Below, one piece after another: positions 1-64,000 of a stretch of DNA of 64,000 bases; position 1 is the stretch's first letter; each line of letters begins with the position of its first letter. The stretch is from positions 1 through 64,000 of the forward strand of contig CASICJ010000001.1 in assembly GCA_949373085.1 (NCBI GenBank), read 5' to 3'. The position numbers and the translations under genes were made by a program. The notes under the pieces were generated by a model. That model was not told the origin of the DNA and searched no databases. It saw only the letters and a list, made by a program, of their open reading frames with translations. The DNA is from an uncultured Verrucomicrobiales bacterium (GTDB lineage Bacteria; Verrucomicrobiota; Verrucomicrobiia; Verrucomicrobiales; Akkermansiaceae).

Positions 1-789
1 CTCGTTGTTGAGAGTATTGATGGCAATTTTCAATTGCCTGAAGTGAATTGTGCTACAACGCCCGAGGAGATTGGCCCCGTCGACGTCGTTATCGTAGCTT
101 GGAAGGCGACCTCGAATCATTCCTTTGAGGAAGTGATTCGGCCTATGCTTCATAAATATACTGTCATTGTAACTTTGCAAAATGGTCTCGGAAATACTGA
201 GGTGCTGGGGGAACTCTTCGGTATTAATCGAGTCCTTGGTGTGATGTGTTTTGTCTGCATTAATCGGATAGAGGCTGGACTGATCCGTCATACTGGTGGG
301 GGGATGATCGCGATGGGTGAGGCTGTTCCAGGTGTGACCGATCGTCTTCATGAATTAGTTGCTATTTTTCAGGGTGCTAATGTGGTCTGCGAAATAGCCG
401 CGAATTTTGCCGAGGCTCAGTGGCGTAAGCTAGTTTGGAATATTCCTTTCAATGGTCTTTGTATTACGGAGGGAGGTATTGATACGGGAGAGCTCCTTGC
501 ACAACCCGATGGCAAGGATCGCGTTCGAGAACTAATGTTTGAGGTTACAAAATCAGCGGCGTCCTTGGGCTTCGAGATTGAAGATGAATTCGTAGAATAT
601 CAAATTGAGAGAACTTATCCGATGAAAGATTATCGACCTTCCAGCATGATCGATTTTGTGAATGGGTATCCCGTTGAAGTTGAGGCAATCTGGGGTGAAC
701 CCTTGCGCCGTGCTAAGGCGGCCGGAGCATCGACACCAAAGTTGGAAGAACTTGATGCCCGGATTCGCGAGATGCTGGATCATCGCTAG
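1..789 (+). CDS. 2-dehydropantoate 2-reductase family protein, 5' truncated
   Basis: The frame is open from base 1, so the start and the N-terminal NAD(P)-binding glycine loop lie upstream of the window. What remains matches the ApbA/PanE family: the end of the Rossmann domain with the segment around VIVAWKA and LQNGLGN, then the helical C-terminal domain. The family reduces ketopantoate to pantoate with NADPH in pantothenate synthesis, but many paralogues act on other 2-oxo acids, so panE is not assigned. The stop overlaps the stop of the convergent phosphatase gene by 4 bases. Confidence 0.8.
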   Translation, partial: LVVESIDGNFQLPEVNCATTPEEIGPVDVVIVAWKATSNHSFEEVIRPMLHKYTVIVTLQNGLGNTEVLGELFGINRVLGVMCFVCINRIEAGLIRHTGGGMIAMGEAVPGVTDRLHELVAIFQGANVVCEIAANFAEAQWRKLVWNIPFNGLCITEGGIDTGELLAQPDGKDRVRELMFEVTKSAASLGFEIEDEFVEYQIERTYPMKDYRPSSMIDFVNGYPVEVEAIWGEPLRRAKAAGASTPKLEELDARIREMLDHR

Positions 790-1274
790 GGGAGATCGAG
801 TACTTTTTTAAGGTGTTCGATAAGACCTCTTGAGCCATCTTCTATTAGGTCTGCAACCAATTGAAATCCAGCATCGCCCCCGTAATAAGGATCTGGAACT
901 TCATGATGATTGTGCTGTAAACAGAAGTCTGCAAATCTTTGAACCTTAGCCTGCTTTTCTTCGGTATCGGCCAACTTAAAAATGTTTTGGTGGTTCTCAT
1001 CATCCATTGTTAGAATGAGGTTGGAAACGTCAAAATCTCGTAGAGAGAATTGACGAGCATAACCGGTCACTTCGTAGCCACGCCGACGGATTTTTTCCGA
1101 CATGCGGGTATCGGGTTTGTTGCCTGAGTGGATTCCAATGGTGCCCGCGGAATCACAGTGGATACGGTCGGAAAGCCCGGCTTCTTCGACCATTTTCCGG
1201 AAAATATTTTCACTAGCTGGTGAACGGCAGATGTTTCCCATACAAACGAAAAGAATATTGTAACGGGTTTCCAT
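786..1274 (-). CDS. low molecular weight protein-tyrosine phosphatase
   Basis: About 162 residues from the chosen ATG. The P-loop CxxxxxR(S/T) is near the N terminus in FVCMGNICRSP, and the late DP acid motif is in the segment VPDPYYGG. This is the cytosolic LMW-PTP fold, which hydrolyses phosphotyrosine through a cysteinyl-phosphate intermediate. In bacteria, relatives (Wzb, YwlE types) act on tyrosine kinases of exopolysaccharide export or on arginine phosphate. The frame extends upstream to an ATG at 1301 and a TTG at 1304. The start at 1274 is preferred because it places the catalytic loop at the usual distance. No tyrosine kinase or capsule gene is adjacent, so the partner is unknown. 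Confidence 0.88.
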   Translation of the reverse strand: METRYNILFVCMGNICRSPASENIFRKMVEEAGLSDRIHCDSAGTIGIHSGNKPDTRMSEKIRRRGYEVTGYARQFSLRDFDVSNLILTMDDENHQNIFKLADTEEKQAKVQRFADFCLQHNHHEVPDPYYGGDAGFQLVADLIEDGSRGLIEHLKKVLDLP

Positions 1275-1321
1275 AGAGAAAGATGTTAATGTTAACCTCA
1301 TCAATTAACAGATGAACAATC

Positions 1322-2248
1322 ATGAGTGACTATGTTTTGGAGCTATCAGGGATTCGTAAAATCTATCGGGGCGGTATTGAAGCGCTGAAGGGTATTGATT
1401 TGCGAGTGCCTCGAGGCTGTGTTTATGGGCTTTTGGGTCCTAATGGTGCTGGCAAAAGTACAATGGTGAAAATCTTAACCACCCTGATTCGCCGATCTGG
1501 AGGTAATGGCACGATGTTGGGAAAGCCGATTGGGGATCGTAAGACTCTTCAGCAGGTGGGTTTACTTCCTGAACACACTCAGTTTCCGCCCTACCTTACC
1601 GGGCGGCAGGTTATCGAATTTGCGGCTGGCCTTCAGAATGTGCCCTCGGCCTTGACTAAAGAGAGAGCGGATATGCTTTTAAAAAAAGTTTCGATGACAG
1701 AGTCGCAGCATCGGAAGATTAAGACTTATTCAAAGGGGATGAAGCAGAGGATTGGGGTTGCACAGGCACTCGTAAGCAATCCCAAAATCATCTTTTTAGA
1801 TGAGCCTACCGACGGGGTTGACCCGGCGGGGCGGAGAGAATTCCGAAGCCTTGTTCGTGAACTTCGTGATGAAGGACGTACCATTTTCATCAATACGCAT
1901 ATCCTTTCAGAGCTGGAGCCGATTGTTGATCGAGTGGCGATTATGACGAATGGTCAAATTTTAGGAGAGGGGAAGCTTGATGAATTACGCACCGAGAAAA
2001 CTGGTTATGTTATCGGTTTCGAAGGCCAGCTTTCTGCGGAAAGTCGTTCAAATTTTTTGGATGGAGGTCTTGAGGTTGAGGGTGGGAGTGTACGATTGCC
2101 TTCGACCAATGCTCTCGATGCCCAACCTGTGATTGATCGGATCCGTAAAGAAGGCCTTGTGGTCACCGACCTTAGTTTAAAAAGCCAGTCTCTCGAGGAT
2201 CTCTTTATTGGACTGGTCGGTGGCACGTCTTCTCCGCCTCCGCTGTAA
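1322..2248 (+). CDS. ABC transporter ATP-binding protein (ABC-2 export type)
   Basis: 308 residues. Walker A GPNGAGKS is at about residues 39-46, the ABC signature is in YSKGMKQR, Walker B is in IIFLDEPTDGVDP and the switch histidine is in INTHILSE. The C-terminal extension of about 80 residues after the NBD is typical of the DRA-type exporters (Nod/Nos/Ccm-like). It is followed after 35 bases by a membrane protein of the ABC-2 family, with which it should form the exporter. The substrate cannot be read from sequence. Confidence 0.92.
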   Translation: MSDYVLELSGIRKIYRGGIEALKGIDLRVPRGCVYGLLGPNGAGKSTMVKILTTLIRRSGGNGTMLGKPIGDRKTLQQVGLLPEHTQFPPYLTGRQVIEFAAGLQNVPSALTKERADMLLKKVSMTESQHRKIKTYSKGMKQRIGVAQALVSNPKIIFLDEPTDGVDPAGRREFRSLVRELRDEGRTIFINTHILSELEPIVDRVAIMTNGQILGEGKLDELRTEKTGYVIGFEGQLSAESRSNFLDGGLEVEGGSVRLPSTNALDAQPVIDRIRKEGLVVTDLSLKSQSLEDLFIGLVGGTSSPPPL

Positions 2249-2283
2249 GCTAATTCAGCTCAACCTCCGGAAATTCCTCAAGC

Positions 2284-3384
2284 ATGAAACCATTCTTAAC
2301 ACTTCTTTTAGAATCTTACCGCGGATTAAGATCTGAGACTATTTTCTGGGTGACGGTTGCCCTGTCAGTCCTAGTCGCAACTCTCTTTCTGTCAATTGGG
2401 TTTAATGAGAAAGAGATTAGCTTTCTATTTGGCGCGACAAATATTGAGTCCGATTTCAGTGGGAGCGGAACAAGATTAGTCCAAGAAGTGGTCTACATCA
2501 TGATTTTTACCAATCTTATTGCAGGAGGTTGGTTGACCTTCATCGCGATCATATTAGCTCTGATCTCGTGTGCGTCCATTTTTCCAGATGCCATGAAAGA
2601 GGGGGCTGCAGGCATGCTAATGACAAAAGTCCCTTCACGATTTCAGGTGTTTTTGGCAAAGTTGACCGGAAGCTTATTTTTCGTTTTTATCCAGGTCGGG
2701 TTGTTCGTCGTGATTGTGTTTGTGGCATTTCGTTGGAGGCTCGGAGTCTGGAATTTTTCGGTTTTTTGGTACGTTCCTGCGGTCCTGCTAGTGTTTCTTA
2801 ATCTTTATTCTTTCATGGTCTTGCTTGGCATAATGACGCGGTCCGTGATGACTTCTATTATGCTCACAATGCTGGTTTGGGGGATTTCGGCGGGAATCGA
2901 CTGGACAATTTCGTATCAAGAAGCGGCTTATCAAAGCTCCCAGAGTTTTGAGTTTGGCGGGCCTACTATCTCCAAGGAAACTTCAAGCGAGGTTAGAGCC
3001 CCGACTGAAGAAGGGGTCAAATTGAGAAAATCGGAGATGAATGAATCCGAAGGAGATCCTCAAATTCTTAGCCGAATTGATACTCTAAGAATAATCCATT
3101 CATTTTTCCCCAAAAATTCCCCGATCATGGCATCGGCTGAAAAGAAGCTCGTTTTGGATGGGATACTCGCTTCCGCTGGCGGGGGCGATGTTTTAAAAGA
3201 GCTCGAGAATGAAGGCGATTTTGAAGACGCGATGGATAAACTCACCCCAAACGATTCGATCTTTTATTCAATTGGGACCTCTTGTATTTTTGCTTTTGTA
3301 ATGCTGAGTATCGCGGGCTGGTTTTTTTTGCCGAAAAGATCTTTAGTTGCGGTCTCAAGACGATTGGGCTGCGAACAATACTAA
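2284..3384 (+). CDS. ABC-2 type transporter permease
   Basis: 366 residues with about six hydrophobic segments: one near residues 20-40, four between about 80 and 200, and one near 340. A soluble, charged loop of roughly 130 residues separates the fifth and sixth segments and probably faces outside. This layout fits ABC-2 permeases of the NatB/NosY kind. It forms a two-gene transcription unit with the ATPase upstream. The end overlaps the convergent isomerase-like gene by 4 bases. The substrate is unknown. Confidence 0.8.
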   Translation: MKPFLTLLLESYRGLRSETIFWVTVALSVLVATLFLSIGFNEKEISFLFGATNIESDFSGSGTRLVQEVVYIMIFTNLIAGGWLTFIAIILALISCASIFPDAMKEGAAGMLMTKVPSRFQVFLAKLTGSLFFVFIQVGLFVVIVFVAFRWRLGVWNFSVFWYVPAVLLVFLNLYSFMVLLGIMTRSVMTSIMLTMLVWGISAGIDWTISYQEAAYQSSQSFEFGGPTISKETSSEVRAPTEEGVKLRKSEMNESEGDPQILSRIDTLRIIHSFFPKNSPIMASAEKKLVLDGILASAGGGDVLKELENEGDFEDAMDKLTPNDSIFYSIGTSCIFAFVMLSIAGWFFLPKRSLVAVSRRLGCEQY

Positions 3385-4151
3385 GAACAACGTGTCACTG
3401 CGTCAGTGAGGGCTGATTTGTGGTCGTCCCAAGTTGGTACGAACTCATGGGCGAGGAAGCCGCTGTAGCCGGTTGCTTTGATTGTTTCGATGATAGCGGG
3501 GTAGTAAAGTTCCTGTGTAGTATCGAGTTCGTTCCGGCCAGGGCAACCAGCGGTGTGATAGTGCCCAAAGTATGAGAAAAACCGTTTGATAGTCGCCATC
3601 ACGTTGCCTTCCATGATCTGCATATGGTAAATATCATAGAGTAACTTAAAGCGGGGTGAGCCCAATTTTTCACAAAGAGCAACTCCCCAGTCGCTATGAT
3701 CGCACTGGTAGTCAGGGTGATCCACCTTTGAGTTGAGGAGCTCCATGATTAGAGTGACGCCGTGCTCTTCCGCAAGAGCGAGTAGTGGTTCAAGTCCTTG
3801 GGCGCAGTTTTCGAGGCCTTCCTCGTCACTAAGACCTTCACGGTTTCCTGAAAAAGTGATCACGTTTGGGATCCCTGCTTCGGCAGCTTTTGGGATGAGA
3901 TCACGATAGATCGCTAACAACTTTTCATGGTGATCCGGGTTATTGAAAGCCTTCTCAATACAGCCAAGTCCGCTTTCGTGTTCAGGGGCTGCGGTAACAG
4001 GGCAAACCAATCCTAGATCTGCTATCAGTGCGGCTTCTTCGGGATGAAGGAGATCGATTCCCGCGATTCCGATTTCTTGGCACCAATCGGCAAGCTTGAG
4101 AAGCGGAGTGTCCTCGAAACACCAGCGGCAGACAGAATGTTTAAAGCTCAT
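3381..4151 (-). CDS. hydroxypyruvate isomerase-like TIM-barrel protein
   Basis: 256 residues of the xylose-isomerase-like TIM barrel (AP_endonuc_2 clan). The expected acidic metal ligands are visible in LIMELLNSK (Glu), LLYDIYHMQ (Asp/His), HYHTAG (His) and AHEFVPT (Glu), the pattern of hydroxypyruvate isomerase Hyi and tagatose epimerase relatives. Hyi interconverts hydroxypyruvate and tartronate semialdehyde. Sugar 3-epimerase activity is a realistic alternative, because PVC bacteria carry many paralogues. Its ATG follows the dnaB stop with no spacer, so the two are probably co-transcribed although functionally unrelated. Confidence 0.78.
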   Translation of the reverse strand: MSFKHSVCRWCFEDTPLLKLADWCQEIGIAGIDLLHPEEAALIADLGLVCPVTAAPEHESGLGCIEKAFNNPDHHEKLLAIYRDLIPKAAEAGIPNVITFSGNREGLSDEEGLENCAQGLEPLLALAEEHGVTLIMELLNSKVDHPDYQCDHSDWGVALCEKLGSPRFKLLYDIYHMQIMEGNVMATIKRFFSYFGHYHTAGCPGRNELDTTQELYYPAIIETIKATGYSGFLAHEFVPTWDDHKSALTDAVTRCS

Positions 4152-5597
4152 TTAACTAGGTTCAGGAGTAAAGGCCCGTGTTTCGAACCGCATCAGAGCG
4201 GGGAGGAAGGTGAGAGGAATATTTCCGGTGGGGCCGTTTCGGTTTTTAGCTAAAACAAGTTCGGCCTCACCGTCATCTTCGTCGCGGTCGTCCTGATTAT
4301 CGGCGTAGTAAACTTTCCGGTAAAGGAGTCCCACCATGTCGGCGTCTTGCTCGATTGAGCCCGATTCACGCAGGTCGGACATTCGAGGAACCCCGAGTGA
4401 GGAGCCCGTTCGCCCTTCGGGCCCACGGTTAAGCTGAGCTAGGACGATGACAGGGACATTGAGTTCTTTGGCGAGTGCTTTGAGACCGCCTGAAATTTCT
4501 GCAATTTCTCTTTCACGGGAATTTGAGGCCTGCTTTGAGGTTGATCTCATCAGCTGGAGGTAGTCGATCGCAATGACACTGATACCTTCGTCGCGGTGTT
4601 TACGCCGTGCTTTCGCACGAAGATCGTTGATGGAGATGCCAGCGGTGTCGTCGATGAAGAGCTTCGATTTTGCAACCTCTTCGGAGGAGTCCTTAATTCG
4701 CTTAAGATCAGCTTTATTAGGTTGATATCCCTTTGTGAGTTTTTGAAATTCGAAACGTGCTCGGGAAAAGACAAGGCGTTGGACAATTTGCACGGTTGAC
4801 ATCTCGCAGGAAAATACCATCGCGGGCTTGTCCGAGGTGACGGCAATGTGCTCGACAACGTTCATCATAAAAGAGGTTTTACCCATTGAAGGACGTGCTG
4901 CGATGACGAACATATCTGGAGCCTTCAAGCCGTTGATCATCTTATCGAGTTCGCCGTATCCTGTCGTCATACCCGAGATCCCTCGGTCACCCGCCAGAAA
5001 TTCCTGAAGGTAGACCATGACTTCGCTGACGGCCGTCTTCACATCCATCTCTTCGGTTGCTTCGCTGGCCTCTCTAATCTCGAGCACCTTTTGCTCTACG
5101 CTGTCGAGGAATTCTTGGACATCTTCAGGATCATCGTAAGCTGTCGTGATAGACTCGGTGCAAGATTTGATGATGTTGCGGAGAATGAATTTCTCTTTTA
5201 CGATCGAGAGGTGCGAATTGAAGTGTGCGGCGGTGGGGGCGAAGGTGTAGATTTCAGTGATCGCGGAGGGTCCGCCAATACCATCGAGAAGGTCACGATC
5301 CATGAGGTATTGGGACAAGGCAACCAGCTCCACAGTTTTCCCTGATTCGAAGTGCTCCACGAGAACTTGAAAAAGTTTGCCATGAGACGGCATGTAAAAG
5401 TGGGCGGCAGTCAATTGTCCTTCGACGGCTCGGCCAATGTATTCCTCGGGATCCTGAATCATCGAGCTTAGGACACTTTTTTCGGGTCCAATGGCATGAG
5501 GTGGAGGAGTCAGCTCATCACGCTGGTCCTTTTTTCCATCTTGAAGTTTGGGACCGCCCTTTTCTTCAAAAGGTGATTTATCTTCCTTAATCGCCAT
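4152..5597 (-). CDS. dnaB: replicative DNA helicase
   Basis: About 481 residues from ATG 5597. The N-terminal helical domain begins at IGPEKSVLSSMI. The RecA-like C-terminal domain carries a Walker A in ARPSMGKTS, a Walker B ending in IDYLQLM, and the arginine-rich H4 region around SDLRESGSIEQDADM. DnaB is the hexameric 5'-3' helicase that unwinds the fork and recruits primase (dnaG is elsewhere in this window, 52.4-54.2 kb). The frame extends 15 codons further upstream to 5642. That extension is Arg/Leu-rich and unlike the family, so the start beginning MAIKEDKS is preferred. Confidence 0.95.
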   Translation of the reverse strand: MAIKEDKSPFEEKGGPKLQDGKKDQRDELTPPPHAIGPEKSVLSSMIQDPEEYIGRAVEGQLTAAHFYMPSHGKLFQVLVEHFESGKTVELVALSQYLMDRDLLDGIGGPSAITEIYTFAPTAAHFNSHLSIVKEKFILRNIIKSCTESITTAYDDPEDVQEFLDSVEQKVLEIREASEATEEMDVKTAVSEVMVYLQEFLAGDRGISGMTTGYGELDKMINGLKAPDMFVIAARPSMGKTSFMMNVVEHIAVTSDKPAMVFSCEMSTVQIVQRLVFSRARFEFQKLTKGYQPNKADLKRIKDSSEEVAKSKLFIDDTAGISINDLRAKARRKHRDEGISVIAIDYLQLMRSTSKQASNSREREIAEISGGLKALAKELNVPVIVLAQLNRGPEGRTGSSLGVPRMSDLRESGSIEQDADMVGLLYRKVYYADNQDDRDEDDGEAELVLAKNRNGPTGNIPLTFLPALMRFETRAFTPEPS

Positions 5598-5669
5598 GGT
5601 GGGACTTTGCCTCAGAAGCCTGAGGCTTGGCAATCTCGGCAACCTGTGAATAACCTTAAATCCCCGTGT

Positions 5670-6860
5670 TTACTGGGATGTCGTCCGAAATTTATTTTTT
5701 GAAAGGAGTGCCTTAGCCTCTCCCAGTAGGAAGAGTGAGCCGGTTAGGAGAGTAGGTCTACCGATTGTTGCGTCCAAGGCGGAAGTGAGATCGGAGTGAA
5801 CTACTGACTTCACTTTGACTGCGTGGCTTTCTGGAGCTAGTCCACGTTGGGAATTTACGGGAACAAAGTGGAATTCTTTGGCAATTTCGGAGAGCTTTGA
5901 AAGAACGGCGTCAGTTGCCTTATCCTCAACTGACCCAAAAATAATGGTGGCCTTTTTTGTAGGAAATTCTGTCTGCCAGGTTTTCACGAGAGCCTCCGCG
6001 GCATGTGGATTATGAGCGGCATCTAGAATGAGAGTTTCGTTTATTTTTTCAAAGCGGCCGGGCCATTGAATGTGTTGGAGCGCGTGTTGAACCACGTCGA
6101 AAGAGAGATGAAGTCCAGCTGCAACAACTGCCTCGCAAGCAAGAGCAGCATTTTGTTTTTGGTGTTCACCAGACAGTGATAGCGAGTAGCCCAACAAGGG
6201 GCTCTTAACAAAAGTAAGAGGAGCTTGGGTTTGGTTGGTGATCTGACGGATGGCTTTTTCGGCCTCCGGATCTTGAGGAGACGATAGGATGGGTTTTCCC
6301 TTGATTGCGATCGCGGCCTTTTCCCGTGCAATTTCATCGAGCGTTGAGCCAAGCCACTTAGTGTGATCCAGTGAAATCGGGGTGAGTACGCAGACATCGG
6401 CAGGGATTGCGGTAGTAGCATCAAGCCGCCCACCCATGCCAGTTTCCAAAACGATAAGGTCGCATTCTAAGTCACGAAAGTGTCGCATGCCAAGAGCGAG
6501 AGTGAGTTCAAAGAAGGTTGGATGATGCTCCCAATCAGCTACGAGTTCACGAAGCTCAGTTAAGAGGTTTGCCGTTTTTTCCTCTGTGATTTCGAAGCCG
6601 TTGACACGCACTCGTTCCCGATAGTCGATCAGATGGGGGGAAGTAAAGAGGCCGCTGCGGAGTGCTAGGCCTTGGCCAAGAGCGTCAATCATCGCGCACG
6701 TTGAGCCCTTTCCATTGGTTCCTGCCACATGGATGACCTTGGTGCGGTGAGAGGGAAAGGCGAGGAATTCGCGAAGTAAGCGAGTTGGGCCTTCGAGTCC
6801 TAGCTTGATTCCGAATGTTTGAGTGGCGTAAAGCCAGTCTAGCGCTTCCTGATAGTTCAC
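5670..6860 (-). CDS. folC: bifunctional folylpolyglutamate/dihydrofolate synthase
   Basis: 396 residues. The ATP-binding P-loop is VAGTNGKGST near residues 45-54, the Mur-ligase-like central domain carries GMGGRLDATT and LDHTKWLG, and the C-terminal domain contains LDAAHNPHAA. FolC adds glutamate to dihydropteroate and then to folates in the cytosol. The typical opening (NYQEALDWLY) supports the start. It lies between dnaB and comF on the minus strand and overlaps a weak small frame upstream by 4 bases. Confidence 0.94.
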   Translation of the reverse strand: MNYQEALDWLYATQTFGIKLGLEGPTRLLREFLAFPSHRTKVIHVAGTNGKGSTCAMIDALGQGLALRSGLFTSPHLIDYRERVRVNGFEITEEKTANLLTELRELVADWEHHPTFFELTLALGMRHFRDLECDLIVLETGMGGRLDATTAIPADVCVLTPISLDHTKWLGSTLDEIAREKAAIAIKGKPILSSPQDPEAEKAIRQITNQTQAPLTFVKSPLLGYSLSLSGEHQKQNAALACEAVVAAGLHLSFDVVQHALQHIQWPGRFEKINETLILDAAHNPHAAEALVKTWQTEFPTKKATIIFGSVEDKATDAVLSKLSEIAKEFHFVPVNSQRGLAPESHAVKVKSVVHSDLTSALDATIGRPTLLTGSLFLLGEAKALLSKNKFRTTSQ

Positions 6861-7114
6861 GTTTTTAATGCGGTGACCAGACCCACTTGTTCCATAGGCC
6901 TTTGACTGAAAGAGTAAAATCCTCGCGCTTTGTCCTCACGAGATGAGGGGAGTGCTCCGTTAAGAGGCAAGGATTCTTGAGTGCCATTTTGATTAACGTC
7001 CAGTGACTCGTAGTGCGAAGTTATCTGTATCGAAGCCCCCATGTCTCGATATTTCTGGCGTACAATTAATCTGAGCGTTGTCACCGAGGAGAAAAGAGGT
7101 AACCAACCTTGCAT
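6857..7114 (-). CDS. doubtful small ORF in the folC-comF gap
   Basis: An 85-codon frame with an ATG start, overlapping folC by 4 bases (ATGA). The product has no signal peptide, membrane segment or motif I recognise, and its composition is ordinary. The stretch from 6861 to 7227 would otherwise be a gap of about 370 bases with no tRNA, repeat or clear terminator that I can see. It may be non-coding leader sequence. It is kept as a possibility only because of the translational-coupling-like overlap. Confidence 0.2.
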   Translation of the reverse strand: MQGWLPLFSSVTTLRLIVRQKYRDMGASIQITSHYESLDVNQNGTQESLPLNGALPSSREDKARGFYSFSQRPMEQVGLVTALKT

Positions 7115-7227
7115 AACGCAATCATCATCGAATCTGAGCGTATCGCAAGAGATCTCTCCTATGGTTGAATTGGATATTCGGAGCGTATGAGCATTCGTCC
7201 AAGCTCAATGATTTCGGTGGGGTTTCT

Positions 7228-7974
7228 TCATCCCCGGATGAGAGTGAGGATTGCGACATCATTGACCCTGCCATCCTCTTTCAAGACCCTTGCGCATTCG
7301 TGTGCTGTAGCTCCAGTAGTGAAGACATCATCGATTATAATCACCTTTCTCTTTGCGATGACGGAAGCGTGCTTTTTTCTTATTCGAAAGGCATCGCGAA
7401 GGTTTGAGAGTCGTTGTTTTCTGTTCAGCTTGGTTTGGGTATTCGTCGTGCGGATCCGCTTGATGGCCTCAATAGTTTCGTGGCCGCTGAGCCTTGAAAG
7501 TTCTCGGCTCAGCTCATAGGCTTGGTTACCTTTTCGCCACTGTTGCCTTCGCCAGAAAAGAGGAACAGGGACCAAAATAGCACTATTAAATTCAGCAAAC
7601 CGCGGGTCTTCCTCGAGGGTCTCGTTGAGAAATAACGCTAATTCGCGTGCGAGAAAAAACTGTCGTTGATACTTTAGACCGTGAACGAGGCGAAAGGAGA
7701 GGGTTAATCCCTTGAGTGATGCTCGGGCGAAAGAAAAATCGGCTTTTAAACCATCGCAATTTTGACAACGAAATTTGTCATTAATTTTTCCGTCAAAGGG
7801 TTCGCCACATTTCTTACAAAATGGTGAAACAATTCTCGGGAGCTCATTCCGGCAATCTGCGCAAAGAGAATATCCATGTGTGAGGGAGGCTTGGCAAATT
7901 TCACAGACTGCCGGATAGAGGAGATCAAGAAAGCTGCTGAAGATGCCGACGACGTTTCTATCCCTTTTCGACAT
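7228..7974 (-). CDS. comF: ComF family phosphoribosyltransferase-like protein
   Basis: 248 residues. The N-terminal double zinc-ribbon has pairs of cysteines (CEIC, CADC, CKKC, CQNC) at about residues 20-75. The C-terminal type I phosphoribosyltransferase domain has the PRPP loop in VIIIDDVFTTGATAHEC. ComF proteins take part in natural transformation, acting with PriA/DprA on incoming single-stranded DNA. No other competence gene is nearby. The ATG at 7972-7974 is the only plausible start. Confidence 0.88.
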   Translation of the reverse strand: MSKRDRNVVGIFSSFLDLLYPAVCEICQASLTHGYSLCADCRNELPRIVSPFCKKCGEPFDGKINDKFRCQNCDGLKADFSFARASLKGLTLSFRLVHGLKYQRQFFLARELALFLNETLEEDPRFAEFNSAILVPVPLFWRRQQWRKGNQAYELSRELSRLSGHETIEAIKRIRTTNTQTKLNRKQRLSNLRDAFRIRKKHASVIAKRKVIIIDDVFTTGATAHECARVLKEDGRVNDVAILTLIRG

Positions 7975-8123
7975 ATATTACCTTAAGTCTAGAACAGATC
8001 ATTAGGGAAAGCCAGTAGAGTTGGATCGTCTTTTCAGTATCTTAGAAGTGAATTTGGACTGGGTTTCAATGCGGATGAAAATTTGAAAGTTGGTTTTTGA
8101 ATAAAACTGAGAAGACTAGCGAC

Positions 8124-8384
8124 ATGACGAAGCATCAATGGCGGGGTGAAGATGGCGATGAAATACGCTATTGGAGAGCCAATTATCATGGTGGTCGTTT
8201 TGAGCTTTATACCAAGACTGATGATGACGATCGGTGGGAAAAACTTGATCCGCCGTCGAAACAAAACTGGGAAGCTCTTCGTGATGTTCTGTGGCGGAAG
8301 TATCAGCGGAAGCGCTGCTCATGGAATCTGATCGCTAAGGTCGACAAAATGCTGGGCAAGCCCAATGAAGGACCGGGTAAATAA
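8124..8384 (+). CDS. small hypothetical protein upstream of bioA
   Basis: 86 residues, charged and rich in Trp and Asp/Lys (seven Trp), with no signal peptide. The opening WRGEDGDEIRYWRANYHGG suggests a compact beta-rich domain followed by a helix (WEALRDVLWRKYQRKR). I do not recognise a named family. It overlaps the start of bioA by 20 bases, so the two are probably translated from one message. A TTG at 8097 in the same frame is a less likely start. Confidence 0.6.
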   Translation: MTKHQWRGEDGDEIRYWRANYHGGRFELYTKTDDDDRWEKLDPPSKQNWEALRDVLWRKYQRKRCSWNLIAKVDKMLGKPNEGPGK

Positions 8385-9588
8385 GTGGATCTTGGCGGAT
8401 CATGCTCACTGCTGGCATCCTTTTACGGACCAGGAAAGCTGGGAGAGTGATATACCGGTGGTGATTTGTCGGGGTGAGGGAAGTTGGCTTTTTGATTTTG
8501 AAGGGAAGCGTTATCTCGATGCTAATTCCAGTATTTGGACAAATATTCACGGTCACAGCCACCCCGTGATTGTTGAAGCAATTCAGGATCAAGCCTCCAA
8601 GCTTTGCCACAGTTCTTACTTAGGGTTGGCAAATGACAAAGCTAGTGAGTTGGCTGCAAAACTTTGCTCTTTTTTTCCCGATAGTTTGGAACGGTGTTTT
8701 TTTTCAGATGATGGTTCAACAGCGCTTGAAGTGGCTTTCAAGATGTCTCTGCAATGGCGACAGCAGAATGAACAAAAAGAACGGACGGGGATTATTGCGT
8801 TTGAGAATGCCTATCATGGAGACACCCTTGGCGCGTCTTCAGTAGGTGGGGTTTCGAGATTTATTAAAGGTTATGGAGAAACCGGATTGAATGTTTACCG
8901 CGTCGGTTCCTTAGAAGATTTGAAGAGGCTACCAGAGGTTGTCGTTGAGACTGCTTCTGCAGTTGTGATCGAACCCTTGATTCAAGGCGTGAATCAAATG
9001 CGTCTGTGGCCGAAAGGAATGTTGGCTGACCTGAGAGCTTGGACGACACAGCATGGTATCCACTTGATCCTGGATGAGGTGATGACTGGTTTTGGTAGAA
9101 CTGGTAAGATGTTTGCCTGTCAAAATGAGGAAGTCCTTCCTGATTTCCTCTGTTTGGCCAAAGGTTTGACCGGCGGGACGATGCCCCTTGCCGCGACCCT
9201 GACAAGGTGTGAAATTTATGAAGGTTTCAAAGGCCCGGATAGAACCTTCTTCTATGGTCATAGTTATACTGGAAATGCCTTAGGCTGCGCGGTTGCTCTC
9301 GCGAACCTTTCACTTTTTGAATCCGAAAATACTTTAGCAGGAATTGAAGAAAAGGGAGCCTATCTCGAAAGAGAGCTTAAGAAAATCCCGTGGATCCAAG
9401 AGGTTCGCCGGGTTGGTCTCATTCTTGGGTTTGATGTTGGCGAATGTGGTAAGGAATTTTGTCTAAAGCTTCGGAAGCGCGGTGTGCTGACCCGTCCAAT
9501 TCTGAATACGATTGTCATCATGCCTCCGCTTTCGGTGACCATGGATGAGCTGAAGTTCTTGATCAAAGCGATCCAGCTACAGCGCTAG
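8365..9588 (+). CDS. bioA: adenosylmethionine-8-amino-7-oxononanoate aminotransferase
   Basis: 407 residues, class III PLP-dependent aminotransferase. The BioA-type N terminus (HCWHPFTDQ) is present, the PLP aspartate is in LILDEVMTGFGRTG and the Schiff-base lysine is in CLAKGLTGG. The enzyme uses SAM as amino donor to make 7,8-diaminopelargonate in biotin synthesis. No other bio gene is in view, so the pathway is dispersed. Translation starts inside the end of the preceding small gene. Confidence 0.9.
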   Translation: MKDRVNKWILADHAHCWHPFTDQESWESDIPVVICRGEGSWLFDFEGKRYLDANSSIWTNIHGHSHPVIVEAIQDQASKLCHSSYLGLANDKASELAAKLCSFFPDSLERCFFSDDGSTALEVAFKMSLQWRQQNEQKERTGIIAFENAYHGDTLGASSVGGVSRFIKGYGETGLNVYRVGSLEDLKRLPEVVVETASAVVIEPLIQGVNQMRLWPKGMLADLRAWTTQHGIHLILDEVMTGFGRTGKMFACQNEEVLPDFLCLAKGLTGGTMPLAATLTRCEIYEGFKGPDRTFFYGHSYTGNALGCAVALANLSLFESENTLAGIEEKGAYLERELKKIPWIQEVRRVGLILGFDVGECGKEFCLKLRKRGVLTRPILNTIVIMPPLSVTMDELKFLIKAIQLQR

Positions 9589-9630
9589 TTCTGCATGCTT
9601 TAAGCTAAATGCCAATGCGGGTTTATCAGC

Positions 9631-10551
9631 TTAATCAAAGTGAGGTGCCTCAAGCTGTTTTGATTGTTTTTTAATCAATCCTTCTGGTCCGAAAAGCCAA
9701 GCAAGGAGGAAGATGAAACCCGAGGCGGTGGCCATCATTCCTGAGCTTGTCGTGTCGGGGAGCCCGATTAGGGGGGGGATATGAGTGGCTATTTGTCCGA
9801 GGATGGCGGAGAGGACCGCAACGATGAGACTGACAATAATCAGAAAAGGAAGATTTCGGGTGAGGAGAAATGCCGTGGCGGGAGGAACAATAAGCATCGC
9901 AATGACAATAATGGAACCAACTGCCTCGAAGGCGGCAACAGTCGTAATGGCGACCATAGTCATGAGCAGGTAGTGCATGATTTGCGGGCGGAAGCCTTGG
10001 GTCTTGGCGAGGCCGGGATCAAAAGAGGCAATTTTGAATTCTTTGTAGAAAAAGGTAATGATCAGGGCATTAAAAAGGAGAGTTGCCCCGATGATCAGGG
10101 CGGCATGGGGAACCGCGAAGAATGAGGTCTCGTTCTGAAAAAGAATGACCATATCAAGAGGAGTATATTCGAGAGCCCCATAAAGAACACAATCGGCGTC
10201 GAGTTCAACGCGGTTGGCCGCTTTGCGAATGATGACGAGTCCAATTGCAAAGAGGGTGGTGAAGACGATTCCCATGGCGGCGCCGCGTTCGACTTTGCCA
10301 AATCGGATAATCCATTGGGAAAATAGAGCGGTTAGAATACCGGCGATGGCTGCGCCGAGAAACATCCAGATGTTGGCACGGGACCCCGAGATCAGGAACG
10401 CTAAGGCGAGTCCCGGCAGGACGGCGTGGCTGATGGCGTCACCCATCATGCTCATACGACGAAGAAGGAGAAAGGTGCCCGGGAGCGCGCACGCCATCGC
10501 ACACAATCCTCCGACAAGGATAATATGGAAGTCGTTTGCGGTCCAGGACAT
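9631..10551 (-). CDS. metal ABC transporter permease (ZnuB/TroD type)
   Basis: 306 residues with about eight or nine membrane helices and the conserved family opening (LLRRMSMMGDAISHAVLPG), the pattern of the Zn/Mn/Fe ABC-3 permeases. It is the last gene of a five-gene minus-strand operon with a solute-binding lipoprotein, an ATPase, a first permease and an outer-membrane protein. Two different permeases are expected to pair, as TroC and TroD do. The metal (Mn, Zn or Fe) cannot be decided from sequence. Confidence 0.9.
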   Translation of the reverse strand: MSWTANDFHIILVGGLCAMACALPGTFLLLRRMSMMGDAISHAVLPGLALAFLISGSRANIWMFLGAAIAGILTALFSQWIIRFGKVERGAAMGIVFTTLFAIGLVIIRKAANRVELDADCVLYGALEYTPLDMVILFQNETSFFAVPHAALIIGATLLFNALIITFFYKEFKIASFDPGLAKTQGFRPQIMHYLLMTMVAITTVAAFEAVGSIIVIAMLIVPPATAFLLTRNLPFLIIVSLIVAVLSAILGQIATHIPPLIGLPDTTSSGMMATASGFIFLLAWLFGPEGLIKKQSKQLEAPHFD

Positions 10552-10567
10552 TGCTAAGCAGGAAGGT

Positions 10568-11374
10568 TTAGAAGCGCTGGGTTAATCCGGTGAAGCAGCC
10601 GAAGTCTTCCGAATTGCTGTTCAGTCCAATTTGAACACCTGCGTCTAGGACAAAATTTTTGTTGATCTCATAGGTAAATCCACCGGAGTAATAGGATTCG
10701 TGACGGTCTTTAGCGATGACCCCGATGTATTCAGTGTAGCCGCCGAGATTGCCGACGATGGGGTAGCCGATCACAGCAGTGAAGAGAAATTCGGTTTCGC
10801 TTCCGGTGCCGTCATTGACGAAGTCGAGTTGACCCTGAATTCCAAGGCTGATGTCGTCCGTAAGATCGGTGCCCCAGGGGATAATTATACCGCCCTGCCA
10901 TTCATCGCTGCGGGTCGGAGCTGCCATATAAGGCATGATGGCAAGAGCGGTATCGCCGCGGTCGTTACCCCAGAGGTTGTATTTCAAGCGAATAGTGAGA
11001 TCTCCAAGGGTGGTCCAGTCGCTAAGAGTTTCGGAGCGGAGGTCGATGACGGCCTGAAGGTCGATATTGTGAGTAAGTCCCGCCTTCATGTTGATTTGGC
11101 CATAGGTGAAGGTTTCGGTGCCCTTGTCGCGGCGGTAGTCGAAGAGTGAGGCTTCGAGTTGGAAGCGACCGGCATCAACAGTTATGGGAGATTCGGTGGC
11201 GTCGGGGCGGTCTGGCGAGAGGCCGCGGAGGAGGTAATTGGGCGTAGGGTTGAGGAGGTGGTATTGGGTTTTGTCAGAACTAACAGCGCTTGATGGCATA
11301 AACGCCAAAGATTTTTCGTTTTTTGCGACGGCGACACTGACGAGTCCGAGAGCGAAGATGTATGGTATTTTCAT
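10568..11374 (-). CDS. predicted outer-membrane beta-barrel protein in metal-uptake operon
   Basis: 268 residues with a signal peptide (MKIPYIFALGLVSVAVA) and then alternating amphipathic beta strands ending in the aromatic C-terminal residue expected for outer-membrane barrels (LTQRF). The strand pattern (FTYGQINMKAGLTHNIDL, IRLKYNLWG) resembles the MetA-pathway phenol-degradation transporter family, PF13557. It sits between the two permease genes of the metal ABC operon (17 bases from the downstream permease and 14 from the upstream one). This suggests metal passage across the outer membrane. That role is inferred from context only. Confidence 0.7.
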   Translation of the reverse strand: MKIPYIFALGLVSVAVAKNEKSLAFMPSSAVSSDKTQYHLLNPTPNYLLRGLSPDRPDATESPITVDAGRFQLEASLFDYRRDKGTETFTYGQINMKAGLTHNIDLQAVIDLRSETLSDWTTLGDLTIRLKYNLWGNDRGDTALAIMPYMAAPTRSDEWQGGIIIPWGTDLTDDISLGIQGQLDFVNDGTGSETEFLFTAVIGYPIVGNLGGYTEYIGVIAKDRHESYYSGGFTYEINKNFVLDAGVQIGLNSNSEDFGCFTGLTQRF

Positions 11375-11388
11375 AATTTGAGAGAGTA

Positions 11389-12747
11389 TTAGATCGTTGG
11401 GTTGGGCTGAATTCCAAGCTCCGTGGTTGCAATTGTGTGAGGTGAATCGATGGTGGACTTGGAGAGATTGAGCTCAGCTTCAAGTTGGTGAACGATTTCA
11501 GCACCGAGAAGGTGTTCGACCATGTCGGCATCGCGGTCGACGTGACTTGGCGCAATGTCTGCATATCTGATGAGGTAAAGTTCCCAGAGGCGGTGGTTTC
11601 TAGTGATTCGTGAGGCTTCTCCAAAGCCTGATTCGGAAAGACGAAGTTCTCCCGAGGGTTGGCGCTCGATGTGATCCTCGGATCTAGCTTGGCGAATGAG
11701 CTTGGAAAGCTCTCCCTTGGCCCAGTAGCGGTGCTTACGAAGGAGATCCATATCAATGGGGACGTTTTTGAGAGGCTCGGCTTGCTGGGTTTCCTCGAGG
11801 ATTTCGTAAGTGGACCGTAGTAGGTGTTGGCGGCCGACTTTACGCTGCAGTTGAAGGTGGCGAAGCAAGCGTGGAAGGACCCCACGAGCCGTGCCGAAGA
11901 TCATGCTAAAGAGAAAGATGATGGCGGCGGCAATTACAATGATTGCCCCGGGAGGAAGATTGGAATAAAGGGCTGAAATCGAAACTCCTAGCCAGCCGGA
12001 AATGGCTCCGATAGTTGCGGAAATTACAAGCATCCACCCGAGTCGATTGGTCCAGAAGCGCGCTGCTGTGGGTGGTGTGATTAGAAATGCGATGACGAGG
12101 ATCAGTCCGACGGCCTGAAGTCCCACAACCGTGACTGAGGTGACCAGAGCCATTAAGATGATATCGAGCCGCAGAATGGGCCATCCTTGTGCTGAGGCAA
12201 AATCAGCATCAAAGCAGAGAAGGGTTAGCTCTTTGAGGATAGCGATGGTGATAGCAGTTGTGACGATGAGAATGACAGTGATAAGAATAAAGTCGGACCA
12301 AACCATCGATGCGGTTTTCCCGTATATAAAACCATCGAGCCCAGCGGCGCTTTGCCCCGGGATTCGTTCCACCATTTTAAGAATTGCAACCCCTAGACCA
12401 AAGAAAACAGAGAGGACGATTCCCATGGCAGCATCGTCCTTAAGTCGGGTCGTTTTACGAATCGCAAGTACGAGTAGAACTCCCAGTAGGCCGGTGATAG
12501 TAGCTCCCAAAAGTAGACCAGGTAGGCTTTTTCCGTTGAAGCCCATGGTGGACATGATGGCAAAGGCGATTCCAATGCCTGGTAGAGTTGCGTGGGAGAG
12601 GGCGTCACCAAGGAGAGATTGTTTTCGTAAGAGCAGGAAACTGCCAACGAGACCAGCGGTGGCTCCAAGAAAGGCTACCCCAAGAACCGGCAGGCGGGTA
12701 TTGTACTGCTCAAGGAGTAGAGTTTCACGAAGAAGTTCCCAAGTCAT
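11389..12747 (-). CDS. metal ABC permease fused to a DtxR/MntR-like C-terminal domain
   Basis: 452 residues. Residues 1 to about 285 are an ABC-3 family permease with the conserved LLRKQSLLGDALSHATLPG segment and about eight helices. From about residue 300 a soluble, arginine-rich region follows: a winged-helix-like part (LRKHRYWAKGELSKLI), then ESGFGEASRITRNHRLWELYLI and HVDRDADMVEHLLG. The latter resembles the metal-binding and dimerisation domain of DtxR/MntR repressors. A permease carrying its own repressor-like metal sensor could gate transport by cytosolic metal. The fusion is seen in sequence, but the gating role is inference. Confidence 0.85.
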   Translation of the reverse strand: MTWELLRETLLLEQYNTRLPVLGVAFLGATAGLVGSFLLLRKQSLLGDALSHATLPGIGIAFAIMSTMGFNGKSLPGLLLGATITGLLGVLLVLAIRKTTRLKDDAAMGIVLSVFFGLGVAILKMVERIPGQSAAGLDGFIYGKTASMVWSDFILITVILIVTTAITIAILKELTLLCFDADFASAQGWPILRLDIILMALVTSVTVVGLQAVGLILVIAFLITPPTAARFWTNRLGWMLVISATIGAISGWLGVSISALYSNLPPGAIIVIAAAIIFLFSMIFGTARGVLPRLLRHLQLQRKVGRQHLLRSTYEILEETQQAEPLKNVPIDMDLLRKHRYWAKGELSKLIRQARSEDHIERQPSGELRLSESGFGEASRITRNHRLWELYLIRYADIAPSHVDRDADMVEHLLGAEIVHQLEAELNLSKSTIDSPHTIATTELGIQPNPTI

Positions 12748-12759
12748 GGTTCTTTCCTT

Positions 12760-13540
12760 TTATGGGCGTCCAACGTTCTTGAGAGCCTGTGCGACGTCGT
12801 CGAGAAGGTTGAGTTTTCCTCCGTAAGTTTTTTGGAGGTTCTCTCGTGTGAAGGTCTCACTTGTGGGGCCACTTGCGACAACCCGCATGTTGAGCAGCAC
12901 AAGATAGTCGAAGTATCGCGATACGGTAGCCAGATCGTGATGGACGCAGAGGACGGTTTTTCCTTTCGCATTGAGTTCTTGAAGGAGCTCTATGATGGCC
13001 TGTTCTGTGGCGGCATCGACCGCAGCGAAAGGTTCGTCCATGAAGTAAATTTCAGCATCTTGAACGAGGGCTCGTGCGAGAAAGACGCGTTGCTGTTGTC
13101 CTCCTGAGAGTTGGGAGATTTGACGCTGGGCAAGGTGGCTGATACCAACTTTTTCGAGGGCTTCAAGGGCTTGTTGTTTTTCTATTTTTGTGATTCGTTT
13201 GAACCATCCAAGTTTTCGATAGGTGCCCATTATGACGACATCGAGCGCGCTAACGGGGAAGTCCCAATCGACACTTTCTCGCTGAGGCACGTAGGCGATC
13301 AGGTCACGTTGGGTTTCATAGGGTTTCCCAGTATATCAGCGCTTCGCCGGAAGTTTTTGGAATCAGTTCAAGACAAGCTTTAAGCAGGGTGGATTTCCCG
13401 GCTCCATTTGGTCCAACAATTCCAGCAAGAGTTCCCTCAGGTATGTTCAACTCGACATCCCAAAGGACCGGTTTGCGGTGATATGCGACGGTGAGGTCGT
13501 GAACAGCAAGAGGAAACTCCGGTGGGTGTTCGGGGCGCAT
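12760..13540 (-). pseudogene. metal ABC transporter ATP-binding protein, one frameshift
   Basis: The ATPase of the operon is split between two frames. The first part (13540 to about 13330) carries Walker A in GPNGAGKST. The second (from about 13329 to 12760) carries [19 protein letters not shown], the Q-loop, the LSGGQQQR signature, Walker B FMDEP and the switch His in VHHD. Removing one base near 13330 joins IY to GKPYETQ and gives 259 residues, the normal length for MntB/TroB/ZnuC proteins. The upstream frame ends at a UGA at about 13313-13315. This is either a consensus error or a recent lesion. The other operon genes are intact, which favours error. Its ATG directly follows the lipoprotein stop. 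Confidence 0.85.
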
Positions 13541-14497
13541 TCAGTCTTGGAGTTTGTTCTGGAATCCACCTTCGGGAGCATTTCCGCCTAGGGCATTCAC
13601 GATAGTTGTGAAGTTGTGGTCCATCATGCCAATATAGGTGCCTTGGTAGGTGCCGGCAGGCCCCATGGCATCAGAAAAAAGCTCACCACCTACCTTTACG
13701 ATATGGCCTTTTTCTGCCGCGCCTTCGATCACTGCTCTGACGGATTTCTCAGGGACAGATGATTCGATGAAAATTGAGGGGATTTTTTTCTCAATAAGGT
13801 AGTCGACAAGCTCATTGATGGCCTTGGTCCCAGCCTCAGAAACGGTCGATATTCCCTGTACTCCACGAACTTCGATCCCATATGCGCGGCCGAGATAACT
13901 GAAGGCATCGTGTGCCGTGACGAGGACCCTCTGCTTTTCGGGAATGGTTTGAATTACCATGAGGGCATAGGTGTGAAGGTCGTTGAGTTTTTGTTGATAA
14001 TTCTCGCGTTGCTTTTGGTATTGTTCGGAGTTTTCTAGATCGTAAGCTGCCAATTCATCGCCGATTTTTTTAGCGACTTTGGACCAGATTGAGACGTCCA
14101 TCCAAAGATGTGGATCGGGGGTTTCAGAACCAATAAGTTGAACGTCAAGTCCTTCCGCTACTGCTGAAATAGGATTGCCCTTATCGGCTCTGCTTTTAAG
14201 AACGCTTGCCATTTTTCCTTCAAAAAAAAGTCCGTGATAGAGAACGAGTCCGGCCTTCTGTATCTTGTCGATCTCAGACTTGCTAGGCTGGTGCATGTGC
14301 GGGTCAATCCCTTCACCGATTAGATTGATGATCTCTTGATTATCTCCTGCGATTTGGCGGGTAATGTCAGCAATCATAGCTACCGTTGTAACAATAGTAC
14401 CGTCTGTTTTGGCGGCTTCTTCTTTAGTGGTGCAGGCTCCAAAAAACAAAATTGGAGCGAGTGCTATTAACTGTCTCACAGATATTTTTTGCCACAC
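13541..14497 (-). CDS. metal ABC transporter solute-binding lipoprotein
   Basis: 318 residues of the ZnuA/MntA/TroA cluster A-I family. The N terminus is a lipoprotein signal with lipobox FFGAC at about residues 18-22. Metal-ligand candidates include the histidines in DPHMHQP, LYHGLFF and DPHLWMD, and the late Glu/Asp. The start is GTG at 14497; an internal GTG at 14479 would give a shorter but still complete signal peptide. There is no long His/Asp-rich loop of the kind common in zinc-specific ZnuA, so manganese or iron is equally plausible. It is the first gene of the operon. Confidence 0.9.
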   Translation of the reverse strand: MWQKISVRQLIALAPILFFGACTTKEEAAKTDGTIVTTVAMIADITRQIAGDNQEIINLIGEGIDPHMHQPSKSEIDKIQKAGLVLYHGLFFEGKMASVLKSRADKGNPISAVAEGLDVQLIGSETPDPHLWMDVSIWSKVAKKIGDELAAYDLENSEQYQKQRENYQQKLNDLHTYALMVIQTIPEKQRVLVTAHDAFSYLGRAYGIEVRGVQGISTVSEAGTKAINELVDYLIEKKIPSIFIESSVPEKSVRAVIEGAAEKGHIVKVGGELFSDAMGPAGTYQGTYIGMMDHNFTTIVNALGGNAPEGGFQNKLQD

Positions 14498-14501
14498 GCA
14501 C

Positions 14502-14515
14502 TTTGATTAGTCAAA
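14502..14515. promoter_or_regulatory. possible operator upstream of the metal-uptake operon
   Basis: A perfect inverted repeat, TTTGA-N4-TCAAA, lies 4 bases upstream of the GTG start of the lipoprotein gene, or about 22 bases upstream of the alternative internal start. Such a site could bind a dimeric metal repressor, but it is short, AT-rich and found by eye, and may be chance. Confidence 0.25.
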
Positions 14516-14565
14516 ATAAAAAACTTGAATTACCGCAATAAGGGTGGGTTTGCGGAACATTTTGG

Positions 14566-14600
14566 CAATAAGAAACCCTGCAACCGAGAGGGTTACAGGG
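14566..14600 (-). terminator. Rho-independent terminator after leuD
   Basis: On the minus strand, a stem of CCCTGTAACC pairing with GGTTGCAGGG (one mismatch, CTCTC-type loop) is followed by a T-rich tract. It lies about 20 bases beyond the leuD stop. Confidence 0.65.
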
Positions 14601-14620
14601 CTTGGAGAGAGCCCCCGAGC

Positions 14621-15223
14621 TTATCTAACGTAAGAGAGTGAAGAGGCCGTAGCTTCAATCTTGTCGTTGTTATCTAGGAGTTCCTTGATTGGGTCGTATT
14701 TACCGGCCAGCAGCGCTTGGCGTGCAGAGGCAGGCATGTCCACAGGAAAAGAAAGATCTCCGGCGGTGACTGTCATTGCATCGAGATCAATTGATACTTT
14801 AAGCGTCGGGTCTGCAGCGCATGCCGCTTTGAGGATGTCGATGTTTTCGCGGGTAGAGGTGACGCAAGGGAGTCCTAAGGTCGTCGAATTTCCATAAAAG
14901 ATCTCGGCAAAAGATTCGGCGATGATAGCGCTGAAGCCATATTTTGTGAGTGATTGGGGGGCGTGTTCCCGGGAGGAACCGCAGCCAAAGTTAATACCAG
15001 CAACGAGGATGGAAGCACTGTTGAAGCGCTCGTCATTTAGAGGGTGATCGGTCTTTTCTCCGGACTCAGGATCGAATCGGACATCATAGAAAGCGTATTC
15101 TCCGAGTCCATCAAAGGTGACACACTTCATAAAGCGCGCGGGGATGATACGGTCCGTGTCGATGTCAGCGCCTGGGATAGGAACTGCAGTACCGGAAATT
15201 TGTGTTATTGGTGCGATGGCCAT
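14621..15223 (-). CDS. leuD: 3-isopropylmalate dehydratase small subunit
   Basis: 200 residues with the swivel-domain signature of LeuD: GADIDTDRIIPARFM near the N terminus and FGCGSSREHAPQ in the middle. With LeuC it isomerises 2-isopropylmalate to 3-isopropylmalate in leucine synthesis. The gene follows leuC by 13 bases, so the two are co-transcribed, and a terminator follows. Confidence 0.95.
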   Translation of the reverse strand: MAIAPITQISGTAVPIPGADIDTDRIIPARFMKCVTFDGLGEYAFYDVRFDPESGEKTDHPLNDERFNSASILVAGINFGCGSSREHAPQSLTKYGFSAIIAESFAEIFYGNSTTLGLPCVTSTRENIDILKAACAADPTLKVSIDLDAMTVTAGDLSFPVDMPASARQALLAGKYDPIKELLDNNDKIEATASSLSYVR

Positions 15224-15236
15224 GGCGGTAACTGGT

Positions 15237-16658
15237 TTAAGCGGCTGAATTTTCCGTGACTTTGAATGTTTCCCGGGCGTCAGCGATGCAGCCTTCGACA
15301 GCAGCTGCGGCGACCATAACCGGCGACATTAGGATAGTACGACCGATAGGAGACCCCTGACGTCCTTTGAAATTTCGATTAGATGAAGAGGCGCAGATCT
15401 GATCGCCAACGAGCTTGTCTGGGTTCATGGCGAGGCACATGGAGCAACCCGCAGCTCGCCATTCAAATCCCGCATCTTGAAAGATTTTAGCGATCCCCTC
15501 TTTCTCACATTGGATCGCGGTGATTTGTGAACCAGGGACAGCTATGGCCTTGACTCCTTCGGCAACCTTGTGGCCTTTCAGTAACTTGGCGGCTTCGCGG
15601 AAGTCGGAAAGACGGCCGTTGGTGCAGGAGCCGATGAAGGCGACATCGATAGGGATGCCTTTGATAGGAGTTCCGGCAGGAAGCTTCATGTAGGCGAGAG
15701 CTTCCTCGATGACTGCTTTTTCATCAGGGTCTGCTGCAGCAGGGTCGGGAATGGACTCGCCGATTGAGATGCCGTGGTCTGGAGAAATTCCCCAAGTGAC
15801 AGTTGGCTCGATGTCTTCGGCATCAATCCGAATAATGTCGTCGAATTCTGCGTCAGGATCAGTGGCGAAGGATTTCCACTCTTTTATGGATTGCTCCCAG
15901 TCATCGCCGGTGGGCGAGTAAGGGCGGTTTTTCAGAAACTCAAAAGTGGTCTCGTCAGGATTGACGTAACCGCAGCGTGCTCCGCCCTCGATAGCCATGT
16001 TGCAAACTGTCATGCGCTCCTCCATTGAGAAGTGGTCGAGAGTGGTGCCTGAGTATTCGTAAGCATATCCGATACCGCCTTTGGCTCCAAGCATACGGAT
16101 GATGTGAAGGGTCACGTCCTTGGCGTAAACTCCGGGACGGAGTTTGCCGTTTACTTCAATCTTACGCACTTTGAGGGATTCCATTGCCATCGTTTGAGTG
16201 GCCAAAACGTCGCGGACTTGCGTGGTGCCGATACCAAAGGCGATCGCTCCGAAGGCTCCGTGGGTCGCGGTGTGAGAGTCGCCACATGCAATGGTTGATC
16301 CGGGCTGGGTGATGCCTTGCTCGGGGCCAACCACGTGAACGACGCCTTGCTTGCCTGACTTGAGATCAAAGTAAGTCACACCGAAGTCATCGCAATTTTT
16401 TCGAATCGCATCGATCATGTCGGCCGCGAGTGGATCGGCGGGCACGTCCTGATTAATGGTGGGGACAATGTGGTCGATGGTGGCGAAGGTTCGTGAAGGA
16501 TACTTCACCTTTAGGCCGAGATCTCGGAGCATTCCGAAGGCTTGCGGGCTGGTGACCTCGTGAATGAGGTGAGTTCCTATAAATAGTTGTGTGCGTCCAT
16601 CGCTTAGGGTTCCCACTTTGTGAGCATCCCAAACTTTTTGATAAAGAGTCTTTCCCAT
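15237..16658 (-). CDS. leuC: 3-isopropylmalate dehydratase large subunit
   Basis: 473 residues from ATG 16658. The aconitase-family [4Fe-4S] cysteines are in SCTNGR and CSMCLAMN, and the active-site segment [14 protein letters not shown] is present. The open frame runs upstream to 16718, but the family opening [13 protein letters not shown] marks the true start. It forms the two-gene leuCD unit. No leuA or leuB is in the window. Confidence 0.96.
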
Positions 16659-16733
16659 GGCAAAACCGCGGTTTTTTCGCGAGGCGAGGAAGATGTACGG
16701 AAATTTCCCTGATAGCAAGCATCTCGGGTGGTC

Positions 16734-17882
16734 CTAGGGGATAAGTGCTCCTCCAGCAGCTGAGATGATAACGAGAGCCCAAACTGGGATGATTTTTTTT
16801 CGCAGGATCAGGAAAAAAATGGCAACACAGCCGAAATCGATCCAGCCGGTCAGGGTGCTCTGATCGGTGGCCATGCGGAGGAGAGCAACTCCGAGAACTC
16901 CTACAACACCTGCGTTGGCTCCGTTGACGGCGCGTTGGGCCCAGCGTTTGCCGCGAAGGCGTCCCCAAATCCTCATGGTTCCTCCGAGGAGGAGCATGCC
17001 GGGAAGGAAAACGGCGATGAGAGCAGCTCCAGCTCCAAGCCATGGATTATTAAAGATGTTCGCTTTGACTCCAAGAAATGCCGCAAAGGTGAAGACCGGG
17101 CCAGGAACTCCTTGGGTTGCTCCGTAGCCCCCAAGAAACACTTCATTCGGCATGTAGCCACGATCGACCATACTTTCTTGGAGGAGGGGAAGAACGACGT
17201 GGCCGCCGCCGAAGACGAGGGAGCCTGCTCGATAAATTCCGGCGAGTGGGCCGCTATCGCCCATTGAAACAAAAAGTAGAATGAAGAAAGCAATTAGGGC
17301 CCCCCAGCCGAGAAGACCTCGTCCGTCGGTCTTTTGCTGCTCAATTTTTTCACCCGCTGAGAGGGTAAAGATTCCGATGATTCCGGAGATCGTTATCATC
17401 AAGACAGTCATCCATTGGTAGGAGAAAAACCAAAGAGTGATGAGAACGAGCAAGGCCAGAATCATTCGGCGAAGGTCTGGGGCGAGGCTTTTGCGCATTC
17501 CGATGAGGGCGCCGGTGACTACGGCAAGAGCTACCAATTTGAGTCCGCGAAGTGCTCCTTGGGCTTGATCTCCAGAGAGATCGCCGATCCCAAGGGCAAT
17601 TAGAATAAGAACAAGAGCGGAAGGAAGGGTGAAGCCAATCCAGGCTGCGAAGCCGCCGAGCAGTCCGGCTCGTTCATAGCCGATGGCCGCGCCGAGTTGG
17701 CTGCTTCCGGGGCCAGGGATAAACTGAGTGAGCGACATGATTTCGGCAAAGCGGGACTCAGTAATCCATTTGCGCCGGTCAACGTATTCTTCGCGAAAAT
17801 AGCTTATGTGGGCGACTGGTCCTCCAAACGAAGTGAGGCCAAGCCGTAGAGCAACAAAAAAGCATTCAACTACCAAATTCAT
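16734..17882 (-). CDS. chrA: chromate transporter, long (two-domain) ChrA form
   Basis: 382 residues made of two homologous CHR halves. The N-terminal half has LGLTSFGGPVAHISYFREEYV and QFIPGPGSSQLGAAIGY. The second half repeats the pattern in FGGGHVVLPLLQESMV and GYGATQGVPGPVFTFAAFLG. About ten membrane segments are visible. Members export chromate and give resistance, but many environmental homologues have no proven substrate. It ends 15 bases upstream of the extended leuC frame. Confidence 0.88.
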   Translation of the reverse strand: MNLVVECFFVALRLGLTSFGGPVAHISYFREEYVDRRKWITESRFAEIMSLTQFIPGPGSSQLGAAIGYERAGLLGGFAAWIGFTLPSALVLILIALGIGDLSGDQAQGALRGLKLVALAVVTGALIGMRKSLAPDLRRMILALLVLITLWFFSYQWMTVLMITISGIIGIFTLSAGEKIEQQKTDGRGLLGWGALIAFFILLFVSMGDSGPLAGIYRAGSLVFGGGHVVLPLLQESMVDRGYMPNEVFLGGYGATQGVPGPVFTFAAFLGVKANIFNNPWLGAGAALIAVFLPGMLLLGGTMRIWGRLRGKRWAQRAVNGANAGVVGVLGVALLRMATDQSTLTGWIDFGCVAIFFLILRKKIIPVWALVIISAAGGALIP

Positions 17883-17987
17883 CTAAGTCTGAGCAGATCA
17901 TAGGACGAATGACTGTCAATGGCAGGCTTAAGGCTGTCACGCATTTTTGATCTCGCGAAGCATTTCACATTGAGGGAAGGTTCTGTC

Positions 17988-18518
17988 GTGAATTCCTTCA
18001 TCGCGCCAAACTGCCTTCTGATCGCTTTGGTATCCTGTGGATGGGATTCGGAGTCGCAGCCATCTGAGTCAGGGTCTTTGGCACTGCTAAACAAATTTTC
18101 TGGAGAAATGGAATCGATGAAGGTCGATGGTGGAGCTGAGTTTCATAAAAAGAAGGCTTTTTCTGGTCGAGTAACCTTCCAAGGTTTAACCGATTTTCAG
18201 CTTTCTCAGATTCGGGTGATCCCGGAAAACGGGAGTCTTCTAATCGAGCCTAGTAACGAGAGTTATGATCAAGTTGACGGACTTTGGGTGATGGGAGCTC
18301 AGTCTGACAAGTGGTTTAAGATTCCGGACCACAGTGAGGCTTGGGTGGGGAAAGAACCTATCAATTTTGAAGGGACCGCTCATCTTCGATTTTTAAAAAT
18401 CTATTATCGAAGTAGTCCCATTCTACACTTTGCAGGAGCAATGAGGAAAGGACTCAAAAATCCAGGCTGGGTAAGTAATTGCGGATTGACTAAAAGCCCG
18501 GTGCCTGCTCCTTGGTAA
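17988..18518 (+). CDS. hypothetical lipoprotein
   Basis: About 176 residues from a GTG start preceded by a purine-rich AGGGAAGG. The N terminus is a short hydrophobic segment ending in LVSC-G, a lipobox, so the mature protein is probably membrane-anchored. The rest is a soluble domain with many aromatic residues and no family I recognise. The frame is open from 17919, but that extension would bury the signal peptide. It lies just ahead of a PLC-like gene in the same direction. Confidence 0.6.
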   Translation: MNSFIAPNCLLIALVSCGWDSESQPSESGSLALLNKFSGEMESMKVDGGAEFHKKKAFSGRVTFQGLTDFQLSQIRVIPENGSLLIEPSNESYDQVDGLWVMGAQSDKWFKIPDHSEAWVGKEPINFEGTAHLRFLKIYYRSSPILHFAGAMRKGLKNPGWVSNCGLTKSPVPAPW

Positions 18519-18540
18519 ACCACCCTCTAATCATTCCATT

Positions 18541-19578
18541 ATGAAAGTTTTTCTTTGTTTATTATTTGTAACCTTTTCGATTCAGGCAGAGGTCCGGCTC
18601 AATCAGATTCAAATAATAGGAACACACAATTCTTACCATGTTGCGCCGACCTCGGCGCAAATGAATTTTCTTGGGATGTTCAGTAAAGAAGCTGTTACGG
18701 CATGGGACTATACTCGTAAGTCTTTGGATAAGCAGCTCGAAAATGGACTACGGCATTTCGAACTCGATGTTTATGCCGATCCCAAAGGCGGTCTTTTTTC
18801 GAGTTCGAGTGACCCGATTGATAGCCCACTGAGGAAGCCAGGTATGAAAGTGCTGCATGTGCCGAAGCTCGATGCTAAGTCGGTTCATCTTACTTTTAAG
18901 AGTGCGCTTGATTCGGTAAATAAATGGTCGGACAAGAATCCAAATCATTTACCAGTGATGATTTTGGTTGAATTGAAGGATCGTGCTGAAAACCCTCTGG
19001 GTCCGAAGCCACTCAAATTTGACCGGGCCCAGATGGAAGCGCTAGAGAAAGAAATTCTTTCGGTGCTAGATCTGGAGCGCATCATCACACCTGATTTCGT
19101 AAGGGGAGATAAAGGAAACCTGCGGGATGCAATCATTCAAAAAGGTTGGCCGGTTTTGGGGAAATGTCGGGGGAAGATCATGTTTTGTCTCGATAATGAG
19201 GGAAGGCACCGTAATGAATATCTTAGGGGAAATCCGATATTAGAAGAGCGCCTTCTTTTTGTAAGCGTGGCTCCAGATCACCCGGCGGCAGCGTGGATGA
19301 AGCGGAATGATCCAATTGGTGGTTTCCGAGAAATTCGGAATTTAGTCAAAGCGGGGTTCATGGTCCGAACAAGAGCCGATACGAATACGGTGGAAGCCCG
19401 GGCCAACGACAAGAATCGTGCGAATAAGGCGCTCGCGAGTGGGGCGCAGTTTGTGAGTACAGATTTTCCGGACAAGGTTCCTCGAATTAGCGAATACGAA
19501 GTGAGGCTCCCTGGTCGTGCGGTGGCACGAGCCAATCCAGTTTCGCTGCCTGATCTGAAAGGGAAAGCGGTCAAGTAG
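18541..19578 (+). CDS. secreted Ca2+-dependent phosphoinositide phospholipase C-like protein
   Basis: 345 residues with a signal peptide (MKVFLCLLFVTFSIQA). The catalytic-like HN pair is in IIGTHNSYH near residue 30, the acidic metal ligands are in HFELDVYADPKGG near residue 78, and the second histidine is in KVLHVPKLD. This is the TIM-barrel PLC layout of the PI-PLCc1-like, Ca2+-dependent family (PF16670). Family members cleave phosphodiester bonds of phosphoinositides or related lipids. The bacterial substrate is not known. It probably acts outside the inner membrane. Confidence 0.8.
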   Translation: MKVFLCLLFVTFSIQAEVRLNQIQIIGTHNSYHVAPTSAQMNFLGMFSKEAVTAWDYTRKSLDKQLENGLRHFELDVYADPKGGLFSSSSDPIDSPLRKPGMKVLHVPKLDAKSVHLTFKSALDSVNKWSDKNPNHLPVMILVELKDRAENPLGPKPLKFDRAQMEALEKEILSVLDLERIITPDFVRGDKGNLRDAIIQKGWPVLGKCRGKIMFCLDNEGRHRNEYLRGNPILEERLLFVSVAPDHPAAAWMKRNDPIGGFREIRNLVKAGFMVRTRADTNTVEARANDKNRANKALASGAQFVSTDFPDKVPRISEYEVRLPGRAVARANPVSLPDLKGKAVK

Positions 19579-19596
19579 GGTGGTTCTTGAAGAACT

Positions 19597-20910
19597 GTGC
19601 AAACCTGTTCATTCTCCGGCGTGCAGAACCGTTTTTACCAGGCCTTTGATACTGAGCGAGCTTCGGGCTACGACACCTCGGGTGATTTTCGATCGCCATT
19701 CCAGATTGATCGGGATCGCGTTCTACACACTCCAGCATTTCGTAGACTCCAGAGTAAAACGCAGGTCTTTTGGAGTGGAGAATACGATTTTTACCGTACT
19801 CGACTGACTCATTCCCTGGAAGTTGCCCAGATTGGTAAATCGATCTGCCACTGGTTGAGGTACTCAAGCAATTTGCTGAGTGATGATTTTTTTGTCGATG
19901 AGGATTTGATCGAAGCGATTTGTCTTTCCCATGATCTGGGGCATCCGCCTTTTGGTCACGCCGGTGAACGGTCGCTTAATCATTTCATGGCAGGCTATGG
20001 TGGTTTCGAGGGGAATGCTCAGACATTGCGACTACTTACTCAAAGAATCTTTTCGCAAAGCCGTAAGGGAATGGATCCATCACGAGCTTTTCTAGATGGG
20101 GTGTTGAAATACAAATCACTTTGGTCCGAGCTGAATGTAATAAAAGGGCGGTTGCCGAAGAATCACTTCCTTTATGATACGCAAAGCGAGGAATTAAGTT
20201 GGGCAATGGCTGAGAATGATTTTCCCGCTGAACTACCACCGGGTGACGAGAGAGATAGTTTTAAATCCATCGAATGTCAGATTATGGATTGGGCTGATGA
20301 TACTGCCTACTCGCTCAACGATCTTGCTGACTCGGTGAAAGCGGGATTCCTCACGGTGGAGAGGATCGAACGCTGGGCCGAAAGTCGCGGTCACGAAGTT
20401 TCGGATGATTCTCCACTGGGTGGACTTTTGAAAGCGATTCGTGGGCAACGTATCGAGCCTTTTGTTGGAAAGCGCATCGGGAAATATATCCAATCGGCCA
20501 CTTTAATTTCGGCTGCCAATCTGCTGAGTGCGACGAGTCATCGATATGCTTTGGATTTGGTGATCGAGCCTGGGGTACGGGCAGAGAGCGAGTTGTTTAA
20601 AAGTCTTGCTTATGAGGTCGTATTTTTGTCCCCCCAGCTCAAGCAGTTGGAACATAAAGGGAGCTACATGCTGAGGCGTTTATGGGAAGTGATGGAGAAG
20701 CGCTATGTCCTTGGGGAGACGATTGATGGGCAGGATTTTTCGCTCTTACCAGAAGCGGATGCTGCTGAAATTGCGGAAGCGGAAACTCTGGAGAAGAAGG
20801 CCCGTCTGGTTTGCGATTTTCTTGCAGGGATGACAGATGGTTATGCGGCAAGAACTTTTCGAAGGCTTTTTGAGCCAGGGTTTGGCAGTATAAGTGATCT
20901 TGTTGGTTAG
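19597..20910 (+). CDS. dgt: deoxyguanosinetriphosphate triphosphohydrolase-like protein
   Basis: 437 residues, HD-domain dNTPase. The metal ligands are in LTHSLEVAQIGKS (His), SHDLGHPPFGHAGE (HD plus downstream His) and the late Asp in MDWADDTAYS. These enzymes hydrolyse dNTPs to deoxynucleosides and triphosphate, controlling pools. The start is a GTG at 19597, giving a slightly short N terminus before the conserved RFYQAF segment. The stop directly abuts the ATG of the pseudouridine synthase, so the two are translationally coupled. Confidence 0.88.
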   Translation: MQTCSFSGVQNRFYQAFDTERASGYDTSGDFRSPFQIDRDRVLHTPAFRRLQSKTQVFWSGEYDFYRTRLTHSLEVAQIGKSICHWLRYSSNLLSDDFFVDEDLIEAICLSHDLGHPPFGHAGERSLNHFMAGYGGFEGNAQTLRLLTQRIFSQSRKGMDPSRAFLDGVLKYKSLWSELNVIKGRLPKNHFLYDTQSEELSWAMAENDFPAELPPGDERDSFKSIECQIMDWADDTAYSLNDLADSVKAGFLTVERIERWAESRGHEVSDDSPLGGLLKAIRGQRIEPFVGKRIGKYIQSATLISAANLLSATSHRYALDLVIEPGVRAESELFKSLAYEVVFLSPQLKQLEHKGSYMLRRLWEVMEKRYVLGETIDGQDFSLLPEADAAEIAEAETLEKKARLVCDFLAGMTDGYAARTFRRLFEPGFGSISDLVG

Positions 20911-21588
20911 ATGCGGCTGAATCGTTTGGTTGGAAAATGGGCCGGAGCTGGAAAGCGCCGGACTCGCGAGATGTTTGAGTCTCGAAAAGTTATTGTAAAC
21001 GGCCAGGTTTGCGAGGACGGCAAAACCCTGATCGGAAGGTTCGATCAGGTGGAAGTAGATAACCTAGTTGTTCAAAACGAAGTGCCTCGATACGTAATGC
21101 TGCACAAGCCTCAGGGCATTGTGAGCGCGACGACCGATCCCGAGTATCGGACCGTCATTGACTTGATTGGGGAAGAGTGGGCCGGGAAACTTCATTTGGC
21201 GGGGAGGCTCGATCGTTTCACATCTGGACTGGTGATTCTTACGAATGACAGCGGTTATTCTGAATCACTCACCGCGCCTTCGAAGAAGGTTGGGAAGAGG
21301 TATTTAGTTGAGGTTGATGGTGAGATTGGAACCGAGGTTGTTTCGACCTTTAAGGAGGGTATGTGGTTCGCCAAAGAAAAGGTGACCACTGCTCCTGCTG
21401 TCATTAAATTACTGGGAAAAAATAAATGTCGACTCACGATCTTCGAGGGGAAGCACCATCAAATCAAAAGGATGTTCGCTAAATTTTCTTTTAAGGTCAC
21501 TAAGCTACACCGAGAGGCAGTTGGTGATTTGGAACTCCCAGATGAACTTAAGGAAGGGCAGTGGGCGGAGTTTGTGCCTGTCAGGTGA
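20911..21588 (+). CDS. RsuA/RluB-family pseudouridine synthase
   Basis: 225 residues. An N-terminal S4 RNA-binding domain (TREMFESRKVIVNGQ) is followed by the catalytic domain with the active-site aspartate in AGRLDRFTSGLVILTND. The closing motif KHHQIKRMFAK is typical of the RsuA/RluB/E/F group, which modifies a single uridine of 16S or 23S rRNA. The exact target cannot be read. A Rho-independent terminator follows. Confidence 0.88.
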   Translation: MRLNRLVGKWAGAGKRRTREMFESRKVIVNGQVCEDGKTLIGRFDQVEVDNLVVQNEVPRYVMLHKPQGIVSATTDPEYRTVIDLIGEEWAGKLHLAGRLDRFTSGLVILTNDSGYSESLTAPSKKVGKRYLVEVDGEIGTEVVSTFKEGMWFAKEKVTTAPAVIKLLGKNKCRLTIFEGKHHQIKRMFAKFSFKVTKLHREAVGDLELPDELKEGQWAEFVPVR

Positions 21589-21597
21589 TCCTCCGCG

Positions 21598-21624
21598 CTT
21601 ACCCGAATTGGGGTAAGATTTTTA
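21598..21624 (+). terminator. Rho-independent terminator after the pseudouridine synthase gene
   Basis: Perfect stem CTTACCC / GGGTAAG with loop GAATTG, followed by ATTTTTA, 10 bases past the stop codon. It ends the dgt unit and isolates it from the accessory region downstream. Confidence 0.75.
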
Positions 21625-21669
21625 GGGGTTGTGGCTTGATGATAGGCAAGGTGACTCTAGTTTTCTTCC

Positions 21670-24615
21670 ATGACCTTGAAGTACCTGCGCTTCCTTTTCT
21701 TTTTTTTGGTTCCTGGCTATTTGGCGGCAGCAGGCGATCCTTTGGCTGGAATTACGAAAGGTTTTTTTAATGGGAAGCGCCCTGCGGATGCAGTCCAGTT
21801 GGTTGGCGAGCGGGGCCATATGCTCGTCCCTGAATCCGAGAAGGTGAAAAATCAATGGGTCTTTAAAAAGGGGATACTCACTGCTTCGCCAATGTGGGAC
21901 AGTCTGGTGACCTTGGAGACGTATTCTGATTTTCGAATGCACGTCGAGTTCAACGTAAATAGCGTGCCTGATGTGGATGCTGAGAAGAACGGTAATTCGG
22001 GCATCTATATTCAGAAACGATACGAACTTCAGATTTTAAATTCGCATGGTGTATCGGAGGCAGATTACAAGGCGAGTTATGCTGGAAGCCTCTATCGTCA
22101 GAAAAAGCCAGATCAGTTGGTCTCGAAACCAGCGGGGGAATGGCAGAGCTATGACATTATTTTTCGGGCTGCTCGGTTCAAGGGCGGAAAACGAGTTGAG
22201 AAGGCGCGAATCAGTGTTCAGCAAAACGGATTTCTCATTCATGATGATTATCCTCTCTCGAATAAGACAGGCGCGGGTCAAAAAGAAGGGCCAGAACCTG
22301 GGCCGATTAAATTCCAGGGGCATCACAATCCAGTAGAGTTTCGCAATTGTTGGATTCAGCGTCTCAAGCTTGATGAAGTGAAACAGCAGGATGCTCCCAA
22401 GCTAAAAAAGAAGAAGGGCTACACTTATGTGATTCCATTTGACGAGATTCCGGCGGCGCCGGCTTTGAAGCCAAAGAAGGCGCTTGAGACTTTTCGGTTG
22501 CATAAGGAGTTTGAGATGAGCTTGGTTTCTCACGAGCCAGCAGTTCAGAATCCTCTGGCGCTGCGTTTTGATGGCAACGGCCGGATGTGGGTCGTCGAGA
22601 TGCGTTCCTACATGCCGAATGCCAATGGTGACGGTGAGGACGCGCCGACCGGGCGGATCTCGATTCACGAAGACACCAACAATGATGGCGTTTATGATAA
22701 GACGAGTGTTTTTCTGGATGGTTTGAATCAACCTCGATCAATCGCTCTTTATAAAAATGGGATTCTCTACGGTGGACACGAGAAGCTTTTCTTCGTCGAA
22801 AATATGAATGGCAAAGCCGGCGAGATGACGCTGATCGATGAAGATTATACGCAAGATACCAACGTGGAGCATCGCACTAATGCTCTTTTTCGGGGGCTTG
22901 ATAACTGGGTTTACAATGTGAAATCGGATGTCCGCTATCGTGAGGTGGATGGAATTTGGATAAAGGAAAAGACTTCGTTTCGTGGTCAGTGGGGATTGTC
23001 GCACGATAATTACGGGCGTCTCTATTACAACGAAAACTGGTTCGGGATTAAAGCGGACCAATTATTGCCAAACACTTTAATGAAAAATCCCAACTTTCAA
23101 TTGGGGCGTGCTCATGGAAGGCATATTTCATATCGGGATAAACTCTATCCGGCACGAATTACTCCTGGTGTGAACCGTGGCGGCGAAGGAGCTATTGATG
23201 ACAATGGCTATCTTACCGCTGCGACTGGAGCTGCCGGTCCGGTGGCATATCGCGGTGATCAATTTCCACCTGAGTTTCAAAACACAGCGCTTTTTTGTGA
23301 GCCAACCGCCAATCTCATTCGTATGGTTCATCTCACTCGTAATGATGGTCTACTGACAGGCGAGCATCTAATGGGAGAGCGGGAGTTCTTGGCTTCGACC
23401 GATGAGCGTTTCCGTCCCGTCAATCTTTTCAATGCTCCAGATGGTACGATCTATGCGGTTGATATGTATCACGGGATCATTCAGCACAAACATTACCTAA
23501 CCAAGTATCTTCGCGAACATATTAAGCATCGTAATCTTGAGAGTCATCCAAGATTAGGGAGAATTTATCGAATCAAGTATCGCAATAATCCGAGGGGGGT
23601 AAAACCTGGTATGCTTGGGAAAAAGCCAGGAGAGCTTGTTGCGATTCTGGCTCACTCCAATGGTTGGTGGCGCGATACGGCCCAGCAGTTGATCATTGAT
23701 GCTGGAGACGATTCAGTAGTGCCGGCGCTTATTGCCCAAGCAGGCGATCATAGCCAGCCACTTGGCCAGATTCATGCTCTCTGGACTTTAGAGGGATTGG
23801 GTCGTATTAATTTGGCCGCGATCAAGGCTGCGATGGCTTCCGAGGATCTTTACGTATTGGAATCAGCAATTCGATTGGCCGAGAATCTTCCATCGATTGA
23901 CCTCGTGGAAGTAGTTCCAACGCTGGAGAAGCTTACGGGGAATCCTAATCTCGTGGTGCAGCGGCAACTCGCAGGAAGCTTGGGGAGAATTCCATCTGGA
24001 CGCTCGCTCGAGCTTTTGAAGAAAGTGCTCTTGAAGAATATCGATGCACCCTTTTTCAGAGAGGCGGCGATTAGCGGTCTTGAAGGACGGGAATTTATTT
24101 TCGGTGAGATACTTGGAAAAGAATTTAAGGACGTAAAGTTCTTAAGGTATCTCGAGCACTGCATGACTCTAAAAACGACCGCCTCACGGTTTAAGTTTCC
24201 ACGAGATAAAGATCATCAGGAGTCGTTTAAACGGGGTGAAAAATTCTACATATCCAACTGCATGGCTTGTCACGGTCCCGATGGAGCTGGACTTGAATTG
24301 CTGGGGCCACCTTTGGTGCAATCGGAATGGGTTATGGGTTCGTCCGAGCGTTTATCGGCGATATTACTTCAAGGGCTGATGGGACCCATTCAGGTGAAAG
24401 GTGAAAAATACACTCCAGCGGCTGCCATGCCCGGATTAAAAGATGCTCCCCAGATTGGTGATGCTGATCTGGCTGATGTCTCGACATTCATTCGACATGC
24501 TTGGGGGAATAATCATTCAGCGGTGAAGGTCGAGACGGTCAATGCGACTCGCGAGAAGTTAAAAGGACGTCAATCGATTTTCACACCTGAAGAACTCAAC
24601 AGCGTTTTCCAGTAA
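21670..24615 (+). CDS. secreted DUF1080 / dehydrogenase-like propeller / HEAT / cytochrome c protein
   Basis: 981 residues with a signal peptide ending in LAAA near residue 20. Domains in order: DUF1080 (3-keto-disaccharide-hydrolase/concanavalin-like) at about 25-235, with GNSGIYIQKRYELQILNSHG; a PVC-type 'membrane-bound dehydrogenase' beta-propeller at about 265-640 (DGNGRMWVVEMRSYM, FNAPDGTIYAVDMYHG); HEAT-like repeats at about 655-810; and a C-terminal class I cytochrome c with CMACH near residue 860 and a distal Met. The layout suggests periplasmic oxidation or hydrolysis of a sugar with electrons passed to the haem. The substrate is unknown. It starts the sulfatase/polysaccharide region. 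Confidence 0.82.
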   Translation: MTLKYLRFLFFFLVPGYLAAAGDPLAGITKGFFNGKRPADAVQLVGERGHMLVPESEKVKNQWVFKKGILTASPMWDSLVTLETYSDFRMHVEFNVNSVPDVDAEKNGNSGIYIQKRYELQILNSHGVSEADYKASYAGSLYRQKKPDQLVSKPAGEWQSYDIIFRAARFKGGKRVEKARISVQQNGFLIHDDYPLSNKTGAGQKEGPEPGPIKFQGHHNPVEFRNCWIQRLKLDEVKQQDAPKLKKKKGYTYVIPFDEIPAAPALKPKKALETFRLHKEFEMSLVSHEPAVQNPLALRFDGNGRMWVVEMRSYMPNANGDGEDAPTGRISIHEDTNNDGVYDKTSVFLDGLNQPRSIALYKNGILYGGHEKLFFVENMNGKAGEMTLIDEDYTQDTNVEHRTNALFRGLDNWVYNVKSDVRYREVDGIWIKEKTSFRGQWGLSHDNYGRLYYNENWFGIKADQLLPNTLMKNPNFQLGRAHGRHISYRDKLYPARITPGVNRGGEGAIDDNGYLTAATGAAGPVAYRGDQFPPEFQNTALFCEPTANLIRMVHLTRNDGLLTGEHLMGEREFLASTDERFRPVNLFNAPDGTIYAVDMYHGIIQHKHYLTKYLREHIKHRNLESHPRLGRIYRIKYRNNPRGVKPGMLGKKPGELVAILAHSNGWWRDTAQQLIIDAGDDSVVPALIAQAGDHSQPLGQIHALWTLEGLGRINLAAIKAAMASEDLYVLESAIRLAENLPSIDLVEVVPTLEKLTGNPNLVVQRQLAGSLGRIPSGRSLELLKKVLLKNIDAPFFREAAISGLEGREFIFGEILGKEFKDVKFLRYLEHCMTLKTTASRFKFPRDKDHQESFKRGEKFYISNCMACHGPDGAGLELLGPPLVQSEWVMGSSERLSAILLQGLMGPIQVKGEKYTPAAAMPGLKDAPQIGDADLADVSTFIRHAWGNNHSAVKVETVNATREKLKGRQSIFTPEELNSVFQ

Positions 24616-24616
24616 G

Positions 24617-25231
24617 TTACCGCTTTCTGGTGCGTCCGGTTTTTCGCCGGGGACCTTTGTTTTTGAGCTTCGGCTTTTTGTGCTGGAGTGGCTTCGAGCC
24701 AGTTCTATTACTTTTACCTTTGGTGGGTTGGGTTCTGATCAAACGTGGTTGTTTGTCGTAAGTGAATCCTTCAGCGGAACATCTTCCCAGATTTCCTTCA
24801 GCGATTTTTTCCAATGAATTGAGGTGGGTTTGATCGCTCTTGGTGATGAAGGTGATGACTTCAGATGAGGCAGTTTCTACGTGCTTAATATAATCAGCGT
24901 CGATTTCGTGGACGTCGAAATAAATGACAGTGGCGATGCCCGAGAGGTCGCTTCCGCGGAGGACTGATTCAGTGGCAAAGAGAATATCAAGTGAACCTTT
25001 CTTGAGATCTTTTAATGCGTGATCACGGACTTCTGGCTTTTTGTTTCCTGAGATGTTTTCAGTTGCCAATTCCTGTCGGTTCGCGGCGGTATTGAGAGCG
25101 TGTAGCGTGTCTTTGCTCCGCACGAAAATCAGGACTGGAGACTTGCAAATTAATTTGGTGAGAATGTGCAGGAGGAGGTCTTCCTTTTGATGAGGAAAGG
25201 CTTCGTAAACAGATTGACGTGCAGCGAACAT
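24617..25231 (-). CDS. stand-alone helicase C-terminal (RecA2) domain protein
   Basis: 204 residues. The opening RQSVYEAFPHQKEDLLLHIL matches the linker that precedes RecA2 in DEAD-box helicases. Motif IV-like VLIFVRSKD and motif V-like ILFATESVLRGSDL follow. The HRxGRxGR motif VI is replaced by KHVETASSE, and no RecA1 domain (Walker A, DEAD) exists: the sulfatase gene ends 9 bases upstream. A Lys/Arg-rich tail of about 50 residues probably binds RNA. It cannot be an ATPase by itself. It may be a ribosome or RNA accessory protein, or a remnant. Confidence 0.7.
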   Translation of the reverse strand: MFAARQSVYEAFPHQKEDLLLHILTKLICKSPVLIFVRSKDTLHALNTAANRQELATENISGNKKPEVRDHALKDLKKGSLDILFATESVLRGSDLSGIATVIYFDVHEIDADYIKHVETASSEVITFITKSDQTHLNSLEKIAEGNLGRCSAEGFTYDKQPRLIRTQPTKGKSNRTGSKPLQHKKPKLKNKGPRRKTGRTRKR

Positions 25232-25239
25232 GGTTTGAT

Positions 25240-27108
25240 CTATTTAACGGAGTTGCTAGTCCCAAGCAAGTCATTGACGGCCTTGTTGGCAACCCGGACG
25301 ATATATTTATTGGGTTGTTTCTTGAGTGTCTTTTGAAGTGCTGGAAGGGCGGGGCGGGCTTGCTCATCGGCTTCATCGAGGGCGATAGCGGCGTGCAAGC
25401 GAGACCATTCTTCGGGCGATCCTAGAGACTCGGATAATTCAGAGAGGGCTTTTTCCTCTCTGGTCTTCATTCGGAGAAGGGCACGGGCTGCGGCGATTCT
25501 GACGACGGTGGAATTTTCTTTCTCCAAAAGTCCTAGGCAGGCGGTCGTGGCTTCTTTCGATGCCTTGCCGATGTTTCCGATCCCAGTGGCGGCCCAGTAA
25601 CGGACGGCGGCGTCATGGTCTTCTAAACCTTTAAGGAGATCGGGAAGGACTTGCTCGCCTTCGGATGCGAGGGATGCCATGCGGCCAAGTCTCTCGGGAA
25701 GAGTTTTGTCGTTAGCTTTAGCGAGGATGTCGTAACGGGAGCTTGCCTTCTTTTCGCGCAAGACCATTTCAGGCTCAGGGATGAGGCCAAGGTCGCGGGT
25801 TTCCTTGATCCACTCCTTGTGGATCTTTCTGAACTTATCGAGCTGCTTCTTGTACTTTGGGTCGTCGGCAAGGTTGTTAATTTCGTGCGGATCATTCTGG
25901 AGGTCGTAGAATTCTTCGACGGGTTTACGATCGGCCATGAAGAGTCTCATGGCGGCGGGCATTTTTCCAGTGGCTGCAACGCGACGAAGCTCCATCATAG
26001 TGGCTCCTTTCTCAGGAGTATTCATGTATTGGAAGTAAGGCTTGAGAGGTTCGTAGTTACGGATATAGCGGTAACGCCTGTCGCGAACGCTACGGATGAT
26101 GTCGTAGCGTTCGTCCATACGGTCACGGGCTCCGAAAATGTAGTCTCGGGGTGGAGTCAATTTCTTGCCAAGGAATGCACGGCCTTGGGTGATGGGGGGC
26201 GTGGGAAGTCCGGCTAGGTTGAGTGTGGTAATTCCAAAATCGAGAGAGCTAATGAGTTGCTCGTCAACCGTTCCTGGTTTGCCTTGGCCGGAAGTGCGAA
26301 ATTTTTCGGGGATTCGAATGATGAGCGGAATCCGGGTGCCAGAATCGTAAAGCCAGCGCTTGGCGCGAGGAAGGCCAACACCGTGGTCGGACCAGTAAAC
26401 TATGATAGTGTTTTCGTATTCTCCCGCTTCCTTAAGAGCAGCGATGTGGTCGCCGACCCACGCATCCATGGCTGTGATGAGCTCGTAGTTCCTTTTCCAG
26501 TCTTCTCGAACTTTCGGGGTATCCGGGTAGTAGGGCGGAAGGGTTTTTAACTTGCGGGGATCTTGTCGTTCGCCGGGTGAGAGGTTCTTGGTGACGGTCT
26601 TGTATTTTGACTCTCCAGCGATTCCACTTTCGTGGCAACCGGTGAAGTTAAAGACAGAAAAGAAGGGGGCTTTTTTGTCGTTTGAGTTTTTCCAATGCGC
26701 CTTGCTGCTACTCGCGTCCCAGGTATCTTTTGGAGCTTGGAATTGGTAGTCGGTCTTTGAATTGTTGGTGCAGTAGTAGCCGGATTTGCGAAGGTAGGTG
26801 GGGAAGGGTTTGATGGAATTTGGAAGGACGGCACTGCTCCGCATATGCATGGTGCCGATGGAAGTCTGATACATGCCGGTGATGATGGTAGATCGGCAGG
26901 GCGCGCAAACTCCGGCGGCGGTGAAAGCATTGGTATAGCGGACTCCTTCCTTAGCTAGCTGATCAAGGTGAGGGGTAATGGCGTTTGGGTCACCATAGCA
27001 GCCAAAGTGGGCGTTGATATCTTCGGCTGAGAGCCAGAGGATGTTGGGGCGTTCATTGGCATGTAGAGTCGCGTAGACGCAGAGTATTAAGAGTAAGATA
27101 GATTTCAT
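25240..27108 (-). CDS. secreted sulfatase with C-terminal HEAT repeats
   Basis: 622 residues with a signal peptide (MKSILLLILCVYATLHA). The alkaline-phosphatase-fold sulfatase domain has metal ligands in WLSAEDINAHFG and the catalytic C-x-P-x-R motif as VCAPCRSTIITG near residue 67. The Cys should be converted to formylglycine by FGE or anSME encoded elsewhere. The other metal site is in YWSDHGVGLPRAKRW. After about residue 480, HEAT-like alpha repeats (AAVRYWAATGIGNIG, SRLHAAIALDEAD) are appended, possibly for protein binding. It probably acts in the periplasm on sulfated glycans. It pairs with the second sulfatase upstream on the same strand. Confidence 0.9.
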   Translation of the reverse strand: MKSILLLILCVYATLHANERPNILWLSAEDINAHFGCYGDPNAITPHLDQLAKEGVRYTNAFTAAGVCAPCRSTIITGMYQTSIGTMHMRSSAVLPNSIKPFPTYLRKSGYYCTNNSKTDYQFQAPKDTWDASSSKAHWKNSNDKKAPFFSVFNFTGCHESGIAGESKYKTVTKNLSPGERQDPRKLKTLPPYYPDTPKVREDWKRNYELITAMDAWVGDHIAALKEAGEYENTIIVYWSDHGVGLPRAKRWLYDSGTRIPLIIRIPEKFRTSGQGKPGTVDEQLISSLDFGITTLNLAGLPTPPITQGRAFLGKKLTPPRDYIFGARDRMDERYDIIRSVRDRRYRYIRNYEPLKPYFQYMNTPEKGATMMELRRVAATGKMPAAMRLFMADRKPVEEFYDLQNDPHEINNLADDPKYKKQLDKFRKIHKEWIKETRDLGLIPEPEMVLREKKASSRYDILAKANDKTLPERLGRMASLASEGEQVLPDLLKGLEDHDAAVRYWAATGIGNIGKASKEATTACLGLLEKENSTVVRIAAARALLRMKTREEKALSELSESLGSPEEWSRLHAAIALDEADEQARPALPALQKTLKKQPNKYIVRVANKAVNDLLGTSNSVK

Positions 27109-27163
27109 TTTAATAGGGTGCGTTTTTATGTAAGCTTATGTGGTTTGTTAACGCTTGTTGCTA

Positions 27164-28552
27164 TCAGTTCTGGAGATCGTGGCCGGAGTGGCTTTCTAGC
27201 ACTGATTTTTGCCAAGCTGTGAGCTGCTTTTGCATTTTGAAAAATTGCTTGGGTTCTTGCTCGTTGAGCGTGTTGCTTTCCGTAGGATCTCTGGATAGAT
27301 CATAAAGCTCCCAAGTCGTTTTTTTCTTGCTGAAAATGGCATGAATTTTGAATGGCCAATCGAGAAGCGCTGCGTGGCCACTCTGATGGGAACTAGCAGT
27401 GTATTTCGGGAAATTATTGACGTTTTTAAAAACTCGTTCTGTAAAAGGATTAGGCTCTCCCCCTTGCTGTGCTTCCATGAGCTTTTTGATAATCTGGTCG
27501 CTCCGGGTTGATTGTCCTCCGCTGAAATTATGCCAGAAGCCAATGGGTTTGGGACGTTTATTTTCTTTTCCTTTAAGAAAAGGGAGAAGATTGATTCCAT
27601 CGAGTGGAGGTTGATTCTTAACTTCGGTCTTCGTCAATGCGAGGAGCGTTGGATAAATATCGGTCGAGCTTGTGGGAGCGGATATGCGGGTTGGTTCGAA
27701 TTCAGACGGGTATTCGATGATGGACGGAACTCGAAGACCACCTTCATAAACCGAGCCTTTCTTCTCTCGACCACCGGAGAATTCCTTCACGAGCCCTCCA
27801 TTGTCTGACGTATACCAGAGGAGAGTGTTATTTGCGATTTTGAGGTCTCGAAGGGTCTTACGAAGCCTGCCTATCTGTTCGTCAATTAAGGTAATTTCTT
27901 GGTAGTAAGAGGCATGAGGCTTCCCTTTGTAGAGACCTTGAGTGGATGAGGTTTCTCGATGGGGGACGTGTGGTGAGGGAAACCAAATGACGGAGAAAGT
28001 AGGTTGTTTGGAGCTATAAGCTTTCAAATGGGCGAGGGCGTGATCCATTATGATGACAGTGCCTTGGCCTTGAAATTGTTGGAATTTCCCGTTGAGCGAG
28101 AGATACGGCTCCCGGTCGAAGAAATTCAGCCCGCTAAGCCAGTGTTCGAAACCTTGGCCGCCTGGCGAGGTGGGACTCTCTTTCTGAACTGATCCGATGT
28201 GCCACTTGCCGAAGTGAGCGGTCAGGTAGCCGTTTGTTTTTAAGGCTTCGGCGATGGTAGTTTCATGAGGGCGGAGATAGTGTCCGTGGTTGGGAACGTT
28301 GACACGTACAGGATTACGACCAGTCATAACGCTAGCGCGGGTGGGCGAGCAGACGGGTGCACCAGCATAGAAGCGATCGAAGACGATCGAGTTTTGAGAC
28401 ATGGCGTCGAGGTTGGGGGTTTCCACATAGGGATGACCAGTGAATCCGCAGTCCCCGTGGCCTTGATCATCGGCCATAATGAGTATGATATGTGGTCGGT
28501 CAGCGGCGCGTAGAGAAACGAAGACGCAAATAAAGAGGAGGAAATGTTTCAT
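27164..28552 (-). CDS. secreted sulfatase (arylsulfatase type)
   Basis: About 462 residues from ATG 28552, with signal peptide MKHFLLFICVFVSLRAA. The active-site motif is CSPTRASVMTGRNP near residue 70, and metal ligands are in ILIMADDQGHGD and WYTSDNGG. It has no HEAT extension. A GTG three codons upstream (28561) is a less likely start. It lies 55 bases upstream of the HEAT-sulfatase and directly downstream of the cytochrome/CBM6 gene, as expected for a sulfated-polysaccharide degradation unit. Glycan specificity is not readable. Confidence 0.9.
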   Translation of the reverse strand: MKHFLLFICVFVSLRAADRPHIILIMADDQGHGDCGFTGHPYVETPNLDAMSQNSIVFDRFYAGAPVCSPTRASVMTGRNPVRVNVPNHGHYLRPHETTIAEALKTNGYLTAHFGKWHIGSVQKESPTSPGGQGFEHWLSGLNFFDREPYLSLNGKFQQFQGQGTVIIMDHALAHLKAYSSKQPTFSVIWFPSPHVPHRETSSTQGLYKGKPHASYYQEITLIDEQIGRLRKTLRDLKIANNTLLWYTSDNGGLVKEFSGGREKKGSVYEGGLRVPSIIEYPSEFEPTRISAPTSSTDIYPTLLALTKTEVKNQPPLDGINLLPFLKGKENKRPKPIGFWHNFSGGQSTRSDQIIKKLMEAQQGGEPNPFTERVFKNVNNFPKYTASSHQSGHAALLDWPFKIHAIFSKKKTTWELYDLSRDPTESNTLNEQEPKQFFKMQKQLTAWQKSVLESHSGHDLQN

Positions 28553-28564
28553 CAATGGCACTTG

Positions 28565-31113
28565 TTATTCGAAGTGGATCCAGTCGAGGTTTACGAGATG
28601 TTGTTTGCCGGGATTTGTGAAGGTGAGGCGAAGGTCGACGAGCCCGTCGGGTAGGTCTATGAGGGGGACAGTCATTTCCTCCCATTTGTTCCAGTCGCCA
28701 GTGGGTTTGATTTCAGCAGCAGCAACCTTTTTACCGTTAGCGCTGATTGTGATTTTTGCGCCCGCGCCCCCCGAGGCGTAGCGGACGGAGAAGTTTTTAC
28801 ATTCTTTAATCCGGAATCCGGGGTATTCGATCCAGTGAGAGTGATTAATTGCTCCAACGAATTTGAGGCCTTCACCATCGAAGATTTGGGGGCCTTTGTG
28901 AGAGGAGAAATTTTCAGCTTCAATGGTGCGCGGGTGGAGTCGAATTGAGGTGCCACCTGAAAGCGGAGTGGCTTTGCCTTCATATGCTCCGAGGTCGGTG
29001 AAAGTTTGCGGATAGCTCGAGTGATTGATTCGTCGCTTGATGGCATCATATTCCCCTTAACGCCGCGAGAGACTTGCGGTGTGTTTTTCTCAGAGAGAGA
29101 GTAGATCCACCGAACCATGGATGCGACTTGGTTACGCTTAAGATTCGGATGCGGAAGCATAGGGATTTCGCCCCAGACCTTCGAAGAGCCCTTTATGACC
29201 CTCTCGACAGAGCTATCAAAGGCTGCTGCGTCGCCTTTGTAGCGCTTGGCGATGTCGTTGAACGAGGGGCCGATCAGTTTTTGCGAAGCATGGTGGCAAT
29301 TGAAGCAGTCGGAGGCACGAATGGCGGAGAGGCCGGGAGAGACTTTAGCGAGAGGAGCTAGGGTCACTACGGTTGAAGCGAAGGAATTCGGCTTTAACCT
29401 CGAATCACCTTCCTCATAGTCGTGGATCGGCGAGGCGATATTCGACTGGTTTTCCTAGGAGTGAAAAAGGATCCGTCGAGGGGTGATTCGAAAGGCGAGT
29501 TTGGGCGGGGAGTTCCCGGCGCTGACGTATTGGGTGAACTCATTGGTAGCGCCCTGCGCATCTGTGACATTCAAGGTGATGGGGTGGTCTCCGGGCTCAG
29601 TGAAAATAAGCGTGGTTTCTGGGTTAGTTGAGACGGCCTTTCCATCTTTAAGCCAAGCGAATTTTAAAGATGTGCCTTCAGGGTCTTTGGAAACAGAGCC
29701 ATCAACTTTTATCTCGAGGGGAAGGGGGCCATTCTTTTTGTCGATCGTAAATTGTGCGACTGGGTCGAGATTCCCATGGCGGTAGCTGATGTGGAGAAGT
29801 TTGGCGTCCTTGTTATTTCCCCATGTGGCTCCGTAATCGATGAACCAAAGGGTCCCATCGGGAGCAAAAAGAGCGTCGGAAGGTCGTTTGATTTTGGCAG
29901 GGATTGAAAAGTTTTCGATGCCGACAAGATCTTCATTTTTATTAAGTCTTCCCCACTTGATAAAAGGACGGTGCCAGTCCCAGAAGAGAAGGCAGTGATC
30001 AAATTCTTTAGGGAAACCTCCTGTTTTCTCGAACTTAGGACTATAGTGAAAAACTGGGCCGGCGCAGGCGGTACGGCCTCCTTTTTTGAGCTCAGGAAAT
30101 TCTTCTGAATCTGCGTATGGATAAAAGATTAAGGCTGGCTGAGGTGGGGGAAGATCTTTTCGACCGGTATTGAGGGGTGAATCATTAATAGGCTTTTGAA
30201 GGTTGAATTCCTCGCCAACTTTGCCATCCGTAAAGTCGACACGAGAGTAGGGTTTGTTGTCGGCAATAAAGTAGGGCCAGCCGAAGAATCCAGCTTTACG
30301 GGCTTGGTTAATTTCGTCGTATCCCCGGGGTCCTCGCGGTCCGTCTTTTCCAGCATCAGGTCCAACTTCCCCCCAGTAAAGGTGGCCTGACTTAGGATCG
30401 ATGGAGAATTTCCAAGGGTTGCGGCAGCCCATCACGTAGATTTCGGGGCGTGTACCTTTGGTTCCGGGGGGGAAGAGGTTGCCCTCAGGTATGGTATAAC
30501 TTGCATCGGGTTGCACCTTGATGCGAATCAATCCGCCGCGAAGATCGTTGGGGTTAGCGGAGGATTTCTCGGCATTCCATGGTTCTCGATTGGGGCGTCG
30601 ATCGATGGGTGCATATGATGCTGAGTCACCAAAAGGATGAGTGTTGTCTCCGGCAGAAGCGAAGAGGCAGCCGCTAGGACCAAATTTCAGCATGCCACCG
30701 TGGTGGCAGCATTCACGGCGTTGGGTATTCCATTCGATGACTTTTTTCTCATTGATGAGAGTCTTCTTTTTGATTGTGAAACGGCTGATTCGCTGTCCGA
30801 TGAAATCGGCGGGTGAATAGAGAAGGAAGAGGTGGTTGTTCTCCATGAAATTTGGATCGAGCGCGATGCCGAGAAGTCCATTTTCTTGCTCCCCGAACAC
30901 TTCGATTTCAGCAAGGGTGGTCCGCTCTCCAGTTGTAGGATGAATCCGGCTAACCTTGCCCTGAAGTTCGATGAGGTAAATTGAGCCGTCAGGCCCTAGG
31001 TCCATCCCCATGGGGCGCGCGAAGTCTTCCGCGATGGTTTTGACTTCGAAGCGGTAGGGGTCGGCCGCTGATACGAATGAGGGAATGAGTAAGAAGAGGA
31101 GTAGAAAAGGCAT
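28565..31113 (-). pseudogene. glucose/sorbosone-dehydrogenase-like, PKD, cytochrome c and CBM6 protein, four frameshifts
   Basis: Reassembled across frames this is one 848-residue secreted protein. It has a signal peptide, then a glucose/sorbosone dehydrogenase beta-propeller (about 20-450, MDLGPDGSIYLIELQGKVSR), a PKD domain (about 455-545), a cytochrome c (CFNCHHASQKLIGPSF) and a CBM6 module (RTIEAENFSSHKGPQIFDGEG to LDWIHFE). The frame changes at about 29481, 29456 and 29430 (one extra base each) and at 29053-29056 (one G missing from a GGGG run). The reading LDGSFFTP, then GKPVEYRLA, then IHDYEEGDSR restores continuity through the apparent UAG at 29455. The role is probably periplasmic sugar oxidation in the sulfatase locus. 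Error or decay cannot be told apart by eye. Confidence 0.8.
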
Positions 31114-31170
31114 GGTGAATAGGGAATGTTAAGTTCTGGAGAAATGGGGGGTGGAAGGCAAGAGGGCATT

Positions 31171-31814
31171 TTAGGACATATCTGGGATTTCAGTTCTAAG
31201 TTGTTCGAGAAAATCGCTAAGAAATTTGGTGCGTTTTTCGGCCAAGGCTTTTCCTGCCTTTGTCTGCATGGTGTCTTTAAGGGTTAGGAGTTTGGCGTAA
31301 AAATGGTCGACGCAGTAACTGGCATCGTTCAGCGGAGCGGTTTTTTGCGAATGGGTCCTCCGAGTGGTAGAGGCCTGACCCCATATGTCCCGCCGAGCAT
31401 GAGGCAGCGGCTCAGGCCAATCGCGCCAAGGGCATCAATCCGATCGGCGTCTTGGAGGACTTTTGCTTCGATGGTCGACGGGGTGATTTTGGCAGAAAAA
31501 CTGTGAGCCTCAATAGCGTGGTGGATGGCCTTGAAGTGTTCTTGTGGATATCCATGCTGCCTGAGGATGATACTGGCGTTATCGGCTGCGAATTGAGAAG
31601 CGCTAGATCGTTCGGGGGAATTCTTGGGAACATGCACGCAGTCATGAAGCCAGGCAGCGGGCAGAAGAACATCCATCGAGAGATTCTCGGTTGCGGCAAT
31701 CTTTTTTGTATTCAGAACAACTCGGCGGATGTGTTCTAGATCATGGGCAGGATCTCCTGATTCAATCGCGGACCCAAAGATTGCCGACCAGCTTGACATT
31801 TCTTCCTCCGTCAT
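31171..31814 (-). pseudogene. HD-domain phosphohydrolase, two frameshifts
   Basis: An HD-superfamily hydrolase of the YedJ/PF01966 type. The metal ligands are in HDLEHIRRVV, WLHDCVHVPKNSP and DADRIDALGAIG. The C-terminal part lies in two other frames: LYHSEDPFAKNRS, then LNDASYCVDHFYAKLL up to the stop at 31171. Removing one G from a GGGG run at 31379-31382 and one base near 31334 gives 213 residues, the usual length. Family members hydrolyse nucleotides or small phosphoesters. ATG 31814 is chosen over the TTG at 31850. Confidence 0.8.
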
Positions 31815-31913
31815 GCCTTTGAGTCTTGGCAGGCCCGTTGTAATGAACAAGGCATGAAAAACTCAAATTTTCACGAAGGGGAGAACTTGAAGCTGAGCGA
31901 AGCGATGAAATAG

Positions 31914-31941
31914 AATTAAAAAGGATTTTGGACTAAAATCC
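31914..31941 (-). terminator. Rho-independent terminator (minus strand)
   Basis: On the minus strand, GGATTTT / AAAATCC with loop AGTCC is followed by TTTTT. It lies 32 bases beyond the stop of the formate-dehydrogenase-like fragment and would terminate transcripts from the CRTAC1-type gene. Confidence 0.65.
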
Positions 31942-31973
31942 CTCAAACCATGAAGGAGGACACCTAGGTTGAT

Positions 31974-32351
31974 CTAGGATGGGCGGATGCGTACCTGGTA
32001 AACCTTTAACTCAGCCGTCTGGGTGACAGGGTCGTATCCTGAACCAGTAAGGATGTTGATGTTGATGTTGGTGGATAGTTCGTTGGAGGCGACGGGATTA
32101 CGGATGCCTTCGACTTCTAAAACGTAAAGGCGGCAGGCTCCGAAAGTATCGAGCCGACCATCGTAGCAAAGGGTCGGAATGTCTTTTCTGAGACGGCTGG
32201 CGACTTGGTAGATGGTTTCGCCTTCGGTGAAAGTGGTTTGTTGACCATCAATGGTGATGGTGAGATGCGAGGCAATGACGGAGCTTGGGTCGTTAATTAT
32301 GTGCTGGGTTGCGGGGGGATCTACCGCAAAGGCGTGGAGGCGCGAAGTCTT
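31974..32351 (-). pseudogene. decayed N-terminal fragment of formate dehydrogenase alpha / NuoG-type protein
   Basis: This is a minus-strand open stretch of about 125 codons without an ATG, GTG or TTG in frame. It reads as a [2Fe-2S] ferredoxin-like domain: LTITIDGQQTTFTEGETIYQ, then IPTLCYDGRLDTFGACRL and LEVEGIRNPVAS. The spacing matches C-x10-C-x2-C-x13-C exactly, but the third ligand is Tyr and the fourth is Asn. After NPVAS the sequence departs from the family (TGSGYDPVTQTAELKVYQVR), including a GATGTT triplet repeat. The cofactor could not assemble. It is probably a remnant joined to foreign sequence. It lies 57 bases downstream of the CRTAC1-type gene. Confidence 0.6.
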
Positions 32352-32407
32352 CTAAGTGACGAGTCGAAAAATTTTGAGGCGACTGGTCTGCGGATCCTAA
32401 TATTTAT

Positions 32408-35400
32408 TTATTTCCAGATAACATTGCGAATGGGCTGAGCGGCTTTTGTTTTTACTAGAGCAGCTTCTACTTCCTTTGTGAACTTGGAGTCAGGTGGGGC
32501 GATGTTCGTGAGAAGCTTGAGCTTCTTGGTAGCTTCTTCAAAGTTGCTAAGGTTGGCTTGGGCGTAGGCTAGGCTGAGGAGGTGGTTGGCGTCGCGGTTT
32601 TTGGAGATCAGGCAGAGACGGGAGGCGAGAGCGAGAGATTCCTGCGGTCTACGGACTTTTTCCCTAGGATGGGTGGAAAGGATTCGCGAGAGGAGGTTAG
32701 CAGCCTTGAGGAATTTAGGTGAAGTCCCGAGAATAGTTTTGCAGTTGGCGATCGCGTCTAAAGGTTGTCCTTGTTCGAGTTGAAAAAGGACGAGGCGGTG
32801 CCGTAAATTAGGATTTCCAGGGTTGTTGTCAGCTGATTTTTTTTTGTAGTATAACCCTAGCGTAGGGTTTTTGGTTTTGAGTGCGATATTGATGGCGTCA
32901 TCGTAGATATCTAAGTTCTGAGGGTGGTAGGATATCGCGTCGTTGAGAATCGCGAAGGATTTTGAAAAATTGCCTGTTTCAGCGTGGGCAGTCGCAAGAA
33001 GGCGCAGAACGCGAATATCTTTGGGAAGGATTTCGTTAGCGGCCTCGAGCTGAGGAATGGCTTCGGCTGGCCGACCTTGCTGTCCCAAGATTTGGCCGAG
33101 AAGTAAAAGATTGTCGCTTCGGGTGAATTTTTCACCTTGGAGAAAGGGCTTCGTAAGAGCTGAGCGGAGGTAGTTGATGGCGAGGTTGGGCTTGGCACGT
33201 TGGAGTAGTTGTTGAGCTGTGCCTTGGGGGGAAGACGCTGCAGGCTTGCTGGTCCAGCGTCCTGCAAAGGGTGAACCGGCAGAGCGACGTTCCAAGGGGG
33301 ATGCTGTCGCGAATTTGGTGTCGTTAATGATTTGCTCGATTGAAGCGATACCTCGATAAATGGCGAGGAGCTGTCCTTCCGTGGAGACTAGGAAGCTCGT
33401 AGGAACGGGAATGGGGATCCAAAGGTCAATGATGGAAGCGTGGAGGGCGTCGAGTAGCTCTACGGCTTCGGGGCCAGCCATCCTGGTAGCGAAGGGCGAG
33501 TTGATAGACTTAAGGTAGGCATTGGCTTGATCGTAGTGTTCTTGGTCGGTGCAGAGGAGTTCGAGGTTAATGTTCGATTTTTTAAACTTGGCAGCTTGGT
33601 TGGTCCAACTTTGAAGTTCTTTTTGGCAGTGCGGGCAGGTGCGGCTCCAAAGCGCGATTAGGGTGGTTGCAGAAATGGAGAGGGGTTCGCCAGCAGCAGT
33701 GAGTATATTTGGGAAGGTGTGGCCTGCCGGAGGAATGATGCGCGCGACCGATTTTTTTTCGGGGGTCGGGTGTGGTGCTGCTATGAGATTGGGATTTCGT
33801 CGGGTTTTGCGAGGGGTGACGGTTGCTACACCTTGGATGAGATAAAGTTTTTGGTTAGCCTTAATGCCGTTGAAGGTTTGCGATTTCGAGCCGGGCCAGT
33901 GGACCACTACTCTTTCGATGACGGCATCTTCACCAAGGCCAAAGTGTAGCCAATGGGATGATTGGGCTAGAAAAGATTGGCCGGCGTGGAGGGTGCGGAT
34001 ATGAGGGACTAACTGTTTTTTAAGATGGACTTCGACACGAGCTCCAATGGCATCTCGCGGAGTTGTTTTGGCAGAACCGGTGAGGTGAAGTGAGAGGAAG
34101 TTTGACTCAGATTTGAGGTTGTTCTTTAGGAGTCGGACACGAGGAGCAGTGCGGTTTGTGACAAAGAGATCAAGATCACCGTCGTGATCGTAGTCAATTA
34201 GTCCGATGGCGCGGGCATCATCTTCAAAGTCCCAGCCAATGGCGCTGGAAACGTCGGCGAAAGGGCTGTTCTTACCGCAATTAAGGAAGGCGTTGTTTGT
34301 TTCGCGTCCAGAAAACGATTTATTTTCGTGAAGGAGACGATTGAGAGCCAGCCAACCTTGACGGTAGGATTGTAGCCTAAGATCGTCACCTTGGGGAGCG
34401 GTAGGAGATTGCGACACGACCTGTCGCCAGTAGACACTTCATAAATCACCAGTGTCTTCGGCGGTGACAAAGCCGTTCGCACCAAGGATATCGAGCCATC
34501 CGTCATTATTGAGATCTGCAAAAGTAGATCCCCAGCACCAGCGTGCCATATTGGTTTTTGTTTGAATAGAGAGATCGGTAAAACCACCTTTTCCGTTGGC
34601 GGCGAAGAGGGAGTTTCCACGAGCCATACGTCGGAAGGTGCCGGCGGCGTTTTCGTCGTGCTCAAGTTTTTTAAGGAAGCGATTTTGTTCCGTGACTCGG
34701 CTTCCAGCGCTTGAGAACATATTGGAAACGTATAGGTCCATCCAACCGTCCCTATTGAAGTCACCCCAGTTGGTCGACATACCGGCGGCAGAGTCTTCGA
34801 TGCCAAGAGGGCCGGCAATGTTGATGAAGAAAGGGAGCTTCCCGGGTTCGACTCCTTGATTTTGGTAGAGGCAGTTCCGGCCGAAGTCGTTTGCTAAGTA
34901 AAGGTCGAGGTCTCCGTCTTGATCGTAGTCTTCCCAGGAAGCGGCAAAGGAAAATCGGGTGTTGTTTTGGTTGAGGCCAGTTTGTTCAGTGACGTCTTTG
35001 AAGGTCCAGTCTCCGTTGTTTCGCCAGAGGATGTTTTGGCCTCCGTTGTTAGCGTCGTGGAATGGAACGGGCTCGGCGAGGGCTCCGGCTCGTGCTGAAG
35101 ATGCCGAGGGGTTGTAGCCGCAAACGTAGACGTCCACGAAGCCGTCTTGATCGAAGTCAGCGGAGGTGAGGGAGAAGGATTGAGCTTTGGTAGAGCGACC
35201 AAAAGCAAGTTCGAAGTGGCCTTTGCCGTCTATGTTGTCCATGAAGAGAATTTTGAAATCTTGTGAGATAACGAGGTCCTGATCACCGTCGTTATCGAAG
35301 TCAAGGAAGAGGGCGGCGGCGCAGTAATCGAGCCAGTCAGTTTTTGATTCAATAGAGAAATCGGTGAGCGTGCCATCAAGATTTTGTAAGAAGAGAAGAT

Positions 35401-36172
35401 TAGGGAGCCCACCTTGTTGGCAGAGGTAAAGATCTTCGAGACCGTCGCCATTTATATCGGCTATTGCCAGGCCGTGGTTTGCAGCAGAATCGAGTCCGAA
35501 ATCGCGCGGGATACGGCTGCGCCAGTGGTCGGTTGAGCGGAGAAGCTGGGATTGATAAGAAGGATTTTGATTGAAGGCGGAAGCTGTGACATCGGTGAGA
35601 AGTTGGCGATTACTGGTCTGCTCGACTTCTTCAAATTCCTTAAGGGTGATGGTCTCTAATCTAGGGGGAGAGGTTTCTGTCCAAGAGCAGGTCCAATGAG
35701 CGTTGATTTGGAGGAGAGGGGATTTGAGGGTGACGAGCGAGTCCGAGGATTTGGAGGTAACCGAAATCATCTTAATCTTGGTTTTAAAGTCAGGTTCCGC
35801 GCGTGATATAATTGCTGAATAAGGTATTTTGGTCGTATTTTTAAAAATTCTGCGAACGATTAGCCCGGCGTTTTTAAAGACGATATTAGTTTGAGGCTTG
35901 AGGAGCTGTGCGGATTTAAAATTTGTTGTGATATGCTCGGTTTTCCGCTGGTGGAGGAGGCTATCGAGGAAATTTTCGAGGATTATTTGGTATTCCGATG
36001 ACTTGGCTTCGGATTCCCATCCGTCTTTCGTGGGATCGATACGTTCGTAAGCATCAGCGAGTTCTTCCTGATATTGCCGATTTTTTAGCCCGGGATTCGG
36101 AGATGTTGCTCCGGATTGACCAAAAACCATCGTCGCGAGGGTCGATATTATGCCAATAACTGCTGCTTTCAT
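32408..36172 (-). CDS. CRTAC1-type FG-GAP / ASPIC-UnbV / thioredoxin-like / TPR protein with in-frame UGA (candidate selenoprotein)
   Basis: One 1254-residue frame interrupted only by a UGA at 34439-34441 (codon 578 from ATG 36172; a GTG precedes it). Signal peptide at 1-18. FG-GAP/VCBS Ca-binding loops (DINGDGLED, DFDNDGDQD, DYDQDGDLD) run from about 240 to 575. After the UGA comes VYWRQVVSQSP, then another DYDHDGDLDLF loop, an ASPIC/UnbV domain (about 650-780), a thioredoxin/TlpA-like domain with CPHC (about 840) and TPR-like repeats (about 980-1240). Both halves are needed for the usual CRTAC1 layout, and they share one frame, unlike the indel-broken genes nearby. With the hairpin after the UGA, selenocysteine insertion is likely. 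A plain nonsense mutation remains possible. The protein should be exported. Confidence 0.75.
34411..34441 (-). promoter_or_regulatory. candidate bacterial SECIS element
   Basis: In the mRNA, 11 nt after the UGA, GCGACA pairs perfectly with UGUCGC around a GGUCG loop, so the loop starts 17 nt after the UGA. In E. coli fdhF a GGUC loop closed by an A-U pair starts 18 nt after its UGA (from memory of that element). The hairpin is encoded by the codons for WRQVVS. No clear bulged U of the E. coli kind is visible. Confidence 0.6.
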
Positions 36173-36325
36173 CACTAGATCAGATTGTTGTGGCTCTGGA
36201 GGGTTGTCCAGTCTGGAGCATTCTTCATGAAAAGTTAGAGAGAGGATGGCTCGAAACGCGCTTGTAAGATTGCAAGGTTAGCGCAATGTTACCGCGAGGT
36301 TTTCTTAGCGCCTTTTTTGTTTCAA

Positions 36326-38053
36326 ATGAATTCTCCGATTGTCATTCCAGAAAATGCCCCGTTTAGCGCCGAGCAACGTGCTTGGCTAAGTGAGTTTTTA
36401 ACCAAGGCCTTGGGCGACTCGTCAGTTGAGGTTGAGTCACCCGGGCCGGCGATTCCTGTCACAATTTTGTGGGGGAGTCAGACCGGGAATTCTGAGGGTG
36501 TCGCTAAAAAGTTTCTCAAAGGCCTCAAATCAGGGAATTATGAACCGCAAGTTTTTGATATGGCTGCTTACGACAAAGGTAGGTTGCCGACAGAAAAGAA
36601 TCTCTTGGTGATTACAAGCACCTACGGTGATGGCGAGCCACCCGATAATGCCTCTGATCTTCACGAATATATCATGGGCGAGACTGTCCCTAGCCTTGAA
36701 GGTGTTAATTTTTCGGTCTTTGCGCTCGGTGATAGCGAATATCCTGACTTCTGCCAGTGTGGTATCGAATTTGACCAACGTCTCGAAGCCTTTGGAGCAA
36801 AACGAATTTTTAAGCGTATTGATTGTGACGTCGACTACGACGAGCAATTTGCAGAGTGGAAACAAGGGGTCATGGAGGCTATGGGCGGCAGCAGCAGGGC
36901 TCAGGAGGCCGATGAAGTTGTCGTGGAGGAACCTTTTGGTAAAAAGAATCCTTTCCCTTCACCTCTGCTGAATTCCTACGATCTTAATAAAGAGGGATCG
37001 GCACGTGAAACCTATCACGTGGAGCTTTCTCTCAAGGATTCTGGCTTGGAATATCAAGTTGGTGACGCTCTTGGCGTGCTTTCTCACAACCCGGCTCAAG
37101 TTGTGGATGAGATCCTTCCTCTCCTTCCTTTTAATGTGAAGGATGACGTGCCACTCCCGAGCGGAGCTGAGGGTTCACTCCGCGAGGCCTTGATCACATC
37201 TTATGACATTCGTAGTCTTAATAAGAGACTTCTAAAGAGTTGGTCAGAGCGATCTGGTTCACCTTTTCTCCGCGCTCTTGTCGAGAGCGGGAGTAGAGAG
37301 GAGATCGAAGAATTCTGTTGGGGCAGGGAATTGATTGATTTGATTAACGATCATCCGGCTGACTTTGCAGATGGGGAGGAATTTGTAGGTGTGTTAAAAA
37401 AACTACAGCCACGCCTCTATTCAATTGCCTCCAGCCCAAATGCTCATCCTGGCGAGGTTCATCTGACCGTAGCAATCGTTCGCTATAACTCTCATGGTCG
37501 AGATCGGGGTGGGGTTTGCTCCACTTATCTTTCGGATCGAGTCGGTGATGTTTGTTCTGGAATTTTTGTTCATAACAACAAGGCTTTCCGTCTGCCCGAA
37601 GATCATTCTAAGGATATAATTATGGTGGGGCCGGGAACAGGGATTGCTCCGCTTCGTGCCTTCCTTGAAGAGCGCGAGGTTTCGAAAGCAAGCGGCCGTA
37701 ATTGGCTTTTCTTTGGGAATCCTTTTCGGGCCACTGACTTTATTTATGAAGACGAAATTAATGCTTGGGTTGAAAATGGCACACTAACCAAACTTGACCT
37801 AGCCTTCTCTCGTGATCAGGAAAATAAAATCTACGTTCAAGATCGGATGCTGGAAGCTGGAGCCGAACTCTGGGACTGGCTGGAGGGAGGGGGATACTTC
37901 TATGTTTGCGGCGATGCTTCCCGAATGGCGAAAGATGTGGATAAGGCCCTTCAGACAATTTTGAAGACCCATGGTGGTTTGAGCGACGAAGAGGTGGTAG
38001 ACTATCTCAAGAAGCTCAAAAAAGAAAAGCGCTACGCTCGCGACGTTTATTAG
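36326..38053 (+). CDS. cysJ: sulfite reductase flavoprotein (CysJ)-like diflavin reductase
   Basis: 575 residues from ATG 36326; the frame opens three codons earlier at a TTG. Flavodoxin domain at about 45-190 (ILWGSQTGNSEGVAKKF, STYGDGEPPDNA, FALGDSEYPDF). FAD-binding domain with RLYSIASSP at about 365 and GVCSTYLSD. NADP-binding domain with MVGPGTGIAPLRAFLEER at about 435, ending in the family's RYARDVY. In assimilatory sulfite reductase CysJ passes NADPH electrons to CysI. No cysI is adjacent, so another acceptor is possible. Confidence 0.85.
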   Translation: MNSPIVIPENAPFSAEQRAWLSEFLTKALGDSSVEVESPGPAIPVTILWGSQTGNSEGVAKKFLKGLKSGNYEPQVFDMAAYDKGRLPTEKNLLVITSTYGDGEPPDNASDLHEYIMGETVPSLEGVNFSVFALGDSEYPDFCQCGIEFDQRLEAFGAKRIFKRIDCDVDYDEQFAEWKQGVMEAMGGSSRAQEADEVVVEEPFGKKNPFPSPLLNSYDLNKEGSARETYHVELSLKDSGLEYQVGDALGVLSHNPAQVVDEILPLLPFNVKDDVPLPSGAEGSLREALITSYDIRSLNKRLLKSWSERSGSPFLRALVESGSREEIEEFCWGRELIDLINDHPADFADGEEFVGVLKKLQPRLYSIASSPNAHPGEVHLTVAIVRYNSHGRDRGGVCSTYLSDRVGDVCSGIFVHNNKAFRLPEDHSKDIIMVGPGTGIAPLRAFLEEREVSKASGRNWLFFGNPFRATDFIYEDEINAWVENGTLTKLDLAFSRDQENKIYVQDRMLEAGAELWDWLEGGGYFYVCGDASRMAKDVDKALQTILKTHGGLSDEEVVDYLKKLKKEKRYARDVY

Positions 38054-38097
38054 AAGTCGATGTTGGTTTTTTGAAGCGGAGGATTAAGACTTAGAGA

Positions 38098-38562
38098 ATG
38101 AGCAAATTGGTGCGTGTCGAACCAGTTGCGCTCCTGCCGACTCCGGCGGGTTGCGCTGTTTTCCTCGGTGACGGGAAAAAAGTGATCGTTTTTTATATCG
38201 ATCCAGCAATCGGTGCTTCGATTAACGCAGTTTTAGCTGGAACTATTCTCCCGCGACCTCTCTCGCATGATCTCTTTTCGCAAACGCTTGATGCTTTTGG
38301 TGCGGAGGTTCTTCACACCACGATTGTGAAAAAGGAAGGAGAAGTCTTTTTCGCGCGATTAATTATCAAAGCTGAAAACGAGATTATGGAGAAAAAAATC
38401 GTGGAGCTTGACGCTCGCCCCAGCGATTGTCTTGCCCTTGCGGTTAGGCACGAGGCACCGATTTTTGTAGTCCCGGACGTTTGGGGAAAGCTAGAGGACA
38501 TGAGTGAAACTCTCGACAGCCTCAGAAGTCAGGAAAACCTGCCCGAGGGTTTCGGAGTCTAG
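38098..38562 (+). CDS. bifunctional nuclease family protein (DUF151)
   Basis: 154 residues. The conserved DUF151/BFN segment ELDARPSDCLALAVRHEAPIFV is at about residues 100-122, preceded by a beta-rich half. Some family members have RNase and DNase activity in vitro; the bacterial role is poorly known. It is soluble, with no signal peptide. It is followed without a gap by the in-frame upstream part of the M29-like gene. Confidence 0.82.
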   Translation: MSKLVRVEPVALLPTPAGCAVFLGDGKKVIVFYIDPAIGASINAVLAGTILPRPLSHDLFSQTLDAFGAEVLHTTIVKKEGEVFFARLIIKAENEIMEKKIVELDARPSDCLALAVRHEAPIFVVPDVWGKLEDMSETLDSLRSQENLPEGFGV

Positions 38563-38616
38563 TTGATTTTAAAAGATCACTTGCGAGCCGATGAGGCGGC
38601 GATAAGATATCGGCCA

Positions 38617-39834
38617 ATGATTAAACCATCTTATTTAGAGGAGGAGATCCTCTTGAATCCCGAAAAGCGTATTTTTCCTAGATTTGATTTAAGGCAGCTC
38701 CTGGATACTGTTTTTGCTCCGACTCAAGGTTGTCGTGTTTGTATCTTAGTGGACTTTGAATCTCCCCAAAGGTGGATCAAGGACTTTTCCTTCCGAGATC
38801 AGAAAGAGTTTGGGGTGCAAAATAACGCATACACCTATTTTTATGAAAAACTTCAGGGAGGAGTTCTTGAGGAGCTAGGCATGAGTGGTGGCGAAATGTA
38901 TGCCTATAAGTTCACCTATGGTTCAAATCTAGATTTGAGCGATGAAGTTTGGGATACGGATGGGAATCAGCTGTCGTTGGACAACGATATCTACTCCAAC
39001 TACGATATTATTCTTTGTATTTCTACCTGGTCTGCGACAGCTCCGCTGACTGCGAAATGTAAGCAATTTAACTTTCGGGGGGCAACGATGCACGGAATGA
39101 ATGATATCATTTTAAATTCGGGTCTCGCGGTGAATTATCAGGAGGTTTCTGATGACGCAGAGAAGATGCGTGCCGCACTAACTCAGGCTGAATCGGTGGA
39201 GATCGACTTTGAACTCGAAGATGGTGAAATTCTTACGGCGTGGCTGGACCTTGGAGGGCAGGAAGCGCAAAAGTCGCATGGTCTTTGTCGTGGAACCAAA
39301 CCGGACATCGCTAATCTTCCAGCAGGCGAAGTCTACTTTGTGCCTCAAGATGCTCGCGGCAAGTTTCCGATGAAGTATGAGGATGGGACTCTCGGTGTGT
39401 TGGATGTAGTGAATCGTGATGTGGTGAAGTCGACCCTTATCGAAGGAAGCCAAGCGACGATTGACGAGCACAACGCTCGGCTTGCTGATGACCCGATGAC
39501 CGGAACTCTCGGTGAGCTTGGGTTTGGAACCCAGGTTTTGCCTGTCTCATATCAAGATATTCAAGACGAAAAGGTCCTGGGCACTTGCCATCTTGCGACG
39601 GGTCGTGACGACCATTTGGGTGGGGATATTATTCCTGAGATGTTTAAAAAGCATGAGAATAGTACGCATGATGACATTTTGTTTGCGCCCCACAAAACTC
39701 CAAATTTCAACGTGAAAGAGGTTCGTATGAGCTGGGGAGATCGAGCTGAGGTAGTAATCGAAAACTTTAGGCCTAGCGCTTACGTTATCAGTGCTCTTTG
39801 TGAAGAACCGCTTGGGGAATTAGTTCCAGCCTAA
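38617..39834 (+). CDS. M29 (aminopeptidase T)-like protein
   Basis: About 405 residues from ATG 38617; a TTG at 38563, touching the previous stop, is an alternative. The C-terminal half has features of the thermophilic M29 metallopeptidases: GTLGELGFGTQ at about 315, then KVLGTCHLATGRDDHLGG and STHDDILF at about 340-370, which supply Glu, His and Asp metal ligands. The N-terminal half is alpha/beta (YDIILCISTWSATAPLTAKC). The family releases N-terminal residues from peptides using cobalt or zinc. Overall similarity is only moderate, so the activity is uncertain. Confidence 0.6.
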   Translation: MIKPSYLEEEILLNPEKRIFPRFDLRQLLDTVFAPTQGCRVCILVDFESPQRWIKDFSFRDQKEFGVQNNAYTYFYEKLQGGVLEELGMSGGEMYAYKFTYGSNLDLSDEVWDTDGNQLSLDNDIYSNYDIILCISTWSATAPLTAKCKQFNFRGATMHGMNDIILNSGLAVNYQEVSDDAEKMRAALTQAESVEIDFELEDGEILTAWLDLGGQEAQKSHGLCRGTKPDIANLPAGEVYFVPQDARGKFPMKYEDGTLGVLDVVNRDVVKSTLIEGSQATIDEHNARLADDPMTGTLGELGFGTQVLPVSYQDIQDEKVLGTCHLATGRDDHLGGDIIPEMFKKHENSTHDDILFAPHKTPNFNVKEVRMSWGDRAEVVIENFRPSAYVISALCEEPLGELVPA

Positions 39835-39959
39835 GAGGTCATGGTTTTGCGATGGTGAGCATTTGAGTGGCTGTTACGGCTTTATAATGAAGCTCACTAA
39901 ATTGAAACAAGTTACTCCTAATTTGCGACGCTTTTCCATTAGATTACAGAGAGAAGACC

Positions 39960-40519
39960 GTGAATTTGGCACCCCAGCACAACAAGAGCTCCATCACAGT
40001 TTCGTCCGTGGCTGGAGGAGCACGGCTCGAAGTTCCTGTTGTTTGCGAGGCAGCAGACAAGCGACGTATCGCGGATGCCGAAGATGTTTTGCAGGACGCA
40101 CTCGTGAAGTTGGCTCGCAAGGTGGAGGAGGGCTCGTTTGTGGGGGGGCAGGATGCTTGGATCGCCTTCATCTACACCCAGATTCGCCGGGAGGCAATTG
40201 ACCTAGGGCGGAAAGATGACCGCCGGAGGAGGCGCGAGGAAAATGTCATCAAGGATGATCGGTCCCTTGGGCGTGACATCGAGATGCCTCTTTTTGAAGG
40301 AGGGGCGAGTCAGGAGGAAACCCGCCAGTATTCTTGCAGAGGGCATGAAGACGCTTCCCACGAAAGTTTGCCGAAGTGATCAGCATGAAGCTGTGGGGTG
40401 AGCGGACTTTCGCGGAGATCGGGGAAGCCCTGGAAATTTCGCTCAACACGGCGGCTTCAAGATATCGATACGGAATAGAGGCTCTCAGAAAACAACTCGC
40501 TACCGCACGCTCTGAATGA
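39960..40519 (+). pseudogene. ECF-type RNA polymerase sigma factor, four frameshifts
   Basis: The protein can be followed through three frames: MNLAPQHNKSSIT, then FRPWLEEHGSKFLLFARQQ, then DAEDVLQDALVKLARKV (region 2) with DAWIAFIYTQIRREAIDLGR, then ILAEGMKTLPTKV, then VISMKLWGERTFAEIGEALEIS (region 4 helix-turn-helix). Frame changes fall near 39999 (one extra base), 40071 (one base missing), 40330 and 40367 (one extra each). Repaired length is 185 residues, normal for an ECF factor. The GTG start is at 39960. An anti-sigma-like gene follows 70 bases downstream. The three broken genes in a row suggest poor consensus here. Confidence 0.75.
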
Positions 40520-40589
40520 CGATATTTAAGCGGCTAATTGAAACACGTAAAAACTAGCAGTTCTCTCGATCAAGATTAAACTTACGGAT

Positions 40590-41247
40590 ATGGACTCCAG
40601 CACCCTAGAAAGCGAACTCAAGAAATTGGTTCCAGCTCCATTGCAAGATGGTCTCCTTGATCGACTTGATGATGCCATGACGGCTGCGGTAATTGAAGCT
40701 CCCCTTTCAAATGAGAAGATTGTAGTCGCCGCATTGGACACTGATCTTTCAGATCTCGAAGAAAGCCTTCGAAGACTTGTTCCTTACGGTGTTCCGGAAA
40801 ATTTGATTTCCAGACTGGATGACGCGATGGCGCGATGGCATGAAGAAGTTCCGGTTGATGAGAAAATTGTAGAGATTAAGCCAGGTGTTAAGAAGGGTAA
40901 TTCTTCGTGGTATGGCATCCGTTCAGTGGCGGCGGTCGCTTTTCTTGGCGGAGTTGCCGCGATTCTTTCGAGCAATTCTTTTTCTGGACCCGCTCGGGTT
41001 ACGGAACGAATCCCGGATCTCACGAATGGAAATACCAGTCCAGTTGTTTTCACCCCAAAGGATGCCCGTGCTTCAGTTGTTTCAGCAAAGGATCATGGAG
41101 TAGTCTGGACGAAAGCGCGGGCAACCGCTTCGATGTTTGGAAGTGCAGGTGAATAATAAGCTGCAGTTCGTGAACGAGCGTGGTGAGAAGTTAATCATAG
41201 AGCAGCCCAAAAGAGAGGTGACCTTTACTCCAGTGAAATTTGATTAG
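40590..41247 (+). pseudogene. anti-sigma-factor-like single-pass membrane protein, one frameshift
   Basis: The N-terminal half contains two copies of a repeat of about 50 residues (LESELKKLVPAPLQDGLLDR LDDAM and LEESLRRLVPYGVPENLISR LDDAM). A transmembrane segment follows (SVAAVAFLGGVAAILSS, about 110-128), then an outer domain. The C-terminus continues in another frame (GQPLRCLEV, then VNNKLQFVNERGEKLIIEQP, ending KFD) after removal of one base near 41118, giving 218 residues. Its position after an ECF sigma gene suggests it is the cognate regulator. No zinc-binding ZAS motif is visible, so this rests on context. Confidence 0.6.
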
Positions 41248-41296
41248 ACAAATTTTTTGAGCTAAACCGCTCGATTCTTAAATAATGGGTCCTGAC

Positions 41297-42308
41297 ATGA
41301 AAATTACGACAATCGGCTTGATAGCTTTTCTCGGTTTACTCCCTAGCCTCTCAGCGATTGAGCGCCCGGATGGAGATGGAAGTACTGAAAAAGTGCCTAG
41401 TTCAACCAAAGGGGGGCATTCTCAAAGCAGATCAGAAAAAGGGTAATTTAGCTGACATCAGGAGTGCTAAAGCGGCTCCGAAACCAATGCCAGTCGAGAA
41501 GGTTGCCTACCTTGGAGTTCGTGGAGATGAAGCTAGCGAAGCTCTTCGTAGGCACCTTGAGCTTGAAGGGGGGCTCCTTCTCAGAATAGTAAAGCCTGCC
41601 AGTCCAGCCGGTCTCGCCGGTCTTGAGCAATTGGATATCATAGTCTCTATTGACGATAAAAGGCTCACTGATCAGGACTCGCTTCGCAAAGCGATCACCA
41701 GCTACAGTCCCGGTGATGAGATTACGCTGAAAATTATTCGTCGAGGTGAGACAATCGAACAAAAAATAACACTGGGGAAAGCTCCGGCAATTCAGAATTT
41801 GCCTCTCCAAGCGATTATTCCTAATCCTGCAGTTGATATGAATCGTTTGCTTAATCAGCAGCTTGAAAATGCTCTGGGTGGCCTTGGCGATGACAAGTTA
41901 CAGAGGGAGATGATGAAGCAGCTTGAGAGGGCTCTTGGAAACGATGGCGCTGGCTTCAAGCGATTTAAATTTAACCTTGGTGGGAACATGCTCGAGGAGA
42001 AGGATTTGAAACTGGGGTTCCGTGGGATCGGCTCCATGAAGTTTGTTGACGAAGAGGGTTCGATAGAAATGAAGATGACGAATGGTCAGCGTGAGCTTTC
42101 AATCCACGACAATGAGGGAGAGCTTCTTTTTGAAGGGCCTTACGATACCGATATCGACAAAGCAGCGGTCCCGGAGGAATATCGCGATCGGGTTAAGCGA
42201 ATCGATAGTAGCGGTGATGAAAATGGATTTCGGCTCAGGTTTAACGGGAATTTTCTGCAAGAACAGAAGAAGGGTGGAGAGGGTCTTCCCGAGAAAAAAG
42301 GTGAGTAA
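41297..42308 (+). pseudogene. secreted PDZ-domain protein, one frameshift
   Basis: Signal peptide (MKITTIGLIAFLGLLPSLSA) from ATG 41297, then a frame change at about 41399 (one extra A) that joins STEKVP to VQPKGGILKADQ. A PDZ domain follows (AYLGVRGDEASEAL, LRIVKPASPAGLAGLEQLD, SYSPGDEITLKIIRRG) at about 75-165. The remainder is charged and helical, with no protease catalytic triad, so it is a PDZ scaffold or DegS-like regulator without the protease part. Repaired length is 336 residues. It may be controlled with the sigma/anti-sigma pair directly upstream. Confidence 0.7.
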
Positions 42309-42365
42309 TTACTCGTGGTTCTCGCTAGCTTCTTGAGGACAAGTAGAAATCGGAAAGATTTTATC

Positions 42366-42917
42366 CTAATCCATTTCTAATCGATAGCGGTTGATTGAGG
42401 TGTCGGCCTCTTGGGCGTAGCGGTCGAGGCCGCCGTCAAGTCCGAAGGTGTCTGTGAGGCCGTGTCCCCGGAACCATGCGCAGTGGTCTAGAACGCTTCG
42501 ACCTTGATGATCGATGAGAATCACTTTGTGGTTCTTTTTCTTCTCAGCAAATAAGCTAGTCTGCAGCTCTTGGGTCATTAATTGTGCGCCCGGCAGAGTG
42601 ATCGCCTCAAATTCTTCGCGAGTGCGAGTATCCAGGAGGATGAAGGGCTCATTTTTATCGAGTAAAGCTTTCAATTTTGTCGGCGAAATCAGCATGCTGG
42701 CGTCGTGTTTTTGACTTTCAGTTAGACACTTGATGGCAGCTTCCACATCAATGCCATGATTTTCGCAGACCTTTTCAAGGGTTTCTTCGAGTTCATAGGC
42801 GCAGGATTGGCACCCACCAATATGAAAGGCGGAGAATAGAGCTCTTCGTGCTCCAGGATACTGATCTAGGAGAGATTTCATAGAGAGGTCGGCGTGCAGC
42901 TCAGTCGGCATAGACAA
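42366..42917 (-). CDS. DUF1858-like plus rhodanese-like protein lacking the catalytic cysteine
   Basis: 183 residues. An N-terminal helical module contains the cysteine pair GGCQSCAYE at about 34-39, reminiscent of DUF1858/ScdA-N hybrid-cluster-associated domains. A rhodanese domain begins near residue 80 (FILLDTRTREEFEAITLPGA). At the place of the active-site CxxGxR loop it reads LIDHQGRSVLD, so the sulfur-carrying Cys is absent. It is probably a sulfide- or iron-sulfur-linked sensor or binding protein, not a sulfurtransferase. It is divergent from pssA. Confidence 0.7.
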   Translation of the reverse strand: MSMPTELHADLSMKSLLDQYPGARRALFSAFHIGGCQSCAYELEETLEKVCENHGIDVEAAIKCLTESQKHDASMLISPTKLKALLDKNEPFILLDTRTREEFEAITLPGAQLMTQELQTSLFAEKKKNHKVILIDHQGRSVLDHCAWFRGHGLTDTFGLDGGLDRYAQEADTSINRYRLEMD

Positions 42918-42994
42918 AAGGTGACAGATAATCTGTTGGGGGAAAGAGGTGAGTTGAGACTTTCCAAGCCCTCAGACCTTTGACAGGTTCCTAG

Positions 42995-43804
42995 GTGCAA
43001 CGAGTCATGGGACAAGAAGACCAAGAACCTAAAATTTATCTCCTGCCCAATTTAATGACGGCCGGGAATCTTTTGTGCGGATTTTTAGCGATCTTGACGA
43101 TTTTTAAAGGAATGCAGGCTGACGATCTGCTTGGGGCGAAGAATTATTACCAAACGGCGATGCTTTATATATTTGGATCGTGTTTTTTTGATTTACTCGA
43201 TGGTCGGTTGGCCCGGCTTGGAGGGCAGGAATCTCCTTTTGGGCAGGAGTTTGACTCTCTTGCTGATATGGTCTCGTTTGGGCTCGCACCCGCCATGTTA
43301 GTGTCTCGGGCGGTTCTCGCCGATTTACAGTTACCTGAGATTTTCGATCCCAATGGCACTAAAGAGCGTGGTCTGACTTGGGCGATTGCTTTTATTTACC
43401 TACTGTGTGGTGGGATCAGGTTAGCGCGATTTAATTGTCTTGCTCGAATTGGATCCACTAGCGGGGACTTTCGGGGGATTCCTATTCCAATGGCGGCGGG
43501 GTTTATAGCTTCTCTCACCTTCGTAATGATTAGCTTGGCTGAAAACGACCGATCGTTGGGGCTTTGGTCTTTTGTTTTAGCCGGGATGATACTCGGGGTT
43601 TCGGTTCTGATGGTGAGTAACGTTCGCTATCCAAGTTTTAAAAAAATTGATCTAAAGACTAAAGTAAATGTTTGGACTCTTTTGGGGTTTGCCCTCCTTT
43701 TGGGTCTTATTGTGAAGTGGACTATCTATACTTCGGCCGCTATTTTCGTTGTTTATCTTGTGCTTCCACTATTCCTTGGCAGGAAGAAGAAGGCTAAAGT
43801 TTAA
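42995..43804 (+). CDS. pssA: CDP-diacylglycerol-serine O-phosphatidyltransferase
   Basis: 269 residues from GTG 42995 (an ATG at 43007 is possible). The CDP-alcohol phosphotransferase motif DG-x2-AR-x8-G-x3-D-x3-D is seen in LLDGRLARLGG through GQEFDSLADMVSFG at about residues 70-98. Eight or so membrane helices follow. The enzyme makes phosphatidylserine, the precursor of phosphatidylethanolamine. No psd gene is adjacent. Confidence 0.9.
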   Translation: MQRVMGQEDQEPKIYLLPNLMTAGNLLCGFLAILTIFKGMQADDLLGAKNYYQTAMLYIFGSCFFDLLDGRLARLGGQESPFGQEFDSLADMVSFGLAPAMLVSRAVLADLQLPEIFDPNGTKERGLTWAIAFIYLLCGGIRLARFNCLARIGSTSGDFRGIPIPMAAGFIASLTFVMISLAENDRSLGLWSFVLAGMILGVSVLMVSNVRYPSFKKIDLKTKVNVWTLLGFALLLGLIVKWTIYTSAAIFVVYLVLPLFLGRKKKAKV

Positions 43805-43880
43805 CTTAGCAAGAGTATTAAGGTTTTATGAAAACTTGGTTGACTTGACTAATTATTGGGAATAAAGGTTCCCATCTTTT

Positions 43881-44675
43881 ATGTTTAGTGGTGTCTTTTT
43901 TAAGAATTATCTAATTAGCGTTCTTGTCGCTGCATTTACATGCGGGTTGGCAATGGGGCTGACCCATAAGGTGAAGAAGGCTGAGAATCTTTATCGTATA
44001 GCGCTTAAATATGGAGTCTCCATAGATCGCCTTGCGGCGCATAACGGGATCAAAGATAAAAATAACCTTGGTGTTGGGCAGGTGTTGAGGATTCCTTCGG
44101 GTAAGGTGGCTGCTCCGGCGGCAAACGTTCGGAGAACGCTAAAATCTCTAAGGGTCATCATCGATGCCGGCCATGGAGGTAGGGACCGCGGAGCAGTCTG
44201 GGGTGGCGTTCGTGAATCGGATCTCAATCTAAAGGTTGCTCGTCGCGTTGAGGCTTCCTTAAAAATTAAGGGATACCCGGTGACGATGATTCGCCGCAGC
44301 GATGTTTTTGTTGATCTGCGGCATCGGTCAGAAATCTCAAACCGATATCGTAACTGTATTTTTATTAGTATCCATTTCAATGCGACTTCTCACACGGGAG
44401 TTAGGGGAGTGGAAACCTTTTATGTCGGGAAGCGTGGCCGATTTCTGGCTAAGACGATCCAAAATCATCTAGTGAGCGACCTCAAAGTGCGTGACCGTGG
44501 ATTCAAATTCAAAAGATTTTCGGTGCTAAATGATACCCTTTGCCCCGCTGTATTGGTGGAGTGTGGATTTATCAGTAATTCCTACGAGCGTTCCCGTTGC
44601 AATTCATCGAGTTATCAGGCGGCGGTGGCTCGTTCGATTGTTTTGGGGGTCGAGGGCTACAATCGAGCTTACTAA
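43881..44675 (+). CDS. LysM-containing N-acetylmuramoyl-L-alanine amidase
   Basis: 264 residues with an N-terminal signal or anchor (about 1-27). One LysM domain (HKVKKAENLYRIALKYGVSI, about 29-73) is followed by an amidase_3 catalytic domain. The zinc ligands are in IDAGHGGRDRGAVWGG (His), ESDLNL (Glu) and ISIHFNATSH (His), and the catalytic Glu is in VLVECGFISN. It cleaves between MurNAc and L-Ala in peptidoglycan. LysM targets it to the wall. Confidence 0.92.
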   Translation: MFSGVFFKNYLISVLVAAFTCGLAMGLTHKVKKAENLYRIALKYGVSIDRLAAHNGIKDKNNLGVGQVLRIPSGKVAAPAANVRRTLKSLRVIIDAGHGGRDRGAVWGGVRESDLNLKVARRVEASLKIKGYPVTMIRRSDVFVDLRHRSEISNRYRNCIFISIHFNATSHTGVRGVETFYVGKRGRFLAKTIQNHLVSDLKVRDRGFKFKRFSVLNDTLCPAVLVECGFISNSYERSRCNSSSYQAAVARSIVLGVEGYNRAY

Positions 44676-44810
44676 AAACCTGGAAGACACAGATTTCCCA
44701 TGATTATCCTGAATTCAGATCCGGAAAATGTCGTAATGGGTCAATTTTTTCGGGCGTAAAAAGTAATTTTGCCGGGTTGGCTAAGTCAAACTCGCTGATA
44801 GTGTGACGGT

Positions 44811-46424
44811 ATGGCCAGTAGGAGAAATCGAAAGTCAAAAGCAGAAAATGCGCAAAGGCGGAAGTCTCGTAAGAGGGGTTCAACCAAGTGGGTGTATTAT
44901 ACTGGAGGTGTTTTGGGGCTTGCGGTTTTGGTTGGCTTGGTCATTGGCTACAACTCAGTACGAAGCTATCTTCGGAGTGATGAATTCAGGCTAATGCTTG
45001 GAGAGGAGGTAGGGTACGAACTTAATGGAGACGCCGAGATGTCGATTTTTGAATGGGATGGTTGGAGCTTGAAGACTGATAATTTTAGTTTCAAGGAGAT
45101 GAATGGATTGCAAGATATCAATGCGCATGGAATTGATGCTCAGGTCGATATTGGAGCGATTTGGACCGGTGTTTATCGCATCGAAAATATGCACCTTCGC
45201 GAGCTTGAATTTACTGGTGACTTTCGAAATGATCCTAAGCGTAAAATCCTTATTAAAGAGCGTCCAGTGAAGGAGAAAAGCTTCTGGGATCCTCTATTGC
45301 CGGATTCTCTTGAAGTAACGGGAATCGATATCGCTTCTTTGCAGGGATCAGCCAAGTTGGACGACGGGGATTGGGTATGGCAGAATGCCTCGGCGAAGAT
45401 CCGCCCTGGTTCAACAAAGGATGTTTATGATGTGATGGTCGCTGGTGGCGAAATTTCGACGCCTATTTCACTAGCAGATAAGATGACCCTGCGTAAGGCC
45501 AAGGGGAGGTATTCGGGTAATCGGTTTTACTTGTTGGAATCTGAATTTGGAGTGCTGGAAAATGGTTTGATGATAGCGGAAGGGGATTTCGGTATTGAAG
45601 ATGGGACTTGGCAGATCCGGGGAGAGGTGACTGGTTCCCGTATTCAGGAGGTTATTGCTGAGGATTGGAAACGGCGTTTCATGGGGCCGCTTGATCTTTC
45701 CTTCGAAGTGACAGGTAAGCCAGACACTGAATCTAGATTGACTGGTCACCTCAGAATCAGGGATGGCATGCTTACGGCTCTTCCGTTGCTTGATAAAATT
45801 TCGGCCTATGCAAACACGTCACGCTTTCGTCGCCTGTCTCTAAATGAGGCAAGTCTAGACTTTGAAAAAGTCGGAGAAAACATCGAGCTAACCAATATTG
45901 TTTTGTCTAGTGAAGGACTAGTCCGTGTCGAGGGTATGATGGAAATTGAAGGGAATGAAATTCGTAAGGGTGATTTACGCATTGGTATTACGCCCGGGAC
46001 TTTGGCTCATATTCCAGGTGCTGAGACTAAGGTTTTTCAGCGTGGTGATTTGGGGCTTTTGTGGACTCCACTTAATGTCAGTGGCACACTTGACGCTCCT
46101 CAGGAAGATCTGAGTGACCGATTGATTGCTGCAGCCAAGGAGAGGATGTTTGAGATGCTTCCAGGTATTGGAGAGTATGCGCTCAAGTTTACAGGTAAGC
46201 CGATTGGTGAGTCTACCAAGATGGTCCTCAAAAAGAAGGGGGTGATTCTTGGTGTCGCTGAATTAGCTTTGGGAAAAGCTTCTGATTTATTTAATCCGAG
46301 TGTTGCCGGTAATCCGGAAAAAGTGAAAGGGGAAGAGGATGGTGCGATCAAAAAGGGGGCCGACGCCTTCAAGAAAGGAGTCGGGACTATTTTTGATATT
46401 TTCGGACGACCAATTTCAAAGTGA
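44811..46424 (+). CDS. AsmA-like inner-membrane protein
   Basis: 537 residues. A very basic cytoplasmic N terminus (about 1-25, Arg/Lys-rich) is followed by one membrane segment (YYTGGVLGLAVLVGLVIGY) and a long beta-rich periplasmic part with alternating strands (GIDAQVDIGAIWTG, IENMHLRELEFTGDF, NIELTNIVLSSEGLVRVEG). The pattern resembles AsmA/DUF748 lipid-transfer-like proteins, but the match is by fold pattern only. It may help outer-membrane lipid homeostasis. It lies between the amidase and a START-like gene. Confidence 0.55.
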   Translation: MASRRNRKSKAENAQRRKSRKRGSTKWVYYTGGVLGLAVLVGLVIGYNSVRSYLRSDEFRLMLGEEVGYELNGDAEMSIFEWDGWSLKTDNFSFKEMNGLQDINAHGIDAQVDIGAIWTGVYRIENMHLRELEFTGDFRNDPKRKILIKERPVKEKSFWDPLLPDSLEVTGIDIASLQGSAKLDDGDWVWQNASAKIRPGSTKDVYDVMVAGGEISTPISLADKMTLRKAKGRYSGNRFYLLESEFGVLENGLMIAEGDFGIEDGTWQIRGEVTGSRIQEVIAEDWKRRFMGPLDLSFEVTGKPDTESRLTGHLRIRDGMLTALPLLDKISAYANTSRFRRLSLNEASLDFEKVGENIELTNIVLSSEGLVRVEGMMEIEGNEIRKGDLRIGITPGTLAHIPGAETKVFQRGDLGLLWTPLNVSGTLDAPQEDLSDRLIAAAKERMFEMLPGIGEYALKFTGKPIGESTKMVLKKKGVILGVAELALGKASDLFNPSVAGNPEKVKGEEDGAIKKGADAFKKGVGTIFDIFGRPISK

Positions 46425-46442
46425 GGTTAGTTTAAGGCTCGA

Positions 46443-46907
46443 ATGAAAGTCCACTCTCTCTCGCAAGAACAAACGATTCCCATATCATTAAATCAGGCTT
46501 GGGAATTTTTTTCAAGCCCCCGAAATCTTGAAGCCATGACTCCTCCCGAAATGGGATTTAGGATCGTTTCGCTCCCCTCTGAGATTCTTTATGAGGGCGA
46601 AATTATTGAGTATTCAGTAAAGGTCTTACCGGGGGTTTGGATTCCGTGGGTTTCGGAGATCAAGGCCCTAAAAAAGGGTGAAAGCTTCGTTGATGACCAG
46701 ATTTCTGGGCCATTCAAATTTTGGCACCACCGGCATTCCTTTGAGGAAACGAGTGGGGGGACAATAGTGAAGGACCTCATTCACTATTCGGTGGGCTTCA
46801 GTATTTTTGGTGAAGTGGCCCGAGCTCTGGTGGTGAAGAATCAGTTAGCGAAGATGTTTGAACATCGCCGATTAGTTCTCAACGAAAAGTTTGGGGAGGT
46901 CACTTAG
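46443..46907 (+). CDS. SRPBCC (START-like) family protein
   Basis: 154 residues with the family opening EQTIPISLNQAWEFFSSPRNLEAMTP and the late helix LVVKNQLAKMFEHRRLVL, typical of the polyketide cyclase/START-like SRPBCC proteins often annotated as cell-division-inhibitor-like. It forms a hydrophobic ligand cavity. No ligand can be assigned. It follows the AsmA-like gene by 18 bases and overlaps the convergent cytochrome gene by 8 bases. Confidence 0.75.
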   Translation: MKVHSLSQEQTIPISLNQAWEFFSSPRNLEAMTPPEMGFRIVSLPSEILYEGEIIEYSVKVLPGVWIPWVSEIKALKKGESFVDDQISGPFKFWHHRHSFEETSGGTIVKDLIHYSVGFSIFGEVARALVVKNQLAKMFEHRRLVLNEKFGEVT

Positions 46908-47952
46908 CAGCTTCGATAAACTGGGGATCAGTCAGAGTTTTTAAAAAAGCAATGAGCGCTTTTTTTTCCTTAGCTTTTAATTGGAGCCCCTGTTTTTTGA
47001 GCGCAGGATCAAGAGTAGGTGTTTGATGAGCGTTGGTATTATAATGTTCGATTACCTCCGTAAGGTTCTCGAATCGCCCATCATGCATATAGGGTGAAGT
47101 GATGGCGACATTGCGGAGGCTTGGTGTTGAAAAGAGAAACTTGTCCTTTTCCTTACCCGTTACTCCGTATCTCCCAAGATCTTTCAAATCTGGTGCTGGC
47201 CTTAAACCATTGTTACGAAAGGCAAAGTCACTGAAATGTGCTCCACTATGGCATGTGGAACATCCGGCTCCTTCTTTTTCATGAGAGGTGAAAAATAGTC
47301 TGCGTCCCTCGTCTTCAAGCGGGCCAAGCTTTATTTTTTTTTCGAGGGAGCGGTCGAATTTTGAGTCCCCACTTACGATACTAAGAAGATAGTTTTCTAG
47401 CGCTAGCGAGAGGGTCTCGCTGGTGATTTCGCCGGGGCCATAGGACTTTTTAAAATCCTCCCGGTAGGATTTTTGGCGATTGAGCCTGTAAAGGACTTGG
47501 TTGAGGCTGGCCGCCATTTCAAGATGGTCCTGGATAGGTTGTAGGACTTGCTCTCTGACCGTTCTAGCTCGGCCGTCCCAAAAAAAGTGATCTTTCCATG
47601 CAAGGTTAAAGATGGGAGGGGAATTGCGTTTCCCAAGACGACCCTCGAACCCGCGGGACAAATCGACGTCATCGCTAAATGCAAATTCCTCAACGTGGCA
47701 TGCCGCGCACGAAACAGTGCCATCAATCGAAAGGACGGTGTCGTGGAAAAGCTTTTCGCCCAATGAAATTCTCTCTTTTGTAATTTTGTTGTCTGTGGGA
47801 AGAGTTGGTTCTCCGAACTCTTTAGGGAAAATCAGCTGGACCGAGATCGATTCTTGAGGCGGTTTCCATTCCGCTTTTAAGAGAGAAAATCCGATCAATA
47901 ATGTCACGGTCGCTGCAACACACGTCTTAACCATTTCTAAAAAATAGCACAT
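46900..47952 (-). CDS. di-haem cytochrome c peroxidase / MauG-family protein
   Basis: 350 residues with a secretory N terminus (VAATVTLLIGFSLLKA). Two haem-c sites, CAACH at about 80 and CSTCH at about 232, mark the CcpA/MauG family. Other conserved segments are NSPPIFNLAWKDHFFWDGRA, TPSLRNVAITSPYMHDGRF and the closing LIAFLKTLTD. It acts in the periplasm, reducing peroxide with electrons from a small cytochrome, or oxidising a partner as MauG does. It is divergent from the propeller gene. Confidence 0.9.
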   Translation of the reverse strand: MCYFLEMVKTCVAATVTLLIGFSLLKAEWKPPQESISVQLIFPKEFGEPTLPTDNKITKERISLGEKLFHDTVLSIDGTVSCAACHVEEFAFSDDVDLSRGFEGRLGKRNSPPIFNLAWKDHFFWDGRARTVREQVLQPIQDHLEMAASLNQVLYRLNRQKSYREDFKKSYGPGEITSETLSLALENYLLSIVSGDSKFDRSLEKKIKLGPLEDEGRRLFFTSHEKEGAGCSTCHSGAHFSDFAFRNNGLRPAPDLKDLGRYGVTGKEKDKFLFSTPSLRNVAITSPYMHDGRFENLTEVIEHYNTNAHQTPTLDPALKKQGLQLKAKEKKALIAFLKTLTDPQFIEAAK

Positions 47953-48084
47953 GCGGACGAGATTGAATGAAAAAAATCAAGTAAGTTGGTGCAAAGCGTG
48001 ATTTTCCGTGGGGATTTAGTTACCTTTTTAATACTAAGATTTTTTTCTTTTCGACTAAGGGATGTTAGACAACATCGTAAAACC

Positions 48085-49104
48085 ATGAAGCAGCTAACCG
48101 CTATACTTTCGTCTCTCATTCTTACATCTGCTCTCTATGCCCATGAAGGTCATAATCATGGAGATGGGGTGGGAGCCGTCATCACGACTGCAATTGTGAC
48201 AGGTTCTGAAGGTCATAAGTATGTTACTGTTCCGGGATGGGGCGTTCCTGAAAACCGGAAAAATATTGGCTCGTTACATGGTGATCTTGCTGTTGATAAA
48301 TCCGGAAGCGTTTATGCTGCTACTAATGGCGAGCCGGGAATCGCGGTCTTTGATTGTTTTGGAGATTTCACAAAATCGCTAAAGGGGGGGCTTGCTGGTA
48401 TGCACTCACTGACTGCTGTCACGGAGGGTGGTCAACAATTTATTTGGGGTGCGCAGGTCCGCAAAAATCGCGCTGTTAAATTTGATTTAGAAGGCAACAT
48501 CGTAGCAATTTTGCCCAATGAGAGGACAGGGGAACTTGAAGGCGGGATGGGCGGCTTAACGGAGCTTTTAGTTGGACCGAAGGGGCATATTTATTTCTTC
48601 ATGGGATATGGTTCCAAAAAGATTCACAAACTGAAGCCTGATGGTGATCTCGTGAAGACCTATGGGGGAAAAGGAACTGGTAAGGATCAATTTACGTCGT
48701 GTCATGGAGCGGCAATCGATCTCCGTTATGATGAGCCTCGCATTCTTGTTTGCGATCGGGATGGAAGGCGTATGATCCATTTGACGATTGATCTGACTTG
48801 GATCGGGCTTTATGGCGAAACTCCGATGCGGCGGCCAGCCGATGTTGATGTTCGAGGGGATTATGCTGCTGTTGCCGAGATTGAAGGCCGTGTTATTTTG
48901 ATGGATAAAACCGGTAAGGTGGTCTCGGTCCTTTTAGATAATCCAGACAAGAAGCAGTGGGCCACGAATGGTGTCCCGGCTGAAGAACTTCACGACAATG
49001 CTTTTTCGGCACCCCACGGGATTAAGTGGGGGCCCGCAGGTCAAATTTATGTGACTGAATACTCCAAAGTTGGCCGCTTGGTTGCTCTCTTTCCTAAAAA
49101 GTAA
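48085..49104 (+). CDS. secreted NHL/six-bladed-propeller-like protein
   Basis: About 339 residues from ATG 48085. A signal peptide (MKQLTAILSSLILTSALYA) is followed by a His-rich mature start (HEGHNHGDG) that could bind metal. Repeated blades contain DLAVDKSGSVYAATN, LLVGPKGHIYFFMGYGSKKIH, IDLRYDEPRILVCDRDGRR and HGIKWGPAGQIYVTEYS. The fold is NHL-like; no catalytic residues are evident. It is divergent from the di-haem peroxidase gene, which may be a functional partner. That is inference only. Confidence 0.7.
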   Translation: MKQLTAILSSLILTSALYAHEGHNHGDGVGAVITTAIVTGSEGHKYVTVPGWGVPENRKNIGSLHGDLAVDKSGSVYAATNGEPGIAVFDCFGDFTKSLKGGLAGMHSLTAVTEGGQQFIWGAQVRKNRAVKFDLEGNIVAILPNERTGELEGGMGGLTELLVGPKGHIYFFMGYGSKKIHKLKPDGDLVKTYGGKGTGKDQFTSCHGAAIDLRYDEPRILVCDRDGRRMIHLTIDLTWIGLYGETPMRRPADVDVRGDYAAVAEIEGRVILMDKTGKVVSVLLDNPDKKQWATNGVPAEELHDNAFSAPHGIKWGPAGQIYVTEYSKVGRLVALFPKK

Positions 49105-49119
49105 TATTCCCCTGAAATT

Positions 49120-49956
49120 ATGATCGAACTTGAAGATTTTTTTGAAGACGTAATTGGCAAAACCATTAGAGGCACGGGAGTGGCCGATGGAGTTTTGTCG
49201 TTTCTCACGAATGTCGAGCCAGATGCCATCGCCAAATTGAAAAATGGGGAGTTTGATGAAGTTGCCGTTCGCGCTATCGCTCCAGCGCTTGGGCTCGATG
49301 CTGATTGCTTGGTTGAGCTCGCAAATCGGGGATGGAGGCCGGAGTCGGTTGAGCTCGAGGGGCTACGGCAGTCTAATACTGTCTTTGATCCAGACCCGGA
49401 CGACATGATGACTGTAAATTCGTATCTCATTTGGGATCCCCAGACCAAAGAGGCGGCTCTTTTTGATACGGGCGCCGATGCAAGTCCTGCCCTTGATATG
49501 GCAAAAAATCTAGGTGTTGATCTCAAAACTCTCTTTATCACTCACTCTCACATCGATCATATTATTGATCGAGAAAAGGTTGTTAAAGCACACCCCGAAA
49601 TTCGTGTTTTGGTGAATGCCAAGGAACCTGTTGCTGGAGCCGAACGATTTGCGGCTGGTGAGGCTTTTTCGATTGGAAGTCTTCGGGTTGCGACCCGTTT
49701 AACGTGGGGGCATTCGCCGGCAGGAACTACTTATGTGATCGAGGGTCTCAGCCGCCCTGTTGCCATCGTGGGGGATGCTCTTTTTGCTCAGTCAATGGGC
49801 GGCGGGGTGATTTCCTTCAAGGATGCTCTTGCGACGAATCGTTCTGAGATTTTCACTCTCGAAGATCATACTGTGGTCTGTCCCGGGCATGGGCCTATGA
49901 CCTCGGTAGGAGAGGAGAAAGCTCACAATCCGTTTTTTCCTGAATTCAAATCATAA
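49120..49956 (+). CDS. metallo-beta-lactamase-fold hydrolase
   Basis: 278 residues. The MBL metal motif HxHxDH is present as THSHIDHIID at about 142-151. Downstream ligands are in LTWGHSPAGTTYVI (His), IVGDALFA (Asp) and VVCPGHGPMT (His), as in glyoxalase-II-like enzymes. The first 75 residues are an added helical domain (LEDFFEDVIGK, LKNGEFDEVAVRA). The substrate is unknown. It is followed by a beta-hydroxyacid dehydrogenase gene with a 22-base gap, probably one unit. Confidence 0.82.
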   Translation: MIELEDFFEDVIGKTIRGTGVADGVLSFLTNVEPDAIAKLKNGEFDEVAVRAIAPALGLDADCLVELANRGWRPESVELEGLRQSNTVFDPDPDDMMTVNSYLIWDPQTKEAALFDTGADASPALDMAKNLGVDLKTLFITHSHIDHIIDREKVVKAHPEIRVLVNAKEPVAGAERFAAGEAFSIGSLRVATRLTWGHSPAGTTYVIEGLSRPVAIVGDALFAQSMGGGVISFKDALATNRSEIFTLEDHTVVCPGHGPMTSVGEEKAHNPFFPEFKS

Positions 49957-49978
49957 CAACCCAAACCACTAAAATATC

Positions 49979-50869
49979 ATGAGCAAAGTAGCATTCGTCG
50001 GCGTAGGCCGAATGGGGGCAAATATGGCACGTCACCTTCAACTCGATTGTGGACACGATGTCACCGCGGTCTTTGATGTTAATAAGACAGCGTCAGCCGA
50101 GATCGCAGCCGAACTTGGAGCCAAAGATTGTAGCGCCTTGTTAGAAGTGACTGAAGCGGCAGAGATAATCTTCACCGTGGTCACCAACGATGATGCGATG
50201 CGAGCTATCTTCCTGCAAGATGGAGACAATCTTTTTTCTGGAGCGGCTGGCAAGACCTTCATTAACTGCGCCACTCTTTCACCTGGAATTCATAAAGAAG
50301 TTTATGAAGCTGGAAAAAAAGTTGAAGCGCACGTTCTGGAAGGGGCGATGGCATCATCGATTTCTCAAGCCCGCGAAGGAAAATTGTTCTTAATGATTGG
50401 GGGGAATCAGGAAGTTTTCGCCCAGCACAAGGAGCTCCTTGATCAACTCTCCATAAACCTTCGCCTCTGCGGTCCAATTGGCAAAGCTGCCGAGGTTAAG
50501 GCTCTCGTTAACATGGTTATGAATATCAATACTGCGGCGCTAGCCGAGGGCTTGGGGCTTGCTGATGCAATGGGTCTTGATCTTCAGATGGTGTGCGATA
50601 TTTTCGCCCAGACCGGTGCAAACAGTCGCGTCCTCGAGACTGATGCTGAGGATATGATCGATCGTGATCATGAGTGTTGGTTTTCAGCGGAACACGCCGC
50701 GAAGGATTCTGGGATCGCAGCTGCTTTGGCAGATGGGGTCGGGATCAGCCTGCCTGTCAATGATGCCACTAAGGCTCAATATGATAAAATGGTGGGAGTT
50801 GGCCTTGGAGAACTTGATAAATCGGGAATCGCCGAGCTGACTTTTAAGGGCCGGGGGCCATCAGTATAA
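49979..50869 (+). CDS. 3-hydroxyisobutyrate dehydrogenase family protein
   Basis: 296 residues. The Rossmann loop is in FVGVGRMGANMARHL. The substrate-binding SGG-type motif is relaxed to EGAMASSISQAREGKLFLMIGG, and the catalytic lysine is in VKALVNMVMNINTAAL near residue 173. The family covers 3-hydroxyisobutyrate, tartronate semialdehyde and glyoxylate/succinic semialdehyde reductases. The reducing enzyme for tartronate semialdehyde would pair with the Hyi-like protein at 3.4 kb, but the distance makes this speculative. A strong terminator follows. Confidence 0.85.
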   Translation: MSKVAFVGVGRMGANMARHLQLDCGHDVTAVFDVNKTASAEIAAELGAKDCSALLEVTEAAEIIFTVVTNDDAMRAIFLQDGDNLFSGAAGKTFINCATLSPGIHKEVYEAGKKVEAHVLEGAMASSISQAREGKLFLMIGGNQEVFAQHKELLDQLSINLRLCGPIGKAAEVKALVNMVMNINTAALAEGLGLADAMGLDLQMVCDIFAQTGANSRVLETDAEDMIDRDHECWFSAEHAAKDSGIAAALADGVGISLPVNDATKAQYDKMVGVGLGELDKSGIAELTFKGRGPSV

Positions 50870-50887
50870 ATTGCGCATCTTAGGATG

Positions 50888-50923
50888 GAAGCGGCGGGTT
50901 TTTGCCCACCGCTTCTTTTTTTT
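50888..50923 (+). terminator. Rho-independent terminator
   Basis: Stem GAAGCGGcGGG / CCCaCCGCTTC with a short T-rich loop, followed by eight T. It lies 19 bases after the dehydrogenase stop. Confidence 0.85.
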
Positions 50924-51067
50924 GCGCTATTTGGTCTAAAAAGATCAACATTTCCTCAATTTTCTAAACTTCGTGGTTTGACAGGTTAAGGCGTAATTTT
51001 GTTAACTCTCTGAGAGCAATAGCGAACACTACGCGATTATTCAATTTATAGACACCACGATCTAATT

Positions 51068-51619
51068 ATGGCCGACGAAAACGAAAACACACAGCCGCCC
51101 GCATCCGATGATCAAAATTCATCAGTGCCCGTTAAGAATGAGACTGTCCGCGCGACGCTCAAGGCAGATCCGCCGGCTCCGAGTGCACCCGCGCCTCCGG
51201 CACCCGCGCCGACGATTCCTTTGAAGTCTGCGCCAGCACCCTCTGGTGCTCCGACTCCGCCACCTGCTCCAAGTGCAGGTGGGGCACCAGCGCCGGCTCC
51301 AACCATTCCTCTGAAAACTAGTGGAGCTGCACCTGCCCCGGCAACAGTGCCACTCGCGACCTCTCCAGCTCCAGGAGCCTCAACGACGGCCCTTCCTCAG
51401 GCTACTGTCCAACTTCAGAGCACTCAACAGCTCGGAAAGCCAACTGCTCCTACGATGTCAACCATCGGGACAATCGCAATGGACGACGATGAAGATGAGG
51501 GAAGCGACACTCTACCAATGGTCATGTCCATTTTGGCTTTCGTTTTGAGCCTCGCCATTTTAGCTCTCGCCATCATGTTTTGGACAACAGAGAACGACTT
51601 CGGTAAAATCTTCGAATAA
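51068..51619 (+). CDS. Pro/Ala-rich single-pass membrane protein with TVxL-like repeats
   Basis: 183 residues. Residues 1-135 are low-complexity Pro/Ala/Thr with periodic short motifs (TVRATLKA, PTIPLKS, PTIPLKT, ATVPLAT, ATVQLQS). An acidic patch (DDDEDEG) and a C-terminal membrane helix (VMSILAFVLSLAILALAIMF) follow, with a short tail. Similar repeats of TVRIxLPP-like units occur in verrucomicrobial proteins of unknown role (from memory). It is probably a tail-anchored cytoplasmic linker. A possible TTGACA -35 element lies at 50978-50983. Confidence 0.65.
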   Translation: MADENENTQPPASDDQNSSVPVKNETVRATLKADPPAPSAPAPPAPAPTIPLKSAPAPSGAPTPPPAPSAGGAPAPAPTIPLKTSGAAPAPATVPLATSPAPGASTTALPQATVQLQSTQQLGKPTAPTMSTIGTIAMDDDEDEGSDTLPMVMSILAFVLSLAILALAIMFWTTENDFGKIFE

Positions 51620-51649
51620 TCTTCAGTTCAATTAAACTAAATTAGAGTT

Positions 51650-51718
51650 ATGCTTCCTATTATAATTTTTGTCTTCGCAGTTGCCGTCGCCCTCATCAAT
51701 ATTAACATTGGTGGGTAA
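51650..51718 (+). CDS. possible 22-residue membrane peptide
   Basis: ATG-initiated frame of 22 codons between the Pro/Ala-rich gene and trxA. The peptide is almost wholly hydrophobic (PIIIFVFAVAVALINI) and ends in Gly-Gly. It could be a small membrane protein, but a hydrophobic 22-codon frame can arise by chance and the ribosome-binding site is weak. Confidence 0.25.
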   Translation: MLPIIIFVFAVAVALININIGG

Positions 51719-51780
51719 CCGCTCGATTGCGGGGATCGTAAGGATTATCTGTTTCGACGTTACGTTTCAAAAAAAACCTT

Positions 51781-51811
51781 AAAGGGTGGCTCTTGACGCC
51801 ACCCTTTTTCG
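51781..51811 (+). terminator. Rho-independent terminator before trxA
   Basis: Perfect stem AAAGGGTGGC / GCCACCCTTT with loop TCTTGAC, followed by T residues. It ends the upstream unit just 16 bases before the trxA start, so trxA needs its own promoter within or near this hairpin. Confidence 0.75.
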
Positions 51812-51826
51812 GTACATATTCGCGGC

Positions 51827-52147
51827 ATGGCTCTAATAATTACCGAAGACAACTTTGACGCCGAAGTCCTTAACTCCGATCAGCCCGTTCTTGTCGACTT
51901 TTGGGCTGAGTGGTGCGGACCTTGCAAAATGATATCACCTATGGTGGATGCTGTAGCAGCAGAAGTTGATGGCACAGCAAAAGTCGGGAAGTGTAACCTA
52001 GATGATGGACAGGCTATTGCCGCCAAGTATGGCATTCGTTCCATCCCAACTCTTCTGTTTTTCAAAGATGGAGAGGTTAAGGATCAGATTGTCGGTGCAA
52101 ACGTCACCCAAGGCCAGATTTCAGAGAAGCTTCAGGCTCTCGCGTAA
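51827..52147 (+). CDS. trxA: thioredoxin
   Basis: 106 residues with the active site [10 protein letters not shown] at about 28-37, the cis-proline in [10 protein letters not shown] and the glycine-rich end GANVTQGQI. It is the cytosolic dithiol reductant for ribonucleotide reductase and others. Terminators lie on both sides, so it is monocistronic. A weak promoter (TTGACG at 51793, CATATT at 51815) would leave almost no leader. Confidence 0.95.
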
Positions 52148-52165
52148 TTTAGCATTTTTAGATTC

Positions 52166-52208
52166 AAAAAAAAAACGGGAGGCTCGAATTAGCCTCCCGC
52201 CTTCTTTA
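52166..52208 (+). terminator. Rho-independent terminator after trxA (possibly bidirectional)
   Basis: Stem CGGGAGGCT / AGCCTCCCG with loop CGAATT. A run of A precedes it and CCTTCTTT follows, so it can also serve the convergent entericidin-like gene on the minus strand. Confidence 0.8.
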
Positions 52209-52225
52209 AGTCGAATGGGGCTGCT

Positions 52226-52372
52226 CTACCACTTTTTACCGTAGGCAGAATTCTCAAGACCTTGTCCAAGACGTTGAAAGTCTTTACCCATTCCGAGGAA
52301 AGTATTGCAGGAGGAAAGGAAAAGCGAGGAGCCAATAGCGGCGGCGATCATTAATATAAGTCGGTATTTCAC
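52226..52372 (-). CDS. entericidin-like small lipoprotein
   Basis: 48 residues from a GTG start. The hydrophobic signal ends in the lipobox LSSC at about residues 20-23, then CNTFLGMGKDFQRLGQGLEN, close to the entericidin EcnA/EcnB pattern (CNTxxGxGxDxxxxGxxIxxxA). Entericidins are small lipoproteins described as an antidote/toxin pair in E. coli, but single copies of unknown role are common. The start codon lies in the loop of a perfect 7-bp inverted repeat (TCGGTAT / ATACCGA, 52361-52379), which may limit initiation. Confidence 0.75.
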   Translation of the reverse strand: MKYRLILMIAAAIGSSLFLSSCNTFLGMGKDFQRLGQGLENSAYGKKW

Positions 52373-52379
52373 ATACCGA
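52361..52379. promoter_or_regulatory. hairpin enclosing the entericidin-like start codon
   Basis: Perfect 7-bp inverted repeat TCGGTAT / ATACCGA with a 5-base loop that contains the GTG start on the minus strand. It could be a translational control hairpin or an operator. Only the palindrome is seen directly. Confidence 0.4.
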
Positions 52380-52435
52380 AAATATTAAAGAGGTAGGTCT
52401 CTGGCAAGCCCTTTATGAATTCGCTTTTGAAGCTT

Positions 52436-54247
52436 TTAGAAACGTTGATCGAGTGCCTTAAGAATCGATTGTAGGCGCTTAACCTCTTCGAAGGCTTCTA
52501 AAATCTCTTCTGGGGTTAGACTGGGATCATTGAGTCGTGTTCGAAGCGCCTTCTCTTTGATTTGGTAAAATCGAGCGGAAAGCATCGCTATTGTGTCGCA
52601 TGCTGAAGAAACGGGATCCTCTGGTATCGCATCGCTAAAGCCATTTTCCAGTGCGATACGATCGCCGTTCGGAATGGTCATGAGATAAGCTTGTTTTGCG
52701 GCCTCGCTTTCGGGATTGGGTCGTTTTGCTAGGATATCTACAAGTACGTGGTTTCCCAGCGTTTCGGTGAGACATTCCTGCAGAGTTTCCAATTGCTCAC
52801 TAAGATATTCGGCTGCTGCTTCTGAGTTGAGAGCGAGGTGGCAAAGATAAATAATAAAATGATCAATAGCAGTGGGCTTTATCCTGTCCGCTTTTTCGTC
52901 ATCATTTTCTCGCGGTTTGAAGCGCTTAAGGTCTGCCTTTGCTGCTGCCACGGTTTGTCGAAAATCCTCGACTCCAAGGCGAAGCCGGATGGCTAGATTC
53001 TGGATAGTAGCGTCACGGAGCAAATCGTCATCCATGACACAAACCGATTTGGCAAGCTCTTGTAATAATTTGGTTTTTTCCGCCGCGGATGATAAATCAA
53101 TGGCCTTGAGCTCTTTATCAAGTTTGGCATCGAAATATTCCTTGGCTGACTCAAGGAGCTTTTGGAACGCTTCAGCGCCATGCTTTTTGACGAAAGTATC
53201 CGGATCATCTCCATCTGGAAGGTGCATTAGGCGAACGGGAAGCCCTTGTGCTGTGAGTTGTTTAAATGTTTTGTCGGCAGCAGCGAGCCCGGCACTATCA
53301 CCATCGTAACAGAGAACAACGCGATCGGTGTAGCGTTTGATCATGCGAGCGTGTTGTTCGGTGAATGCAGTGCCAAGCGGTGCTATGGTGTTTTCAAATC
53401 CTGATTCGTGAAGGACGATAGCATCGACTTGACCCTCACAAAGAAGCGCGAACTTTTCTTTGCCCATAGGTCGCCTTGCCTTGTTGAGAGCGAAGAGGAG
53501 TTTCGATTTATTGAAAAGAGGAGTTTCGTTGGTGTTGATGTATTTCCCACGTTTATCTTCTTCACGAAGAATCCGTGCGCTGAAACCGACGACATCATCA
53601 ACGTCGTTATGGATGGGGAAAGTGAGTTGATCGTAAAACTTCACCCAGAGTCCGGATCGAGGATTGTTCTTGTCCTTAAGTCCGCCCAGTCCAGCTTGGA
53701 GGATTTCCCGGCCGCTAAAGCCATTTTCTCGGGCCATTTGGAGAAAAAGGTTTGAGTTTCGAGGAGCCCAGCCAATCAACCACTTTTGGGCAGTTTCTTT
53801 ACTGAATCTTCTGCTCTTTAGGTATTCTCGGGCATGGGCCGCATCAGGGTTTTTTAAAAGCTGTTCGTGGAAAAATCGGGCGGATTTATTATTTAGCTCT
53901 TTGAGTCGAGAGATCTTTCGTCGTTTGCGATCAGATTCCGGATCACTGGCTTCTTCAATAATTTGGATACCAGCTCGATCAGCAAGTTTTCTGACGGCGT
54001 CGATAAAGGGGAGATTCTCATATTCCATTAAGAAATTGAGTGCTGACCCGCTCGCGTCGCAACCAAAGCATTTGTAGCGCTGCCTCGCAGGATTGATGTT
54101 AAACGAAGGTGTTTTTTCCCCGTGGAAGGGACAGTTAATTTTAAAGTCCGACCCCGAGCGCTTAAGAGGGAAATACCCGCCTATCAAATCTACAATATCC
54201 GTCGCTTCGAGGATACGTTCGATTGTTTCTCTTGGGATCATTCCCAT
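52436..54247 (-). CDS. dnaG: DNA primase
   Basis: About 603 residues from ATG 54247. CHC2 zinc-binding domain with CPFHGEKTPSF and CFGC at about 40-65, RNA polymerase core, and TOPRIM domain with LLCEGQVDAIVLHE and YDGDSAGLAAADK at about 265-325. The C-terminal helicase-binding part is divergent. The frame continues upstream to 54382, overlapping the nfeD gene, but the family start MIPRETIERILEATDIV sets the N terminus. Primase lays down RNA primers and is recruited by DnaB. Confidence 0.94.
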   Translation of the reverse strand: MGMIPRETIERILEATDIVDLIGGYFPLKRSGSDFKINCPFHGEKTPSFNINPARQRYKCFGCDASGSALNFLMEYENLPFIDAVRKLADRAGIQIIEEASDPESDRKRRKISRLKELNNKSARFFHEQLLKNPDAAHAREYLKSRRFSKETAQKWLIGWAPRNSNLFLQMARENGFSGREILQAGLGGLKDKNNPRSGLWVKFYDQLTFPIHNDVDDVVGFSARILREEDKRGKYINTNETPLFNKSKLLFALNKARRPMGKEKFALLCEGQVDAIVLHESGFENTIAPLGTAFTEQHARMIKRYTDRVVLCYDGDSAGLAAADKTFKQLTAQGLPVRLMHLPDGDDPDTFVKKHGAEAFQKLLESAKEYFDAKLDKELKAIDLSSAAEKTKLLQELAKSVCVMDDDLLRDATIQNLAIRLRLGVEDFRQTVAAAKADLKRFKPRENDDEKADRIKPTAIDHFIIYLCHLALNSEAAAEYLSEQLETLQECLTETLGNHVLVDILAKRPNPESEAAKQAYLMTIPNGDRIALENGFSDAIPEDPVSSACDTIAMLSARFYQIKEKALRTRLNDPSLTPEEILEAFEEVKRLQSILKALDQRF

Positions 54248-54303
54248 GGAAGTAGTGTGAATCGGTTGTTTGGGTTTCGCCAGCCTTGGGTTACGTTCTT
54301 TGC

Positions 54304-55731
54304 ATGAAAACAGCGTTTTTTTACCTTCTTGTGGGTCTTGGGCAGGTCTTGGGCCAAGACATGAAGGTATTCGGCAAATCAAATGAAAAAAGCTACGCAG
54401 GAAAGATCGTCCGGATCGAGATTGGTGAGAACTCTCTCACCAATGGACAAAGCTTCAAATTTTGGGAGCGTATTTTAGAGCGGGCCAGTGATGAGGAAGC
54501 AAAGGGGATCATTTTCGATCTAGACACGCCTGGGGGGCTGGCTTTTCCGACGGAAGAGCTCATGACCAAGATCGCAAATATTGGGGTTCCAACAGTAGCA
54601 TTTGTGAATCCCAACGCAATCAGTGCGGGTTCCTTCATAGCCGTCTCTACTGATCGAATCTATATGACACCCGGTTCAAAGATCGGGTCATCGGGCATTA
54701 TCGATGGTTCTGGTCGGGAAATAGATCCCGTAAGAAGGGCGAAGCTTGAAAGCTATTTTGGTGCGCAGATTCGCTATATTGCAAAGCAGAAGGGATATAA
54801 CCCTGAGGTGATTGAGGCCATGATGTTTTTGAGTGAGGAGAAACGAGTCATTGGAGATGTCGAGGTGAAACCTGGTTCTTTGTTAAATCTCAATTCAAGT
54901 GAAGCAACTAGGATGATGACGGACGGTCCGCTTTTAGCTCAAGCTGAAGTGACTTCCCTTGAGGAGGTTTTAAAAGCTGAAGGATGGGGTGACGAGGAAG
55001 TGATCACCGCGACTCCGACCGGATTTGAACGTCTAGCCTGGTGGATCGCAGGATTTTCCGGAGTGTTGATTCTAGTTGGTTTGGGTGGTGGGTATCTGGA
55101 GCTGAAGACGCCGGGTTTTGGAATTGGTGGTATTATATGCTTATCGGCCTTCGCCCTTTTCTTTTTTGGGAACTACATGGCAGGTAATATGGCAGGTTAT
55201 GAACTTGCAGCTCTTTTTGTCATCGGAATCGCTCTGATCGTAGTAGAGATCTTTGTGATTCCTGGGTTTGGAGTGGCTGGGATCACTGGGCTACTTCTGC
55301 TTGTTGGGGCAGTTGTACTTTCGATGTTCGATGGAGTTACGTGGCAGACCTATCAGTGGGGTGGATCAGAGGAGGTGAGCCTCGTGGACGCTCTTCGAAA
55401 GCCGGCAATGAATTTAGCGATTGGGGTTTTTGGCTCACTATTTCTTCTTTTTCTTATGATAAAGTTTCTTCCGAAGCTAAGTTTTATCGATAAGATAATG
55501 TTACCTAATTCGTTAGGAAGAGGAAATGGTGATGATCAGGAAGCCGAGACAAGAGCTTTGTTTGGTAGGACCGGAGTTGCGGTCACTGATTTAAGGCCAA
55601 ATGGAAAGGCGGAAGTTGATGGCACGCTTCTGGAGGTTTTGGCTGACGGGGTTTTTCTGGACAAAGGAGAGCCGGTTCGAGTGATCAGCGATGACGGAAT
55701 GGGCGTGATTGTGAAAAGGGTAAAAGATTAA
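54304..55731 (+). CDS. NfeD-family membrane serine protease (ClpP-like domain)
   Basis: About 475 residues from ATG 54304. Signal peptide at 1-15, then a ClpP/crotonase-like protease domain with FDLDTPGG, FVNPNAISAGSFIA (candidate nucleophile Ser in SAGS) and GSKIGSSG at about 70-165. Four to five membrane helices (about 235-410) and a C-terminal NfeD OB-fold (GRTGVAVTDLRPNGKAEVDG) follow. Long NfeD proteins pair with stomatin/flotillin-like proteins; none is adjacent. It is divergent from dnaG by 56 bases. Confidence 0.88.
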   Translation: MKTAFFYLLVGLGQVLGQDMKVFGKSNEKSYAGKIVRIEIGENSLTNGQSFKFWERILERASDEEAKGIIFDLDTPGGLAFPTEELMTKIANIGVPTVAFVNPNAISAGSFIAVSTDRIYMTPGSKIGSSGIIDGSGREIDPVRRAKLESYFGAQIRYIAKQKGYNPEVIEAMMFLSEEKRVIGDVEVKPGSLLNLNSSEATRMMTDGPLLAQAEVTSLEEVLKAEGWGDEEVITATPTGFERLAWWIAGFSGVLILVGLGGGYLELKTPGFGIGGIICLSAFALFFFGNYMAGNMAGYELAALFVIGIALIVVEIFVIPGFGVAGITGLLLLVGAVVLSMFDGVTWQTYQWGGSEEVSLVDALRKPAMNLAIGVFGSLFLLFLMIKFLPKLSFIDKIMLPNSLGRGNGDDQEAETRALFGRTGVAVTDLRPNGKAEVDGTLLEVLADGVFLDKGEPVRVISDDGMGVIVKRVKD

Positions 55732-55812
55732 ATGACCTCAGCACAAATGTTCGTTATCCGGGGAAGATAAATTAGGGTATGCATTCTGTCCTTTTCCCCA
55801 AAAAAGTATTGG

Positions 55813-55847
55813 CGGTAAACCGGTTCGAAGTGGTTAACCGATTTGTT
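55813..55847 (+). terminator. weak terminator-like hairpin between nfeD-type gene and purL
   Basis: CGGTAAACC / GGTTAACCG with one mismatch and a 10-base loop, followed by ATTTGTT. It sits between convergent genes. Confidence 0.4.
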
Positions 55848-58800
55848 AGGAGAAGTAATTTACCCCAGCAGTAAAGAGTGGTTGGTAGAGGTTGCCGGAA
55901 ATATTTTGCCCAATATCTGGGCCCTGGCGCTCGGTGTGACCCATTTTTCCGAGGACGCGACCGCAGGGCGATGAAATCCCCTCAATAGCATGAATCGAAC
56001 CATTCAGATTGAATTCAGGAGCCATAGTAGGTTGGCCGCTGAGGTCTGTGTATTGGGTCGCAATTTGACCCGTGGTAGCAAGGGTGCGGAGGTCTTCTTC
56101 GTTCGCATAGAATTTACCCTCACCGTGTGAGAAGGGAATGTTGTGAAGATCGCCCACTTGAGTATCAGCAAGCCAAGGTGACTGCGTCGAAGAAATACGT
56201 GTGGTTGCGTAACGGGCAACGTGCCTTCCAATATCGTTGAAGGTCAAAGTAGGGTCGCCGGGTTGGGGCTCCCGAATTTCACCATATGGAACGAGTCCGG
56301 TTTTTATGAGCGCCTGAAAACCATTACAGATTCCAAGAATGAGGCCGTCGCGGTTTTTGAGAAGATCCATGACTGCGTCGGCAACCTCGGGGCTCCGAAG
56401 GATAGTCGCGATAAACTTCCCTGATCCCGCCGGCTCGTCACCAGCTGAGAAACCACCGGGCAGCATGAGAATCTGAGATTTGCGGATGCTTTCAGCTAGA
56501 TTAGAAAGTGATTCTTCAACTGCTTGTGGAGTGAGGTTACGAAAGACTTGTATTTCTGCTTTGGCACCCGCTTCGCGAAATGCTTTGGCAGAATCGTATT
56601 CCGAGTTGGTTCCGGGAAATGCCGGGATGATAACCTTAGGATTTTGGCTTTTAGTGGTTGAGCGTTTAGCTTCGAACCTCGAGGTGAAGGTATCGGCTTC
56701 GCTCGTCGAAGGATCCTGGGTCTCTGGATAGATTTCAGAGAGAGGGCTAGTCCATGCATCATAAAGCTCACCTAGTTTAAGGGTGTCTGAGCCGACTTGG
56801 ATGGTTGGCTCAACTTGGGTTTTTCCAATAACGATTCCGCTGGAAATTTCTTCTTTTGATTCAATCAGAAAGGAAAGGAAGCGCTCTTGGTGGAGATCGA
56901 TGTTTGTCTTAATACTCGCGCCGATTCCGTTCCCGAATGCCATCTTACTGAGGCCAGTGGCAATACCTCCGTGATCCAAAGTGTGGGCGGCGAGGATATT
57001 TGCACCATGAAGGGTGTCTGCGATTTCCTTAAGTATGCGGAAATCAGGAAGTTGATTTTCGTCGCGTGGAACCTCGATAAAGGAGATTAGTGAATCGACC
57101 TCTTTAAATTCCGGAGACACGACGTGTTTTGTGCTTCCGGGGGCGAGAGCGAAAGAGACTAGAGTTGGTGGGACGTCGATGTCGTTGAATGTTCCTGACA
57201 TGGAATCTTTCCCGCCGATTGCGCCAAGGCGGAGTTCATGTTGCGCCTTGAACGCGCCGAGTAGTGCTGCGAAGGGAAGCCCCCAGCGGGAGGAGTCATC
57301 ACCAAGTTTTGGGAAGTATTCCTGGAGAGTAAGACGAATATCGCCCAAGCGCGCGCCTGAAGCTACGGCTCGGCAGACAGATTCAGTGACCGCATAGGCG
57401 GCTCCGTGATAGGGAGACCATGTTGCGATATTCGGGTTAAAGCCCCACGACATGTGAGTGCAGGTCTTAGTTTGACCTTCGAGAAAGGGAAGGGATGCCA
57501 CCATGGCATCGACAGGTGTGCATTGGTGCTTTCCTCCAAATGGCGAGAGCACGGTGCCTGCTCCGACTGATGAATCGAACATTTCACCAAGGCCTTTTTG
57601 CGAAGAAATATTGAGATCACCTAGTGCTTCGGCGAAGCTTTCGAAGGCTACGCAATTAAGTGGAGACTCTGTTCCAATCGCCTCGACATGAACAGCGGCT
57701 TCTTGTTGTACGCCATTTGTATCCAGGAATTCGCGAGTGAGGTCGACAATGGTTTTGCCACGCCAGGTCATGCGTAGACGACCGGTATCAGTGACGGTGG
57801 CAACGTGGACACACTCAAGATTTTCTTTGTCAGACTCAGTAATAAAATACGTGATTTCCGATGGGTCGACGCAGATCGCCATTCGTTCTTGCGATTCAGA
57901 AATGGCAAGTTCAGTGCCATCAAGGCCATCATATTTCTTGGGAACGGCATCAAGGTTAATTTCAAGGCTGTCGGCAATTTCGCCGATCGCGACCGATATT
58001 CCTCCTGCTCCAAAGTCGTTACAGATCTTTATCTTTGGCGCAAGTTCAGGGTTTCTAAAGAGGCGCTGAATTTTACGTTCGGTGGGAGCATCGCCTTTTT
58101 GAACTTCGGCTGAATTGTCTAAAGCGTCGTTGGTGTGTTCCTTCGATGAACCGGTGGCTCCACCCACTCCATCACGTCCAGTACGTCCTCCGATAAGGAG
58201 AATATAATCGCCATTTTCGGGTCCTCCTCGGAAGACGTTTTTTCGGGGAGCAGCGGCAACCACGGCTCCTATTTCCATGCGCTTGGCGGCGTAGTTGGGA
58301 TGATAAATCTCGGAGACCTTGCCCGTGGCGAGGCCTATTTGGTTGCCATAGGAAGAATATCCATGGGCGGATTCCTGACATATTTTTCGCTGAGGAAGCT
58401 TGCCTGGGATTGTCTCATCGTAAGGAATACGGGGGTCGGCGGCACCAGTGACTCGCATTGCTTGATAAACATAAGCACGGCCCGAAAGCGGATCCCGTAT
58501 GCACCCGCCAAGGCAGGTGGCAGCGCCACCGAATGGTTCGATTTCAGTGGGATGGTTGTGAGTTTCATTTTTAAATTGGACGAGCCATTCCTGTTCATCA
58601 TCTCCATGAACAACGATAGATGCAGCGTTAATTTCGTTTGAGACTTCAAGGTTGTTGAGTTCGCCGGATTTGCGGAGCTCTTTCATTCCCATGAGCGCGA
58701 TGTCCATAAGGGTAACCGGGCGATCAGTGTTTGCGCCATATACTTCTTCGCGGGTGGCGAGGTAGGTATTGTAAGTTTCTTGAATTACCTCCGTGCCTTC

Positions 58801-59508
58801 GTCGAAGCTGACTTCGGCAATCTTCGACATGAAGGTGGTATGACGGCAGTGGTCTGACCAATAGGTGTCGAGCATGCGGAGCTCGGTAATCGTTGGTTCA
58901 CGGTCCTCTTTTTGGAAATACTTCTGGGTATGAAGAAGATCAGCGGTCGACATGGCGAGGCCGAGATCGTTTCTATACCGCTCAAAATCTGCCTCCGACT
59001 TTTGGTTAAATCCCTCGAGGATGTCCACGTCTTTAGGATCGGGAGAGTCGGTGCGTTGATAGGGTGCGTTAACTGAGACCTCGTGGGAATCGACCGGGTT
59101 GATGATATATTTCTTGATCGCTTCCAAATTCTCCTTGGACAGCTTGCCAGTCAGGATGATGACACGGGCGGAAGAAACGAAGGGTCGCTCTTTGCCGGTG
59201 AGGATTTGAACGCATTGAGCGGCTGAGTCCGCTCGTTGATCAAATTGACCGGGAAGGAATTCCACGGCAAAAGCCGTTTCATCAGAGCCAAGTGTGAGCT
59301 CGTTCGAAGAGGTCTCGACCTGAGGTTCGGAGAGGATAAGTTGAGCCGCTTTTGCAAATTCCTTGTCGGTCAACCCATCCAGATCATATCTTTGAATGAT
59401 GCGGGCTGATTTGATGCTTTCGATCGCAAGATTGTTGCGGAGATCAGCGATGAGGTGAGCGGAGTCGGCGGCAAAGGGAGTGGTTTTCTCGACGAAAAGG
59501 CGATGCAT
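55846..59508 (-). CDS. purL: phosphoribosylformylglycinamidine synthase
   Basis: 1220 residues, the long single-chain form. Linker/AIRS-like synthetase halves have TYWSDHCRHTTF at about 210, FKNETHNHPTEIEPFGGAATCLGG at about 300 and GAIGGKDSMSGTF at about 760. A C-terminal glutamine amidotransferase domain carries the nucleophile in ILGICNGFQALIKTG at about 1070 and the His/Glu in HGEGKF. It makes FGAM from FGAR, Gln and ATP in purine synthesis. The length and the fused GATase mark the large, not the PurLQS, type. It is fully intact despite its size. Confidence 0.95.
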   Translation of the reverse strand: MHRLFVEKTTPFAADSAHLIADLRNNLAIESIKSARIIQRYDLDGLTDKEFAKAAQLILSEPQVETSSNELTLGSDETAFAVEFLPGQFDQRADSAAQCVQILTGKERPFVSSARVIILTGKLSKENLEAIKKYIINPVDSHEVSVNAPYQRTDSPDPKDVDILEGFNQKSEADFERYRNDLGLAMSTADLLHTQKYFQKEDREPTITELRMLDTYWSDHCRHTTFMSKIAEVSFDEGTEVIQETYNTYLATREEVYGANTDRPVTLMDIALMGMKELRKSGELNNLEVSNEINAASIVVHGDDEQEWLVQFKNETHNHPTEIEPFGGAATCLGGCIRDPLSGRAYVYQAMRVTGAADPRIPYDETIPGKLPQRKICQESAHGYSSYGNQIGLATGKVSEIYHPNYAAKRMEIGAVVAAAPRKNVFRGGPENGDYILLIGGRTGRDGVGGATGSSKEHTNDALDNSAEVQKGDAPTERKIQRLFRNPELAPKIKICNDFGAGGISVAIGEIADSLEINLDAVPKKYDGLDGTELAISESQERMAICVDPSEITYFITESDKENLECVHVATVTDTGRLRMTWRGKTIVDLTREFLDTNGVQQEAAVHVEAIGTESPLNCVAFESFAEALGDLNISSQKGLGEMFDSSVGAGTVLSPFGGKHQCTPVDAMVASLPFLEGQTKTCTHMSWGFNPNIATWSPYHGAAYAVTESVCRAVASGARLGDIRLTLQEYFPKLGDDSSRWGLPFAALLGAFKAQHELRLGAIGGKDSMSGTFNDIDVPPTLVSFALAPGSTKHVVSPEFKEVDSLISFIEVPRDENQLPDFRILKEIADTLHGANILAAHTLDHGGIATGLSKMAFGNGIGASIKTNIDLHQERFLSFLIESKEEISSGIVIGKTQVEPTIQVGSDTLKLGELYDAWTSPLSEIYPETQDPSTSEADTFTSRFEAKRSTTKSQNPKVIIPAFPGTNSEYDSAKAFREAGAKAEIQVFRNLTPQAVEESLSNLAESIRKSQILMLPGGFSAGDEPAGSGKFIATILRSPEVADAVMDLLKNRDGLILGICNGFQALIKTGLVPYGEIREPQPGDPTLTFNDIGRHVARYATTRISSTQSPWLADTQVGDLHNIPFSHGEGKFYANEEDLRTLATTGQIATQYTDLSGQPTMAPEFNLNGSIHAIEGISSPCGRVLGKMGHTERQGPDIGQNISGNLYQPLFTAGVNYFS

Positions 59509-59628
59509 AGCGTTTAAGCCTCGAGATTACTTGTCGTGGAGGAATGAGCAAGGGGAATGAAGGCTGACCCGCAGGGACTTTTTTTGGGCTCTAGGATAGA
59601 AGAGGGGTCCGTTGGTGAGTTCACTGTG

Positions 59629-62600
59629 TCAATTGTGAGGGTGCTCTCTTACTCGATAGAAACGGTTGCGATCGTTATTTGTGCTTCGGTCGACTAGGAC
59701 CGAGACTTCTTCGGTTGCGACTATTGGTTCGCCAATAGGAATCCAACCGATTGTGGGATCGGAGAACGCTTCAAGTTGATAAATTTTTCCAACACGGCTA
59801 GAAAAGTTGATATTTGGTTCGTTGGCAAGGTTGGTAAGGCTGATAATTTGAGGCGTAATTTCCGAGACGATTTCATCAAAAAAAATGGCTCTGAGGCGCA
59901 TAAACTGGGTCCGGTTTTGATCGGCTGTTGTTAGGGCAACTGCGCGGAAGCTTTCCGTTAAAATCTGATGAGGTAAGAGTCTCCACTTGGATAGACGCAG
60001 AGTCGCTCCTCCAAGTCTTGAGATCATCCGAAACTTCTGCAATAACTGAAAATTTCTTTGGGTCGAGTTGTCGGTTTGTCCAAGTGAGACTCAGATTCTT
60101 GGATTCCGTATCGAAAATCGGAGTCGGGAAAATTTCACTGTCTCGAGTAGAAGGGTCTAGGCCGAGAACGAACTCGAAAAGGTTGGAAATACCGTCGCCG
60201 TCCGGGTCGTTTTCTTTTTCGGTTTCACCTGGAGTGGTCTTTCCAAAGGTTCGATTCACCCATGCTAAATAGGAGTCATAAACCGTTACTTTAATTTCCT
60301 GAGATTGATCAAAATCGAAGGCCGTGGCATTGAGGCGGAGATTGTAAGTACCAGGAAAGCCGAAGCGAATTTGGCTTAATGGTTCATCGGGAGTGGTGAA
60401 AACGACTGGAGCTGGCCCATCAAGGAGTTCCCACTGGAAGATGGCGGAAGTTGGGTTGACCGAGCCATAAGAAACGAATGGATCGATAGTCAAATTATTT
60501 GGAAGTGTGATAGTTTCGTTGGAAGGGGTTCTGACGAAGAAGGTTCCTGATTTTCCTGGCGTTCCATTGGTGATGAGCCCTGGAGCCCAATTGAGCTTAA
60601 GATTCCAAGAATCAACTGGAAGCAATGGATCGTTAAATTCGAGGGAGAAGCCAGATCCATTGGATGCTGGATACCAGTCATTATATTCAAAATCTTGGAT
60701 TCCGGCTTTAATGTTAGGGAGTTCAAGTCGAAGACGCTCACCTCCATTACTGAGTTTTCCCTCATATTGGCCAGCGATTGCAAGTGACTCACCATAGCGG
60801 GTTTCGAAAGAAAGTCGGTTACTGACAAGGATGATAAATTCACCGGGCTGTAGAGTGAGATTTGGGAAGGTGAAGCGGATGCCCTCCGTGAATTGAAGGC
60901 CTTTCAAATTTATGACCTCCAAGCCGATGTTTTGAAGTTCAATGAACTCAAATTCAGATCCGCCAAGAGGATCATACATAATTTCGGTTATTCGAAGGTT
61001 TTGTATAAGAAGAAGCTCGGAAGTGAGTGGACTGTTGTTGGTGTAGCCCGGACTGGGAACGGAAAATTCCTCGTAGTTGGAACTCCCATCTGGGCTTCTT
61101 CCACGGGAGAGATCAGAGCGTTGGTTCACGAAATGAACCTGGTCAATCATAACTCCATTAGCACCAAGAAGAGAGATCCATTCATTTTCGGATGCCAGTT
61201 TGAATGGAAGTTCATCAGCTCTTAGAGGATCGGCCGAATTGCCATCGGGAGTTAGGAGAGCAAACCCCTCCGGTGCGATAAAACTAAGCTCGGGTAAGGT
61301 GTGTTTTCGGGGAAAGGTGATAGGTTCATCACTCATGGCAAGACCGCCGAGAGCAACGGGTTGGCTTAACGGGTTGAATAATTCAATAAACTCGTTTTCG
61401 AAAACCGCATCATCTGCGGAGAGCCATTCATTAATGCGAATTTCGCCAGGTTCCCCGAGCTCGAGCGATTGATTTATTGTTCCAAGGGTTGGATGCGAGA
61501 GTTGCCAAATATCATTTATTCGGGAGATGGAATGATCTGGGATTTGGAGGCCAAATGTCACGGTGTCGATCACAGCGTTATCATTGGCATCAGTGTCAAA
61601 GAGCGACAGTGATTCCCCGTCCGCATTCAGGTTAAATCCGATAAATAATCCGGGAAGGTCGATCGTTGAATCACCATACAGAAGAAGGAATCCATTGGCT
61701 GGAATCATCGTATTAGGGGGGAAAATAAATCGGGTCGGGTCTGACGGATCATCAGAAAGAGACATTTCTCCCAGATTTTTTGGGAAAGCACTTGTGTTAT
61801 GGATTTCGATAACGTCGGGAAAGTTGCTACCCACTTTTCGAGTGGAATTATTTATAGCGAGGATTTCGCTCAGATAGAGAGATCCGTGTGTGGACTCAAG
61901 ATTACTCGTGCTTGTTGCGAGCGGCAGAGAATTGGGAGGTCCAATGATGGGAGTGATCTCACTTTCGATAAAAATCCTCCGTTCATCCATAAAAGTTCGC
62001 ATTTGCTCGATCTGAGGCTGAGGCACCCAGTCTGTGAGGCTATTATCGAGAAGTTCGTCAAACTCCGGTTTTGAGAAGCTAGTTTGGAGAAGCTCGCGAA
62101 GGCTTTTGAAATATCGTTCGACGATTAGGGGGTTTGTGAAGATTGGAACAAAGGGATCCAAAACGTCATCATCACCGATCATATCGAAAAGTGTATGCTC
62201 TGGATCATCGATCCTGCTACCATCACCGATGCTGAGGATGGTGTCGAGATCGTGTGGGAGAAGGACAAAGCGGTTTTTTTGGAGGCCTCGATACAGAGAA
62301 AAGTCGTCATCCGCCCCGTTGCTAATATTAGTTTCCCCGTTGGCGAGAATTGTCATGGCGGCGAACCACTTCATCCATTGATCAAGGTTAACTGAGGCCT
62401 CCATTTGCTTAATGAAGTCGACATCCTGAGACGCGTTGTTGATGATTCGAAGCATTTCATCGAGATCGCTCCAGTCGTTTTCGCTGCTGTTGGTTTGCTT
62501 ACTCCAGCCATCTAATTCGTATCTATCGATATTTCCATCTCTCCAGCTCAGGTCTCGGTCGGGTCTGACTTTTTTGTAAATATTGCCCGCATTATCAGTT

Positions 62601-64000
62601 TCGAAATTTTGATCAATAAATTCGCCGGATAGGGGTTGAATATGGACTATGGAGCCGTAGTCGAATTCATCTTCACGAGCGATGTTTTCGCCGTTAATTC
62701 TGACTTGTGCCCTATAGGTATTCGGGGCTTGCATGCCCGAGGCTTCAAACAGCTTCATACCGAGAAATTGAAGATAGGTGAACTTGGTATTCAGGTTCAT
62801 CGTTGTCATATTGTTCCATTCATTATCTCGGGGGAGGGAGACCCTCATGGGAACAGGGTCATGGTTTCGACTACCGGCTCCGCGTACTCTTATTCCTGCG
62901 TTGTAGCGAATCTCTGGTCCAGATCCGTCATCAAGAATAAGGGTTGCATTCATCTGAGCATTACTTTGCCGTCGGATGTCGCGCCATTGGTCAAATTCGG
63001 GAGTTGGCATGATGATCCGATAGAAGGCGTGATCGAAGTTATTAGCTTCGTCGTCAATCTGAAGTAATGCGTTTGCGGTTTGCTCATTGTTAGCGGAAGC
63101 TGGCCAACTTCGGGTGTTGGTCCCGTCGCTGGATTCGACGTAGAATTCAATGATAGTCCCATCTGGTTGAGGAGAAAGGATTGCTCCAAAAACACCATCG
63201 CCCGGGTCCCCATCATAATTCTCGCCATCGTCGAACATTGGAGCGGTTTGGAACGGCTCAGGATTTTGGGCGGAAACTCGGTAGTGAAGAATACCGCTAA
63301 TTATCTCGCTGGTTTCGCCCCTTAATTCAGCGATGATGCCGATGGGGTCAGAGGAAGTGGGGATGGCTGGGCGATGTTCAAGACCCAAAATAAACGGAGC
63401 CGTATTGGCAGATTCAACGGAATTGGTAGTACCAGGACTGGGCAGGCTTTCGGTGCTGAACCCCCAGTTCTGCCCCTGTTTGTTACTCAAGGTTTGGTCG
63501 ACGAGTTCTAGCGAACTTCCTTGCCCATCAGCGGGAGAAACCCAATCCCAGCCAGGTTCGCTGCCAATATTGGTTCTTGCCCGGCGAGCCCAATCTCCTT
63601 GGTCGTGGTAGCGAACCTCATCGACCTCATCTCCGTTGTCATCAATGAGCCGGAGACGTTCACTGCTGTTACTTAGTTTTCCAGTCCAATTTCCAATCAC
63701 GTTTGGAATAGCACCATAGGTTGCCTCAAAGGTCGTGGTATCTGCACTAATAACTAGAAAATCGCCTGCTGCTAACGTGACATCAGGGAAGGTGAAGTTG
63801 ATGCCGTTATTAAACTCCCAGCCATCAATTGAGATTGGCAAGGAGCCGATGTTTACGAGTTCGATGAATTCTTCCAGCTCATTGCCGGAAGTTGGATTGA
63901 ACATAATCTCATTAATGACGATGTTCTTTGCGGAGGGATTGACCTCGATTTCAACTTGGACTTCTTCAGAGTTCAGTGTTCCGTCGTTGGCGATGTAGGA
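59629..64000 (-). pseudogene. giant secreted CotH / lamin-tail-domain protein, one frameshift, 5' end outside the window
   Basis: At least 1456 residues; the frame is open to base 64000. From the N side: the end of an Ig-like repeat (YIANDGTLNSEEVQV), LTD1 (INEIMFNPTSGNELEEFIEL), a linker domain, a CotH-kinase-like domain (about 62.0-63.0 kb: IRVRGAGSRNHDPVP, YGSIVHIQPLSGEF, LLPHDLDTILSIGDG), LTD2, LTD3 and LTD4 (ITEIMYDPLGGSEFEFIEL, close to LTD1), a PKD-like part and a Ca-binding DPDGDGISNLFEFVLGLDP segment. Near 59955 the frame changes (one extra base, SSDFN joined to ESFRAVALTT) and ends in RNRFYRVREHPHN. It is probably cell-surface or extracellular. It is listed as pseudogene only because of the indel. 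Confidence 0.75.

What the first reader, a model, noticed from the sequence alone, without database searches (positions are those of the whole stretch)
34411..34441. In-frame UGA followed by a fdhF-like hairpin: candidate selenocysteine in a CRTAC1-type exported protein
The two halves of one FG-GAP/ASPIC-UnbV protein (36172-34442 and 34438-32408) are in the same frame with only a UGA between them. Protein-like sequence runs through it: AEDTGDL, then UGA, then SVYWRQVVSQSP. Starting 11 nt later, GCGACA pairs perfectly with UGUCGC around loop GGUCG. The loop begins 17 nt from the UGA, against 18 nt and a GGUC loop in E. coli fdhF (recalled). The indel-broken genes in this window change frame, whereas this one does not. 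A selenocysteine in a secreted Ca-loop/thioredoxin/TPR protein would be an unusual bacterial selenoprotein. I do not know whether it has been described before.
Basis: partly seen in the sequence, partly recalled or inferred. Interest (0 to 1): 0.93.

Follow-up and report, generated by a model that had tools for sequence, protein, structure and literature searches.

The report
Large family of exported selenoproteins
The 'stop' codon in this gene almost certainly encodes the selenium amino acid selenocysteine, in a large and apparently unlisted family of probably exported proteins that some Verrucomicrobiota and Planctomycetota carry in several copies, up to about two dozen, and in which the selenium residue appears to work together with a built-in thioredoxin.

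Summary
The 1254-codon frame has one in-frame UGA (34439-34441, minus strand). The genome has selA, selB, selD and tRNA-Sec. In 319 loci I found 153 distinct relatives with a stop codon at this site; all 153 are UGA, nearly all in DL-U-S-x-x-W-R. A hairpin follows: 138 of 150 distinct windows meet published bacterial SECIS rules, against 84 of 893 other positions. Its arms vary together, it exceeds a synonymous-codon null (6.0 against 2.0 bp), and it is lost in relatives that kept the protein motif but replaced Sec.

Ten distant relatives have Cys at the column; 14 nearer non-Sec relatives have E, A, Q, D, S or R. The protein is a CRTAC1-like propeller with a fused TlpA/ResA-type thioredoxin domain, probably exported. 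The thioredoxin CxxC is present in 84 of 85 distinct Sec proteins but 1 of 12 non-Sec ones, although the domain persists in all 12. I infer a Sec/CxxC redox relay; substrate unknown. Copies are many: 12 sites in this genome, 24 motif hits in another. A 2026 inventory of 119 prokaryotic selenoprotein families lacks it; several sources could not be read.

The parts
32408..36172 (-). whole selenoprotein gene, 1254 codons plus stop, ATG start at 36172 (GTG at 36175 also possible)
   Evidence: full-length relatives with one TGA
34439..34441 (-). in-frame UGA, read as selenocysteine 578
   Evidence: a stop at this site is TGA in 153 of 153 distinct relatives
34411..34427 (-). bacterial SECIS-type hairpin: 6-bp stem (34422-34427 with 34411-34416), loop GGUCG 34417-34421
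   Evidence: rules from PMC13188914
36116..36172 (-). probable signal peptide (residues 1-19), judged by eye
   Evidence: sequence; no predictor run
34463..35473 (-). FG-GAP repeat region of the propeller upstream of the Sec site (about residues 234-570, limits approximate)
   Evidence: Pfam PF13517; model
33845..34051 (-). ASPIC/UnbV domain (residues 708-776)
   Evidence: Pfam PF07593 E 3e-18; murine CRTAC1 9etn
33368..33664 (-). TlpA/ResA-like thioredoxin domain (residues 837-935)
33626..33637 (-). CPHC redox motif, C846 and C849
32750..33109 (-). TPR repeats (about residues 1022-1141)

Best explanation
This gene encodes a probably exported selenoprotein of the CRTAC1 (FG-GAP plus ASPIC/UnbV) kind. 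SelB and tRNA-Sec decode the UGA as selenocysteine with the help of the hairpin just downstream (inferred from conservation). The Sec sits in the motif DL-U-S-x-x-W-R, at the start of a helix in the propeller part (seen in a confident predicted model made with Cys in place of Sec, not by experiment). It most likely acts as the catalytic selenol of an extracytoplasmic redox enzyme. The thioredoxin domain on the same chain, through its CxxC, most likely recycles the oxidised Sec or exchanges electrons with it. The evidence for this is that the two features are kept together and, in non-Sec relatives, mostly lost together. The substrate is not known. Confidence is about 0.97 that UGA encodes Sec, about 0.7 for the Sec/CxxC relay, and low for any named substrate.
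For: UGA at the column: 121 of 123 motif hits in 201 loci (102 distinct; the other 2 are chance matches away from the site; the motif does not cover the Cys relatives). In 319 loci, 153 of 153 distinct stop codons at the site are TGA. Machinery: selA 483 bits, selB 317.8 bits, tRNA-Sec 53.6 bits with anticodon UCA, selD; selD has its own in-frame UGA. SECIS: stem 6.0 against 2.0 bp under a synonymous-codon null over 82 windows, loop GGTC in 73 of 82; 448 of 492 stem cells paired against a dealt maximum of 427 in 1000; 138 of 150 windows pass the published rules against 84 of 893 other positions. Natural control: 13 non-Sec relatives that keep the [ST]xxWR motif average a 2.8-bp stem, range 2-5. 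Cys at the column in 10 distant relatives, one side of a branch with support 100. Co-occurrence with selB: 38 of 42 against 29 of 102 genomes, and 94 of 108 against 141 of 284. CxxC in 84 of 85 distinct Sec proteins and 1 of 12 non-Sec ones; the domain persists in all 12. Model pLDDT 93.2, pTM 0.94, Sec site at a helix start; best PDB match is murine CRTAC1.
Against: There is no experimental evidence of Se insertion. This hairpin alone is not unusual (z -1.13), and by folding energy only 25 of 82 windows beat 95% of their synonymous versions (mean z -1.6). 12 of 150 windows fail the SECIS rules on their MFE structure. 4 of 42 and 14 of 108 family genomes show no selB at the thresholds used. 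Nearer non-Sec relatives carry E/A/Q/D/S/R, not Cys, which is unusual for selenoproteins; all 11 genomes that hold the 12 full-length ones (L300-L311) still have selB. Five Sec proteins end soon after the ASPIC domain without a C-terminal thioredoxin (L185-L188, L201), so the fused partner is not always needed. The co-loss of Sec and CxxC rests on about two events in the tree, so its Fisher p (1e-12) overstates it; in one of them L303 has lost Sec but kept CxxC. The Sec to CxxC distance in the model could not be measured.
Confidence: 0.93

Rival explanations
1. Pseudogene or sequencing error: the UGA is a nonsense mutation or base-call error in one draft genome.
Against: A UGA stands at the same site in 153 distinct relatives from many assemblies, with up to 24 motif hits in one genome, and the protein stays conserved on both sides.
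Confidence: 0.01
2. Programmed readthrough with an ordinary amino acid, or a genuine stop that gives a short propeller while the rest is a separate or minor product.
For: No proteomic data; the second half has its own possible GTG start at 34417.
Against: UGA ends 8 of 38 chosen window ORFs, so it is also an ordinary stop. All 153 distinct stops at this site are TGA, none TAA or TAG. The hairpin fits the bSECIS rules and goes when the UGA goes. Presence follows selB. A stop here would leave out conserved propeller sequence and the ASPIC domain.
Confidence: 0.03
3. The UGA encodes Sec, but Sec serves a structural or metal-binding role in the propeller and not a redox relay with the thioredoxin domain.
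For: The Sec lies in a propeller with calcium-type repeats (recalled for FG-GAP); five Sec proteins lack the C-terminal thioredoxin domain; 5 of 14 nearer non-Sec relatives have D or E at the column.
Against: CxxC is missing in 11 of 12 non-Sec proteins although the domain remains; Sec at a helix N-terminus is typical of a redox selenol (recalled).
Confidence: 0.2

Closest known systems
CRTAC1 (cartilage acidic protein 1), PDB 9etn, and bacterial ASPIC/UnbV proteins
   Same: FG-GAP propeller followed by the ASPIC/UnbV domain; best PDB match by sequence and by fold (TM 0.70 normalised to the target, 0.50 to the query)
   Different: carries the Sec segment, thioredoxin and TPR domains; only 16% identity; I saw no report of Sec in this fold
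TlpA / ResA / DsbE thioredoxin-like proteins
   Same: fused domain with CxxC (CPHC here); PDB and NCBIfam matches
   Different: here a domain behind a selenoprotein propeller; the Sec is not in the thioredoxin motif, unlike the UGC-containing TlpA selenoproteins of the 2026 inventory
E. coli fdhF SECIS (recalled) and the bSECIS consensus of PMC13188914
   Same: stem with GGUC-type apical loop 17 nt after the UGA, within the 16-37 nt rule
   Different: loop is GGUCG closed by A-U, without the bulged U recalled for fdhF
FG-GAP/ASPIC relatives with Cys (L192-L196, L198, L233, L234, L314, L315)
   Same: Cys at the Sec column in DYC[ST]x[FY]W
   Different: separate side of a long branch; their domain make-up was not examined except part of L193, which shows FG-GAP and ASPIC

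Membership tests
bacterial selenoprotein | in-frame UGA inside conserved coding sequence in many relatives | tested here: met
   153 distinct relatives with TGA at the site
bacterial selenoprotein | SECIS-type hairpin just downstream | tested here: met
   window hairpin meets loop, stem, spacing and MFE rules; 138 of 150 windows pass
bacterial selenoprotein | genome encodes SelA, SelB, SelD and tRNA-Sec | tested here: met
   selD lies in two frames in this draft
bacterial selenoprotein | Cys-containing homologues at the Sec column | tested here: met
   10 Cys relatives, all distant; 14 nearer non-Sec relatives have other residues
bacterial selenoprotein | selenium shown in the protein | not testable with these tools
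   needs 75Se labelling or mass spectrometry
CRTAC1 / ASPIC-UnbV family | FG-GAP repeats plus UnbV_ASPIC domain above Pfam cut-off | tested here: met
CRTAC1 / ASPIC-UnbV family | fold as in solved CRTAC1 | tested here: met
   best PDB match, E 3e-27, rmsd 5.5 over 625 columns
TlpA/ResA thioredoxin domain | thioredoxin fold with CxxC | tested here: met
   AhpC-TSA E 6e-4, below the curated cut-off; fold matches ResA and TlpA; CPHC at 846-849
any of the 119 inventoried prokaryotic selenoprotein families | same domain, or an NCBIfam selenoprotein model matched outside the thioredoxin part | tested here: not met
   no ASPIC/UnbV, FG-GAP or CRTAC1 entry in Table 1 of PMC13188914. Of 53 aligned members, 20 weakly match NF041054 (WAxxUGC_long) and 1 matches NF045694 (TsoB); both are thioredoxin- or redox-type by name, positions not shown. 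The window protein matches none of them

The most novel reading that the evidence does not exclude
An undescribed, strongly expanded class of exported selenoenzymes in Verrucomicrobiota and Planctomycetota: a calcium-type beta-propeller that carries a catalytic selenol and is recharged by its own fused thioredoxin. It would be the first Sec site in this fold and a major use of selenium by these bacteria, missed so far because search methods rely on close Cys homologues, which this family mostly lacks.
Probability: 0.6. Interest if true: 0.92.

Novelty: new variant of a known kind. Interest (0 to 1): 0.87.

Why it matters
Gene callers that treat UGA as a stop would cut these genes in two, so the family is probably misread in databases (inference; no database annotation was checked). 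It puts Sec in a propeller fold not listed in the 2026 inventory, ties it to a thioredoxin motif by co-loss, and shows Sec replaced by E/A/Q/D/S/R rather than Cys. It gives a concrete test system for what exported selenium enzymes do in these bacteria.

Tried and rejected
Rejected: pseudogene or base error (UGA at the site in 153 distinct relatives); a reassigned genetic code (TGA ends 8 of 38 chosen window ORFs). The bare thermodynamic test of the single hairpin gave nothing. A whole-window Rfam scan at gathering thresholds gave no hit. Gene neighbourhood: cysJ lies divergent to the gene in 11 of 17 loci examined, these being the near orthologues; the other 6 are distant relatives and lack it there. 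This may be mere synteny and gave no firm clue to function. Possible second Sec sites in L316 (TGA at +21 and +25) were seen but not resolved. No atomic coordinates of the model are available, so the Sec to CxxC distance was not measured.

Literature (one open-access library): searches. Searches (UnbV + selenocysteine; FG-GAP + selenocysteine; Verrucomicrobi + selenoprotein + in-frame UGA; ASPIC + selenoprotein) returned no paper; (selenoprotein + CRTAC1 + bacteria) returned 2, unrelated by title. PMC13188914: passages, and section 7 parts 1-2 of 3 with Table 1. PMC12013277 and PMC5029168: passages. PMC4807772: outline, abstract and passages. PMC9312934: a term search that found nothing. The other listed papers: search listing only. 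Not held: PMC12013261 and PMC9879109 (Haft). Not seen: the Deng 2026 groundwater paper and S9 Table of PMC4807772, which lists selenoprotein candidates of two Planctomycetes; either could hold this family.

Full report
What is there. On the minus strand, frame 36172-32408 of the window encodes 1254 residues with one internal stop, TGA at 34441-34439. The first part has FG-GAP repeats. The second has an ASPIC/UnbV domain, a weak AhpC-TSA match and TPR repeats. By sequence, the best solved matches to its parts are CRTAC1, engineered TPR proteins and ResA. The N-terminus looks like a signal peptide by eye.

Is it chance? The hairpin alone could be: 23 of 200 shuffles fold as well. The relatives decide. 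A search of 144 related genomes found the family in 49 at E <= 1e-30 (at most 4 candidates scored per genome), and most long matches contain exactly one TGA. In 201 loci, the motif D-[LIMVF]-x-[ST]-x-x-W-[RK] in open frames had TGA at x in 121 of 123 hits, 102 of them distinct; the other two are chance matches away from the site. That motif does not cover the Cys relatives described below. In 319 loci a wider pattern, restricted to a stop codon at the site, gave 153 distinct members: 153 TGA, no TAA or TAG. D at -2, not demanded by the pattern, is present in 153 of 153, and R at +5 in 149. A DNA pattern for DL-TGA-S-x-x-W-R gave 3 to 24 hits in each of 15 chosen genomes, against 1 hit in all for the reversed control (G508 repeats G060, and a few hits look unlike the family).

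SECIS. For 82 distinct 36-nt windows, the stem averages 6.0 bp against 2.0 when codons are replaced by synonyms; the loop is GGTC in 73. By energy alone the signal is weaker: 25 of 82 lie in the best 5% of their synonymous versions, mean z -1.6. Arms vary together: GCGACA/TGTCGC, GCGCCA/TGGCGC, GAGGCA/TGCCTC, GCGCAC/GTGCGC, GCGTGC/GCACGC. Of the six stem pairs, 448 of 492 cells pair; dealing the 3' letters anew gave at most 427 in 1000 trials, and sliding the partner gave at most 334. The rules published in PMC13188914 (loop 3-9 nt, G in its first two positions, stem of at least 4 bp, 16-37 nt spacing, MFE <= -7.5) are met by 138 of 150 distinct windows, and by 84 of 893 other in-frame positions in the same genes. 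Of 14 non-Sec relatives given to, 13 keep the [ST]xxWR motif and average a 2.8-bp stem (range 2-5): the hairpin goes when the UGA goes, although the protein motif stays.

Machinery. The window's genome has selA, selB, a tRNA-Sec with anticodon UCA and selD. SelD has its own in-frame UGA in CGG-U-ASK, the place of the known Sec/Cys of SelD (position recalled), though selD in this draft also shifts frame further on. Among 144 relatives, 38 of 42 TGA-family genomes have selB over the curated cut-off, against 29 of 102 others. Among 392 genomes drawn from the phylum of a Pirellulales record (Planctomycetota by its title), the figures are 94 of 108 family genomes (any residue at the column) against 141 of 284. 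Exceptions: G005, G008, G015 and G138, and 14 genomes of the second set. The first three are 65-88% complete; G138 is a weak match that was not fetched.

Distribution. Up to 17 motif hits occur in a genome of the window's family, and 24 in one whose record is titled Planctomycetales. In the window's genome the profile and pattern searches together give 12 sites, one of them (C36:48570) in a copy whose pieces lie in different frames. In a draw over the window's phylum only 9 of 387 genomes matched at E <= 1e-60 (2 candidates scored per genome), 7 of them without a TGA match, so the family is concentrated in some lineages. In the second phylum it was 108 of 392.

What replaces Sec. Ten distant relatives have Cys at the column in a DYC[ST]x[FY]W motif and lie on one side of a branch with support 100. 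Fourteen nearer relatives that keep the segment have E (4), A (4), Q (2), D (1), S (1) or R (2). Further relatives have D, F, L, I or other residues there, or lack the segment. In a tree of 97 rows the three labels need 5 changes (quick method, midpoint root); one Sec origin with several losses is the simplest reading, but direction was not tested. All 11 genomes that hold the 12 full-length non-Sec proteins still have selB, so Sec was not replaced merely because the machinery was gone. Programs that need close Cys homologues could miss this family; the authors of deep-Sep state that limit for their tool.

Mechanism. The AlphaFold model of residues 185-975, made with Cys for Sec, is confident (mean pLDDT 93.2, pTM 0.94), with the Sec site (model residue 394) at the start of helix 393-404. 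Its best PDB match is murine CRTAC1, with ResA and TlpA among the next. In 48 long Sec members the two thioredoxin cysteines are kept in 48 and 47. Over the wider set, CxxC is present in 84 of 85 distinct Sec proteins and in 1 of 12 non-Sec ones. Of 108 rows, 7 were dropped because the region is absent: two contig ends (L065, L120) and five Sec proteins that end soon after the ASPIC domain (L185-L188, L201); 4 near-copies were merged. The thioredoxin domain persists in all 12 non-Sec proteins (E 1.5e-12 to 4.5e-45). The tree suggests about two losses of Sec among these proteins: L302, and a clade of the 11 others (support 81), in which the basal L303 has lost Sec but kept CxxC. The simplest reading is that the selenol and CxxC exchange electrons, and that once Sec is gone the CxxC is no longer needed. 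The reaction and substrate are unknown. Shown: conserved UGA, SECIS, machinery, co-loss. Inferred: Sec insertion, export, catalysis, relay.

Novelty. Table 1 of a 2026 review lists 119 families or subfamilies and holds no ASPIC/UnbV, FG-GAP or CRTAC1 entry. In NCBIfam, the window protein matches no selenoprotein model; among 53 members, 20 weakly match the thioredoxin-like NF041054 and 1 matches NF045694. Paper searches for the relevant terms found no report. Sources that could still hold it were not readable here (see Tried and rejected).

Noticed in passing
L019 1480-1760 with L018 (G000:C8:1589-2519): selD of the window's genome has an in-frame UGA at its usual Sec site and later changes frame in this draft assembly; it may be an assembly error or a real break.
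   Followed up: partly
L300-L311: Full-length paralogues with E, A, Q, D or S instead of Sec, 11 of 12 without the thioredoxin CxxC, in genomes that have selB and several of which also show one-TGA family matches; they may be decommissioned or binding-only forms.
   Followed up: partly
L316 (and G550, G722, G861, G560, G535, G843 matches): Some relatives show two or three TGAs; in L316 two more lie 21 and 25 codons after the Sec site, in L317 (G843) one lies 367 codons after. Second Sec residues, gene ends or damage are all possible.
   Followed up: partly
G000:C36:48570(+) and 50284(-); similar pairs in G025:C121, G016:C146, G026:C268, G068:C50: A recurring pair of Sec motifs on opposite strands, facing each other, about 1.7 kb apart.
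   Followed up: no
window 36317-38053: cysJ-type sulfite reductase flavoprotein gene, divergent from the selenoprotein gene here and in 11 of 17 related loci examined.
   Followed up: partly
window 25240-28561: Two adjacent sulfatase genes, the one at 25240-27108 with HEAT repeats.
   Followed up: no
window 29455-31113: Glucose/sorbosone dehydrogenase-like protein with a PKD domain, next to a small cytochrome c gene at 28672-29367.
   Followed up: no
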